Virus record (IMG/VR): IMGVR_UViG_3300042376_001602
Coordinates: 1-42,306 of that record
Reading direction: 5' to 3' (one strand)
Length of the DNA stretch: 42,306 bases
Origin: a virus
Part shown: positions 1 through 42,306 of the stretch, piece by piece
Layout of the letters: each line of letters opens with the position of its first letter
Numbering within the stretch: the stretch's first letter is position 1
Notes under the pieces: model-generated
The model's database searches: none
What the model was told of the DNA's origin: nothing
The model's input: only the letters and a program-made list of their open reading frames with translations
Made by a program: the position numbers and the translations under genes

Positions 1-99
1 TAGGGCGAGGCCGGTGTAGAGTTTATGGGGGAAATTTTGCGTCCGTCCGCTGGGTTGTTTTCGACGGGGGCTGAGGGTGATTCGTGAAGTTGCTTTCAT
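1..99 (-). CDS. Partial copy of the leftward gene that crosses the circular junction
   Basis: The first 33 codons of the 76-residue gene annotated in full at 41998-42228, repeated here because of the terminal redundancy. It starts at the ATG read from base 99 and runs off the left edge. This copy has Ser at residue 17 where the other has Cys. On the circular genome there is only one such gene. Confidence 0.6.
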   Translation of the reverse strand, partial: MKATSRITLSPRRKQPSGRTQNFPHKLYTGLAL

Positions 100-105
100 G
101 GTTCG

Positions 106-131
106 GTGCCGGAAGCCGTCCGGCGCGGGTT
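106..131. promoter_or_regulatory. Hairpin leader element, copy A
   Basis: A 26-bp element with a 6-bp stem (gccgga / tccggc) and a short loop, starting 6 bp upstream of the leftward start codon at 99. A copy with one mismatch lies at 2420-2445, 8 bp upstream of another leftward start. The same position relative to two separate starts suggests a shared leader, operator or translational control element. Its function is not known. Confidence 0.5.
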
Positions 132-167
132 GAATTTTTATGGATTTTCGAGGCCATCCGCTTTGTT

Positions 168-335
168 TTATTCCGGCTCGGGGGTAGTTACCGGCTGGCC
201 GTCCACCAGGGCGGGGAGGATTTCGGCGTCGTCCTGGGCGAGCTGAGCCTCGGTGGTGTGGCCGGGCTGGAGGTCGAGACGATGAAGCGCCGCCTCCATC
301 GAGGAGGCGGCGCGGGTGAGTTGGTCGGGGGTCAT
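168..335 (-). CDS. Hypothetical 55-residue acidic protein
   Basis: A short leftward gene. Its ATG (335-333) overlaps the TGA of the gene before it in the ATGA arrangement shared by the rest of this operon, and that is the main reason to call it. The product is acidic, begins MTPDQLTRAASSMEAAL, has a helical first half and ends in a Pro/Glu tail (TTPEPE). There is no signal peptide or membrane segment. It is the last gene of the 2411-to-168 leftward operon. I do not recognise the family. Confidence 0.6.
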   Translation of the reverse strand: MTPDQLTRAASSMEAALHRLDLQPGHTTEAQLAQDDAEILPALVDGQPVTTPEPE

Positions 336-712
336 TCGATTATTAGCGGTTCGGATTTATCAATTATCAGATGAGTTTTTGCCCATTCGGGGTTGATTCC
401 GCCTTTTTCAATGAGCTGGCGTTTAAGCTCCGTTTCAAATGAAGGCTTGACGGCCTCTTCTGCGTAAACGCTGAAACGGATGTTCCCTCCGACCGTTGTG
501 CCTCGGTTGTGTTTGCCGGCGGGAGTGTAGCCGATAAATGCGCTGTATTCGCCGAGCGTTTGGTCTTGGCTCCAGGATTCTAAATTGCAGGTGCGGGCAT
601 AGCCGGTTTTGCCGTATTTTTTGCGAGCCATGCGGTCAGCAAAGATTTCGGCCGCCTCGCTCATGTTTTCTGCCGTTACTGCCCGGCAGCCTGATGTTGT
701 GTATTTTTTCAT
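332..712 (-). CDS. Hypothetical protein, 126 residues
   Basis: Leftward gene starting at the ATG at 712, which overlaps the stop of the gene before it (ATGA). An upstream in-frame extension exists but lacks the overlap and lies inside the preceding gene. The N-terminal half contains a run around AAEIFADRMARKKYGKTGYA that resembles small plasmid and phage proteins of unknown role. The C-terminal part is mixed alpha/beta and ends in acidic and hydrophobic residues. No catalytic motif is visible. Cotranscription with its neighbours is likely from the overlaps. Confidence 0.65.
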   Translation of the reverse strand: MKKYTTSGCRAVTAENMSEAAEIFADRMARKKYGKTGYARTCNLESWSQDQTLGEYSAFIGYTPAGKHNRGTTVGGNIRFSVYAEEAVKPSFETELKRQLIEKGGINPEWAKTHLIIDKSEPLIIE

Positions 713-984
713 TTTGTTGGAACGATAAATTTTGCAACCAGTTTTCCGAGCGTCAGGGTTTGAAAATCGGGGTCCTCGTCCTCGCCGTCCCATTTGTAAA
801 TCTCATATTCGTGGCGGGTGTTGCTTAATCTTCCGCCGTTGTCGTCCCAGTCCCAGCGCCGGAGCACTGCGAGTTCTCCCCATATTGCCTGGCCTGCATT
901 GTGAGGGTTGCCCTGGTCTTCCGGTGGCGTTATGTAGGTGAGGCTTTCGATTTCGTCTTGTTCTTGTGGTGATAGTGTTTTCAT
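709..984 (-). CDS. Hypothetical acidic protein, 91 residues
   Basis: Start chosen at the ATG at 984 (MKTLSPQEQDEIESL). A TTG 39 bases upstream would add a Lys/Pro-rich stretch and is less likely. The protein is acidic and Trp-rich (RRWDWDDNGG, YKWDGEDED) and looks soluble. Its stop overlaps the next start by ATGA. I do not recognise the family. It belongs to the leftward accessory operon. Confidence 0.6.
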   Translation of the reverse strand: MKTLSPQEQDEIESLTYITPPEDQGNPHNAGQAIWGELAVLRRWDWDDNGGRLSNTRHEYEIYKWDGEDEDPDFQTLTLGKLVAKFIVPTK

Positions 985-1061
985 TTTTTGGCTTGGTTTG
1001 GTTGGTTTTTTGGTTGGTGTCAAAGCTGAAAATAGATTGAACTGATTCAGTGCTAAAATAA

Positions 1062-1391
1062 TTACCGACGGGGTTTTTCCTGCCTTGGAGCAAGAAAACC
1101 GAACTTTCCTTGGTAGTAATGGGTAGCCAAGTAAATGGCATCGTGCATTTTTTCAATGGGCAAGAAACGATCAATGTATGACTGCCGTCCACGCAAGAGC
1201 AGGGAATAAAACCCATGCTCCGCGAGGTTGTCGCACTCCCTGCGCCTGCCAGTATTTACTTCCTCCAGCACCACAGTTGACCAATCGTAGGGGATTTGCC
1301 CGCGATCTGTTACCCAATATGATGGGGTTTGTGACCACTTTTGGACGATTCTGAACTTTCCGTTTCGAGTGTAGCGTTTTTGTGAAATCAT
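1062..1391 (-). CDS. Hypothetical protein, 109 residues
   Basis: Leftward gene overlapping the preceding gene by 4 bp (ATGA at 1388-1391). The product is basic and aromatic-rich, with a central acidic stretch and a C-terminal basic tail (RQEKPRR). No signal, membrane segment or known motif is visible. A gap of about 77 bp separates it from the next gene, the only real break in this operon. The coding evidence is the overlap and the even composition; the function is unknown. Confidence 0.6.
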   Translation of the reverse strand: MISQKRYTRNGKFRIVQKWSQTPSYWVTDRGQIPYDWSTVVLEEVNTGRRRECDNLAEHGFYSLLLRGRQSYIDRFLPIEKMHDAIYLATHYYQGKFGFLAPRQEKPRR

Positions 1392-1759
1392 ATTAGTCCA
1401 AAGTGAAAAGCAGTTTCATCCGCATATATTTTCGCAACTGCTGCTTGCATAGCCATTGCTGGATCAAGGACAAGTATTGGTTTGCCAGTATCGTCCTTCC
1501 ACTCGCCTTCGGAAAAATACGCAAACCCTATGCAAATAAATACGGTTGGTGTGTAAATCAATTTGCCGTCTATGTCTTCTTCTGGAACTTCTTTCAACTC
1601 ACAATAGAAATATGCACCAGGTCCATTTCTGTATCCGATTGCGAACTCATTATCGGAGTGAATCGGATCAATGGACATGATTTCCATATCTGCTCCGAGT
1701 GTTGTTTTAGCAAACTCATCTGCAAGTTTGCGAAGTTCTTGTAGTTTGGAGGTTTTCAT
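1388..1759 (-). CDS. Hypothetical protein, 123 residues
   Basis: Starts at 1759 with an ATGA overlap to the preceding gene. An N-terminal helix (KLQELRKLADEFAKTTLGAD) is followed by a beta-rich middle (IGYRNGPGAYFYCELKEV) and a C-terminal helix. This alpha/beta pattern resembles small immunity or SMI1/KNR4-like folds, but I cannot assign it. The base composition is lower in GC than the virion genes, suggesting a different origin. Confidence 0.65.
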   Translation of the reverse strand: MKTSKLQELRKLADEFAKTTLGADMEIMSIDPIHSDNEFAIGYRNGPGAYFYCELKEVPEEDIDGKLIYTPTVFICIGFAYFSEGEWKDDTGKPILVLDPAMAMQAAVAKIYADETAFHFGLI

Positions 1760-2130
1760 TTGTTGTTGGCAACAGAAAATTTCATAGAAAGTTGAATCTC
1801 CATGAATTTTTGAGCGGCAGTGTTCCTGTAATTGTATTCATACATCTCTCCAATATCATCATTATAAACGGCATAAACAGTATATTTCCATGCAGTTCTT
1901 CGGCAGATTGAATTGGTTTGCTCGACCATAATTTCTATCATGCCGTCAGATGACCGGATAATGTCCTGCACAGGATTTGCTCCTTCGTATTTCTCGCCAC
2001 CCTCGTATTTCTCAATATCGAACGACCATGTTTTGTCTTTAGTCTCAAGCCACATAGGTCCGAAAACTTTTCCGTATAAAAAAACCAGTTCATCATACAT
2101 TCCATCAACTGCTTCGCTTTGTGTTTTCAT
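1756..2130 (-). CDS. Hypothetical protein, 124 residues
   Basis: Start set at the ATG at 2130 because a strong Shine-Dalgarno sequence (aaggaggagg) lies just upstream, and because it overlaps the preceding stop by ATGA. The longer in-frame extension to 2217 is rejected for the same reasons. The protein is acidic with many aromatic residues and no membrane segment. The strong ribosome site contrasts with the SD-less starts elsewhere in this genome. Function unknown; possibly cargo carried for lysogeny or defence. Confidence 0.65.
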   Translation of the reverse strand: MKTQSEAVDGMYDELVFLYGKVFGPMWLETKDKTWSFDIEKYEGGEKYEGANPVQDIIRSSDGMIEIMVEQTNSICRRTAWKYTVYAVYNDDIGEMYEYNYRNTAAQKFMEIQLSMKFSVANNK

Positions 2131-2411
2131 TTGACCTCCTCCTTGATACCCTTGGTTCCCCAAAACGGTTCTTTGAGGTTTGGTTTGTCGATGTTTTGGA
2201 CTCCCTCGCCAAAACATCCTGAGTGGTGAAATGCAGTGATCCCGGCCCGGCGGAAGGCATGCATCAGGTTTCTGCGTGTCTCGTCGTTTTTTACCAGTAA
2301 CTCGATGGTCTCCTCACCGGATTCGGTTTGGAGATCGACAGACAACCAAACTTGTTGCCTGAACTTCTCTGCATCTTCGCAGATTTTTTTGAGGTCTTGC
2401 AGTGTTGACAT
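2127..2411 (-). CDS. Hypothetical protein, 94 residues; first gene of the leftward operon
   Basis: Begins at the ATG at 2411, 8 bp below the hairpin leader element at 2420-2445, and heads the leftward chain that runs to 168. It opens with a helix (TLQDLKKICEDAEKFRQQV), followed by beta strands (VWLSVDLQTESGEETIELLV) and a second helical part. The C-terminus is basic and charged (KGIKEEVK). I do not recognise the family. Confidence 0.65.
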   Translation of the reverse strand: MSTLQDLKKICEDAEKFRQQVWLSVDLQTESGEETIELLVKNDETRRNLMHAFRRAGITAFHHSGCFGEGVQNIDKPNLKEPFWGTKGIKEEVK

Positions 2412-2419
2412 TTTCTTCT

Positions 2420-2445
2420 GTGCCGGATGCCGTCCGGCGCGGGTT
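2420..2445. promoter_or_regulatory. Hairpin leader element, copy B
   Basis: Matches 106-131 over 26 bp with one mismatch in the loop (t at 2428 for a at 114). It lies 8 bp upstream of the start codon of the first gene in the 2411-to-168 operon. The flanking bases of the two copies differ, so the element itself is conserved rather than a longer duplication. The 166 bp between it and the lipoprotein stop at 2612 hold no gene that I can support and probably contain the leftward promoter. Confidence 0.5.
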
Positions 2446-2611
2446 TGTTTGGTTCGAGGTGCCGCCTCGGCGGGCGGGCCGTTTGTGGCCTGCGGGATTA
2501 AATCTATGGAGAATTAAAATGAGGGCAAGAGAAAATTTTGTTTTTTGCGGAAACTTTTTTTTGAGATTTTTGTTGACAGGTGCGGAGGCCGATGGAATGG
2601 GGCTCTGCGGG

Positions 2612-3031
2612 TCAGCGGGATTTTTTCTGCGTGAGGGTGCGGGCGTCGGCTCGGAGGGAATCGAGGAGGGGATTGACTGCGCCAGGGCAGACGATGGCGA
2701 TGTGCTGCGGGGGCATTTCGGAGGGCTGGAACATTTCGATGGCTTGGGCTCCGTTTGGCCAGCGGGCGCGGAAATAGTGGGTGAGAGCTCCGGTTTCGGG
2801 CCAGCGTGGGCGGCCGCCGAATGTGGTGTCGGGGCGGATTTTTAGAGTGACGGGGGCAGCGCCGAGAACATTCCCGTTCCAATCGACAATTCCGCCGGGT
2901 GGGCTGGTTTCGATGAGGATTTCCATGGGGGCATGGGCGGCGATGGCGCGGGGTGCGTAGGTCTCGCGGGGGTCGGGCTGGGTGGCGCAGCCGGTGAGGA
3001 GAACGGCGAGCAGGGCGAGAAGTTTTTTCAT
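2612..3031 (-). CDS. Lipoprotein with a PEGA-like segment
   Basis: The N-terminus is a classic lipoprotein signal: MKKLLALLAVLLTGC, with the lipobox Cys at residue 15. After cleavage the protein would be lipidated and held in the host envelope facing the periplasm. Residues about 37-66 (LIETSPPGG, VDWNGNVLGAAPVTLKI) resemble a PEGA-type beta-repeat. The rest is soluble. Prophage-encoded envelope lipoproteins sometimes block superinfection, but nothing here proves that role. It is a single leftward gene with its own leader, next to the regulatory region. Confidence 0.75.
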   Translation of the reverse strand: MKKLLALLAVLLTGCATQPDPRETYAPRAIAAHAPMEILIETSPPGGIVDWNGNVLGAAPVTLKIRPDTTFGGRPRWPETGALTHYFRARWPNGAQAIEMFQPSEMPPQHIAIVCPGAVNPLLDSLRADARTLTQKKSR

Positions 3032-3033
3032 TG

Positions 3034-3056
3034 TGGCTGGTGGCTGGTGGCTGGTG
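3034..3056. repeat. Short tandem repeat tggctggtg in a leader
   Basis: Two and a half copies of a 9-bp unit (tggctggtg) directly upstream of the lipoprotein start codon. It is one of several short text-like repeats in this genome that sit just before start codons or in gaps between genes. Confidence 0.6.
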
Positions 3057-3072
3057 AGGTCGTGGATTTGGC

Positions 3073-3393
3073 CTATCCAGCCGGGTGGGAGTTTTTCCCT
3101 GTAGCTGTTGAGGGCGTAGAATCGAAACTCTCGGACGCTCTCAGGGTTTTGACACCAGCAGGGGCTTGCGGGCTCTGGGGTGAGGCTTTTCCCGTTTTTT
3201 GGAAGCTGGTTGTTTTTTGTTGTTTAAATACGGCGTGTTCTTTTGCGGCGTCGGTAAGGGCAGCGCGAGCCCAGCCGCCTTTGGTCATGCCGCTCTCAGC
3301 GGCTAGGCGTGTGATTTCTTCAAATGTCGAACTATCGACCGAGGTGCTGATGAGAACGGAATCCTTGCCGGGTCCGTTGGTTTTTTTGGGCAT
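3073..3393 (-). CDS. Ribbon-helix-helix-type DNA-binding protein
   Basis: Start set at the ATG at 3393 (MPKKTNGPGKDSV). The stretch ISTSVDSSTFEEITRLAAES, followed by TKGGWARAALTDA, fits the strand-helix-turn-helix pattern of the RHH (Arc/CopG) family, which binds operators as dimers. The C-terminal half is Ser/Pro/Lys-rich and probably disordered. The gene is divergent from a second small RHH gene at 3501, with a 20-bp palindrome between them. This is the arrangement expected of an autoregulated switch. It is a candidate lysogeny regulator; the family call is by pattern only. Confidence 0.6.
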   Translation of the reverse strand: MPKKTNGPGKDSVLISTSVDSSTFEEITRLAAESGMTKGGWARAALTDAAKEHAVFKQQKTTSFQKTGKASPQSPQAPAGVKTLRASESFDSTPSTATGKNSHPAG

Positions 3394-3442
3394 GGAATCA
3401 ACTTCAAAGATTTTCAAAGTTTTTCAATTTTTTTGTTTGACG

Positions 3443-3462
3443 CTTATAAGAATTCTTATAAG
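3443..3462. promoter_or_regulatory. Perfect 20-bp palindrome in the divergent regulatory region
   Basis: CTTATAAGAATTCTTATAAG reads the same on both strands and contains two CTTATAAG half-sites, each itself palindromic. It lies between the divergent RHH genes, 49 bp from the leftward start. The TATAAG parts could also serve as -10 elements in either direction, with TTGTTT or TTGACG at 3433-3442 as a rightward -35. It is a likely operator that overlaps the promoters. RHH dimers often bind such paired half-sites. Confidence 0.65.
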
Positions 3463-3474
3463 AAATCTTGCAAC

Positions 3475-3490
3475 TGGGGTGAATGCCCCA
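3475..3490. promoter_or_regulatory. 16-bp inverted repeat, copy 1
   Basis: TGGGGTGAATGCCCCA, with TGGGG/CCCCA arms, lies 10 bp upstream of the rightward RHH start at 3501. Copy 2 at 4184-4199 differs by one base. It is probably an operator. It also contains an alternative ATG (3483) for the RHH gene. Confidence 0.55.
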
Positions 3491-3500
3491 GGCAAACAAA

Positions 3501-3650
3501 ATGAAAACTATTCAAACGCAAGTCCCCGCAGAGGTTGATTTGATCATCACCGCCCTGGCCAAGCGCCAGATGGTGAGCCGGGCCGCGATCGTGCGGCAGT
3601 TGTTAGTCAAGGCGGTCGCTAAGTCCAAGGCACAGGAGGCGGCATTGTGA
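3501..3650 (+). CDS. Small ribbon-helix-helix protein, 49 residues
   Basis: MKTIQTQVPAEVDLIITALA is followed by KRQMVSRAAIVRQLLVKAVA. A short N-terminal strand, then two helices joined by a turn, is the Arc/CopG/MetJ layout, and the size is right for an Arc-like dimer. The start at 3501 gives the natural strand-first N-terminus. The ATG at 3483 would add six residues. It is the first gene of a rightward chain with overlapping starts and stops reaching 4130, and faces the leftward RHH gene across the palindromes. Probable repressor or switch protein. Confidence 0.6.
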   Translation: MKTIQTQVPAEVDLIITALAKRQMVSRAAIVRQLLVKAVAKSKAQEAAL

Positions 3651-3799
3651 AACGGCGTCGCCTTTTTTTTGTTGAGGGTTTAAATGCCTTTCGGCATCGG
3701 GTCGGGGAATATTTCTGGGCTTTCACCTCCGGCGAGGCTCGGGCGCTCTTTTTTGCTCAATTCGGCAGCTACCCGAACAAGGTGGAGGTGGAGAAATGA
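3647..3799 (+). CDS. Hypothetical 50-residue basic protein (GTG start)
   Basis: The GTG at 3647 overlaps the preceding TGA (gtga), and the stop overlaps the next ATG, so it fits a tightly packed chain. The product starts KRRRLFFVEGLNAF, is basic and aromatic-rich, and ends KVEVEK. It looks like a small DNA-binding or regulatory peptide, but no family is recognisable. The evidence is mainly the overlaps at both ends. Confidence 0.5.
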   Translation: MKRRRLFFVEGLNAFRHRVGEYFWAFTSGEARALFFAQFGSYPNKVEVEK

Positions 3800-3903
3800 G
3801 TGGCGCGGATTTTTTAAGGCTGGCCGGGTATGCGTGGGAGTTTGCCTGGGCAATCAGTCCGGCGGTTTTTTTGGCGGGGTTAAGCTGGAGGGTGTCGAGA
3901 TGA
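3796..3903 (+). CDS. 35-residue hydrophobic peptide
   Basis: ATG at 3796 follows a purine-rich ribosome site (ggtggaggtggagaa) that lies inside the upstream gene, and its TGA overlaps the next start as ATGA. Residues about 9-28 (LAGYAWEFAWAISPAVFLAG) are hydrophobic enough for one membrane segment, with Arg residues at the C-terminus (SWRVSR). It could be a small membrane peptide, or only a translational coupling device. Confidence 0.45.
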   Translation: MSGADFLRLAGYAWEFAWAISPAVFLAGLSWRVSR

Positions 3904-4130
3904 TCGAGAAGCATTATTCGCCGTCTGAGCTGGCGAAGATCCTGGGGATTTCGCGGGCGGGGATGCACCTCCGGCTGCATGATGGCACATTCGGCCATGT
4001 CCGCCTCGGGGATCGGGTTTTGATTCCTGAGAGCGAGGTCCAGCGGGTGCTGGATCAATGCCGGATCGAGGGTGCGCATGCCCGGCCAGCGCGGCCAGCG
4101 CACCGGCGCAATCTTTTCGCTCACGCCTAA
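3900..4130 (+). CDS. Excisionase/MerR-like helix-turn-helix protein
   Basis: Start at the ATG at 3900, overlapping the previous stop. Residues 5-45 (HYSPSELAKILGISRAGMHL, then RLGDRVLIPESEVQRVL) match the winged HTH of phage excisionases and helix_turn_helix_17 proteins: a helix-turn-helix, a basic wing, then the I-P-x-S-E-V/L helix. The C-terminus is rich in Ala, Arg and His. It may be the excisionase partner of the integrase at 40416-41510 or an early regulator. A second small protein of similar pattern is at 11739-11891. Confidence 0.65.
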   Translation: MIEKHYSPSELAKILGISRAGMHLRLHDGTFGHVRLGDRVLIPESEVQRVLDQCRIEGAHARPARPAHRRNLFAHA

Positions 4131-4133
4131 GCC

Positions 4134-5036
4134 ATGCCGGACCCTGCCGCCGATCCGGCTTTTTTTTGTGCCCAAAATTCTCATGGGGTGAATACCCCAT
4201 TGCAGGCCGTGGAGGCTGCCGCCCTCGCCGCGCCTTTTCTTTTTTCTGAGGAGGAAATCGGGGCTGAGAGATTAGAGGCAACTGGAGAGTTCAGCGGGGA
4301 GCGGCTACTGACTCGGAGGCCGGAGGTTTATCGGGCCATTTGCCGGATGAGTGCCGAGGGATTGAGCATGTCGGCCATGGCTCGGGCGCTTGGGGTGAGC
4401 CGTAACACGGTGGCGGCTGTCCAAGAGCGTGAGGGAATTTCTATAGAGCAGCATAAAAAAGAGTTACTGCGCAATGTGCGCACGGCTGCCCGGCTGTCGG
4501 TCGAGCGGGTCGTTGAGTTGGTGCCTTCGATCACCAACGCCAAGGATGCGGCGATTGTTGCGGCTGTCATGGTGGACAAGCTCCAACTCTTGAGCGGCGA
4601 GGCCACCGCCCGGGTCGAGCGGGTCGAGGTTAGCCAGGACAAGCTCGCCGAGATGCTGGCCTCGCTGCCGGTCCTCGAGGCCGAGGTGCTGCCGCTAACC
4701 GGTCCAAGCGACGCCGCGCCGGAACAAAAGGGGACCGCTGCCCTGCCCGCCGATGCTGCCGGATTGGCTGGCTCTGATTCGTTATCAGATGTTTTGCCCT
4801 CCTTTACAGATAGAGGCGAGGCGATGTCTGCCACTTTGTCCGCCACTTCGCCCCACGCCGCCGGTGCCGAGCCGGTCGAGGCCGAGGCCGGGCTGGTCGA
4901 TCAGGAGGGGGGGGAGGGGGTCGCGGATTTTGCACCCCCCCCATCACAACCCACTGGTTTGGGTTCACAGAAAATTTTTGACAAAGGGGTCTCGTCTGCC
5001 CCGCAGGACGCTTCGGATTCATCAACCCTACCATGA
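4134..5036 (+). CDS. Helix-turn-helix protein with a long disordered tail
   Basis: Residues about 60-105 (EVYRAICRMSAEGLSMSAMA, RALGVSRNTVAAVQ) form a clear HTH like those of Hin-type or transposase-type DNA-binding domains. A helical segment to about residue 165 follows (ARLSVERVVELV, AAIVAAVMVDKLQLLSGEAT). The remainder is rich in Ala, Asp, Pro and Ser and probably disordered. The ATG at 4134 is used, but the 16-bp inverted repeat at 4184 lies within the first codons, so the true start may be TTG 4200 or GTG 4209. Options are an early regulator or a terminase small subunit, though it lies about 5 kb from the large subunit. Confidence 0.6.
   Translation: MPDPAADPAFFCAQNSHGVNTPLQAVEAAALAAPFLFSEEEIGAERLEATGEFSGERLLTRRPEVYRAICRMSAEGLSMSAMARALGVSRNTVAAVQEREGISIEQHKKELLRNVRTAARLSVERVVELVPSITNAKDAAIVAAVMVDKLQLLSGEATARVERVEVSQDKLAEMLASLPVLEAEVLPLTGPSDAAPEQKGTAALPADAAGLAGSDSLSDVLPSFTDRGEAMSATLSATSPHAAGAEPVEAEAGLVDQEGGEGVADFAPPPSQPTGLGSQKIFDKGVSSAPQDASDSSTLP
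4184..4199. promoter_or_regulatory. 16-bp inverted repeat, copy 2
   Basis: TGGGGTGAATACCCCA, identical to 3475-3490 except one central base. It lies 50 bp into the HTH gene as called, so either the gene starts later or the element acts inside the coding region. Two copies about 710 bp apart, both near starts of rightward genes, fit a shared operator. Confidence 0.55.
4826..4849. repeat. Two tandem 12-bp repeats resembling the attP arm sites
   Basis: GTCTGCCACTTT followed directly by GTCCGCCACTTC. Each differs by one base from the GTCCGCCACTTT sites that flank attP at 41514-41769, and the 12-bp spacing is also the same. They lie inside the HTH gene, where they encode SATLSATS. Confidence 0.5.
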
Positions 5037-5311
5037 GCAATAAAAAACAAAAAAACGCCGCGCCGGAGCCTTCTCTGGCTCAGGACACGCCGACGCCTCC
5101 TGCGCCGGAATACATCAATGCCCGCCTCCTTGGGCATGAGCTAAACAAGCAGTTCCTCACGCTCTCCGTTCCCGATGGGTCGGGGGGCTTCACCCGCGCA
5201 CGGATGCGTGTTCCGCTCCGCCTTTCGCATTGCTTCAAAAAAAACGCCGTCGTCCGTGTGCGCCGCACGAACGATCCACTTGTAGTCGAACCCTTTCCCT
5301 CGATTTTATGA
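5033..5311 (+). CDS. Hypothetical protein, 92 residues
   Basis: The start overlaps the preceding stop (ATGA). The first 28 residues are Lys/Pro-rich and disordered. Residues 29-92 look like a compact beta-rich domain (FLTLSVPDGSGGFTRARMRV, AVVRVRRTNDPLVVEPFP), perhaps a small OB- or SH3-like barrel that binds nucleic acid. It lies in the early operon ahead of the exonuclease. No family is recognised. Confidence 0.6.
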   Translation: MSNKKQKNAAPEPSLAQDTPTPPAPEYINARLLGHELNKQFLTLSVPDGSGGFTRARMRVPLRLSHCFKKNAVVRVRRTNDPLVVEPFPSIL

Positions 5312-5454
5312 AAAAACCACCCGTCACCCTCTATACCACCGCCTCGGAATCAGCGGCTTTGTTCCGCCGATTTCTGGAAAAACAATCCCCCCGCATCACC
5401 GCTGCCTCGTTCTTGGCTGCCTTTCGCGCTCGCCGCGCAAGGAGGTCCGCATGA
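5308..5454 (+). CDS. Hypothetical 48-residue basic protein
   Basis: ATG at 5308 overlaps the previous stop (ATGA), and its end overlaps the next ATG (ATGA). The ribosome site for the next gene (aaggaggt at 5439) lies inside it. The product is basic and ends in an Arg-rich helix (AAFRARRARRSA), consistent with binding nucleic acid. No family is recognised. Confidence 0.55.
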   Translation: MKKPPVTLYTTASESAALFRRFLEKQSPRITAASFLAAFRARRARRSA

Positions 5455-6020
5455 AGTCGCGTCTTGTCGTCATAGATACCGAGACCGGCGGCCTCGATGC
5501 CGAGCGCCACGCCCTCCTGAGCGTCGCTGCCGTGGATAGCAGCGATGGCGAGGCGTTTGTCGGCCTGATCCGCCCCCATGCCGATTGGATTACCGAGCCC
5601 GAGGCGTTGGCCAAGAACGGCTTCACCCTTGAGTTTCTGCAAAAAAACGGACGCCCTGAGCGCGAAGTCCTCCAAGACCTTGCCCTCTGGCTGGCCCAGC
5701 GCCGGTTCAGCATCCTCGCCGGGTGCAATGTCGCCTTCGACCGCGATTTCCTCAAAGCCGCCTTTGCCCGTTACGGCATGACCTGGCCCATGCACAAGAG
5801 CATCGACCTCCAAGCCGCCGCCTGGCTCGCCTACGAAGCCGGTCGGCTCCCGCTCCCCGAGGGCAAAGACGGCCTGCCCCGCCTCAGCCTCGACCACATC
5901 GCCGCCACCATGGGCTTCTCCCGATCCAGCAGCGTGCACAACGCCCTCGAAGACGCCCTCATGACCACGGCCTGCCTCCGCCGCCTCATCGACCGCCTGC
6001 CCGCCCCCACCATTGTATGA
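5451..6020 (+). CDS. DnaQ-like DEDDh 3'-5' exonuclease
   Basis: All motifs of the DEDDh family are present: Exo I IDTETGG (Asp9, Glu11), Exo II NVAFDRDF (Asp97), and Exo III HNALEDA (His163, Asp168). The length of 189 residues is that of a stand-alone epsilon-like or RNase T-like exonuclease with no extra domain. These enzymes use two metal ions to remove nucleotides from 3' ends. A good ribosome site (aaggaggt) precedes the ATG. It is in the early replication operon. No DNA polymerase is encoded, so it may proofread with, or modify the action of, the host replisome, or trim phage DNA ends. Confidence 0.9.
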   Translation: MKSRLVVIDTETGGLDAERHALLSVAAVDSSDGEAFVGLIRPHADWITEPEALAKNGFTLEFLQKNGRPEREVLQDLALWLAQRRFSILAGCNVAFDRDFLKAAFARYGMTWPMHKSIDLQAAAWLAYEAGRLPLPEGKDGLPRLSLDHIAATMGFSRSSSVHNALEDALMTTACLRRLIDRLPAPTIV

Positions 6021-6184
6021 AAAAAAACGGCCAAGAATTTCTCGAAGTCCTCGACGACCGCGACGCTCGGGCGGGTTGGAAGCTTACGGGCGGTGGCCGC
6101 GACATTGACCGCGCCTGCGCCCGCTGGCTCGAAAAACACACCCCCCCCTCCAAAAAGAAAAAACGCCGCTTCGGCAATTACTAA
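6017..6184 (+). CDS. Hypothetical 55-residue basic protein
   Basis: ATG at 6017 overlaps the exonuclease stop (ATGA). The middle (WKLTGGGRDIDRACARWLEK) is helical, and the C-terminus has a basic run (SKKKKRRFGNY) that could bind nucleic acid. It ends two bases before the replication protein start. No family is recognised. Confidence 0.55.
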   Translation: MKKNGQEFLEVLDDRDARAGWKLTGGGRDIDRACARWLEKHTPPSKKKKRRFGNY

Positions 6185-6186
6185 TT

Positions 6187-7086
6187 ATGAACTGGATTAA
6201 AATGCGTAGCAATCTTTGGAACGACCCCCGCGTCACCAAAATTTGCGACATCACAAACAAGCCTGAGCGCGAAGTGATCGGCTGCCTGTATTGGCTCTGG
6301 GCCATGGCCGACGATCAAAGCGTTGACGGGCGGCTTGACGGCTTCTCTGTAGCAGCTATCGACCGCAAGACCGGATTCAAAGGCATCGGAGCCGCCTTGG
6401 TAAAAGTCGGCTGGCTTTTAGAAACTGAAGACGGCGTGGAGATTGCACGCTTTGACGAGCACAACGGAGCCTCCGCAAAACGCCGCGCTTCCGAGGCCAA
6501 GCGTATGCAGTTCGTTCGCAAGCCCAAGGAAACTTGTTCGCAACCCATGCGAACGGAAAGCGAACACCATGCGCAGCTAGATAAGAATAGAATAGATATA
6601 TCCCCTATAGTCCCCACAGGGGACATGAATTTGGAAGTCGAAGAAACTCCCAAACCCGAGGAAACACACCCCCACCTCGCCCGGCTCCGCGCCCTCTTCC
6701 GCATCCAGCCCTCCACCCCGCTCGATACCTCCTCCCTCCGAGCTTGGGAGAAAAATAAAAAAAGCGCGGCGGCCCTCACCGAAGACGAGTGGCGCACCCT
6801 CGAATGGGCCTACCGGCAAAAAGAAGGCGTGGCCGCGCAGTTCCGCCGCAAGGATTTATCCACCCTTTTGAATAACCTCCTCGCCGAAGTCACCCGCTCC
6901 GGCGAGTGGGCCGCCCGCTCCGGCTACCACCCCAGCGCCGCCACCACCGCCCCCGTCGAACCCGCTGGCTGGCGCGACCTTATCGAGACCGAACACCCCG
7001 AATGCAACCTCACCACCTGGGCCGCTCTGCCCGACAGCATGAAAGCCTGGGTGCGAGAAAAACAACGCGAACTTTCCGCAGCCTAA
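6187..7086 (+). CDS. Replication-initiation (replisome-organiser-like) protein
   Basis: The N-terminus (MNWIKMRSNLWNDPRV..I) with a winged-helix-like stretch to about residue 95 resembles the N-terminal domain of phage replisome organisers and DnaD/DnaT-like primosomal proteins, which bind the origin. The middle (about 110-165) is charged and low in complexity. The C-terminal 130 residues are helical (ALTEDEWRTLEWAYRQKEGV), as expected for a domain that contacts a helicase or loader. The position just before DnaB supports a role in starting replication. No ATPase loader is seen, so this protein may recruit DnaB itself. Confidence 0.65.
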   Translation: MNWIKMRSNLWNDPRVTKICDITNKPEREVIGCLYWLWAMADDQSVDGRLDGFSVAAIDRKTGFKGIGAALVKVGWLLETEDGVEIARFDEHNGASAKRRASEAKRMQFVRKPKETCSQPMRTESEHHAQLDKNRIDISPIVPTGDMNLEVEETPKPEETHPHLARLRALFRIQPSTPLDTSSLRAWEKNKKSAAALTEDEWRTLEWAYRQKEGVAAQFRRKDLSTLLNNLLAEVTRSGEWAARSGYHPSAATTAPVEPAGWRDLIETEHPECNLTTWAALPDSMKAWVREKQRELSAA

Positions 7087-7102
7087 ACAAAACAAAAACA
7101 AC

Positions 7103-7429
7103 ATGATCAACTACATCGAAAACATCCAAGAAGCCACCGACGGCCCCCGCGTCGTCACCCGCCACTACCCCGATTGCATCAATGATTTTCTCCGCTGGCA
7201 AGTCGGCATCTACACCGCCCGCCCCGTCGAAGAACCTCTCTACGAGACCATTTACGACGAGAATGGCCAGCCCATCCTCACCGAGTCCGACGCCATCCAG
7301 CACCGACTCATAGGCTATGAGACGAACCCCACCGTCTTTGTCAAAGTCTTCCACCTCCTCGGCTTCGGCGCAGATTTGAAAATCGCCACCGCCGCCGCCT
7401 CACCCAAGCTCGCCGCCCTCGCCGCCTGA
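7103..7429 (+). CDS. Hypothetical protein, 108 residues
   Basis: It starts behind an A/C-rich leader without a Shine-Dalgarno sequence, and its stop overlaps the helicase start (tgatg). The sequence is mixed alpha/beta (INYIENIQEATDGPRVVTRH, IGYETNPTVFVKVFHLLGFG) with an Ala-rich C-terminus. It is probably cotranslated with DnaB and could be an accessory replication protein. No family is recognised. Confidence 0.6.
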   Translation: MINYIENIQEATDGPRVVTRHYPDCINDFLRWQVGIYTARPVEEPLYETIYDENGQPILTESDAIQHRLIGYETNPTVFVKVFHLLGFGADLKIATAAASPKLAALAA

Positions 7430-8793
7430 TGAAAAGCTCCCTGCCCGAAAACCTCCTCGCCGAGCGAGCCGTCCTCGGAGCCGCCATCGCCGATGGCCGC
7501 CACGCCGATGCCGTCCTCGAAGTCGTGAGCCCCGACCAGCTCACGCACCCCGCCCACCGCCTCATCCTCTCCTGCCTCGCCACCATGCGTCAGGAGGCCC
7601 GGCCCGTCGATCTCATCCTCGTCACCACCGAGTTGGAAAAACTCGGCCAGCTCGAAGAGTGCGGCGGCCACCACGGCCTCACCGATCTCGTCCAAGACCT
7701 CGCCGTCACGGCGAACTGGCGCTACTACGCCGTCGAAGTCCTCGACATCTGGCGACGCCGCGCCATGCGCTCCGCCGCCCTCGCCATGGCCGAAGCCGCC
7801 AACGACCCCGCCCTCGCCACCGACGACGCCATGGAACGCTGCGAAGTCGCCCTCTATGGCCTCCGCGAGCAATCCACCAGGGAAAACCCCGTCTCGCATT
7901 GCAAAACCGCCGTCCTCGCCGCCGTCGATCACATCGAGAAAGTCTATGCGAACCGAGGCCAATGCGTCGGCCTTTCCACCGGCATCCACGACCTCGACCG
8001 CTCCACCGGCGGATTCCTCGGCGGCCAGATGATCATCATCGCCGCCCGCCCCGCCTGCGGCAAATCCGCGCTCGGCATGCAATTCGCCCTCCACGCTGCC
8101 ATGGAGGCCGCCGTGCCCACCCTCGTCTTCTCCGTCGAAATGCCTAGCACCGAACTCATGGTCCGCGCCCTTTGCTCCGAAGCCGGGGTCGATCTCCAGC
8201 GCATCCGCGACGGCTTCCTCGGCACCGCCCAGCTCTCCGGCGTCGGAGCCGCCGCCGGGCGACTCGCCCAGGCCAAGCTCTACCTCGACGACACCCCCGG
8301 CCTCACCGTCGCCCAATTCCGCTCCCGCGCCCGCCGCGCCAAGACCCAGCACGGCCTCGGCCTCATCGTCGTCGATTACCTGCAATTCATGCACGGCAGC
8401 AGCAAGAGGGCAGGGGAGAGCCGCGCCCTCGAAGTCAGCGAGATCAGCAAAGCCATCAAGACCACCGCCAAGGAGTTAAACATCCCCATCATCGCCCTTG
8501 CCCAGCTCAACCGCGACGCCGACGAAGGCTCCAAGCCCAAGCTCTCCAACCTCCGCGAGTCCGGCAGCATCGAGCAAGACGCCGACACCGTTTTGTTGAT
8601 TCACCGCCTGGATAAAAACAAAAAACGCGACGCCGACGAAGAGCCCATGGATCACAACACCTTGCTCATCTTAGCAAAACAAAGAAACGGCCCCACCCCC
8701 GAGATCAAGCTGAACTTCATCGGCCAGCACACCGTCTTCCGCAATGTCACCGAAAAACAATACAGCAACAACCAGAACGAAAGACAGAAATGA
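7429..8793 (+). CDS. dnaB: Replicative DNA helicase, DnaB family
   Basis: 454 residues, the usual length. Residues 1-150 are the helical DnaB N-terminal domain (SLPENLLAERAVLGAAI, QLTHPAHRLI). The RecA-like motor follows: Walker A ARPACGKSA (Lys212), Walker B GLIVVDYLQF (Asp316), then IPIIALAQLNRDAD and SGSIEQDADTVLLIHR, the hallmark C-terminal motifs. The protein forms a hexamer that unwinds DNA ahead of the polymerase. It is in the early operon behind the initiator-like gene. There is no primase domain, so host primase is presumably used. Confidence 0.95.
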   Translation: MKSSLPENLLAERAVLGAAIADGRHADAVLEVVSPDQLTHPAHRLILSCLATMRQEARPVDLILVTTELEKLGQLEECGGHHGLTDLVQDLAVTANWRYYAVEVLDIWRRRAMRSAALAMAEAANDPALATDDAMERCEVALYGLREQSTRENPVSHCKTAVLAAVDHIEKVYANRGQCVGLSTGIHDLDRSTGGFLGGQMIIIAARPACGKSALGMQFALHAAMEAAVPTLVFSVEMPSTELMVRALCSEAGVDLQRIRDGFLGTAQLSGVGAAAGRLAQAKLYLDDTPGLTVAQFRSRARRAKTQHGLGLIVVDYLQFMHGSSKRAGESRALEVSEISKAIKTTAKELNIPIIALAQLNRDADEGSKPKLSNLRESGSIEQDADTVLLIHRLDKNKKRDADEEPMDHNTLLILAKQRNGPTPEIKLNFIGQHTVFRNVTEKQYSNNQNERQK

Positions 8794-9011
8794 AAAACAC
8801 CGAAACCAACTCCATCATCACCTGGTCGCCTGCCAAGCGCGGCCTGCCCGATAGCGACATCACCGTCCTCGTCCACCTCGCCGATGGCGAAGTCTGGACC
8901 GGCTTTCACGATGGCGAGGTCTGGCGATTCGTCTCCGGCGACCGCATCGAGTCCCAAGTCGTCCATTGGGCACCATTCCCCGAACCGCCCACCACCCCGC
9001 CCGCCAAATGA
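8790..9011 (+). CDS. DUF551-like small protein
   Basis: 73 residues. The pattern ITWSPAKRGLPDSDITVLVH, ...GEVWTGFHDGEVW..., ...VVHWAPFPEPP matches the small phage DUF551-type fold (W-x-P...LP-D...W-x-x-x-P-x-P-P), whose function is unknown. The start overlaps the helicase stop by ATGA, and its end overlaps the next start in the same way. Confidence 0.7.
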   Translation: MKNTETNSIITWSPAKRGLPDSDITVLVHLADGEVWTGFHDGEVWRFVSGDRIESQVVHWAPFPEPPTTPPAK

Positions 9012-9268
9012 AAAACACCCTTGACCCCGAAATCGCCTGTCCCGCCTGCCGCCGCGAGTGGCAGGACCACCCCGGCGTCGCGCATACCTGCCGACTCGCC
9101 ACCGAGTTAGCCGCCAGCCTGCGCGACATCCTCACCTATGTCCGCGCCCCCGAATACTCCCGCGACATCACCGAGCAGGAAATCTTCTTCGACGCGGTGG
9201 AAAACGCCCGCCGCCTCGTCGTCAAAGCCGGGCATTTCCAAGACTATCCCCCCGAGCCCCATCCATGA
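9008..9268 (+). CDS. Hypothetical protein with a CxxC zinc motif, 86 residues
   Basis: Start at 9008 by ATGA overlap. The N-terminus has CPACRREW followed by HTC (residues 11-28), a likely small zinc site. The rest is helical (LATELAASLRDILTYV, TEQEIFFDAVENARRLV). It is part of the chain of small early genes. No family is recognised. Confidence 0.6.
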   Translation: MKNTLDPEIACPACRREWQDHPGVAHTCRLATELAASLRDILTYVRAPEYSRDITEQEIFFDAVENARRLVVKAGHFQDYPPEPHP

Positions 9269-9579
9269 AATTGACCACCGAGGACACAGAGAACACGGAG
9301 CAGGCTACGCCCGAGACGGATGACCAGCCAATCATCTACGCAATCAATGACAATGGCTACCAAGTGCCATGCGTTGATTTGGAATTTGCCCGCAGACTGG
9401 AACGCGAGCGGGACGAGGCGCGAAGGGATTTAGAGTTTCGTCGCAAGCTCTACAAGGTTCAGGAGGAGCTTTGGGATGTTACGCGTCGTCAGCGCGACGA
9501 GGCGCTGGACCAAGTGGAAGAACTCACAGCCGTCATCAAAGGGCTCCGCGCCATCATGCGACAGGATGCCACCAAATGA
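9265..9579 (+). CDS. Coiled-coil protein, 104 residues
   Basis: The ATG overlaps the preceding stop (ATGA). The first residues (TTEDTENTEQ) are encoded by a copy of a short dispersed repeat (9274-9300), so the repeat has become part of the coding sequence. Residues 38-104 are one long charged helix with coiled-coil character (RRLERERDEARRDLEFRRKL, EELTAVIKGLRAIMRQ). Function unknown. Confidence 0.6.
   Translation: MKLTTEDTENTEQATPETDDQPIIYAINDNGYQVPCVDLEFARRLERERDEARRDLEFRRKLYKVQEELWDVTRRQRDEALDQVEELTAVIKGLRAIMRQDATK
9274..9300. repeat. Dispersed repeat accacagaggacacagag, copy 1
   Basis: An (ac/ag)-rich phrase of about 27 bp, also present at 22969-22995 and, inverted, at 9979-10008 and 12587-12616. 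I recall such phrases from intergenic regions of Verrucomicrobiota and Planctomycetota genomes. Here it falls in the first codons of a gene. Confidence 0.65.
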
Positions 9580-9809
9580 CCTGCCCCATCTGCCAAGCCG
9601 AGACCGGCGTTGTCACTTGCCGGGCGGAGGGCCATCAAGTCCACCGCTTGCGCGAGTGCGCTGCCGGGCACCGCTTTTACACCTGCGAATTGCCCGCCGA
9701 AGGCCGGTATCCCTGGCCAAAAAAACCCGCCCCCAAACGCCCCAAGCCCAAACCCAAACAACAATCCACCCACTGGCTCGCCCGCATCGCCGCCTTCGTT
9801 TCCGCATGA
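9576..9809 (+). CDS. NrdR-like zinc-ribbon protein, 77 residues
   Basis: The N-terminus MTCPICQAETGVVTCR, followed by HRLRECAAGHRFYTCE, has the two Cys pairs and spacing of a zinc ribbon like the one at the N-terminus of NrdR. It lacks the ATP-cone that a true NrdR carries. The middle is a Pro/Lys-rich linker (KKPAPKRPKPKPK), and the end is a short hydrophobic helix (THWLARIAAFVSA). It probably binds DNA. It overlaps its neighbours by ATGA on both sides. Confidence 0.6.
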   Translation: MTCPICQAETGVVTCRAEGHQVHRLRECAAGHRFYTCELPAEGRYPWPKKPAPKRPKPKPKQQSTHWLARIAAFVSA

Positions 9810-10012
9810 ACTCCCTCCGCGACTACCTCACCGCCCGCCGCTTCGATCCCGACCACGCCCTCAATCTCCTCCAAGACCACGGCATCATCTCCGACGAATG
9901 CGTCACCCCCGAAGATGTCGGCGACTCGGGAAAAGCCATCACCTGGTTAAGCCTCCGCGAAGATAAACTCCAATCCTCCTCTGTGCCCTCTGTGTCCTCT
10001 GTGGTCAAATGA
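9806..10012 (+). CDS. Hypothetical 68-residue protein just before terminase
   Basis: Start at 9806 by ATGA overlap; the stop overlaps the terminase start by ATGA. The N-terminal helix-turn-helix-like part (LRDYLTARRFDPDHALNLLQ) would suit a small regulator or DNA-binding protein. The last 14 residues (SSSVPSVSSVVK region) are encoded by an inverted copy of the dispersed repeat. By position it could be the terminase small subunit, but it is too short for the usual one. Confidence 0.55.
   Translation: MNSLRDYLTARRFDPDHALNLLQDHGIISDECVTPEDVGDSGKAITWLSLREDKLQSSSVPSVSSVVK
9979..10008. repeat. Dispersed repeat, inverted copy 2
   Basis: ctctgtgccctctgtgtcct and the following ctgtggtcaa form the reverse of the repeat at 9274-9300. 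It encodes the C-terminal Ser/Val residues of the small gene before terminase. Confidence 0.65.
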
Positions 10013-11712
10013 TCCCCCAAACCCCCAACCCCGTCATCCCCCCCATCGAAGTCGAAGGCCGCCGCGCCGATGGCAGCTTCGTCGTCCGCTACCGAGGCCA
10101 AAAGCTCGCCGCCACCGAGGCCCAACTTCTCGCCATCCACCGCGAGCGCGAGGAGCAAATCGCCCGCATGGTCGAAGACCCTTGGCGCTACGGCTGGCTG
10201 AACCCCGCCTGGCAACGAGCCGACAGCGCCTACGACAGCCTCCGCGAGAAATTCCCCAAAGGCGTCACCGAACTCCTGATCCTCGGCGGCAACCGCTCCG
10301 GCAAGTCCCGCTACTTCGCTCGCCGCGCCATGCAACACCTCGTCGAGAAGCCCGGCGCGAAAGTCTGGTGCCTCCAATCCACCGAAGCCGCCAGCATTCA
10401 AAACCAGCAGCCCTATTTGTGGGAATACCTCCCCAAAGAATGGAAACCCAGCGCCAGCGGCAAATTTAAAAAAGGGGCCGTCGCCAACATCACCTACTCG
10501 CAAAAAGGCGGCTTCACCGAGAACTCCTTCGTCCTGCCGAATGGCTCCCAATGCTGGTTCAAGTTCTACTCCATGGATGTCACCTCCATTGAAGGCGCGG
10601 AGTTGAATTTCGTGTGGGCCGATGAATTGGTCACGCCCGACTGGCTCGAAGCCCTGCGCTTCCGCTTGCTCACCCGCGACGGAGAACTCGGCATCGGCTT
10701 CACGCCGGTCGAAGGCTACACAACGACGGTCAAAGAATACCTCGATGGCGCGAAGACCTTAGAGGAATGCCCCGCCCCGCTCCTTCCCCGCTACCGCGAA
10801 GGCCACCTCCTCGGCGTCGAGAGCGTCCCCCGCATCCAGCAATGCACCAGGGAAAAAGCCCGCGTCGTTTATTTCCACACCGCCGACAACCCCTACGGAA
10901 ACCCCGAGGCCATGGAGACCGAGCTGCGCGGCAGCAACCGCGAGCGAATCTTGATGCGAGCCTACGGCGTCCCCACCAAAGCGCGGATGTCCATGTTCCC
11001 GAAATTCCGCGAGAATGTGCATGTCGTCCCTCACGACAAAGTTCCCAAGGAGGGAACCGTCTTCCACTTCGTCGATCCCGGCGAAGGAAAAACTTGGGCC
11101 ATGTTGTGGATTCGATTTACCCCCGATGGCCGGTGCTGGATTTACCGCGAGTTCCCCGACCAACTCGACTACATCGAAGGCGTCGGCTACCCCGGCCCGT
11201 GGGCCGAAGCCGATGGCAAGCTGCAAGACGGACGCCCCGGCCCCGCGCAAAAAGCCTGCGCCGGGTTTGGCTTCGAGGACTACAAGCGCCTCATCGAAGC
11301 CGCCGAGAAAGCCGACTCCGCCGAGCCCGCCGAGCGTTGGATGGATTCCCGCTACGGCAACACCCCCACCATGACGCATGAAGGTGTGCGAACTTTGATC
11401 GAGCAATGCAGCGAGCGCATCGGCCTCGACTTCCGCGCCACCAGCGGCCAAGCCATCGTCGAAGGCGTCACCCTCATCAACGATTGGCTCGCCTACAACG
11501 ACGAAGCCCCCGTCGATGCCCTCAACTCCCCCCGCCTCTACATCAGCGAGCGTTGCCAAAACCTCATCTACGCCCTCAAGACCTGGACCGGCAGCGACGG
11601 CAAACGCGGAGCCACGAAAGATTGGATCGACCTCCTCCGCTACATCACCCTCTCCGGCGTCGAATACGAAGACCCCGCCTCCCTCCGCACCCGAGGAGGC
11701 GGCTGCTATTGA
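10009..11712 (+). CDS. terL: Terminase large subunit
   Basis: 567 residues. The ATPase has Walker A GGNRSGKS (residues 93-100, Lys99) and Walker B FVWADELV (Asp205, Glu206). The nuclease domain begins at FVDPGEGKTWAMLW (Asp356), followed by MDSRYGNTPT with a second acidic residue. This is the motor that cuts concatemers and pumps DNA into the prohead through the portal. The order terminase, scaffold, capsid, portal downstream fits. The start overlaps the preceding stop by ATGA. The packaging type cannot be told from the sequence alone. Confidence 0.93.
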   Translation: MIPQTPNPVIPPIEVEGRRADGSFVVRYRGQKLAATEAQLLAIHREREEQIARMVEDPWRYGWLNPAWQRADSAYDSLREKFPKGVTELLILGGNRSGKSRYFARRAMQHLVEKPGAKVWCLQSTEAASIQNQQPYLWEYLPKEWKPSASGKFKKGAVANITYSQKGGFTENSFVLPNGSQCWFKFYSMDVTSIEGAELNFVWADELVTPDWLEALRFRLLTRDGELGIGFTPVEGYTTTVKEYLDGAKTLEECPAPLLPRYREGHLLGVESVPRIQQCTREKARVVYFHTADNPYGNPEAMETELRGSNRERILMRAYGVPTKARMSMFPKFRENVHVVPHDKVPKEGTVFHFVDPGEGKTWAMLWIRFTPDGRCWIYREFPDQLDYIEGVGYPGPWAEADGKLQDGRPGPAQKACAGFGFEDYKRLIEAAEKADSAEPAERWMDSRYGNTPTMTHEGVRTLIEQCSERIGLDFRATSGQAIVEGVTLINDWLAYNDEAPVDALNSPRLYISERCQNLIYALKTWTGSDGKRGATKDWIDLLRYITLSGVEYEDPASLRTRGGGCY

Positions 11713-11738
11713 CCTCCCCCTGTAAAATCAAAGCATCC

Positions 11739-11891
11739 ATGAAACTACTCCGCCGCCGCGATGTCATGGCCCGTCTGGGCGTTTCCGCAAAGCAAATCAC
11801 CAAACTGATCGACTCCGGCATTCTCCGCCCCATTCGCCGCCAAGGAGCCCGCGCCTGGTATCGCGCCGCCGATCTCGAAAAACTCGCATGA
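11739..11891 (+). CDS. Small winged-HTH (excisionase/MerR-like) protein, 50 residues
   Basis: RRRDVMARLGVSAKQITKLI, SGILRPIRRQ, then WYRAADLEKLA gives the helix-turn-helix, basic wing and closing helix of excisionase-type domains. At 50 residues it is only the DNA-binding domain. The start at 11739 gives the natural domain start; the stop overlaps the next ATG (ATGA). It sits between terminase and the scaffold, so it may regulate the late genes. It resembles the protein at 3900-4130. Confidence 0.6.
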   Translation: MKLLRRRDVMARLGVSAKQITKLIDSGILRPIRRQGARAWYRAADLEKLA

Positions 11892-12142
11892 GCATCAAAC
11901 GCACCGACAACCACGGCAGCCTTTCCCGAAACAAGAAAAAGGAAAAGGAAACGCACCCCACGCACAAAGGCTCCTGCATCATCTTGGGCCACCAGTTTTG
12001 GATCAGCGCGTATGTGAACGAAAGCCGCGACAGCGGAGAAAAGTATTTCAAGCTCTACTTCGAGCCGAAGAAGCCCCGCGAGGATTCCACCGCCGAGCCG
12101 CATTCCGCCTCGCTCCCCGAGTCTCCAGACATTCCCTTTTGA
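11888..12142 (+). CDS. Hypothetical phage protein, 84 residues
   Basis: The sequence pattern (basic N-terminus with KKKEKETHPTHKG, then HQFWISAYVNESRDSGEKYF and LYFEPKKP) resembles small phage and plasmid proteins with one beta-sheet domain and the sequence W-I-S-A-x-V. Their function is not established; a role in single-strand DNA metabolism has been guessed for similar ones. It overlaps neighbouring genes at both ends. Confidence 0.6.
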   Translation: MSIKRTDNHGSLSRNKKKEKETHPTHKGSCIILGHQFWISAYVNESRDSGEKYFKLYFEPKKPREDSTAEPHSASLPESPDIPF

Positions 12143-12393
12143 TGAGCGCCGAAGACTTGCAAGCCGCCTGGTGCGTGCCGCCCGAGGAACTTTGGTTCCG
12201 CAGCGTCATCGCAAAAATCACCGACGCCATCGAGGACGCCGCCGAGATCACCTGTATGCCGCAGACCGCACAGAACCCCGGCCTCCTCGCCCACAGCGCC
12301 GGTGGCCTCGAAGCCCTCCGCACCCTCCGCGAAGAAATCGAGCGCACCCGCTCCGAGGCTTTCCAAAACAAATTTCGACAGGCAGACGCATAA
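12142..12393 (+). CDS. Hypothetical helical protein, 83 residues
   Basis: Start at 12142, sharing one base with the preceding TGA (tgatg). The product is helical and acidic in the middle (WFRSVIAKITDAIEDAAEIT, LEALRTLREEIERTRSEAFQ). It is the last gene before a 430-bp gap. No family is recognised. Confidence 0.6.
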   Translation: MSAEDLQAAWCVPPEELWFRSVIAKITDAIEDAAEITCMPQTAQNPGLLAHSAGGLEALRTLREEIERTRSEAFQNKFRQADA

Positions 12394-12476
12394 CACGGAT
12401 GAGCGGCAGTGGAGCATGGCTTCGACCCGCCACATCGGTCTCGGGAGAGTTGGTGCGGTTGTGAGATGCGTAATTC

Positions 12477-12495
12477 GCCCCGGACACGCCGGGGC
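12477..12495. repeat. GC-rich hairpin
   Basis: GCCCCGG and CCGGGGC around a 5-base loop make a perfect 7-bp stem. No T-run follows on the rightward strand, so it is not a clear intrinsic terminator; it may be an RNA structure or a remnant of one. Confidence 0.5.
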
Positions 12496-12586
12496 GCGCC
12501 TCTCCGCAGCAATGCAAAGCTCGCAAGACTGGCAACCCGGCGTCTGAAAAGGGAGCGCGCACCCGTCCCTGTCTTTTCTTCTCCCA

Positions 12587-12616
12587 CTCCGTGTCCTCTG
12601 TGTCCTCTGTGGTTAA
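12587..12616. repeat. Dispersed repeat, inverted copy 3
   Basis: ctccgtgtcctctgtgtcct followed by ctgtggttaa: the fullest copy of the dispersed phrase, in the gap before the scaffold gene. It is inverted relative to 9274-9300 and 22969-22995. Confidence 0.65.
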
Positions 12617-12640
12617 TCTTTTCTGCAATCTTTTTAACCC

Positions 12641-12680
12641 CCGTTAGCACCCATTAGCTCCCGTTAGCGCCCATTGCGCC
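12641..12680. repeat. 20-bp tandem repeat, two copies
   Basis: ccgttagcacccattagctc followed directly by ccgttagcgcccattgcgcc, 20 bp each with a few differences. It lies in the non-coding gap, 25 bp after the ctctgtgtcc repeat. Confidence 0.6.
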
Positions 12681-12823
12681 AGCACCCCCTTCCGCTTCGC
12701 AATTTTCGCAGGCATTTCCTTTCTCAAGCGAGGGCTGAACTGCTCGCCGCGAACTCCGTGGAAACCGTGCGGAGCCGCATAAAACCTCAGTTCTGACACC
12801 GCGACTTGGACGCACCACAAACC

Positions 12824-13870
12824 ATGGACCAGACAGAATCAGCATTCAGCATCGGCGAAGTCATCGACCAGTTGGGCATCACACTCCCGACCGTGGATGA
12901 GACATCTCCGGCGGCCCCCGAGGCCGACCAGGAAGCAATCGCGGATGAGACCCCTGACAATACAACCGAAGAAACCGAGACCGAAGATTCCCCCGAAGAT
13001 CCGTCTGATTCGTCCGATCCTTCCGACGAAGCCGACGACGAGCCCGAGGAAACCGACGACGCCACCGACGACGAAGACCCCGACGAGGAGCCTGTAGAGG
13101 CTGAGCCCGCCGCCGTGAGGAAACTCACCAAGCGCGTGGACAAGCTCACCGCCCGCGCCAAAAGCGCCGAGGAGCAAGCCAACACCCTCCAAGCCGAACT
13201 CGCCGCCGCCCGGGATGCGCTGACCAAAGCTCAGCCCATCGTGCTACAAGACGCTGCCGACCCACTCGGCGATGTCACCACCGCCGACGCCCTCGAAAGC
13301 CGCCTCGCCGCCGCCAACACCGTCCTCGACAATGTGCCCGACCTCATTGCCAAGGCCGATATGGAAGGCGAAGTGGAAGTGCCCATGGGAGACGGCAGCA
13401 CCCGAAAGTTCACGAAGCAAGAGCTTCAAGACCGCCTGCGAGTCGCCCGCCAAATCCTCAAGGCCGAGCCCGCCCGCCGGAACTACCTCGCCCAGCGCGA
13501 GAATTTCCAGCACGAAGCCCGGCAAGTTTACCCCGAGCTTTTCCAGGAAGACGCCCCGGCCCGAAAGATGATGCTCACCACGCTGCAAGCGTATCCCGGC
13601 ATCGCCAAGCTCCCGAATCTCGAACTCATCATCGGCGACGCCATTCGCGGCCAAGCCCTCCGCTTCCAGCAAGCCGAGGCCATGGCCAAAAAATCCGCAG
13701 CGACCAAGCCAAAAGCTCCCGCCGCTCCCGCGAAAACCGCCGTCGCTCCCAAGGTTGTCAGCCCCTCAGCCGCCCCCAAAATCAAATCCAAAGCCGACCC
13801 GCTCGATCAGTTGAAGAAGTCCGGAAACCGTGATGCCGCCGAGAATTTCGTCGCCTCACTTTTCAACTAA
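12824..13870 (+). CDS. Scaffold-like protein
   Basis: 348 residues starting at the ATG at 12824; a TTG 18 bases earlier is less likely. Residues about 20-95 are almost entirely acidic and Ser/Thr/Pro-rich. They are followed by a coiled-coil (LTKRVDKLTARAKSAEEQAN), a domain around residues 175-280 and a basic Ala/Pro/Lys-rich C-terminus. This composition, and the place directly before the capsid gene, are typical of head scaffolding proteins of podoviruses, which guide capsid assembly and are then lost. No protease motif is seen. Confidence 0.75.
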   Translation: MDQTESAFSIGEVIDQLGITLPTVDETSPAAPEADQEAIADETPDNTTEETETEDSPEDPSDSSDPSDEADDEPEETDDATDDEDPDEEPVEAEPAAVRKLTKRVDKLTARAKSAEEQANTLQAELAAARDALTKAQPIVLQDAADPLGDVTTADALESRLAAANTVLDNVPDLIAKADMEGEVEVPMGDGSTRKFTKQELQDRLRVARQILKAEPARRNYLAQRENFQHEARQVYPELFQEDAPARKMMLTTLQAYPGIAKLPNLELIIGDAIRGQALRFQQAEAMAKKSAATKPKAPAAPAKTAVAPKVVSPSAAPKIKSKADPLDQLKKSGNRDAAENFVASLFN

Positions 13871-13906
13871 ACCCAACCCAAAACTTAACACCCCCAAACC
13901 ACCACC

Positions 13907-14917
13907 ATGGCAGCTACCCCCATCACCACAGTCAAAGGCCAACGCGAGGATCTTTCCGACGCGATGGTCCTCATCGAACCAGGCGACACGCCCCTCTTCT
14001 CGCTTTGCAAAAAGTCGAAAGAGCCCGCCAATGTTCTCTTCCAATGGCCCGCCGACCGCTACAACGATCCGCAAACCGCTGGCGTCCTCGCCAACGATGA
14101 TGTCTCCAGCTTCGACGACCAGCACGCGAACCGCGAACTCCTCTCGGGCCGCATCCAAAAAACGCGCCGCAGCTTTCAAGTCGATGATCTCGTGGAGAAT
14201 GTCGCCGACCTCGCAGGCGTTGGCAAAAAGCAAGCCTTCAACAAGGCCGCTGCCAAAGCCCTCGTTGAATTGAAAATCGACATCGAGTCCATCATGGGCT
14301 CCGACAACGACAGCCAAGTTCAATCCGGCGCAGCCCCCTACAAAACCCGTGGCATCGGTGAATGGATCAAAGCCACCGCGCAGGCCGACACAGCCACAGC
14401 CGTTCCCGCCGCGTTCCGCACACCCGCCGCGTCGATCAACGCCACCGCCACTGCTTCTCTCACCGAGAACAATGTCATTGATGTGTTGGAGTCGATGTTC
14501 AAAGTCCGCCGCGCTCGTCGCAACTACGACCTCGTTTGCGGCACCAGCCTCAAGCGTGCATTCACGAACTTCATCCGCACTCAAACCGGATCGACAAATG
14601 TGATGTCCTCCGTGCGCACCTTCAACAGCAATGTCGATTCCAAGAAGATCACAAACACCATCGACATCTACGAAGGCGACTTCGGCGTGCTCTCGCTGCA
14701 TGTCTCCACCTACCTCGCTCATGGCGCGGCAGCCGCCGTCTCGGCAGCCCGTGGCTATGTCTTGGACATGGACCTCGTGTCCATCGGGTTCAACCGCAAG
14801 CCTCGCATGGAAGAGCTCGAAGACCGTGGCGGTGGACGCCGTGGCTTCTGCGACGCCATCTTCGGCGTAGCGGTCAGCAACCCCCAGGTTCTCGGCAAAT
14901 TTGCCGCAACGACCTAA
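13907..14917 (+). CDS. Major capsid protein, SU10/DUF5309-like
   Basis: 336 residues. The opening (ITTVKGQREDLSDAMVLIEP, GDTPLFSLC) and the later NYDLVCGTSLKRAFTNFIRT and EGDFGVLSLHVSTYL match the SU10-type (DUF5309) capsid family of HK97 fold. It forms the icosahedral shell. The start lies behind an A/C-rich leader without a Shine-Dalgarno sequence, unexpected for the most abundant protein but seen across this genome. A strong terminator follows, so it may be partly transcribed as its own unit with the scaffold. Confidence 0.85.
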   Translation: MAATPITTVKGQREDLSDAMVLIEPGDTPLFSLCKKSKEPANVLFQWPADRYNDPQTAGVLANDDVSSFDDQHANRELLSGRIQKTRRSFQVDDLVENVADLAGVGKKQAFNKAAAKALVELKIDIESIMGSDNDSQVQSGAAPYKTRGIGEWIKATAQADTATAVPAAFRTPAASINATATASLTENNVIDVLESMFKVRRARRNYDLVCGTSLKRAFTNFIRTQTGSTNVMSSVRTFNSNVDSKKITNTIDIYEGDFGVLSLHVSTYLAHGAAAAVSAARGYVLDMDLVSIGFNRKPRMEELEDRGGGRRGFCDAIFGVAVSNPQVLGKFAATT

Positions 14918-14928
14918 TTCCGCCCCCC

Positions 14929-14988
14929 AGCCCTTGCCGGTGGCCCCTCGTCTCGGGACAGGCCACCGGCAACCGGGCTCCCCTTTTT
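14929..14988 (+). terminator. Intrinsic terminator after the capsid gene
   Basis: A long stem: AGCCC pairs with GGGCT, and TTGCCGGTGGCC pairs perfectly with GGCCACCGGCAA, around a 15-base loop, then CCCCTTTTT. It lies 12 bp after the capsid stop and ends 4 bp before the next start codon. It would lower transcription into the portal genes relative to the capsid gene. Confidence 0.85.
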
Positions 14989-14992
14989 GACA

Positions 14993-15340
14993 ATGGACGA
15001 ACTCAAAGAAGCCCTCAGTGACCTCCCCGGCGACCTCGCCGAAGGAGCGAAAAGCGAACTCTTCGAGCAGTGGAACTCCCGCGCCGTGCAGGCCGACGCC
15101 CGCCAGCACGCCATCGCCGCCGACCACGCCAAGCAAGACCTCCGCTCCATCGAGGGCGTGGGCGCTTTGACCCTCTCCGTTGACCCCCAAATTTATCACT
15201 TCTGGAATTGGAAAGTCCCCGGCTGCTGGCGCGACTCCGATTTCATCGCCTGGTTCAAACGCAACTTCCCCCAATGCGTCGTCAAATGCGGCGGCACAGG
15301 GAAGTTCGCCATCCTCATGCCCGGCCTACGAACAGCATGA
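14993..15340 (+). CDS. Hypothetical protein between capsid and portal, 115 residues
   Basis: Starts at the ATG at 14993, right after the terminator T-run; a TTG at 14987 is less likely. The N-terminal half is acidic and helical (MDELKEALSDLPGDLAEGAK). The C-terminal half has a compact alpha/beta part with Trp and Cys (FWNWKVPGCWRDSDFIAWF). Its stop overlaps the portal start (ATGA). A minor head or portal-associated role is likely only from position. Confidence 0.6.
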   Translation: MDELKEALSDLPGDLAEGAKSELFEQWNSRAVQADARQHAIAADHAKQDLRSIEGVGALTLSVDPQIYHFWNWKVPGCWRDSDFIAWFKRNFPQCVVKCGGTGKFAILMPGLRTA

Positions 15341-17427
15341 CTGAATCCGACGAGCCAGACCGCGACACGAAATACTGGATCGGCCAGCTCACCGAAGCCG
15401 CCACCGATGGCGGCTGGTTCTCCTCCGTCCGCTCGCGGAACTACGACACCCGCATGGCGCTGTGGGATGGCCAATCTTCCGACGGCAAAAAGTGGCCTGA
15501 GAATTACGGCAAAAATGTTTTCCCCTGGTCCGGTTCGAGTGATTGCCGCATCCGCCTCGCCGATCTCGTTTGCAACCGCGAGGCCCAGCTTTGCCTAACC
15601 GCCACCTTTGCCGCCCGCTTGCAAATGATGCCGGTCGAATCCTCCGATGCCCTCTCCCGCACCGCCGCCGAGGCCGTGTTGAAGTGGATGATCTTCACTC
15701 ACTGCGCCAGCGACCTCCGGCGCGAACTCGAACTCGCCCTCAACATCCGCGCCACCTACGGCATCGCCATCATGGGCGTGTTCTGGAAAACGACGACACG
15801 CATCGAGGAAAAATCCGTCAGCCTCGAAGACCTCATCGTCATGGCCCAAGAGCAGGGCGACCCCGCCTCGCCGCTCGCCATGCTCATCGGCGCGATCCTC
15901 GATCCCCTCCAAGAAGAGATCGCCATCGAGCTCGCCGAGCAATTCGCCCCCGGCACCGGCACCGCCGCCAATGTCCGCAAGCTCCGCGAAGGCGGCACCG
16001 TCGAATACACCGAGCCTTACATTTTCGAGAGCAAGCCCGAATGGACCGCCCTCGAACCTTTCAACGACATCATTTTCCCCACCGCCACCTACGACCTCCA
16101 ACGCGCCCCCTGGATCGCCCGCCGCGAGATGGTGACTTGCGAGGAGTTGGAGGAACGCACCGTCACCGAAGGCTACCCCTACGACTTCTACGAGAAGGCC
16201 GAGAACTACAAAGGCACCAGCCTCTGGCCGATCTACGCCCACCAGAACACGAACCGCCGCGACAGCATCCTCTGGCAAGACCACCGCGACTTGGTGGAAA
16301 TCTGGCATGTCTATTCCAAGGAAACCGACGAGAAGACCGGAGCCACAAAAATCATGTGCCGGGTCATGCACCCGAATGTGGACATCTTCGCCAAAGAAGA
16401 AATCTCCCCCTACTCGCACGGCGAATATCCTTTCATCGAGTTGCCCCGCGAGCGCGTCACCCGCTGCCTCATCGAAGCCCGAGGCATCCCCGAGATCGTC
16501 AGCACCATGCAGGCGGAAATCAAAACCCAGCGCGACTACCGCACCGACCGCGCCGGAATCGCCATCCTGCCGCCCATGCGCGTGCCCGCCAACCGTGGCA
16601 AGCTCGACATCATCCTCGGCCCCGCCGTGCAAATCCCCGAGCGCCGTCCCAACGAAATCGGCTGGATGCAGCCGCCGCCCTTCGACCAAGGCACCATCGA
16701 GATCGAACGCGCCGTGCGCCGCGATGTGAACGAATACTTTGGCATGGCAGGCGAGGGGGTTGATCCCAACTATGTCGCCCTCGTCCAGCAGCACACGGTG
16801 GACCGCTGGCTCCGCGACTTTAAGGGCATCATCACGCAGACCTATCAACTCATGCAGCAATACATGCTGCCCGTGCAAATCCTCCGCGTCTCCGGTGGCC
16901 AAACCCTCCCGTTCCAAGCCGACCGCGAAAGCATCCAAGGCAAGTTCGACCTCATCATTGATTGGGACGCCCGCAACCTCGACGCCGAAGCCCTCGGCGC
17001 AAAGCTCGACTACATCAGCAAAGCCATCGTGCCGATGGATACCGCCGGAGTCATTGACCGCGCCGGGCTCATCAAATTCATCATGAGCGCCGTCGATCCA
17101 GTTCTTGCCGAAATGCTCGTCCGCGACCCCGGCCCCGCCGCCGCCATGGAAGCCAACGAAGAACAACTCGCCTTCACAAAAATCGCCGCAGGCACGGAGC
17201 CCGAACTTCCCGCCGAAGGCCAGAACCACCAGCTCCGCGCCCAAGTCCTCCAAGGCATCATCCAAGCCAACCCCGCTCTGCAACAACGCATCCAGCAAGA
17301 CGAGATTTTCCGCAACATGATCGAGGCGCGCATGAAGGGTTTCAACTTTCAACTCCAGCAACAGCAAAACGCCCAGATCGGCCGCCAAGGCACGCTCCCC
17401 GCTTTGCAACAAGGAGGAGCACAATGA
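15337..17427 (+). CDS. Portal protein
   Basis: 696 residues from the ATG at 15337 (ATGA overlap). The length, the place between capsid and adaptor genes, and the general pattern (N-terminal YWIGQLTEAATDGGWFSSVR, a central QRDYRTDRAGIAILPPMRVP segment, and a Gln-rich helical C-terminus, FNFQLQQQQNAQIGRQGTLP) fit a P22-like portal with a barrel at the C-terminus. It would form the dodecamer through which DNA passes and where the terminase docks. The Gln-rich tail ends beside the ribosome site (aaggagga) of the next gene. Confidence 0.8.
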   Translation: MTESDEPDRDTKYWIGQLTEAATDGGWFSSVRSRNYDTRMALWDGQSSDGKKWPENYGKNVFPWSGSSDCRIRLADLVCNREAQLCLTATFAARLQMMPVESSDALSRTAAEAVLKWMIFTHCASDLRRELELALNIRATYGIAIMGVFWKTTTRIEEKSVSLEDLIVMAQEQGDPASPLAMLIGAILDPLQEEIAIELAEQFAPGTGTAANVRKLREGGTVEYTEPYIFESKPEWTALEPFNDIIFPTATYDLQRAPWIARREMVTCEELEERTVTEGYPYDFYEKAENYKGTSLWPIYAHQNTNRRDSILWQDHRDLVEIWHVYSKETDEKTGATKIMCRVMHPNVDIFAKEEISPYSHGEYPFIELPRERVTRCLIEARGIPEIVSTMQAEIKTQRDYRTDRAGIAILPPMRVPANRGKLDIILGPAVQIPERRPNEIGWMQPPPFDQGTIEIERAVRRDVNEYFGMAGEGVDPNYVALVQQHTVDRWLRDFKGIITQTYQLMQQYMLPVQILRVSGGQTLPFQADRESIQGKFDLIIDWDARNLDAEALGAKLDYISKAIVPMDTAGVIDRAGLIKFIMSAVDPVLAEMLVRDPGPAAAMEANEEQLAFTKIAAGTEPELPAEGQNHQLRAQVLQGIIQANPALQQRIQQDEIFRNMIEARMKGFNFQLQQQQNAQIGRQGTLPALQQGGAQ

Positions 17428-18371
17428 AGGCCACTCCCTACCGCACCGTCCGCGATGGCGTGATCTCCCGCATGGGCATCGATCCCGACCAGCCGCTCAT
17501 GGCCTCGCAGGCTACGGCGCTGGCGGAGTATTTGACGACCGCTGCCGCGACGGCTTGGACATTTTTCGATTGGCCCGAGGTTTACTTGACCGAGGCCCGC
17601 ACGCCAGTAGGCGAGGGCTATGCGCCGGGGCTTTATACCTACGAAAGCGATTATGTGGGGACGACATCCTACATTGGCCGCGCCTTGCAGGGATCGCAAT
17701 TTTCGGACCCTGTGTGGCGCATCAAGCGCGTCACCACGACCGCCTCGGGCGATCTGCTGAATATCGACACCGCCGTGGATGTCGCGTGGAACGACCGCAC
17801 GACCGCGACCTACATCGAGACGAGCACGAATGCGCCTGCCGAGGAGTTCATCCCCTACATCCCGCTGCTGGCTCCAGGGCAGAAGGCCATTGGGAATGTG
17901 CTGAAGGTTTATGACATCAAGCCCGACGAGGGCCGCCTCACGCTGTCGCTTGATTTCGTTGTCACCGAAGACCGCATCCTCATCGTCGATACGGACTACA
18001 TCTCCGGCCAAGTCTGGGTCGAGTTTTCCCTGCCTCAGCCCCGCTTCACAGCGACCGCGTTCAACTCCTCCACCGCTTACGCAGCGGGCGACCTCGTTTA
18101 CTACAACTCGACCGGCGATTGCTACGAAGCCCTCGCCGACACAACCGGCAATCTCCCGACCAACGAGGAGTTCTGGCTACGCCACCGCATCCCCGCCTTC
18201 CTCGCTGATTACCTTAAATTTTACGCACTCGCTGAAACGCTTTCCGAGGACGGCCAGATGGACAAAGCCAACTACCAGTTTGCTCGCGCCGAAGGCATCC
18301 TGCAACAACGCATGGACGACGCGTGGCTGCGCAAAGGCGAGGTCCGCCGCTACTCCGCTTCGTTCCAATAA
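17424..18371 (+). CDS. Neck adaptor (head-tail connector) with a carbohydrate-binding-like insert
   Basis: 315 residues, ATGA overlap with the portal. The N-terminus (RTVRDGVISRMGIDPDQPLM) and the helical C-terminus (YLKFYALAETLSEDGQMDKA) resemble podovirus adaptor proteins that sit below the portal. Between them, residues about 213-251 (STAYAAGDLVYYNSTGDCYE, then ADTTGNLPTNEEFW) match the short CBM5/12-like module pattern (GD-x-V-x-Y ... Y-x-A ... G-N-x-P ... W) that often decorates virion proteins and may bind cell-surface sugars. Confidence 0.7.
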   Translation: MKATPYRTVRDGVISRMGIDPDQPLMASQATALAEYLTTAAATAWTFFDWPEVYLTEARTPVGEGYAPGLYTYESDYVGTTSYIGRALQGSQFSDPVWRIKRVTTTASGDLLNIDTAVDVAWNDRTTATYIETSTNAPAEEFIPYIPLLAPGQKAIGNVLKVYDIKPDEGRLTLSLDFVVTEDRILIVDTDYISGQVWVEFSLPQPRFTATAFNSSTAYAAGDLVYYNSTGDCYEALADTTGNLPTNEEFWLRHRIPAFLADYLKFYALAETLSEDGQMDKANYQFARAEGILQQRMDDAWLRKGEVRRYSASFQ

Positions 18372-18380
18372 TCACCCCTC

Positions 18381-18410
18381 TTGACACCCTTCACCATAAT
18401 TAAATTAACG
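18381..18410 (+). promoter_or_regulatory. Candidate promoter before the fibre genes
   Basis: A consensus -35 (ttgaca, 18381-18386) is followed by an AT-rich run (ataattaaattaa) in an otherwise GC-rich genome, just before the start at 18413. No -10 box at 17-bp spacing is convincing, so confidence is low. Confidence 0.3.
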
Positions 18411-18412
18411 AC

Positions 18413-18709
18413 ATGAGTAACCCCACCATTCAGATCGCCGCTCGCAACACCGCTGGCATTGTCCAGCCAGTCCAAGCCACACCAGATGGGGCTCTGCGGG
18501 TGAGCACAGGTTTTCCCACTCCCGCTTATACGAAGTATGAAAATGTTCGTTTCACCTCCCCCGCGACGAACAACACAAGCTATGTCGATTTCACTTTCAA
18601 CGGCACCTCGGTAGCCCGAATCGTGAATACCTATTTCGGAGCCAATCCCCCCACGGCCGACAACGCGGAGATCCGCAGCGTCGAGATTAAATTCCCGCCC
18701 TACGCGTAA
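18413..18709 (+). CDS. Hypothetical virion-associated protein, 98 residues
   Basis: Beta-rich (NPTIQIAARNTAGIVQPVQA, VRFTSPATNNTSYVDFTFNG) with no charged helices, like small head-decoration, fibre or tail-accessory proteins. It sits between the neck adaptor and the fibre genes. The next gene starts at the base after its stop. Confidence 0.6.
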   Translation: MSNPTIQIAARNTAGIVQPVQATPDGALRVSTGFPTPAYTKYENVRFTSPATNNTSYVDFTFNGTSVARIVNTYFGANPPTADNAEIRSVEIKFPPYA

Positions 18710-18976
18710 ATGTCGCAGGTTTTTTTCAACCCATTTTCCGGCGCAGCGCAGAATATCGCTCTGCCCCAGCTCGACTCAGCGGGCCAGATCAGTGGCTCGA
18801 TGATCCCTGACGACTTCGACGATGTGCAGCAGTTCCCAAGCGTCGCTAGTTTTCCAAACCCCGGCGTCGTCGCCCGCATCTACTTTCCGCAAGACACAAA
18901 CATCCCGCACCGTTGGGACCCTGACACACTTTCCTATCTACCCATCGTCGCCGATTCGGACGGCGGTGAGTTTTGA
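18710..18976 (+). CDS. Hypothetical tail-associated protein, 88 residues
   Basis: Begins right after the previous stop. The pattern FNPFSGAAQNIALPQLDSAG, then PGVVARIYFPQDTNIPHRWD and LSYLPIV, resembles short tail-fibre segments that link to trimeric fibres. No enzyme motif is seen. It probably belongs with the adjoining fibre genes. Confidence 0.6.
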   Translation: MSQVFFNPFSGAAQNIALPQLDSAGQISGSMIPDDFDDVQQFPSVASFPNPGVVARIYFPQDTNIPHRWDPDTLSYLPIVADSDGGEF

Positions 18977-19021
18977 AGGACTAACCCCGCAGTAACAACC
19001 CCCCATACCCCCTAAAACATC

Positions 19022-19849
19022 ATGGCAAACATTCGTATCAAACGCAGACTTACCGGCGCAGCCGGAGCCCCAGCCAGCTTGCTTTCAGGTGAGCCAGCAT
19101 ACAATAAAGTTGACGGCATCCTCTACATCGGCGACGGCTCCGCAGTCGTGCCAGTCGGTGGTGCCCACTACGCGACCGCAGCAGCCCTCGCTACCGAGAC
19201 CAGCAACCGCACATCGGCAATCTCCTCGGAGAACTCCCGTGCCGTTGCAGCGGAGCAAGCCCTCGGAACCCGCATCGACAATGTTCTCTCGAATGTTGAC
19301 GGCGCAGCCCTCGATAGCTTGACAGAGGTTGTAAGCGCTTTCCAAAGCGCAGACAGCACGCTGAATGGTGCCATCACCAGCCTCGCTTCCAGCGCCTCCT
19401 CGGCCCTCACAGCCGAAGTCAACCGTGCGACCGCAGCCGAGCAAGCCCTTGATGGCCGTGTCACCACAGCCGAGAGCGACATCAACGCCCTTGAGTCCCG
19501 TGCCACCAGCATCGAAGGTGCTGCTTCGACCCTCGCAGGCCGTGTCACCACAGCAGAGAATGACATCAACGCCATCGAGTCCGCAGCGACAACTCTCTCT
19601 GGCCGTGTCACCACAGCAGAGAGCGACATCGACTCCATCGAATCCGCTGCCACCACCCTCGCGGGTCGTGTGACCACAGCCGAGTCCGACATCAACGCCA
19701 TCGAGTCCGCCGCAACGACCCTCGCCGGTCGCGTGACGACTGCCGAAGGCAATATCACCTCCGAGGCCAGCACACGCGCTTCGGCCGACTCAGCTCTCGA
19801 TTCGCGTCTGGACGCCATCGAGGCAGAAATCGACGGCGGCAGCTTCTAA
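19022..19849 (+). CDS. Trimeric coiled-coil tail fibre-like protein
   Basis: 275 residues. The N-terminus (residues 1-45: RIKRRLTGAAGAPASLLSGE, PAYNKVDGILYIGDG) is the short virion-attachment module common to fibres. The rest is a long coiled-coil with five GRVTTAE units, four spaced 21 residues apart and the first by 28, both multiples of seven and thus in phase with heptads. Such fibres are trimeric and hold a receptor-binding end; none is visible here, so it may support the spike encoded downstream. Starts behind an A/C-rich leader without a Shine-Dalgarno sequence. Confidence 0.7.
   Translation: MANIRIKRRLTGAAGAPASLLSGEPAYNKVDGILYIGDGSAVVPVGGAHYATAAALATETSNRTSAISSENSRAVAAEQALGTRIDNVLSNVDGAALDSLTEVVSAFQSADSTLNGAITSLASSASSALTAEVNRATAAEQALDGRVTTAESDINALESRATSIEGAASTLAGRVTTAENDINAIESAATTLSGRVTTAESDIDSIESAATTLAGRVTTAESDINAIESAATTLAGRVTTAEGNITSEASTRASADSALDSRLDAIEAEIDGGSF
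19454..19750 (+). repeat. 63-bp tandem coding repeat in the fibre gene
   Basis: Five units begin at 19454, 19538, 19601, 19664 and 19727; the spacing is 84 bp once and then 63 bp three times. Each encodes GRVTTAE followed by coiled-coil. Near-identical units invite length changes by recombination. Confidence 0.75.
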
Positions 19850-19867
19850 GCTCCCCTCCCTCCCCAC

Positions 19868-19899
19868 AGCGGCGGTGCGGTTCCAACCCGCCCGCCGCT
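19868..19899 (+). terminator. Possible terminator after the fibre gene
   Basis: AGCGGCGG pairs with CCGCCGCT and GCGG with CCGC (one bulged T, 7-base loop), a strong 12-bp stem 19 bp after the stop. The tail is ccacggggcccctttctt, poor in T, so it may be an attenuator rather than a full terminator. Confidence 0.5.
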
Positions 19900-19914
19900 C
19901 CACGGGGCCCCTTT

Positions 19915-19944
19915 CTTAAAACTTAATTCTTAAAACTTAAAACT
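19915..19944. repeat. 30-bp leader repeat cttaaaactta, copy 1
   Basis: An AT-rich phrase built from cttaaaact units, matching 23002-23031 with one mismatch. It ends 6 bp before the start codon at 19951. The other copy ends 4 bp before the endolysin start. Confidence 0.7.
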
Positions 19945-19950
19945 TCCCTC

Positions 19951-20319
19951 ATGGCCACGGTCATAAAACTCCTGCGAAGCACGGTCCCAGGCCGAGTGCC
20001 CACCGCCGCGCAAGTGGCGCAAGGCTCCCTTGCCATCAACTTGGCCGACCGGCGTCTTTTCAGCAAAGACCACAACAACGAAGTTTTCAGAATAGCCCGC
20101 CCCCGCGACCCCAGCGACTACCTGTCTCTCAGCGCGACCGACGGCACCACCCTCTACATCGGCCGCCTCGCCTGGGCAGACTACCCCGCTTCCGGCCCCG
20201 CCGAGGACTCCACCGCCTGGACAATTTACAAAATTACCACCGACAGCGCCGGGAATGTCGTCTCGGAGCAATCGGCCACCGGCGCGTGGTCGAACAAAAC
20301 CAACCTCAATTTTTCTTAA
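19951..20319 (+). CDS. Fibre-type protein, 122 residues
   Basis: The N-terminus (VIKLLRSTVPGRVPTAAQVA, QGSLAINLADRRLFSKDH) is the attachment module seen at the N-terminus of many phage fibres and of the Bordetella phage major tropism determinant. The rest is beta-rich and short, so it may be an adaptor holding a longer fibre. It follows the 30-bp repeat leader. Confidence 0.65.
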   Translation: MATVIKLLRSTVPGRVPTAAQVAQGSLAINLADRRLFSKDHNNEVFRIARPRDPSDYLSLSATDGTTLYIGRLAWADYPASGPAEDSTAWTIYKITTDSAGNVVSEQSATGAWSNKTNLNFS

Positions 20320-20339
20320 ACCCAAAAAATCCAAACACC

Positions 20340-20621
20340 ATGATCGCATCCGCACCATCCAGCATCGACTCAAAGCAATACGACCGCTACGCCCTCAATC
20401 TAATCATCTCCGGCAGCTATGACGGGGAAGGCAATCCCGAGGCATCGGTCGTGATGAACCTCACCCCGCTCCGCATCGACGACGGCATGGTCGAGACCCA
20501 GCCCGCCCACGCGAAATCCATCCGCCTCGGCTCGCTCGCTCATGCCGACGAAGCCACCCTCGCCACCGTGGGCGCGATTCAAGCAGCCCTCCAACAATTT
20601 ATCGCCGCGAAAGGACTCTGA
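20340..20621 (+). CDS. Hypothetical tail-associated protein, 93 residues
   Basis: Start at the ATG at 20340 behind an A/C-rich leader. A beta-rich first half (YALNLIISGSYDGEGNPEAS, VVMNLTPLRI) precedes a helical C-terminus (ATLATVGAIQAALQQFIAAK). It lies between the short fibre and spike genes, so a tail accessory role is likely. No family is recognised. Confidence 0.6.
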   Translation: MIASAPSSIDSKQYDRYALNLIISGSYDGEGNPEASVVMNLTPLRIDDGMVETQPAHAKSIRLGSLAHADEATLATVGAIQAALQQFIAAKGL

Positions 20622-20624
20622 GCC

Positions 20625-22454
20625 ATGGCCACAAGACGCGCAGTAGCAAACGGAAACTGGTCGGCAACCGGCACATGGAACGGTGGCGTTGTTCCCACAA
20701 ACGGCGACACCGTTTACGCCAACGGATTCAATGTCACGATCAACCAAGACATCGACATCGGTGGAGCCAACAACCCCACCGTCAACGCCGGATCGTTCGT
20801 CTCTGGTCAATGGTATGAAGTCCTCTTCGTCGGCACCACCTCATGGACCGGCATCGGCGCAGCCTCCAATACCGCAGGCACGATATTCCTCGCCACCGGC
20901 GTCGGATCGGGAACAGGCACGGCCAAAGCTCTCGCCACGCTCACCACAGCCGCCAACACGCCCGCAGGCGCAGCGGCAGGCGGGGGCTTTGCAATGTCCA
21001 CCGTTTATGCCATGTCGTGCGATTGCCGCGCAGGAACGACGACCTGCCTCAATATTACGGCCACCACTGGCACGATTTTGCTTTCTGGGATTCGTGTCGT
21101 TGGAGGTGCCGCCACTAACGCACATGCTATAAATAACAATTCGAGCGCAGCGCTTGAATTAAGTAGTGGAACATACACGGGCGGAACAACAAACAATGCC
21201 AACGCGATCAACAATGCCTCGACAGGGACGGTTAATGTCACAGGAGCCTGCACATTTCTCGGTGGAACCAATGCCAACACGCTCAACAACGCCTCGACTG
21301 GGACGGTTAATGTTTCGGCCTCATGCACATTCACGGGGGGATCGACAAACGGCATTGTTTTGAACAACGCCTCGACAGGGACGGTTAATGTTTCGGCCTC
21401 ATGCACATTCACGGGGGGTGGCGCAAGTAGCAATGCGCTGAATAACAACAGCACCGGCACAATCAATGTTTCCGCTCCCTGCACATTTACGGGAAGCGGT
21501 TTTGCCAATAATTCCAGCGGGCTGAGCAACGCCTCGACCGGAACCGTCGTCGTCACGCAAGGCACCTTCACGGCCAGCGCATTCTCAAACGCCTGCACCA
21601 TCACAAATATCACCGCAGATGTCCGCCTCAGCGGCGACTTCCTCGACCACTGGAGCGGCTGGAAAGCAGTTAGCGGCGGTAAATGGCGTCTCGGCACAGC
21701 CCCGACTCTCGGCCAGACACGCTACGCCCTCGCAGGCACAACGGACTCGTATTTCACAATGTATGGCGCAGACAACGGCTCCTTCGGCAACCCCATTGCC
21801 GCCAATGTCCGCAGCGGCGTAAGCTACGGAGGCGGCAACCTCACCGGCACATGCGCAGTGCCAGCAGCTGGCTCAGTTGCGCTGGGAGTCCCCGTCGATG
21901 CGACCACAGGCACGGCAGTCCTCACGCCAGAAGCAGTCTGGGGCCACGCCAGCCGCACCATCACCGGCGGCACGGTCGATACCCTTACCAACCCGCCGAC
22001 CGTGCCAACGGTCGTCCAAATTCGCCAAGAGATGGACAGCAACAGCACCAAGCTCGCTAATTTGGACACAACGGTGTCTTCGAGGCTCTCGCCATCCGGC
22101 ACGCTTGCGACCGTCACCAACCTCACCAACGCCCCCGCCAGCGTCACGCCGAGCGACATCTGGAGCCACGCCACCCGCACCATCACCGGCGGCACCGTGG
22201 ACACTCTGACCAACGCGCCGACCGTGCCAAGCGCCGCTTCAATCCGTGCTGAAATCGACAGCAACAGCACGCAGCTCGCAGCCATCAAGGCAAAGACAGA
22301 CCTCCTCCCCGCCTCACCAGCAGCGACCGGAGACATCCCAAGCGCGAACATCTCGGCGATCAAGGCTAAGACTGACTTGCTCGAAACCACACGACTCGCG
22401 CAGTGCAGCACCGTCAGCACCACCGGTGCCCAGCTCGCCGCCGCCCTCAGCTAA
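20625..22454 (+). CDS. Tailspike/adhesin with beta-helix-like repeats
   Basis: 609 residues. Residues 1-60 (RRAVANGNWSATGTWNGGVV, NGDTVYANGFNVTINQDIDI) look like the capping module of G8/pectate-type beta-helices. Residues about 165-320 hold five to six repeats with NNASTGTVNVSASCTFTGG spacing, one rung each of a beta-helix. After a globular part come two modules starting W-[GS]-H-A-[ST]-R-T-I-T-G-G-T-V-D-T-L-T and ending in coiled-coil (IRQEMDSNSTKL, IRAEIDSNSTQL). This is the likely receptor-binding spike. No enzyme motif is seen. Confidence 0.7.
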   Translation: MATRRAVANGNWSATGTWNGGVVPTNGDTVYANGFNVTINQDIDIGGANNPTVNAGSFVSGQWYEVLFVGTTSWTGIGAASNTAGTIFLATGVGSGTGTAKALATLTTAANTPAGAAAGGGFAMSTVYAMSCDCRAGTTTCLNITATTGTILLSGIRVVGGAATNAHAINNNSSAALELSSGTYTGGTTNNANAINNASTGTVNVTGACTFLGGTNANTLNNASTGTVNVSASCTFTGGSTNGIVLNNASTGTVNVSASCTFTGGGASSNALNNNSTGTINVSAPCTFTGSGFANNSSGLSNASTGTVVVTQGTFTASAFSNACTITNITADVRLSGDFLDHWSGWKAVSGGKWRLGTAPTLGQTRYALAGTTDSYFTMYGADNGSFGNPIAANVRSGVSYGGGNLTGTCAVPAAGSVALGVPVDATTGTAVLTPEAVWGHASRTITGGTVDTLTNPPTVPTVVQIRQEMDSNSTKLANLDTTVSSRLSPSGTLATVTNLTNAPASVTPSDIWSHATRTITGGTVDTLTNAPTVPSAASIRAEIDSNSTQLAAIKAKTDLLPASPAATGDIPSANISAIKAKTDLLETTRLAQCSTVSTTGAQLAAALS

Positions 22455-22456
22455 CC

Positions 22457-22639
22457 ATGGACGCGCAACAAGCCAGCGCCTCGATCACCGGCCTGCTCGC
22501 TACGGCGACGGGCCTCACGGTCTCCATGCTCCCCGAGCTTGAGGCGTGGCTTCGTATCGCGTCCTTGCTCATCGGCTGTGCCGTCGGCCTCGCTTCCCTC
22601 TACGCAATCCTCCGCAACAAAAAGCACCCCCATGAATAA
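22457..22639 (+). CDS. Holin-like membrane protein, 60 residues
   Basis: Start at the ATG at 22457, two bases after the spike stop. It has one or two hydrophobic stretches (ITGLLATATGLTVSML and LRIASLLIGCAVGLASLYAI) and a short basic tail (LRNKKHPHE). The size and topology match small holins that open the inner membrane at lysis, or an anti-holin. It overlaps the next gene by 8 bp. Confidence 0.6.
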   Translation: MDAQQASASITGLLATATGLTVSMLPELEAWLRIASLLIGCAVGLASLYAILRNKKHPHE

Positions 22640-22799
22640 AATCCTCTCGCACCTAAAACAACCGTCCACCTTTCGCGGTTTGGCTGTCCTCGGCGGCCTC
22701 GCTGGTTTGAGCCTTTCGCCGCAGCATTGGGAAAGCATCGGCAGCGCCGTGGCGGCGGTCATAGCCCTCATCGAGATTTTCCGCAACGAGAAGAAATGA
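22632..22799 (+). CDS. Second holin-like membrane protein, 55 residues
   Basis: A basic N-terminus (NKILSHLKQPSTFR) is followed by two hydrophobic stretches (GLAVLGGLAGLSL, SIGSAVAAVIALIEIF) and a charged end (RNEKK): a two-pass helical hairpin typical of phage holins. It overlaps the upstream holin-like gene and the downstream lipoprotein start (ATGA). The two may act as holin and anti-holin. Confidence 0.65.
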   Translation: MNKILSHLKQPSTFRGLAVLGGLAGLSLSPQHWESIGSAVAAVIALIEIFRNEKK

Positions 22800-22969
22800 G
22801 TGCACCGGCCAAGGTCTCCGCGATGGCCCTGCTGATCGGCTACATTTTTGTGACCATCAGTTTTCTGACCGGCTGCTCCACCTTTGGCTCGCCCCAGGTC
22901 TGTCTCAAGACCGACTACGGCACCTTCTGCTACCAGCTCCCCGAAATCCCCGCGCTCAAGGACAAATGA
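22796..22969 (+). CDS. Small lipoprotein (Rz1-like candidate)
   Basis: 57 residues: a hydrophobic signal (MALLIGYIFVTISFLTGC) with lipobox Cys27 and a mature part of only 31 residues with Cys36 and Cys45. Small lipoproteins next to holins are often outer-membrane spanin subunits, but the usual Pro-rich Rz1 sequence is missing and no inner spanin overlaps it. The start overlaps the preceding stop (ATGA). Confidence 0.6.
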   Translation: MSAPAKVSAMALLIGYIFVTISFLTGCSTFGSPQVCLKTDYGTFCYQLPEIPALKDK

Positions 22970-22995
22970 CCACAGAGGACACAGAGAGCACAGAG
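22969..22995. repeat. Dispersed repeat, copy 4
   Basis: accacagaggacacagagag followed by cacagag, starting at the last base of the lipoprotein stop codon. It is in the same orientation as 9274-9300 and lies just before the 30-bp leader repeat. Confidence 0.65.
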
Positions 22996-23001
22996 GCGGA
23001 A

Positions 23002-23031
23002 CTTAAAACTTAATTCTTAAATCTTAAAACT
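23002..23031. repeat. 30-bp leader repeat cttaaaactta, copy 2
   Basis: Matches 19915-19944 with one mismatch and ends 4 bp before the endolysin ATG at 23036. Placed like copy 1, just before a start codon where no Shine-Dalgarno sequence is present. Confidence 0.7.
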
Positions 23032-23035
23032 CCTA

Positions 23036-23584
23036 ATGCTCCCCCCGAGCCGCCCACAGCAAGCCAAATCCAAGACGCAAGCCCTGCTTGTAAAAGCTCG
23101 CGTCGCCGATGAGGTCGCGCTGGTGGGTATTCGCGGCTACTACCGCGCAACGATGGGTGATCCGGCCAAGAACGACCGAGGCATCTACGACGACGCCATT
23201 TTTCTCGTTTCGCCAAACGCCTACGCAACATTCAACGCCAACACCGATCCCTCGATCCGCCGCCAAGGCATCGCTGTGCTGAAACCCGGCGTCCACCGCT
23301 ACCGCAAAGGCAAACACGGTCTCTCAAAACCCGGCGGCGGCTACCCCGCCCTTCGCCCCGCCACGCCTGGCGAACAACTCCCCGTGACCCGCGACGGCAC
23401 AGGCGACAGCATGGGCATCGCCATCAACATCCACAAAGGCGGCACCCGCACCACCAGCAGCGAAGGCTGCCAGACGCTCTACCCTAGCCAGTGGGAGGCT
23501 TTCATTTCCTTGGCCTACTCCGAAATGGACCGGGCCGGTCAGAAGACCATCCCCTATTTACTTGTCGAGGAGGGCAACGCATGA
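23036..23584 (+). CDS. Endolysin-like protein with a YkuD-type motif
   Basis: 182 residues. The segment GIAINIHKGGTRTTSSEGCQ holds His133 and Cys145 in an arrangement like the H-x-G ... S-x-G-C of L,D-transpeptidase (YkuD) fold proteins, followed by LYPSQWEAF. The upstream NDRGIYDDAIFLVSP and FNANTDPS are typical of a phage family with this motif. By position after holin-like genes it is the likely cell-wall enzyme. Whether it cuts or joins peptidoglycan cannot be told. There is no signal peptide, so the holin would release it. Confidence 0.65.
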   Translation: MLPPSRPQQAKSKTQALLVKARVADEVALVGIRGYYRATMGDPAKNDRGIYDDAIFLVSPNAYATFNANTDPSIRRQGIAVLKPGVHRYRKGKHGLSKPGGGYPALRPATPGEQLPVTRDGTGDSMGIAINIHKGGTRTTSSEGCQTLYPSQWEAFISLAYSEMDRAGQKTIPYLLVEEGNA

Positions 23585-23829
23585 GCCGCCTTCGCAAACC
23601 CAAAACCTCCCCACCGAAAGACCGCGAAGCCATCATGCTTCAGGTGCGCTCCTTGCTTGCCGAGCATTTCGATGTCGGCCTCTGCATCGTCTCATGGGAA
23701 GCGGAGGGCGAGACTTTCTACATGGATCTAAAATTCGGCAACGATTACGCCGCCCGCGCCCTGTGCCGCGAGGCCGACGAAATCCTCTGGCCTTACCAAA
23801 CCGAAGACGACGAGGAGGACGACGAATGA
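23581..23829 (+). CDS. Hypothetical acidic protein, 82 residues
   Basis: The start overlaps the endolysin stop (ATGA). The first part is helical (EAIMLQVRSLLAEHFDVGLC), the middle is beta-rich (IVSWEAEGETFYMDLKFG), and the C-terminus is strongly acidic (TEDDEEDDE). Its stop overlaps the next start. No family is recognised. Confidence 0.6.
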   Translation: MSRLRKPKTSPPKDREAIMLQVRSLLAEHFDVGLCIVSWEAEGETFYMDLKFGNDYAARALCREADEILWPYQTEDDEEDDE

Positions 23830-24833
23830 AAACATCATGGAGTTCCATAGCCCGCGAACAAGCGGACAAATCCCACAAAACCGAGGTGGACGCGCTCAAA
23901 GCCAAGCTCGCCCAATACCAAGCCAGCGTCGAAAATTTAGAGAAGCAACTCGGCATCGCGCTCTCGCTCGGCAAGACCCGCATCCGCCCGCAACCGCTCT
24001 CCGTCTCGATGAGCGACAAAGCCGAGGCTGTGGCCATCGCGCTGGCCAGCGATTGGCATGTCGAAGAAACCGTCGAATCCGCCAGCGTCAATGGCCTCAA
24101 CGAATACCGCCTCCCCATCGCCAAGACCCGCATCGAGAAATTTTTCAGCACCATCGCCCGCCTCACCGAGATCGAGCGCCACGGGGCCAAGATCGACGAC
24201 CTCATCCTCTGGCTCGGCGGCGACCTCATGACCGGCATGATCCACGAAGAACTCGCCGAGAGTAATTCCAAAACCCCCACCCAAGTCATCCTCTGGCTGC
24301 AAGACCGCCTCGCCGACGGCCTCGCCACGCTCAAGCCCCACTTCAAGCGCATCCTCATTCCGACCAGCTACGGCAACCACGGACGCACCACCGTCAAGCC
24401 CCGCCACGCCACCGGAGCCGCCCACAGCTACGAATGGCTCCTCTACCGTATCCTCGAAGGCCGCTTCGCCGACGACCAGCAAATCGAATTTCAAATCGCC
24501 GACAGCTACTTCAATTTCATGACGGTCTTCGACCGCCGCCTCCGCTTCCATCATGGCGACGGCCTCAAATTTCAAGGCGGCATCGGGGGCCTTACCATCC
24601 CGACAGAAAAGGCCATCGCCTCATGGAATAAGTCGCCCAACCGAGCCGACCTTGATCTCTTCGGCCACTGGCACCAATACCAGCAGAACCGGCACTGGCT
24701 CTGCAACGGGAGCCTCATTGGCTACAACGCCTACGCCCTCTCGATCAAAGCCAGCTTCGAGCCGCCGACGCAGACCTATTTCCTGCTCGATAAGAAACGC
24801 GGCAGGACCATGACCTCCCCCATCTACCTATGA
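23826..24833 (+). CDS. Calcineurin-like metallophosphoesterase
   Basis: 335 residues. An N-terminal coiled-coil (about 15-48) precedes the full set of metallophosphatase motifs: SDWHVE (Asp76, His78), GGDLMTG (Asp133), GNHGR (Asn184, His185), FHHGDG (His243) and FGHWHQ (His281, His283). These bind two metal ions and hydrolyse phosphodiester bonds in nucleotides or DNA. It lies in the late region between lysis and tail genes, which is unusual for a nucleic-acid enzyme. The start overlaps the previous stop by ATGA. Confidence 0.85.
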   Translation: MKTSWSSIAREQADKSHKTEVDALKAKLAQYQASVENLEKQLGIALSLGKTRIRPQPLSVSMSDKAEAVAIALASDWHVEETVESASVNGLNEYRLPIAKTRIEKFFSTIARLTEIERHGAKIDDLILWLGGDLMTGMIHEELAESNSKTPTQVILWLQDRLADGLATLKPHFKRILIPTSYGNHGRTTVKPRHATGAAHSYEWLLYRILEGRFADDQQIEFQIADSYFNFMTVFDRRLRFHHGDGLKFQGGIGGLTIPTEKAIASWNKSPNRADLDLFGHWHQYQQNRHWLCNGSLIGYNAYALSIKASFEPPTQTYFLLDKKRGRTMTSPIYL

Positions 24834-25258
24834 CCTGGAAACACCTCGCCAAGCGCACGAACAGCCTCCCCGAAGGCTGGAGCACCCCCGACGAAATCGC
24901 CGCCGACCTCGACTGCGAAATCTCCGAAGTCCCCAAAATCCTCGCCGCCGCCATCCGCGACGGCCAAGTCGAGAAACAAAACTTCCCGCACTGGCAACCC
25001 GGCAGCCGCCAACTTCTCTACCAAACCGGCTACCGCCAACGCACCCCCGGAACCAAATCCTCTCCAACTCTAGCCACCGTTACCTCCATCCCCGGCATCC
25101 CCGCCGACCTATTGCCAAAAGTCCGCGAGAAAATCCTCGCCCACCCGCACAAAACCGCCTCCGGCATCCGCGACCTTTTCAGCAGCAACAACCGCCGCCG
25201 CCTCAGCACCCCGGCCATCCGCAGCCTCCTTGACAAGCCTCCCCACAATAAAAGGTAG
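24830..25258 (+). CDS. Winged-helix-like protein, 142 residues
   Basis: Residues about 14-55 (EGWSTPDEIAADLDCEISEV, PKILAAAIRDGQVEKQNF) look like a winged helix-turn-helix. The C-terminal half has a second helical part (PKVREKILAHPHKTASGIRD, LFSSNNRRRLSTPAIRSLLD). A DNA-binding role is likely. It overlaps the phosphoesterase stop (ATGA), so the two are probably cotranslated. Confidence 0.6.
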   Translation: MTWKHLAKRTNSLPEGWSTPDEIAADLDCEISEVPKILAAAIRDGQVEKQNFPHWQPGSRQLLYQTGYRQRTPGTKSSPTLATVTSIPGIPADLLPKVREKILAHPHKTASGIRDLFSSNNRRRLSTPAIRSLLDKPPHNKR

Positions 25259-27337
25259 ATGCCCGACGACGCCACCATAGTCGAAGGCGATGCCGGATTC
25301 CTCGGCATGGCCTCCCGCTTAAACCCGCTGCAACTGCAACCGGGCATGGTCCAATACGCCGAAAACATGCGACTCGACCGAGGCGTAGCGCAGACGCGCA
25401 AAGGCGCGAAGCGGGTTGCAGAGAACATCAATCCCTCGACGGATATTTTGCTGTTGGATTTTACGCTCGGGACAAACCGCTCGATTGCCACGCTGACTCA
25501 AGTCGGCGGGCTGGCAACAGCGACCTTTTCCGCACCGCATAACCTCTCCAATTTAAGCTGGGTCAATATCACCGGCGCATCCGGCAGCGAATATAATGGG
25601 GATTTTCAAATCTCCGTCACTTCACCAACACAGATTACCTATTCCGTAGTCTCTGGTGCGCCAGGGCTCGCAGGCGGCTCGCCTATCGCCAACAACGGTC
25701 CTGTCGTTAAGACGACCTATGGCGGCGACATCATCCAGAGTGGCATCTACTCCTCGCCACGATTTGACAATGCACGAGAATACATTGTCCTAGCCGCGCC
25801 GTCGGAGGCTTATCTGTGGCGGCACGACGCGGCCACGGTGGAGTCGGTGGCCTACCCGCTTGGCGACACGATGGAGAACGGGGATGATGTCGAGATCGTG
25901 CAGGCTTTTGACAAGCTCTACCTGCTACGCACCAGGCCGTCGGATATCTCGCACCGAGTGCAATCCATCTCCAACACCAGCGGCACTGCGCTGGTGACAA
26001 TGGATTCCGCGCATGGCTACAAAACGGGCGAGGTGGTGCGGATCAGCGAATCGGAAACCCTCGGATTCAATGGCGATTGGGTAGTGACCAAAGTGAGCGC
26101 CACCGAGTTCAGCTACACGCTGCCGGTCTCGGTGACTGATCCCGCTGCCGTCGGAAGGATCTTTGCCCGCCGGGTCTTGCCTGCTTTGGTCTGGGACGGG
26201 GATTTGGATAATAATTTTGTGCGTGTGGAGCAAGGGGCGCATCCGCTGGGAGTAACCTACTCGCGCTTGCCCAGCACAAGCATTGCAACCTATCACAACA
26301 ACCAACTCGTTATCGCCCGAAACCGCGACGAGGTGCTGGTGAGCGATGTCTTCGATGCCGAGACTTACGACGCGGTATCGAAGGCGTTTCGCGCCAACGC
26401 AGGCTCGAATGACTACATCGTCGGCCTGCATCCTTTCAGCGAATCGCAGATTCTGGTTTTTTGCCGCAAGAGCATTTGGCTGGCTACGGCGGTCATCGGT
26501 GCGGATGGCGTCTCGATTGATCCTGCTGCCTCCAGCCTGCAACTCCTGACAAATGAGATCGGTTGCAGCGCGAAGCGAACCATCACGACAGCGGGAACGG
26601 CGGTGCTGTTCTTGAGCGACCGTGGAGTTTACCGGCTCGATAGCCAGTTCGATCTCAAGCTGCGGGGGAACACCATGCCACTGAGCGATCCGATCAGCGA
26701 CCTCGTGGCGACCATCAATAACAACAGCGTCGAGACGAGCAATGCGGTGTATTTTGACAACCGCTATTTTTTGGCCGTCCCAACCGGGGAGAGTGCGATC
26801 CCGAATGCGGTCTTTGTTTTTAACATGTTGAACGCCCAGTGGGAGACGAAGGATGTTTTCCCATTCGGCGTGGATCGGTTGCTGGTGAGCGACTACGGCA
26901 CGCAGCGGCGTCTCTTTGCCAGCTCGCGCTACGGCAGCCTCTACTTGATCGACGAAAACGAAGACGGCAATGATGATGGAGCTTTTGGTAGCAGCCAGAC
27001 TCCCGTCGCGGCCTCGCTCCTAACTCGCCGCTATGGGTGGGGAAACCTCAACGCCAAGCGCCTGCTGCGCGTCAAAGCCAGCACGGTCCTGCCCGCTGGA
27101 AGCGCCTACTCGCTCGATGCGGTGACGACGGATTACGACAATGACTTTGAAATCGCCGCCCTCAGCAACGCAACCGGCAGCCAAGAGGACTACACCCTCA
27201 AAACGCCGCTGCGCTGTAAAGCCACGGCGCTTGACCTCCGCTACCGCACCACGGCTGGCCGCCCAATCCTTCGACAAATCACCGCCGAGGCCGCTCTCAC
27301 TGGCCCTGCCAGCTCCGAAACCCGCACCCTTAACTAA
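25259..27337 (+). CDS. Tail nozzle/stabilisation-like protein
   Basis: 692 residues, beta-rich throughout, beginning GFLGMASRLNPLQLQPGMVQ and YAENMRLDRGVAQTRKG. This opening is common in the large beta-propeller nozzle proteins of podoviruses and similar tail-tip proteins. Residues about 75-110 and 230-275 include short FCCH-like repeats (A-H-G-Y-K-T-G-E-V-V-R-I). Residues about 360-590 look like propeller blades (YDNRYFL / RRLFASSRYGSLYLID). It would close the tail below the adaptor. Confidence 0.7.
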   Translation: MPDDATIVEGDAGFLGMASRLNPLQLQPGMVQYAENMRLDRGVAQTRKGAKRVAENINPSTDILLLDFTLGTNRSIATLTQVGGLATATFSAPHNLSNLSWVNITGASGSEYNGDFQISVTSPTQITYSVVSGAPGLAGGSPIANNGPVVKTTYGGDIIQSGIYSSPRFDNAREYIVLAAPSEAYLWRHDAATVESVAYPLGDTMENGDDVEIVQAFDKLYLLRTRPSDISHRVQSISNTSGTALVTMDSAHGYKTGEVVRISESETLGFNGDWVVTKVSATEFSYTLPVSVTDPAAVGRIFARRVLPALVWDGDLDNNFVRVEQGAHPLGVTYSRLPSTSIATYHNNQLVIARNRDEVLVSDVFDAETYDAVSKAFRANAGSNDYIVGLHPFSESQILVFCRKSIWLATAVIGADGVSIDPAASSLQLLTNEIGCSAKRTITTAGTAVLFLSDRGVYRLDSQFDLKLRGNTMPLSDPISDLVATINNNSVETSNAVYFDNRYFLAVPTGESAIPNAVFVFNMLNAQWETKDVFPFGVDRLLVSDYGTQRRLFASSRYGSLYLIDENEDGNDDGAFGSSQTPVAASLLTRRYGWGNLNAKRLLRVKASTVLPAGSAYSLDAVTTDYDNDFEIAALSNATGSQEDYTLKTPLRCKATALDLRYRTTAGRPILRQITAEAALTGPASSETRTLN

Positions 27338-27339
27338 TC

Positions 27340-28758
27340 ATGGCAACACTCACCCCAGGCTACACTTTTACATCCGGCGAGGTCGTGACCCCAGCCAAGC
27401 TCAACAGCGCGGCGTCTCCGACGCTCGTTCCCGCAACCGTCACAAACGCCGACATCTCGCCGACTGCGGCGATAGCAGACACAAAACTCGCCACTATTTC
27501 TACGCCCGGCAAAATCTCTGGCGCGGCCATCAGTGGGGACATCGCTACCGGCAATGTCACTGCCGCTGGCAATGTCACGGCCACTGGCAATGTCACGGCG
27601 GCCAAAATGACTGGCCGGTTGGCGGATGGCACGCTGAATGTTGTGTCGTCGGTAGTGACTATGACCTCCGCAAATCCCGGCGTCGTCACATGGACCGGGC
27701 ACACTCTGCAAAATGGCGACATCGTGGAGTTCTCGACCACGGGGGCGTTGCCAACGGCTATTACTACAGAAACGGAATACTATGTAGTCAATGTCGCCGC
27801 GAACACATTTCAAATTTCCGCGACCTCTGGGGGCACGGCTATCAACACCACCGCAGGCGCTCAATCCGGCTCGCACACAGCCCGCTTTGGCCGTGGAGCC
27901 ATGCAAAATGGATTCGTGACTACGAACAAAATTGCCGACGGTTCAATAACGACCTCCAAGCTGGCCGGGAATGTGGACCAGTTGGCAACTGCCTGGGTTT
28001 TATTTCGCGGCGACATCACCGATTCTGTTGTAGCCGGTGCTGTTTTCACCCGCTTCACAGACACTAAAATCCAAGTCACCCGCTCGACCGGGCATGGCCT
28101 CTCAAATGGCAACTGGATTACATTCCATGCGCTGACAGGATTTTACGCTTTCTTGAACGGAACATGGGAAGTGCAGAACGCTACCGCGACGACTTTTGAG
28201 TTTAATTTAGTGGGAGCCACTACACCTTCGGCAGCGGTCTCGATTACCACGGCCAACCCCGCCGTCATCACCTGGACGGGCCATGCTTTGGCGGTTGGGC
28301 AAACGGTCACATTTTCGACCACAGGGACGCTGCCTACAGGGATCACGGCTGGCACGACCTACTTTGTCAAAACGGCTACCGCTGGGACTACTTTCACAAT
28401 TTCTCTAACCAGCGGGGGAACGGCTATTGCCACCACCGCCGCAGGCACGGGCACACACACCGCCACTCTCACCGGCGTCATGACCTCGCAGATTTTCAGA
28501 CCCGTAGCCATCAACCGCAAATATAACATCAGCAAAGTTGGCCGCCTTGACCTCGGCAAATACCAAGTCTTTTTTGAGGTAAAGCCGCTGACCGTCGATT
28601 ACATCTCACTAGGATCTGCCGCTGACGCAAGTGGCGACGCTGTAGGACTCGTTGGGGCTACGGCGCAGACCATCGACTACGCCGATATCGTCACAACAAA
28701 TTCGGCAGGAACAAACGCCAACTACAACGCGGTGCGCTTAGTCGTCTTTGGAGGCTAA
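27340..28758 (+). CDS. Tail fibre-like protein with FCCH-type repeats
   Basis: 472 residues. The N-terminus (TLTPGYTFTSGEVVTPAKLN, then DTKLATISTPGKISGAAI) is a common attachment and trimer module. Two to three repeats follow with the pattern W-T-G-H-x-L-x-x-G-x-x-V-x-F-S-T-T-G-x-L-P-T, about 25 residues of linker, then T-F-x-I-S-x-T-S-G-G-T-A. Databases label these E1_FCCH from a ubiquitin-enzyme domain, but in phages they are just structural beta modules. The C-terminal 70 residues are a globular beta domain. Starts two bases after the nozzle gene. Confidence 0.65.
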   Translation: MATLTPGYTFTSGEVVTPAKLNSAASPTLVPATVTNADISPTAAIADTKLATISTPGKISGAAISGDIATGNVTAAGNVTATGNVTAAKMTGRLADGTLNVVSSVVTMTSANPGVVTWTGHTLQNGDIVEFSTTGALPTAITTETEYYVVNVAANTFQISATSGGTAINTTAGAQSGSHTARFGRGAMQNGFVTTNKIADGSITTSKLAGNVDQLATAWVLFRGDITDSVVAGAVFTRFTDTKIQVTRSTGHGLSNGNWITFHALTGFYAFLNGTWEVQNATATTFEFNLVGATTPSAAVSITTANPAVITWTGHALAVGQTVTFSTTGTLPTGITAGTTYFVKTATAGTTFTISLTSGGTAIATTAAGTGTHTATLTGVMTSQIFRPVAINRKYNISKVGRLDLGKYQVFFEVKPLTVDYISLGSAADASGDAVGLVGATAQTIDYADIVTTNSAGTNANYNAVRLVVFGG

Positions 28759-28762
28759 TGCA

Positions 28763-29158
28763 ATGCTCCCCTGGGAACGAGCCCGCAACTGGCATGACGA
28801 CAACACCACCGAACCCTTCGAGTCCCTCCTCGCTTGGCACATGGCCCACGGCCTCGTTTTCAACACCCCGCAAGTCTTCCTCCTCGCCCACGAAGTCCAC
28901 TACTCCCCCGACACCAACACTATGACCTACGACCTCCCCCCCAACGCCTGGTTTGTCGAGCTGGCCGCCTCGGTCGGCCACGCGAATCCCGTCCGCGAAT
29001 TTCTCCGCGTCGCCACGCACCCCCAAGAGTGGGCCATCTGGCACCGCCGCAATTCTTTCCAACCCCACGCCTACCCATGGGCCAAGCTCGCCCGCCGCGT
29101 CGGCCTTGGAGGGACGACCTCCGTGTCGTCCGTAGCTTCCGAAGGGAGGATAGCGTAA
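28763..29158 (+). CDS. Hypothetical protein, 131 residues
   Basis: Starts at the ATG at 28763 with ggagg 12 bp upstream. Trp/His-rich and mostly helical (MLPWERARNWHDDNTTEPFE, LLAWHMAHGLVFNTPQVFLL, PREFLR-like and WAIWHRRNSFQPHAYPWAKL). Its stop overlaps the next start (taatg). By place and composition it is a small tail or ejection accessory protein. No family is recognised. Confidence 0.6.
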   Translation: MLPWERARNWHDDNTTEPFESLLAWHMAHGLVFNTPQVFLLAHEVHYSPDTNTMTYDLPPNAWFVELAASVGHANPVREFLRVATHPQEWAIWHRRNSFQPHAYPWAKLARRVGLGGTTSVSSVASEGRIA

Positions 29159-30444
29159 TGGGAGGTTCCTCAGCATCTAAACCCAAGGAACAAAAAGCTC
29201 CGCCACAAGCGCAACCTATCGACTACGGCGCTTTGATGGCGCAATCGCGTGCGTCCGCAAAAGAGGACTACCGCGACCAGCTCAACGCGCAGATCGAAGC
29301 CTATCCAAAACTCGAAAGGCTTCAACTTGGAACGGTATCCAACTTCGCTTCAAACCTCTCTGGCGAAGGCGGCACCATCTACGAGAATAAATGGGTGCCC
29401 GGTGAAACCACCGGCAAAGGCAATAACAAGAAAACCACCGAAGGCCGGTGGGAAAAAGTCGCTGTAGGAGAGGCTACGCCAAACCTCTACACAAAACGCG
29501 CCACCGACCAACTCATTGCCGCCGAAGGCCAAGTCGCCGCGCTCGGAACTATCGGCGACTATACCGAGCAGCTCGGCTACCAAGCCGCCCGCGACCTTGA
29601 AGGGACGGACATCGAACGCGAACTCCAGCGCCAAGCCACCAGCGAACTCGCCCTCGGCCGCAGCCTCAGCCCCGAGCAGGAGCGCCAAGCCACCCAGCAA
29701 GCCCGCGCCGGAATGGCCGCTCGTGGCCTCGGCGTCAGCAACTCCGCCCTCGCCGCCGAAGTGCTTAACCGCGATGCCTACGCCACCGAGCGCGAAGCAA
29801 GCCGCCGTAACTTCGCAGGCTCCACCAATCAAATGCTCGTCGGCAACCGGCAAAACCGCATCGGCCAAGTCGGCACCATCCTCGGCCAGTCTGCCAACAC
29901 TAGGATGAACCAAGCCAACCTCCGCAGCAGCCTCGCCGGAGCCAACATCACCATCGACCCCTACGCTCGCGCCATGAACCCCGCCCTCGGCATGGGAGCC
30001 AGCACCCTCGGCAACTCCGGCCAGATGATCGGCAACACCTACTCGAACGCCACGCAGATGGCCGGAAATGTCGCAGGCGTCAACGCCTCCATGCTCGATT
30101 CCCGTTGGAACACCGTGCAAAACAACAACGCCTCCCTCCAAAGCGCCTACATGGGAGCCAAAGCCAGCGAAAATGCCGCTAACATGGGCCTCCAGGGAGC
30201 CGCCATGGGAGCCAGCGCCGTCGTCGGAGCAGCCGCCGCCGCTTGTTGGATCGCCCGCGCCGCCTTCGGCACGGCCACCGCCCGCTGGAAGGACTACCGC
30301 CGCGCCATGCTCCGCCATGCCAGCGACCGCACGATCCGACTCTACTGCCAGCACGGCCAATCCCTCGCCGCCGCAATCACCACCCCCCTCCGCCGTTTCG
30401 CCGCCCGCCTCACACTCCGCACGCTCGAATGGTCTTGGAACTAA
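29158..30444 (+). CDS. Virion (ejection-type) protein with a C-terminal Cys-Trp-x-Ala-Arg motif
   Basis: 428 residues starting at 29158, with a ribosome site (gggagga). The body is Gln/Ala-rich, helical and repetitive (QATQQARAGMAARGLGVSNS, NQMLVGNRQNRIGQ), as in podovirus internal or ejection proteins. The C-terminus has a Gly/Ala stretch, then CWIARAAFG (Cys363, Trp364), W-K-D-Y-R-R-A-M-L, and an amphipathic end. I recall that C-terminal motif from many unrelated phage virion proteins. The last 16 bp contain the start codon of the YcaO gene, so the two are tightly coupled. Confidence 0.7.
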   Translation: MGGSSASKPKEQKAPPQAQPIDYGALMAQSRASAKEDYRDQLNAQIEAYPKLERLQLGTVSNFASNLSGEGGTIYENKWVPGETTGKGNNKKTTEGRWEKVAVGEATPNLYTKRATDQLIAAEGQVAALGTIGDYTEQLGYQAARDLEGTDIERELQRQATSELALGRSLSPEQERQATQQARAGMAARGLGVSNSALAAEVLNRDAYATEREASRRNFAGSTNQMLVGNRQNRIGQVGTILGQSANTRMNQANLRSSLAGANITIDPYARAMNPALGMGASTLGNSGQMIGNTYSNATQMAGNVAGVNASMLDSRWNTVQNNNASLQSAYMGAKASENAANMGLQGAAMGASAVVGAAAAACWIARAAFGTATARWKDYRRAMLRHASDRTIRLYCQHGQSLAAAITTPLRRFAARLTLRTLEWSWN

Positions 30445-31601
30445 CAGAGAAAATCCGGCTCGAAGGAGCCCAACGCGCCTGCCCTCCAGAAGCAACTCTG
30501 GATCGCATGCGCCCGCATTTCCACGCCGCAGGCATTACCCGCCTCGCCGAGATCACCGGGCTCGACCGCATCGGCGTCTGTGTGGCTCAGTGCATGCGGC
30601 CAGATGCCATCGTTCTGGCCGTGGATTCCGGCAAAGGAGCCACCATCGAAGCCGCCAAATGCTCGGCCATGATGGAGGGCTTCGAGCGCCATGTCGGCGA
30701 AACCAGCCTCCCGCCCCACACCCTGGCCTCTGCCGCCCAACTCGGCGACCAAGCCGAGTCCCGCCTGCCCATGATCAAAGGCGCGGTCTTCCACCCCTAT
30801 GCCGTCATGCCCTGGACCGAGGTTTTGGGTCTCCGCAGCGCAGCGCCCCGCATGGTGCCCACCGACGCCGTGCGACTCATCGCCCGCCCCGACCCCGCTC
30901 CGCTGACCAGCCTGCCCTTTGCCTACACCAGCAACGGCCTTTCCTCCGGCAATACCTACGCCGAAGCCGTCGCCGGGGGCCTCTACGAGTGCATTGAGCG
31001 CGACTGCACCGGCATCGCCCAGCGCCGCTTGCAAGATTTTCACCGCGTCGATCTCGACACCATCACCGACCCCACCGTCGCCCGCCTCGTCCGCACCCTG
31101 CGCGAGGCCGATGTCACACCGGTCCTGATCGATGTCACCAGCGACATCGGCGTGCCCGCCTACATTTGCTACCTCATCGACTGCGACAAAGGATTCGGAG
31201 TCAACAAAGGCTACGCCGCCCACCTCGACCCCGCCATCGCTCAAGCCCGCGCCATCACCGAGACCATCCAAGCCCGCGCCGTCTGGATCGCTGGGAGCCG
31301 AGACGATTTCTTCCACCACCTCCACGAAAAGGTCAAATCCACCGACTCCGCTGCGGTCCTCGCCCGCCTCTACAAGCACGCCACCATCAGCGCCAACGCC
31401 CATCCCGACCGCTCCGGCGAGACCTTTGAAGCCGACATCGACACCCTCCTCGGCATGCTCGATGCCGCCGGTATCCCTGAGCCGCTGGTTTACCAATTTA
31501 CCCACCCCTATCCCTGCTCCGTCGTGCGAGTCATCGTTCCGACCCTCGAAGGCTACACCTTCGACTACGCCCAACCTGGCCCCCGCGCTCTTTCCAAATG
31601 A
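30429..31601 (+). CDS. ycaO: YcaO-family ATP-dependent backbone-modifying enzyme
   Basis: 390 residues, the usual size. YcaO proteins phosphorylate a backbone amide with ATP so that a nucleophile can replace its oxygen. Visible family features are the opening (PEATLDRMRPHFHAAGITRL, GLDRIGV), S-x-x-x-E-x-x-E-R (Ser79, Glu83, Glu86, Arg87), then TSNGLSSGNTYAEAVAGGLY and ECIERD (Glu187, Glu190, Arg191, Asp192). No PxPxP tail of the azoline-forming type is present; the protein ends QPGPRALSK. It starts inside the end of the upstream virion gene, and its stop overlaps the next start (ATGA). With TfuA nearby, thioamide formation is the expected reaction. The substrate is not known. Confidence 0.9.
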   Translation: MVLELTEKIRLEGAQRACPPEATLDRMRPHFHAAGITRLAEITGLDRIGVCVAQCMRPDAIVLAVDSGKGATIEAAKCSAMMEGFERHVGETSLPPHTLASAAQLGDQAESRLPMIKGAVFHPYAVMPWTEVLGLRSAAPRMVPTDAVRLIARPDPAPLTSLPFAYTSNGLSSGNTYAEAVAGGLYECIERDCTGIAQRRLQDFHRVDLDTITDPTVARLVRTLREADVTPVLIDVTSDIGVPAYICYLIDCDKGFGVNKGYAAHLDPAIAQARAITETIQARAVWIAGSRDDFFHHLHEKVKSTDSAAVLARLYKHATISANAHPDRSGETFEADIDTLLGMLDAAGIPEPLVYQFTHPYPCSVVRVIVPTLEGYTFDYAQPGPRALSK

Positions 31602-31864
31602 CACTCAAAGTTGCTGACTTCCACACCCGCTTCACCGACGGCCTGCGCGAAATCATTTGCCCTGCGAAATCCATGGAAGAGCTCATGGATCACTTGGCAA
31701 AAATTTTCCCCGCCTACCACGCCGCCGTTTACTCCGAGGGGAAAATCCCACGCTTTTACATAGTTTTCCGAAACGACGACGACATCCGCTACCTCGATGG
31801 CATGAAGACCTCCCTCTCCGAAAACGATACCGTGACCATCATGACCGCATTCGCCGGAGGCTAA
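31598..31864 (+). CDS. MoaD/ThiS-like beta-grasp sulfur-carrier protein
   Basis: 88 residues. The C-terminal half (IVFRNDDDIRYLDGMKTSLS, ENDTVTIMTAFAGG) follows the MoaD pattern V-N-x-x-D-x-R-x-L-x-G-L-x-T-x-L-x-x-G-D-x-V-x-I-x-P-x-x-A-G-G almost exactly, and the protein ends in Gly87-Gly88. In this family, an E1-like enzyme adenylates the terminal Gly, which then carries sulfur as a thiocarboxylate. No E1-like (MoeB/ThiF) gene is in the window, so a host enzyme, or the YcaO itself, would have to charge it. It overlaps YcaO by 4 bp, and TfuA starts 3 bp after it. The role as sulfur donor to YcaO/TfuA is inference. Confidence 0.85.
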   Translation: MTLKVADFHTRFTDGLREIICPAKSMEELMDHLAKIFPAYHAAVYSEGKIPRFYIVFRNDDDIRYLDGMKTSLSENDTVTIMTAFAGG

Positions 31865-31867
31865 CCC

Positions 31868-32887
31868 ATGAAAATCTTCTTCGGCCCCACACGCCCCAGC
31901 AATATCCCAGCCGATGCCGACCTGCGGCCCCCGGCCCAGCAAGGCGACATCGCCGCCGCCGCGCTCGAAGGGCCAGACACCCTCATCCTCCTCGACGGAT
32001 TCTTCCACCAAAGCCTCGCTCCCTGGCACAAGGAGATCCTTTTTGCCATCGAGCAGGGTTGCCGCGTCATTGGCGCAGGCAGCCTCGGAGCCCTCCGCGC
32101 CGTCGAGTGCGCCCGCTACGGAGCCGAGCCCGTCGGCCTCATCGCCGAATGGTATGCCGATGGCACCTGCACCGATGACGCCGATGTCGCCGTGGCTCAC
32201 GGCCCAGCCAGCGAGGACTACAAAAGCTACACCATCCCACTCGTCAACATCCGCGCCACGCTCGACGCCCTCTCCGCCGATGGATTCCTCCCCACCGCCG
32301 AAGCCCGCAAGCACCTCGCCACCATCTCCCGCATCTACTACCCAGAGCGCACTTGGTCCGCCATCGAGGCCGTGCTCCCGGCATTGGATTTCCAAGCCCT
32401 CAAGCACAACCTGATTGACCAAAAAGCCAAAGACGCCAAAGCCGCCATCCGCCACGCCCAGCAAGCCCCGCCGCCCGCCACCCGCGATCTCCCCCGGCAC
32501 ATCCACACCGCCTATTTCACCGCCCTCCTAGCCAACGACCTGCCGACCAGCAACGGCCAACGCCAGCACCACCTCGCCAGCGAGGCCGACCGCACCATCG
32601 CCACCGACCGCCACCTCGTCTCCGAGCTTGCCCAAATGCTCGGCATCGTCACTACACCAGACGACATCTTCGCCGCCAGCACCCGCATGTGGCACCGACT
32701 CGGAATCACCGACTCGGAAACCGCAAAAGCCTGGCTCACCGCCAATGGCTGGACCGACCAGCAATGGTTCGCCCACGCCCAGCGCGAAGCCCTCCGCCAA
32801 GCCGCCCGCGATTGGCACAACGCCACCGGAGCCTGCCTCGACACCGTCCCCCTCACCCTCGCCCACAACCTCCTAAACCCCGCCTAA
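31868..32887 (+). CDS. tfuA: TfuA-family protein, partner of YcaO in thioamidation
   Basis: 339 residues. Residues 1-130 match TfuA point by point: FFGPTRPS, LRPPAQQGD, LLDGFFHQ, WHKEILFAIEQG, GAGSLGALRAVECARYG, DDADVAVAHGPA and VNIRAT. TfuA is thought to deliver sulfide to the amide activated by YcaO, as in thioglycine formation on methyl-coenzyme M reductase and in thioamitides. The C-terminal 200 residues are an extra helical part without a known family, longer than the minimal domain. The ribosome site (ggaggc) is formed by the Gly-Gly codons of the carrier gene. The next virion gene starts 6 bp after its stop. Confidence 0.9.
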   Translation: MKIFFGPTRPSNIPADADLRPPAQQGDIAAAALEGPDTLILLDGFFHQSLAPWHKEILFAIEQGCRVIGAGSLGALRAVECARYGAEPVGLIAEWYADGTCTDDADVAVAHGPASEDYKSYTIPLVNIRATLDALSADGFLPTAEARKHLATISRIYYPERTWSAIEAVLPALDFQALKHNLIDQKAKDAKAAIRHAQQAPPPATRDLPRHIHTAYFTALLANDLPTSNGQRQHHLASEADRTIATDRHLVSELAQMLGIVTTPDDIFAASTRMWHRLGITDSETAKAWLTANGWTDQQWFAHAQREALRQAARDWHNATGACLDTVPLTLAHNLLNPA

Positions 32888-32893
32888 ACCCCC

Positions 32894-33391
32894 ATGCAAT
32901 ACGCCCCCGCCGTCACCGACCGCTCCGCCGAGATTTACGCCCAAGGAGCCAACAACGCCACGAACATCCGAGCCCAAGGACAAGCCAACTTCCAAAACTC
33001 CCTCACCTCGTCCTTCAACACCGCCATGGGGATGGTGAATAAGCGCATCGAGAAGAACGAAACCGACAACGCTAAGATGGAGCAATCCATGGCATCGGGC
33101 CAAGCCATGATGAGCCTTTCCGATAACTACGGAGAGCAGGGTCAGAATTTCAAAATGTCTCTTGGCAAAGCCCTCGAAGACACCAAGGGCAACCCCGACA
33201 AAATGTCCGGCGCAGTTATGGCCCACGCCGCTGAGTTTGAAAACATGCAGAAGCAGCAGTTGGCTAGAGATCAATACACCCAAGCCCTCAATCTCGCCAA
33301 ACAGAAAGCCGCCCTCGGCATCGGTGGCGGCGGCGGGTCTTCGCCCATGTTTAGCGTCGATGTGGCAGATGGCGTTGACATCAATCAGTAA
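32894..33391 (+). CDS. Helical virion-type protein with a C-terminal glycine run
   Basis: 165 residues. Mostly helical and Gln/Met/Ala-rich (AEIYAQGANNATNIRAQGQA, MSLGKALEDTKGNPDKMSGA), as in ejection or internal virion proteins. Residues 142-150 are a glycine run (LGIGGGGGSS) before a short beta-like end (PMFSVDVADGVDINQ). It follows TfuA by 6 bp. If the YcaO/TfuA pair acts on a neighbour, this run is one candidate site because glycine is the residue modified in archaeal McrA. There is no direct evidence for this. Confidence 0.65.
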   Translation: MQYAPAVTDRSAEIYAQGANNATNIRAQGQANFQNSLTSSFNTAMGMVNKRIEKNETDNAKMEQSMASGQAMMSLSDNYGEQGQNFKMSLGKALEDTKGNPDKMSGAVMAHAAEFENMQKQQLARDQYTQALNLAKQKAALGIGGGGGSSPMFSVDVADGVDINQ

Positions 33392-33400
33392 AATCTTTCC

Positions 33401-34438
33401 ATGGCCTCCCCCGCACAAAACGCTTTTGTAAATTCCGTGCCGCTTCCACGGCAGGCCAATCTCGACAACGACCAGGTTGTGCCGATCCCGGTGAACCCCT
33501 CTGCCGACGCTGATCCAAATAACATCATGCCCTTATCGGCAGCGTTTGATGCCGTCGATCCGGCCACCCAGCAACAACCGGTGGGCCAAGCCCTCGATGC
33601 CGTGTCGGGTCAAGACGACGAGCCTTTCGATGCCGTCGCCGCCCGGCTCGCCCAGGGAGCCCGCGTCCGCATCACCAGCCAAGCGCAATGGAATGCCCTC
33701 TCCCCGCATGAGAAGGAGGCGATCCGCGCCACCAAAGCCTCGGGCGGCAGCGTCAACGCCCGCGACGCTCTCCGCGTTTACCAAGACAGCGTAAAGCGTG
33801 CCCGCGCAACGCAAGTCCAGACCGTGACACTCAGCGATGGCCGCAAGGTGGATATGGTAAATGGCACATATCCTCCAGCAGCCAAGCAGGCCGAACCGGT
33901 GAAAATGGAAATCAAGCAAGCCGAGGATGGCACGATGGTTATGATTGACCCGCTCACGGGCCGCAGCTTCCCGGCATGGAATGAAAACACCGGGGAAGCC
34001 GTTCGCGGCCCCGCGAAACTTTCCGCTACGCAAGAGGACAACATCAAACGCCTCCAGCTCCAGAGTGAAAATGTGGGCGCTCGCCTCACGGATCTCACTC
34101 GTTTTACCGAGGCGGAATCTGTGGCCTACAACGACGAGACCGGCACCTATGAGCCTGCCGGGTGGCTCGGCGGAACGAAGGTGGCTTCCCTCCGCAAGCA
34201 ACTGGAAAGCGAGAAATCCGATTTCGACAAACGCATCGAGGTCGCCATCCGCCCCGTGAACCGCTCCTCCAAATCCTCCCCCGCGCCCGCTGCCACCCCA
34301 ACGCCGACCCCCGCCGCCCCTTCCCAAACCCCCCGGCCCAACCCCATGCCCACGCCTGACAAGTTTATCGTCGGCAGGACTTACACAGACGCCAATGGCA
34401 ATAAGGCAATCTATCAAGGCAATGGAGCGTTTAAATGA
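33401..34438 (+). CDS. Ejection-type virion protein, 345 residues
   Basis: The N-terminal 75 residues are disordered and acidic (DNDQVVPIPVNPSADADPNN). The middle has a helix-turn segment (SQAQWNALSPHEKEAIRATK) and short beta repeats (VTLSDGRKVDMVNGTYPP). The C-terminus is a Pro/Thr/Ala-rich linker followed by a small closing domain (DKFIVGRTYTDANGNKAIYQ, GNGAFK). It is flanked by other long virion genes and overlaps the next start (ATGA). It is likely packaged and ejected with DNA. Confidence 0.65.
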   Translation: MASPAQNAFVNSVPLPRQANLDNDQVVPIPVNPSADADPNNIMPLSAAFDAVDPATQQQPVGQALDAVSGQDDEPFDAVAARLAQGARVRITSQAQWNALSPHEKEAIRATKASGGSVNARDALRVYQDSVKRARATQVQTVTLSDGRKVDMVNGTYPPAAKQAEPVKMEIKQAEDGTMVMIDPLTGRSFPAWNENTGEAVRGPAKLSATQEDNIKRLQLQSENVGARLTDLTRFTEAESVAYNDETGTYEPAGWLGGTKVASLRKQLESEKSDFDKRIEVAIRPVNRSSKSSPAPAATPTPTPAAPSQTPRPNPMPTPDKFIVGRTYTDANGNKAIYQGNGAFK

Positions 34439-37400
34439 GTTTCGATCCCTCCACCGCCGTTCTCATCGAGGACGAACCGGCTGATTTCGAGGCCGCCTCC
34501 GCCGTGCCGGTGGAGGAGGAGCCGATGGGATTCGATCCCACCACCGCCGTTCTTGTCGAGGACGAGCTCGCCTTGCCATCCGCCACGCCTTCGCCTGTTC
34601 CCACGCCGAATCCCGAACTCGACGCCGCCCGCGATGCCGGGATGCGCGAGGATCAACTTATCCGCGAGGAGGGAATTTTCCCCGAGGGCAGCCAATCTTG
34701 GAAAGTCCTCGATGGCCGCATCTACATCGACCCCGCCCGCTACAACTCCGCCGTCGAGAATCTGTGGTCCGCCGGGGTGATCGACTCCGACTCCTACACC
34801 CAGCTCCAGAAAGGCACCGTGGATCAATGGGACGAAGCCTCCCGCACCGTGATCCCCTCGGTGGAGAAAGCCACCGCCGCCCGCCGCGACCTGGAGCGCC
34901 GCGCCGGAGCTTTCCCCGAAGCCAAAGCCGCCGCCTCCGGCCTGCTCAAAGGAGCCATGCAAACCGGAGCCGCCATCGTGGGAGGGGGAGCCGTCGCCAC
35001 GGCCACCGGCTTTACTGGACCGGGGGCCATCGCCGTTGGCATTGGCGCAGGCACCGCCGCCGCGCTCGGCACCGGAGCCGCCTACGACAAGCTCCTCGAA
35101 CTCTCCTCCAAGGAAAGCGACCTGCTCGATAGTTTCTATGCCGCAAACCAACTCAAGCCCGGCTACAACACCGGCGGCCAGCTTGTCTCGATCCTTGCCC
35201 CCACGCCCGTTTCCATCTCCCGCCTGGCGAATGCCGCCAATCTCATCCAAGCCGAGAAGGGCAGCGCCGCCGCCGCCAAGTTTGTCACCGGGGCCTTTGG
35301 CGCAGGCGCTGGCATTGGCGTGGCCACCGACGCCACGATCCAAGTCGGCAACCTCGGCCTCGATAAACTTTTGCACCAAGACATCAGCAAGGAAGTGGCG
35401 ATGGAGCATTTCCGCCAGACCGGCGAACAACTCGCCCCCCGCCCGCAATACAACCCCGCCAGCACCGGCATCTCCGCCATCTTCGGCGGCCTCGGCGCGG
35501 GCCTCGGGGTGAAGGCTCGTAATAAAACCTACGCCCCCGAGGAATTGGTCACACTTGAATCCCAAGTCAAAACTGGCCGCGCCACCCGCCAAGAGGCCGA
35601 GGACTACCGAGTCATGCGCCAAGCCGTGGATACCCTCCGCGCCGACGACCGCCTCATCGATGCCCAAGCCATCCGCCGCGCCACCGTGGACGCCGCAGGC
35701 TTCCGTTTCCTCGATACCACCGAGATCATCAACCCCCGCTTCCAGCGCGAGCTTTTGGCTTACGCCGCCGAGAATCCTGCCGCCGCCGTGCCGCTTTCTG
35801 GAAGCCCCGCCGCCTACACCGGCCAAGCCTTCATCAACCGAGGCGGCCCCGCGCCAGCCTTCCAAGGCGGCACCAACGCCCTGCCCGGCCCCGAGGGCGT
35901 GCCTGCTTTACCAGGGCCCGCCGCCGAGCCGTCGAACATCCTACCCTTCGACCCCACCACCGCCACGCTGGTTGACGACATTCCCCCAACCGCCTCTGCT
36001 CCCGCAGCAAGCGCACCAACAGCGCCTGAACTGACAGGCTCACCCGAAATGATCGCCGGGGAGGGGGCCACGCCTTCGCCGCCCGCCAAGCCCAAGCGCA
36101 AGTTCCCCCGCATCTCCTACGATCCCGGCACATTTCCTATCCTTTCCGCGCTTCAAGAAAGCCCGATGCGCCCAAGCTCTAGCGGCACAGCGGGCGGAGA
36201 GAATGATTTTTGGAACGAAATCCGCCGCACCGGCAGGCACTTCGCCGAGACCCACCGCTCGACAGGCCAACCCTACGATGTCCGCGCCCAAGAACTCTTC
36301 GAGCGAGGTTTATTGCCCGACCCCTCGCCGGATACTTTGTTCAATGCCTATATGTCGGAGGTCAATAGCTACCGTCAAATCAAGGATGGCGACCCCACCG
36401 AGGCCGAGCAAAATAAAATCCAGAAGCAATACGACACCTTCACTAAGCAAGCCCTCGACCCCTCGAAGACAAAGAAATCCAAACTGCAACCGGTCACGAC
36501 CAGCGACCTCAAGATCGGCGACCGCGTGAAGATCGCAGACGAATGGCTCAATGTGAAAGCCATCGACCCCGAGACCTTCACCATTTCCCTGGAAGACGGC
36601 GCAAAGTTTGGCCTCCAGAAAGTGGAAGACGGCACGCAAATGTGGGTGCAGGAAACCGAAATCTCCCCCTCACAGGATGATGGCTTCTCATTTCTGAATG
36701 AGACCGACACCGCGCCCGCCGCACCCCCGCAGGCCGAGCCCTTCTCAGGCAACCTTTTTACCCCTGGCGAAATGCCATTCAGCCTCGACCGCCCGCTGGA
36801 TGACGACAGCTTAAAGCTGCAACGCGAAGCCGACGAAGCCAACCGCCAGCAAGCGGCGGAGGAGGAGGCGCAGAAGAGCCAAACCAACATGGCCTTCGCC
36901 GATGCCGGACCCCCTGCCAAATCCTCCCGAGGCGGCAAGACCATGGCCGACGCCGGCCCGCCCGCGCCGCTCCTCTCCACCACCGCCACGCTCCCCAAGC
37001 CCCCGCTCGAAACCTACAACGACGCCCAAGTCTTCGCCGACTTCCCTGATGCCGTGGGCGTGGTGCGGTCCTCGAAGGGAAGCGGCTGGACGATGCCTCT
37101 GATCCTCGGCGGCACGGACAAGGTGCCCGTCATGGAAATGCCCGAGCTGGTAGAAATGGTGCGCTCCCTCACCGGCAACGACCCGAAATTGAAACGAATG
37201 CCCAAAGCCTTTGGCACATTCAACCCCAGCTCCGGCATCATCACGCTCCGGCCTGACCTTTTCCAAAACGAAGCCAGCGCCATGATGACCTTCGCCCACG
37301 AGATCGGCCACCTGGTGAGCTGGATGGATGAGCGCAACATCAAGCTCGGCAACCTCGGCGGCCACATCATGAATGTGGGCAACTATCTTAAGAGCACCTT

Positions 37401-40400
37401 TCCAATAACGCCCGGCGCAGGCCCGGCCCTCACCACTGCCGACCGCCGCAAGCTCCAAGCCCAAGCCAAGAGCGAGAATCCTTCCGATCCCGACGCCCGC
37501 ACCGCCCGCTACCGGGAGCTTGTGCAACAAACCATGGACACTCGGAACCTTGGCGCTGTCTCCGAGAAGCAGGGCGGCTACTCGCCGAACATCCGCGAAG
37601 AACTCATCAACCTATCCGAATGGTGGAAGCCATTTAATTACGACGACGCCAAGGATAGCTATGTGGACTACCGCCACAGCGCCGAAGAACTCTACGCCGA
37701 CGCCATCAGCGTGCTCTTCAACTCCCCGGCGGACCTCCAAGCCCGCGCCCCCGTATTTTACAAAGCCTTCTGGAACTACGCCGACGCCCGCCCGCAGGTG
37801 AAGGCCAGCATCTTTGAAATCCAAAACCGCATCCTCATGGGCCGCGATGCTGTGCTGGATAAGCGCCTCGCCCGCGACCTGGAATCCTTCAAGGCCGGAG
37901 CCGAGGTTTTCGTTGGCAAGCAGGCCGCCGCTGCCGAGCGCCGCGCCAGCCTCACCGGCTGGTGGGAAAACCTCAAAGACCAATACTGGAACCGCTACCA
38001 ACCCCTCATCGAATCCGCCGCCAAGGCCCGCGCCGCTGGCACCATCACCAAGGCGGAGGAGGACGGCATCCGCTGGCTCACCGAGGAGCACCCGCTGGCC
38101 GATAGCAAGCTCCAGCTCAAGCTCGCCGACATTGGCCGCCTCTACCAAAGCCTCGATGCGGCAGGCGTGCCGCGTGATTATTTCGGCGTCTGGCTCAAGC
38201 ATCACCGCATCGCCAACGAACGCTACGAAGTCACCGAGAAGATCAAGGGAATGGATCTCACGGTGGAGAAAGGCCGCGCCGTGATGGCCAACCCTGGCGG
38301 CGAGACCGCCCGCACCTCCGCCGAAATGCTCGCCTCGCTCCAGCAGCGCCTTGGCCCTGAGAAAACCGCCGCCCTCGAATCCGCCGTCGCGGGATTCCGC
38401 GATGTTGTTTTCACCATCATGGAGGATGCGAACGACGCCGGGCTTTTCTCTGCCGACCTCTGGGAAATCATCAGCGCCAACCGCGACAACTACGCCGCCT
38501 TCACCCCGCTGGAATATGTGCAGGAGTATCTGCCCTCAGCGATCCGCAAGCAGGTGGGAACCTTCAAGGAAATCGCCGACCCGCTCCAGCAAACGGTGCT
38601 TAAATCCATCAGCATCCACCGCGCCGCGCAGAATAACCGATTCAAACGCGCCGCCGTGGAGGCCATCCGCCAGACCGCGCCGGAGTTGGTGAAGCCCGCA
38701 CCCATGAAATACAATGGCAAGGCGATGGTGCCGCAGGAGTCACAGGAAACTGGCCTCTCCTTGGTGCAATGGAAGGACGATGGCCAACTCACCGGCGTTC
38801 ACCTCCCCGACCGCTACGCCCGCATGTGGGAGGATCAATCCCCCGCCGAGCGCGACGCCATTCTCAAGCTCCTCTCGACGGGATTCCAACGCCTCGTCTA
38901 TGGCGCGATCATCCGCTACAACCCGGCCTTCCAGCTTTTCATGTCGCCCGCCCGCGACCTTCAACGATCCATCACCAATATGCCTGGCGGCATCCAAGGC
39001 CGCGCCCGTTTCCTCCAGCGCCTCCTCGATCCCGAAACCTGGGGAGCCTCCGTGGAATGGGCGAGGGGAGACATCGGCAAGACCGAACTCCTCCGCGAGA
39101 TGATTGAGAACGCCGCCACAGGCGGACCGCACAGCGCCTTCGGTGGCCGCATGGGGAGCGACGACGACAGCCTCGACGCCATCCTCCGCAAGTATCACCT
39201 GCAAGATCAGCAATCCCGAAATGGTTTTGTCCGCGCCCTCATGGCCCCGCTCAAAGGCATCGAGTTTGCCGGGCAAGTCCTGCAACTCCTACCCAAAGCC
39301 GCCGCCTACAAAGTCCTGGTCAAAGATACCGGCATCCCCGCGCCGCAAGCAGCCAACACCATCCGCAACCACATCGGCATCCCGAACTACTACAAGAAAG
39401 GCCGCCACGCCCAAGCCGCAGGTGCGCTGGTGCCGTTTCTCAACATCTTCCTCCGCTCCTACGACTCGCTGCAACGCAACCTCCGAGGAGCCGAGCGCAA
39501 CATGGGCGGCAAGGAATGGTGGCTCGCCTGGGCGCTCACCGGCGGCGGCCTCATCGCCGTCATGCAAACCCTCGCCAAAGAAGGACTCTTCGGCGAAGAC
39601 CTCAAAAAGCTCTACTCCCGCGTGCCTACTTGGGACATGACGAACTTTGCCGTGCTGCCCCTCGGCGAAGTCCCCACCGGAGAGACCGGCGGCAAGACCG
39701 TCTATGCCCGCTTGCCGCAAGATGAAGGGCTCCGCGTCATCAACGGCGTCGTAAGTAAAATGCTCACCTCGGCCATCCGCTCCGCCAAAGGCGATCCCAC
39801 CGCGCCACAACTCGGCGAGGTTTTCGCAGGCATCAGCTCCCAAGTCCCCGGCACCAACACCATCGTCGAACTCGGCCAGAACTGGACAACCTTCCTGGCG
39901 GGCCGCAATCCGCGTGATGATTTTCGCAACCGCTACATTCTCTCCGACGACCAATGGCTCGCCGGGGGATGGGAGGCCACCAAGCCCATGCTCGGCTGGA
40001 CGCTGGAGCAAACCGGCATCACCAACTTTTTCACCTACGATCCCAAGGCCGACACGCTCACCGAAACAACCCTCAGCGCCGCGCCTATTCTGAATCGGTT
40101 CATCAAAATCAGCGACCGAGGCGTTTATCAAAGCGAAGCCAAAGCCGACGAAGCTGACAAGCGCGACATGGCCAAGGTCCGGCTCTCGCTCCCCGACCAG
40201 GTGAACGGCCTCCGCACCGAATACAACTACCTCAAAAACCGAGGCGAGAACCGCAGCGACCGCGAAACTTTGCGCTACTACGAACTCGGCCAATGGTATC
40301 GCACCTACCGGCAAGCCATGGACGGGGTGGAAACCAACATGGAGTTTGGCAACCGCGCCGCCGCGCAATCCGCCATTCGTGGCCTAGTCCAAGACAGCAA

Positions 40401-40419
40401 ACTCTACAAAGCCCGCTAA
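34435..40419 (+). CDS. Giant ejection polyprotein with zincin and LPD38-like domains
   Basis: 1,994 residues, the longest gene. Residues 1-45 hold three 15-residue units starting F-D-P-[ST]-T-A-V-L (Phe3, a degenerate one at 18, Phe33); a fourth is at Phe505. Next come a Gly/Ala-rich membrane-like part (residues about 160-225) and disordered linkers. A zinc metalloprotease motif HEIGH (His955-His959) follows, with SAEELYADAISV (Glu1085) about 126 residues on as likely third ligand. From about 1,480 to 1,700 the sequence (IRYNPAFQLFMSPARDLQRS, VPFLNIFLRSYDSLQRNLRG) resembles LPD38-type domains of large polyvalent phage proteins, followed by one hydrophobic segment (about 1,694-1,713). It is probably packaged and injected with the DNA, with protease action on the cell envelope or on itself. 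Confidence 0.8.
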   Translation: MSFDPSTAVLIEDEPADFEAASAVPVEEEPMGFDPTTAVLVEDELALPSATPSPVPTPNPELDAARDAGMREDQLIREEGIFPEGSQSWKVLDGRIYIDPARYNSAVENLWSAGVIDSDSYTQLQKGTVDQWDEASRTVIPSVEKATAARRDLERRAGAFPEAKAAASGLLKGAMQTGAAIVGGGAVATATGFTGPGAIAVGIGAGTAAALGTGAAYDKLLELSSKESDLLDSFYAANQLKPGYNTGGQLVSILAPTPVSISRLANAANLIQAEKGSAAAAKFVTGAFGAGAGIGVATDATIQVGNLGLDKLLHQDISKEVAMEHFRQTGEQLAPRPQYNPASTGISAIFGGLGAGLGVKARNKTYAPEELVTLESQVKTGRATRQEAEDYRVMRQAVDTLRADDRLIDAQAIRRATVDAAGFRFLDTTEIINPRFQRELLAYAAENPAAAVPLSGSPAAYTGQAFINRGGPAPAFQGGTNALPGPEGVPALPGPAAEPSNILPFDPTTATLVDDIPPTASAPAASAPTAPELTGSPEMIAGEGATPSPPAKPKRKFPRISYDPGTFPILSALQESPMRPSSSGTAGGENDFWNEIRRTGRHFAETHRSTGQPYDVRAQELFERGLLPDPSPDTLFNAYMSEVNSYRQIKDGDPTEAEQNKIQKQYDTFTKQALDPSKTKKSKLQPVTTSDLKIGDRVKIADEWLNVKAIDPETFTISLEDGAKFGLQKVEDGTQMWVQETEISPSQDDGFSFLNETDTAPAAPPQAEPFSGNLFTPGEMPFSLDRPLDDDSLKLQREADEANRQQAAEEEAQKSQTNMAFADAGPPAKSSRGGKTMADAGPPAPLLSTTATLPKPPLETYNDAQVFADFPDAVGVVRSSKGSGWTMPLILGGTDKVPVMEMPELVEMVRSLTGNDPKLKRMPKAFGTFNPSSGIITLRPDLFQNEASAMMTFAHEIGHLVSWMDERNIKLGNLGGHIMNVGNYLKSTFPITPGAGPALTTADRRKLQAQAKSENPSDPDARTARYRELVQQTMDTRNLGAVSEKQGGYSPNIREELINLSEWWKPFNYDDAKDSYVDYRHSAEELYADAISVLFNSPADLQARAPVFYKAFWNYADARPQVKASIFEIQNRILMGRDAVLDKRLARDLESFKAGAEVFVGKQAAAAERRASLTGWWENLKDQYWNRYQPLIESAAKARAAGTITKAEEDGIRWLTEEHPLADSKLQLKLADIGRLYQSLDAAGVPRDYFGVWLKHHRIANERYEVTEKIKGMDLTVEKGRAVMANPGGETARTSAEMLASLQQRLGPEKTAALESAVAGFRDVVFTIMEDANDAGLFSADLWEIISANRDNYAAFTPLEYVQEYLPSAIRKQVGTFKEIADPLQQTVLKSISIHRAAQNNRFKRAAVEAIRQTAPELVKPAPMKYNGKAMVPQESQETGLSLVQWKDDGQLTGVHLPDRYARMWEDQSPAERDAILKLLSTGFQRLVYGAIIRYNPAFQLFMSPARDLQRSITNMPGGIQGRARFLQRLLDPETWGASVEWARGDIGKTELLREMIENAATGGPHSAFGGRMGSDDDSLDAILRKYHLQDQQSRNGFVRALMAPLKGIEFAGQVLQLLPKAAAYKVLVKDTGIPAPQAANTIRNHIGIPNYYKKGRHAQAAGALVPFLNIFLRSYDSLQRNLRGAERNMGGKEWWLAWALTGGGLIAVMQTLAKEGLFGEDLKKLYSRVPTWDMTNFAVLPLGEVPTGETGGKTVYARLPQDEGLRVINGVVSKMLTSAIRSAKGDPTAPQLGEVFAGISSQVPGTNTIVELGQNWTTFLAGRNPRDDFRNRYILSDDQWLAGGWEATKPMLGWTLEQTGITNFFTYDPKADTLTETTLSAAPILNRFIKISDRGVYQSEAKADEADKRDMAKVRLSLPDQVNGLRTEYNYLKNRGENRSDRETLRYYELGQWYRTYRQAMDGVETNMEFGNRAAAQSAIRGLVQDSKLYKAR

Positions 40420-41510
40420 AGCGGCTTCGGCCTTTCCAGCAGGGCGTGGTAGTGCTTCTCGACGACATCCATCGAGTCGCGCAGCAGCTTTGCCGCAACC
40501 TCCAGGCCGTCCCGCTGGGCGATCCGGCTGCCGTATTCCTTCCGCAAATTATAGGCTCCCTTCGCGCCATCGGGGATGAAGCGCCGCACAAATTCGTTGA
40601 TGCCATCGTGCGTCAGGTCGTCGGCCTCGGTCTTGTGAGCGCGGGGGATCACATACTCGCCCTCGCCAAGCGCGGCCTGGATCAACCGCAAAAGGCGGAG
40701 ATTCGCAGGCACTCGGCCATACTTTCCATTTTTGCTGTGAAAGTCGGGGCGCTTGATGAGAACCAAATCGACGCCGCGCTTGTTGGGAAGCCAATCCACC
40801 CAATCCCACCGCAGCTTGGCCACCTCGGAGTTTCGCAACCCCGCCCGCCGCATGAGCCAATAAATCGCCCACACGCGAGGATCTTTCCGCCGCAGGGGAA
40901 TCCTCGCCGCCGCATCCATCCGCCGCAGGATGTCGCGGGGAATCGGCTCGTAGCTTTGATCCTGGGCTTTTCCGCCAGAGACTTTCCAAAACTCCGTCAA
41001 ATCCGGCAGCGTCAAATCCGCGAAGAGATGCATCCGCCGCTGGGCCACCACTTGCTTGACCGTCTGCACACTCGACCGCACGCCCGCCTCGGTGCAGCCC
41101 GACGCCAGCCGCGCCGTGATCCAACCTCGCAAGACCGGAGCCGTGAGAACCAAATGAGAAGACACGCCGCGCCAATCCGCCTTGCCGCTGGCCTCGGCGA
41201 CATACTTGGCAAAGCCGCTCGCAGCCTTCACCGCCGATCCGCCAGGGCCGTGGAGCTTGAACCGGTCCACGATCTCCCCAGCCGTGGCATAGCCTGGACG
41301 CCGGACGACCTTCGCCAGCTCCTCCTCGTTGCCTGAGCGCAATCCCTCGGAAATCTTTTTAGCCTTCGCCTCCGCCGCCGCCCGCCCGGCTTTGTTGTTG
41401 ATCGAAACCCCCGTCGCCTTCTCGACTCGCTTGCCGTCAAGCTGCACGCGGTAATACCAGCCATTGCGTGATTCTTTCCAGTAAACCGAAATCTCGTTGT
41501 GTTTTCTCAT
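40416..41510 (-). CDS. int: Tyrosine integrase
   Basis: The start is the ATG at 41510 (MRKHNEISVYWKE). A GTG further upstream would translate the repeats beside attP and is rejected. 364 residues: an N-terminal arm-binding domain (RNGWYYRVQLDGKRVEKATG), a SAM-like core-binding domain, and a catalytic domain with AGLRNSEVAKL (box I Arg), RPDFHSKNGKYGRVP (Lys), YNLRKEYGS (box II Arg, with Asn where His is usual), LLRDSMDVVEKHYHAL (catalytic Tyr; Asp where the second His is usual). It catalyses recombination between attP and a host tRNA gene. Its stop overlaps the stop of the convergent giant gene. Confidence 0.9.
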   Translation of the reverse strand: MRKHNEISVYWKESRNGWYYRVQLDGKRVEKATGVSINNKAGRAAAEAKAKKISEGLRSGNEEELAKVVRRPGYATAGEIVDRFKLHGPGGSAVKAASGFAKYVAEASGKADWRGVSSHLVLTAPVLRGWITARLASGCTEAGVRSSVQTVKQVVAQRRMHLFADLTLPDLTEFWKVSGGKAQDQSYEPIPRDILRRMDAAARIPLRRKDPRVWAIYWLMRRAGLRNSEVAKLRWDWVDWLPNKRGVDLVLIKRPDFHSKNGKYGRVPANLRLLRLIQAALGEGEYVIPRAHKTEADDLTHDGINEFVRRFIPDGAKGAYNLRKEYGSRIAQRDGLEVAAKLLRDSMDVVEKHYHALLERPKPL

Positions 41511-41513
41511 AGG

Positions 41514-41549
41514 GTCGCCACTTTTGTCCGCCACTTTGTCCACCACTTC
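41514..41549. repeat. attP arm-type repeats, left cluster (three copies)
   Basis: GTCGCCACTTT (41514), GTCCGCCACTTT (41526) and GTCCACCACTTC (41538), spaced 12 bp. With the copies at 41636 and 41746-41769 they flank the tRNA-like core on both sides, as arm-binding sites of tyrosine integrases do. They lie immediately before the integrase start. Confidence 0.65.
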
Positions 41550-41635
41550 AATGTGAAATTCTTTAGATGGGGTAAACGCATTAGACAGTCAAAAGCTGGA
41601 AGTTTCTGACAATTTGCCTAGGGAAACCGAAGATG

Positions 41636-41646
41636 GTCGCCACTTT
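41636..41646. repeat. attP arm-type repeat, single copy
   Basis: GTCGCCACTTT, identical to 41514-41524, 16 bp from the tRNA-like core. Confidence 0.6.
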
Positions 41647-41662
41647 GAGGGGGTGAGGGGAA

Positions 41663-41704
41663 TGCAGCCGGAAAGACTCGAACTTTCAACCTTCTGATCC
41701 GTAG
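41663..41704 (-). other. attP core: 3' half of tRNA-Arg(ACG)
   Basis: Read leftward this is a tRNA from the anticodon loop to the discriminator: loop CTACGGA (anticodon ACG), stem half TCAGA, variable AGGTT, T arm GAAAG-TTCGAGT-CTTTC, acceptor half CGGCTGC and A. The bases beyond 41704 do not continue into a 5' half (the matching stem half TCTGA and acceptor GCAGCCG are absent), so it is not a working tRNA. A phage-carried 3' tRNA half beside an integrase is the standard attP core that restores the host tRNA on insertion. The predicted host gene has acceptor GCAGCCG/CGGCTGC. Confidence 0.8.
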
Positions 41705-41745
41705 TTTCTGAATCTATCATTATGTTGCAATAATTTAAGTTGTGC

Positions 41746-41769
41746 GTCCGCCACTTTGGTCGCCACTTT
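41746..41769. repeat. attP arm-type repeats, right cluster (two copies)
   Basis: GTCCGCCACTTT (41746) and GTCGCCACTTT (41759), spaced 13 bp, on the far side of the core from the integrase. The last bases touch the stop codon of the leftward gene at 41768. Confidence 0.65.
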
Positions 41770-42001
41770 ACATTTTAATTCGGCGGCGTTCTTCTTCGGT
41801 GGGTTGGGTGGGGCGTCCGGTGGCTTGGTTGAGTTGCTGGCGTATCCAGGCGCTTAATTTTTCGGGGTGGGAGGCTCGTATCCAGGCGGATTTTTCCTCG
41901 GGCCAACAGAAGAATTGGATTTTGGCGGTCATGTTTTCGGCTTCGGGGTCGCGGGCGGCGTTGCGTTTGCCGGTGTTTCCGTGGAGTTGTTGGTCGTTCA
42001 T
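41768..42001 (-). CDS. Small RHH/mobilisation-like DNA-binding protein, 77 residues
   Basis: The pattern MTAKIQFFCWPEEKSAWIRA, SHPEKLSAWIRQQLNQATGR has the strand-helix-turn-helix order of RHH proteins like those of MobC/relaxosome accessory type (K-I-x-F-x-C-x-x-E-E-K-x-x-W). The first 23 residues are polar and disordered. Its start overlaps the preceding stop by ATGA. It lies next to attP, so a role in integration control or lysogeny is possible. The family call is by pattern only. Confidence 0.6.
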   Translation of the reverse strand: MNDQQLHGNTGKRNAARDPEAENMTAKIQFFCWPEEKSAWIRASHPEKLSAWIRQQLNQATGRPTQPTEEERRRIKM

Positions 42002-42228
42002 TGTGTGGTTGGATATTTGATTAGGATTGTCTCGGCGTTTTCGATGGCGAGAACAAGAAACTGGATGTTGATTTTTGTGGCAATGGGGTTCTCGATCTCT
42101 TGGGTGACGCGTTTGGCGGAGTCGGTGAGTAGGGCGAGGCCGGTGTAGAGTTTATGGGGGAAATTTTGCGTCCGTCCGCAGGGTTGTTTTCGACGGGGGC
42201 TGAGGGTGATTCGTGAAGTTGCTTTCAT
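41998..42228 (-). CDS. Hypothetical 76-residue protein crossing the circular junction
   Basis: The full copy of the gene whose start is repeated at 1-99. Start at the ATG at 42228, 6 bp below the hairpin leader element (copy at 42235-42260, the redundant form of 106-131). The N-terminus is basic (SRITLSPRRKQP), the middle helical (TGLALLTDSAKRVTQEI), and the end hydrophobic (INIQFLVLAIENAETILI). No family is recognised. Its stop overlaps the next start. Confidence 0.6.
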   Translation of the reverse strand: MKATSRITLSPRRKQPCGRTQNFPHKLYTGLALLTDSAKRVTQEIENPIATKINIQFLVLAIENAETILIKYPTTQ

Positions 42229-42306
42229 GGTTCGGTGCCGGAAGCCGTCCGGCGCGGGTTGAATTTTTATGGATTTTCGAGGCCATCCGCTTTGTTTTAT
42301 TCCGGC
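42130..42306. repeat. Terminal direct repeat, right copy
   Basis: Repeats 1-177 with one substitution (a at 42180 for t at 51). On a circular map this stretch is counted once. It includes another copy of the hairpin leader element (42235-42260). Confidence 0.9.

Follow-up and report, generated by a model that had tools for sequence, protein, structure and literature searches.

What is a piece of an arginine tRNA doing beside the integrase gene of a virus? In the window (the whole 42,306-nt stretch of viral DNA analyzed here), the minus strand at positions 41663–41704 carries 42 nt of a tRNA-Arg(ACG), running from nt 32 to the discriminator A73 and lying ~150 nt upstream of a tyrosine integrase gene. 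Integration at a tRNA gene by means of a half-gene copy that spares the host gene is a textbook mechanism. We conclude, with a probability of roughly 93%, that this site serves as the attP of a temperate phage whose genome of ~42.1 kb maps circularly, that the phage infects Spartobacteria/Terrimicrobium-like Verrucomicrobiota, and that its integrase (Int) exchanges strands at the host tRNA-Arg(ACG).

The original prediction held that the anticodon loop, variable region, T arm and acceptor half all fit this tRNA and that the 5' half is missing, and a part-by-part reading bears this out. The minus strand reads, in order, CTACGGA (anticodon loop, with the anticodon ACG), TCAGA (3' strand of the anticodon stem), AGGTT (variable region), GAAAG-TTCGAGT-CTTTC (T arm, as stem-loop-stem), CGGCTGC (acceptor positions 66–72) and the discriminator A, while ARAGORN calls no whole tRNA anywhere in the 42,306-nt stretch. 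The copy begins at nt 32, the first base of the anticodon loop, and the window and most of its relatives share one extra tRNA base, A31. Of 46 viral contigs that show the half-tRNA pattern, 45 have no tRNA 5' half. No CCA follows the discriminator (positions 41660–41662 in the window) in any of the 45 half-tRNA viral copies; it is absent from the window and from its 14 exact viral matches.

When 84,980 bacterial and archaeal species genomes were scanned for exact copies, the 42-mer turned up in eight contigs from six genomes, all of them Verrucomicrobiota, and a match of 42 bases cannot be chance. The six genomes are MAGs: one from Spartobacteria, one from Terrimicrobiaceae, two labelled 'Verrucomicrobiaceae' and two from Lake Pavin. 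At five loci (L002, L004, L007, L008 and L009), ARAGORN calls the enclosing gene as tRNA-Arg(ACG), so that the tag proposed for the host, acceptor CGGCTGC with discriminator A, is indeed carried by candidate host genes as part of the exact 3' half. Two details of the prediction require adjustment, namely the extra shared base A31 and the treatment of CCA, which most of the matching host genes encode (TGG before TGCAGCC on the plus strand) and the phage copy does not. The likely hosts are therefore Verrucomicrobiota of the Spartobacteria/Terrimicrobium-like order, an assignment based on MAGs and on a single shared tRNA.

The adjoining tyrosine integrase (40416–41510, minus strand) comprises 364 residues from an ATG at 41510. 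Its ORF (40416–41546, minus strand) is open back to a GTG at 41546, and the ATG is the likely start because the alignment with relatives becomes conserved from there. The protein matches the PHROG integrase profile phrog_1 (E=6.4e-15) and, weakly, Pfam PF00589 (E=9.4e-4, 19.4 bits, below the 27.1 cut-off). Alignment identifies the catalytic R (AGLRNSE), K, box II R and Y (HYHAL) and places two departures from the canonical catalytic set: the box II H is replaced by Y (YNLR) in the relatives shown, and the second H is D (LLRDS) in the subgroup of the window and H (LLRHS/LLRHR) in L054, L055, L056 and L067.

Repeats of AAGTGGCGACC lie on both sides of the core, at offsets of −64, −52, +59, +156, +168 and +181. 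All are on the minus strand. The P' arm contains two in tandem, AAGTGGCGACC and AAGTGGCGGAC (41746–41769; offsets −64 and −52); the P arm contains a single repeat adjoining the core (41635–41646; offset +59) and three in tandem (41513–41549; offsets +156, +168 and +181) just upstream of the probable integrase ATG, where they are also in frame within the longer GTG-started ORF. Arm-type repeats occur at 11.3 per kb in the attP region versus 0.15 per kb elsewhere, a 76-fold enrichment. Most relatives, down to ~57% integrase identity, keep those at −63/−64 and −51/−52, and the others are also seen, slightly shifted; one group (L052, L053, L069, L071 and L073) lacks the AAGTGGCGACC motif and has AAAGTTGTCCCC-like repeats in its place. 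Two further arm-like repeats (GTCTGCCACTTTGTCCGCCACTTC) are found at 4826–4849, inside an ORF at 4134–5036, far from the attP. Judged by sequence and placement, the AAGTGGCGACC repeats would be the expected arm-type sites for Int binding. Core, integrase and two-sided arm repeats together make up a complete attP.

Close integrases are present in 36 viral loci, 35 of which include upstream DNA, and a profile search contributed eight more, giving 44 sequences including the window. Seven core alleles occur in this integrase clade. Their first 17 nt (loop, stem and variable region) are invariant, and the differences fall at acceptor position 66, the discriminator, one base of the T loop and the T stem. 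In all seven alleles every T-stem pair holds (35 of 35 cells, 100%), four of the five pairs show changes on both sides, and none of 500 shuffles reaches the covariation score. Five alleles are identical to tRNA-Arg(ACG) alleles of the same verrucomicrobial order (213 genomes; the hosts with matching alleles are G001–G006, G053, G086, G092/G096 and others, and G093). Alleles A0 and A1 have no exact host match in the 213 order genomes or in 388 phylum genomes. Every intact gene read has G-C or A-T at acceptor pair 7-66, implying that a core with C66 would be mismatched in an A7 host. On the integrase tree, we count at least ~12 changes of core allele among the 44 rows, a figure that is approximate because several branches are weakly supported.

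Such changes extend to phages with identical flanks (L047 and L049 are the same over 100 nt on each side of the core and differ by one compensatory T-stem pair), and they suggest capture of host tRNA alleles. We tentatively propose, at a little under even odds, that the attP core is a replaceable cassette that is overwritten with the tRNA-Arg allele of the lysogenized host lineage while the arms and integrase stay. In that case a phage would exchange its core as a block for a copy of the tRNA allele of its current host, for example when excision through recombination at the far (acceptor) ends of the two prophage repeats carries the host allele, without CCA, into the phage. Alternatively, the alleles may have diverged by point mutation under selection for T-stem pairing, or cores may have been exchanged between phages, with no contribution from the host. 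Compensatory pairs are the trace expected of selection for a working tRNA, and cores could be moved by phage-phage recombination. However, five of the seven alleles match a host exactly, an identity that pairing alone would neither force nor explain, since the phage copy contains both strands of the T stem. Furthermore, the L047 and L051 cores differ at nine positions within flanks that are 94 and 96% identical, and the L051 allele was found in no other phage yet is present in host G086. We therefore consider divergence by mutation or phage-phage exchange doubtful, but far from negligible.

A 177-bp direct repeat occupies both ends of the window (1–177 and 42130–42306, plus strand; 176 of 177 positions identical, one mismatch), and contigs of relatives run through the junction from window end to window start, with phage DNA continuing past both ends. 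The virus record is listed as linear; the terminal repeat and the junction-crossing contigs indicate a circularly mapping genome of ~42,129 bp that is effectively complete. On a circular map the site is an uninterrupted attP and not one half of an integrated prophage. The predicted gene content, which includes a major head protein (phrog_1328), a terminase large subunit (phrog_2), a DnaB-like helicase (phrog_19) and a weak tape-measure match, agrees with that of a tailed phage. The 42-mer might instead be the attR of an integrated provirus, in which case it would be the displaced half of the host gene and host DNA would follow it. Locally, a displaced 3' half would look no different, and only short ORFs lie to the right of the core. 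This reading is nevertheless very improbable, since arm repeats lie on both sides of the core, neither flank resembles the flanks of host tRNAs, and the circular map already refutes it.

The uninterrupted attP has counterparts throughout the clade. A tRNA-Arg(ACG) half lies upstream of int in 43 of 43 related integrases with readable upstream DNA (35/35 of the close set plus the eight from the profile search), and in all 43 relatives the break falls at the same base, always beside int and in most between arm repeats. Phages commonly carry tRNAs, and the half could in principle be the remnant of a phage-encoded tRNA gene that lost its 5' half and plays no role in integration. The shared breakpoint and its setting argue strongly against such a remnant, as do alleles that remain paired and in five cases match those of hosts, and we regard it as highly unlikely.

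Outside the attP clade of the window, a sister clade (L032, L145–L151, L153, L155, L156 and L159) has integrases 36–39% identical and a target switch: the 3' half upstream of int is that of tRNA-Lys(CTT). Its layout is the same, with the half-tRNA ~160–176 nt upstream of int and GGACCACTT-like repeats around the L032 site (half-tRNA region 2771–2813), but it differs from the window in its tRNA-Lys target and in the inclusion of CCA in some copies. Among other distant integrase relatives, a T-arm test found no half-tRNA. Two additional viral contigs, L195 (9352, plus strand) and L196 (3729, reverse complement), contain a tRNA-Arg(ACG) half with a closely related integrase absent from the examined part, and probably represent independent use of the same tRNA target. 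The examined parts of viral contigs with an intact tRNA-Arg(ACG) (L082 and L083) contain no convincing related integrase.

For integration at this attP, the tyrosine integrase would bind the tandem arm-type repeats on both sides together with core half-sites around the anticodon loop. Strand exchange with the host tRNA-Arg(ACG) would occur in or beside the invariant anticodon-loop segment CTACGGA (41698–41704, minus strand), the predicted strand-exchange region in which we infer the crossover. After insertion, the host would keep tRNA nt 1–31 and the phage would supply nt 32–73, restoring an intact tRNA-Arg next to int; the far end of the prophage would be marked by the displaced 3' half of the host gene. 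On the plus strand, the predicted attL consists of the P arm, the core and TCAGATGCTCTATCCAATTGAGCTACGGCTGC, and the predicted attR of the host 3' flank, the core and the P' arm. Because the phage copy lacks CCA, that of the rebuilt tRNA would presumably be added by the host CCA-adding enzyme.

We found no attL, attR or integrated close relative in the 213 order genomes, the 388 phylum genomes or the viral contigs; the nearest integrated relative is L032 in G095, whose integrase is 38% identical and which is associated with a tRNA-Lys half. The insertion site named in the original prediction is thus strongly predicted from the host match, the adjoining integrase, the arm repeats and conservation across the clade, but integration was not directly seen. 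Likewise, a search for prophages at this tRNA found none of this integrase family, but other elements have left half-copies there. These 3'-half copies, in G002, G003, G055 and G207, end on the same base as the phage core or beside it, which suggests that elements use the tRNA-Arg(ACG) site in these hosts. A crude motif scan detected no integrases near host tRNA sites.

In G207 (L087, positions 1079 and 6179, minus strand), an intact tRNA-Arg(ACG) and a 3'-half copy are 5.1 kb apart, and the interval is a small element inserted at the same site; similar half-copies are seen in L092, L093 and L095. Host tRNAs with GCTGCACTC (G197, G198, G205 and G207–G209) were considered as sites occupied by this phage, a reading with some appeal because the flanks of many relatives likewise begin CTCCCC. 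It was rejected because the similarity of the flanks stops within a few bases and a related integrase is absent there. The Verrucomicrobia and prophage literature yielded nothing on these phages.

The attP belongs to a known class, the anticodon-loop, tRNA-restoring sites of tyrosine integrases. The Islander collection places 2083 of 3919 islands at anticodon-centred sites versus 1836 at the T-stem region (PMC4383910). As in its sublocation 'A' islands and phages, the attP of the window carries the 3' tDNA half from the anticodon loop, so that the gene would be made whole again on integration (PMC4383910); unlike them, it has a likely Verrucomicrobiota host, does not include CCA and is known here from attP alone. 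Common cores of 30–45 bp that rebuild the host tRNA are typical of mycobacteriophage Int-Y systems, which the window resembles, by attP layout, in core length (42 bp), use of a tRNA 3' half and flanking arm-type sites (PMC10865867). Its hosts differ from theirs, and here a single integrase clade has several core alleles. In tRNA-dependent lysogeny, too, a tyrosine integrase uses a tRNA target, but there the common core is ~10 bp long and the phage encodes a tRNA gene (PMC10865867), against a 42-bp core and no ARAGORN-called tRNA in the window, which leaves that mode a very small probability.

Beyond the original prediction, the analysis points to a host order, describes a complete attP, shows that the genome maps circularly and brings out the swapping of alleles. 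For a metagenomic phage clade of at least 44 members that otherwise lacks an assigned host, it provides a likely host order and a predicted insertion site, and it suggests that attP half-tRNA alleles may resolve hosts below the order level. If the core is indeed a replaceable cassette, attP alleles would register the recent lysogenic hosts of these phages and so offer a cheap record of recent lysogeny.
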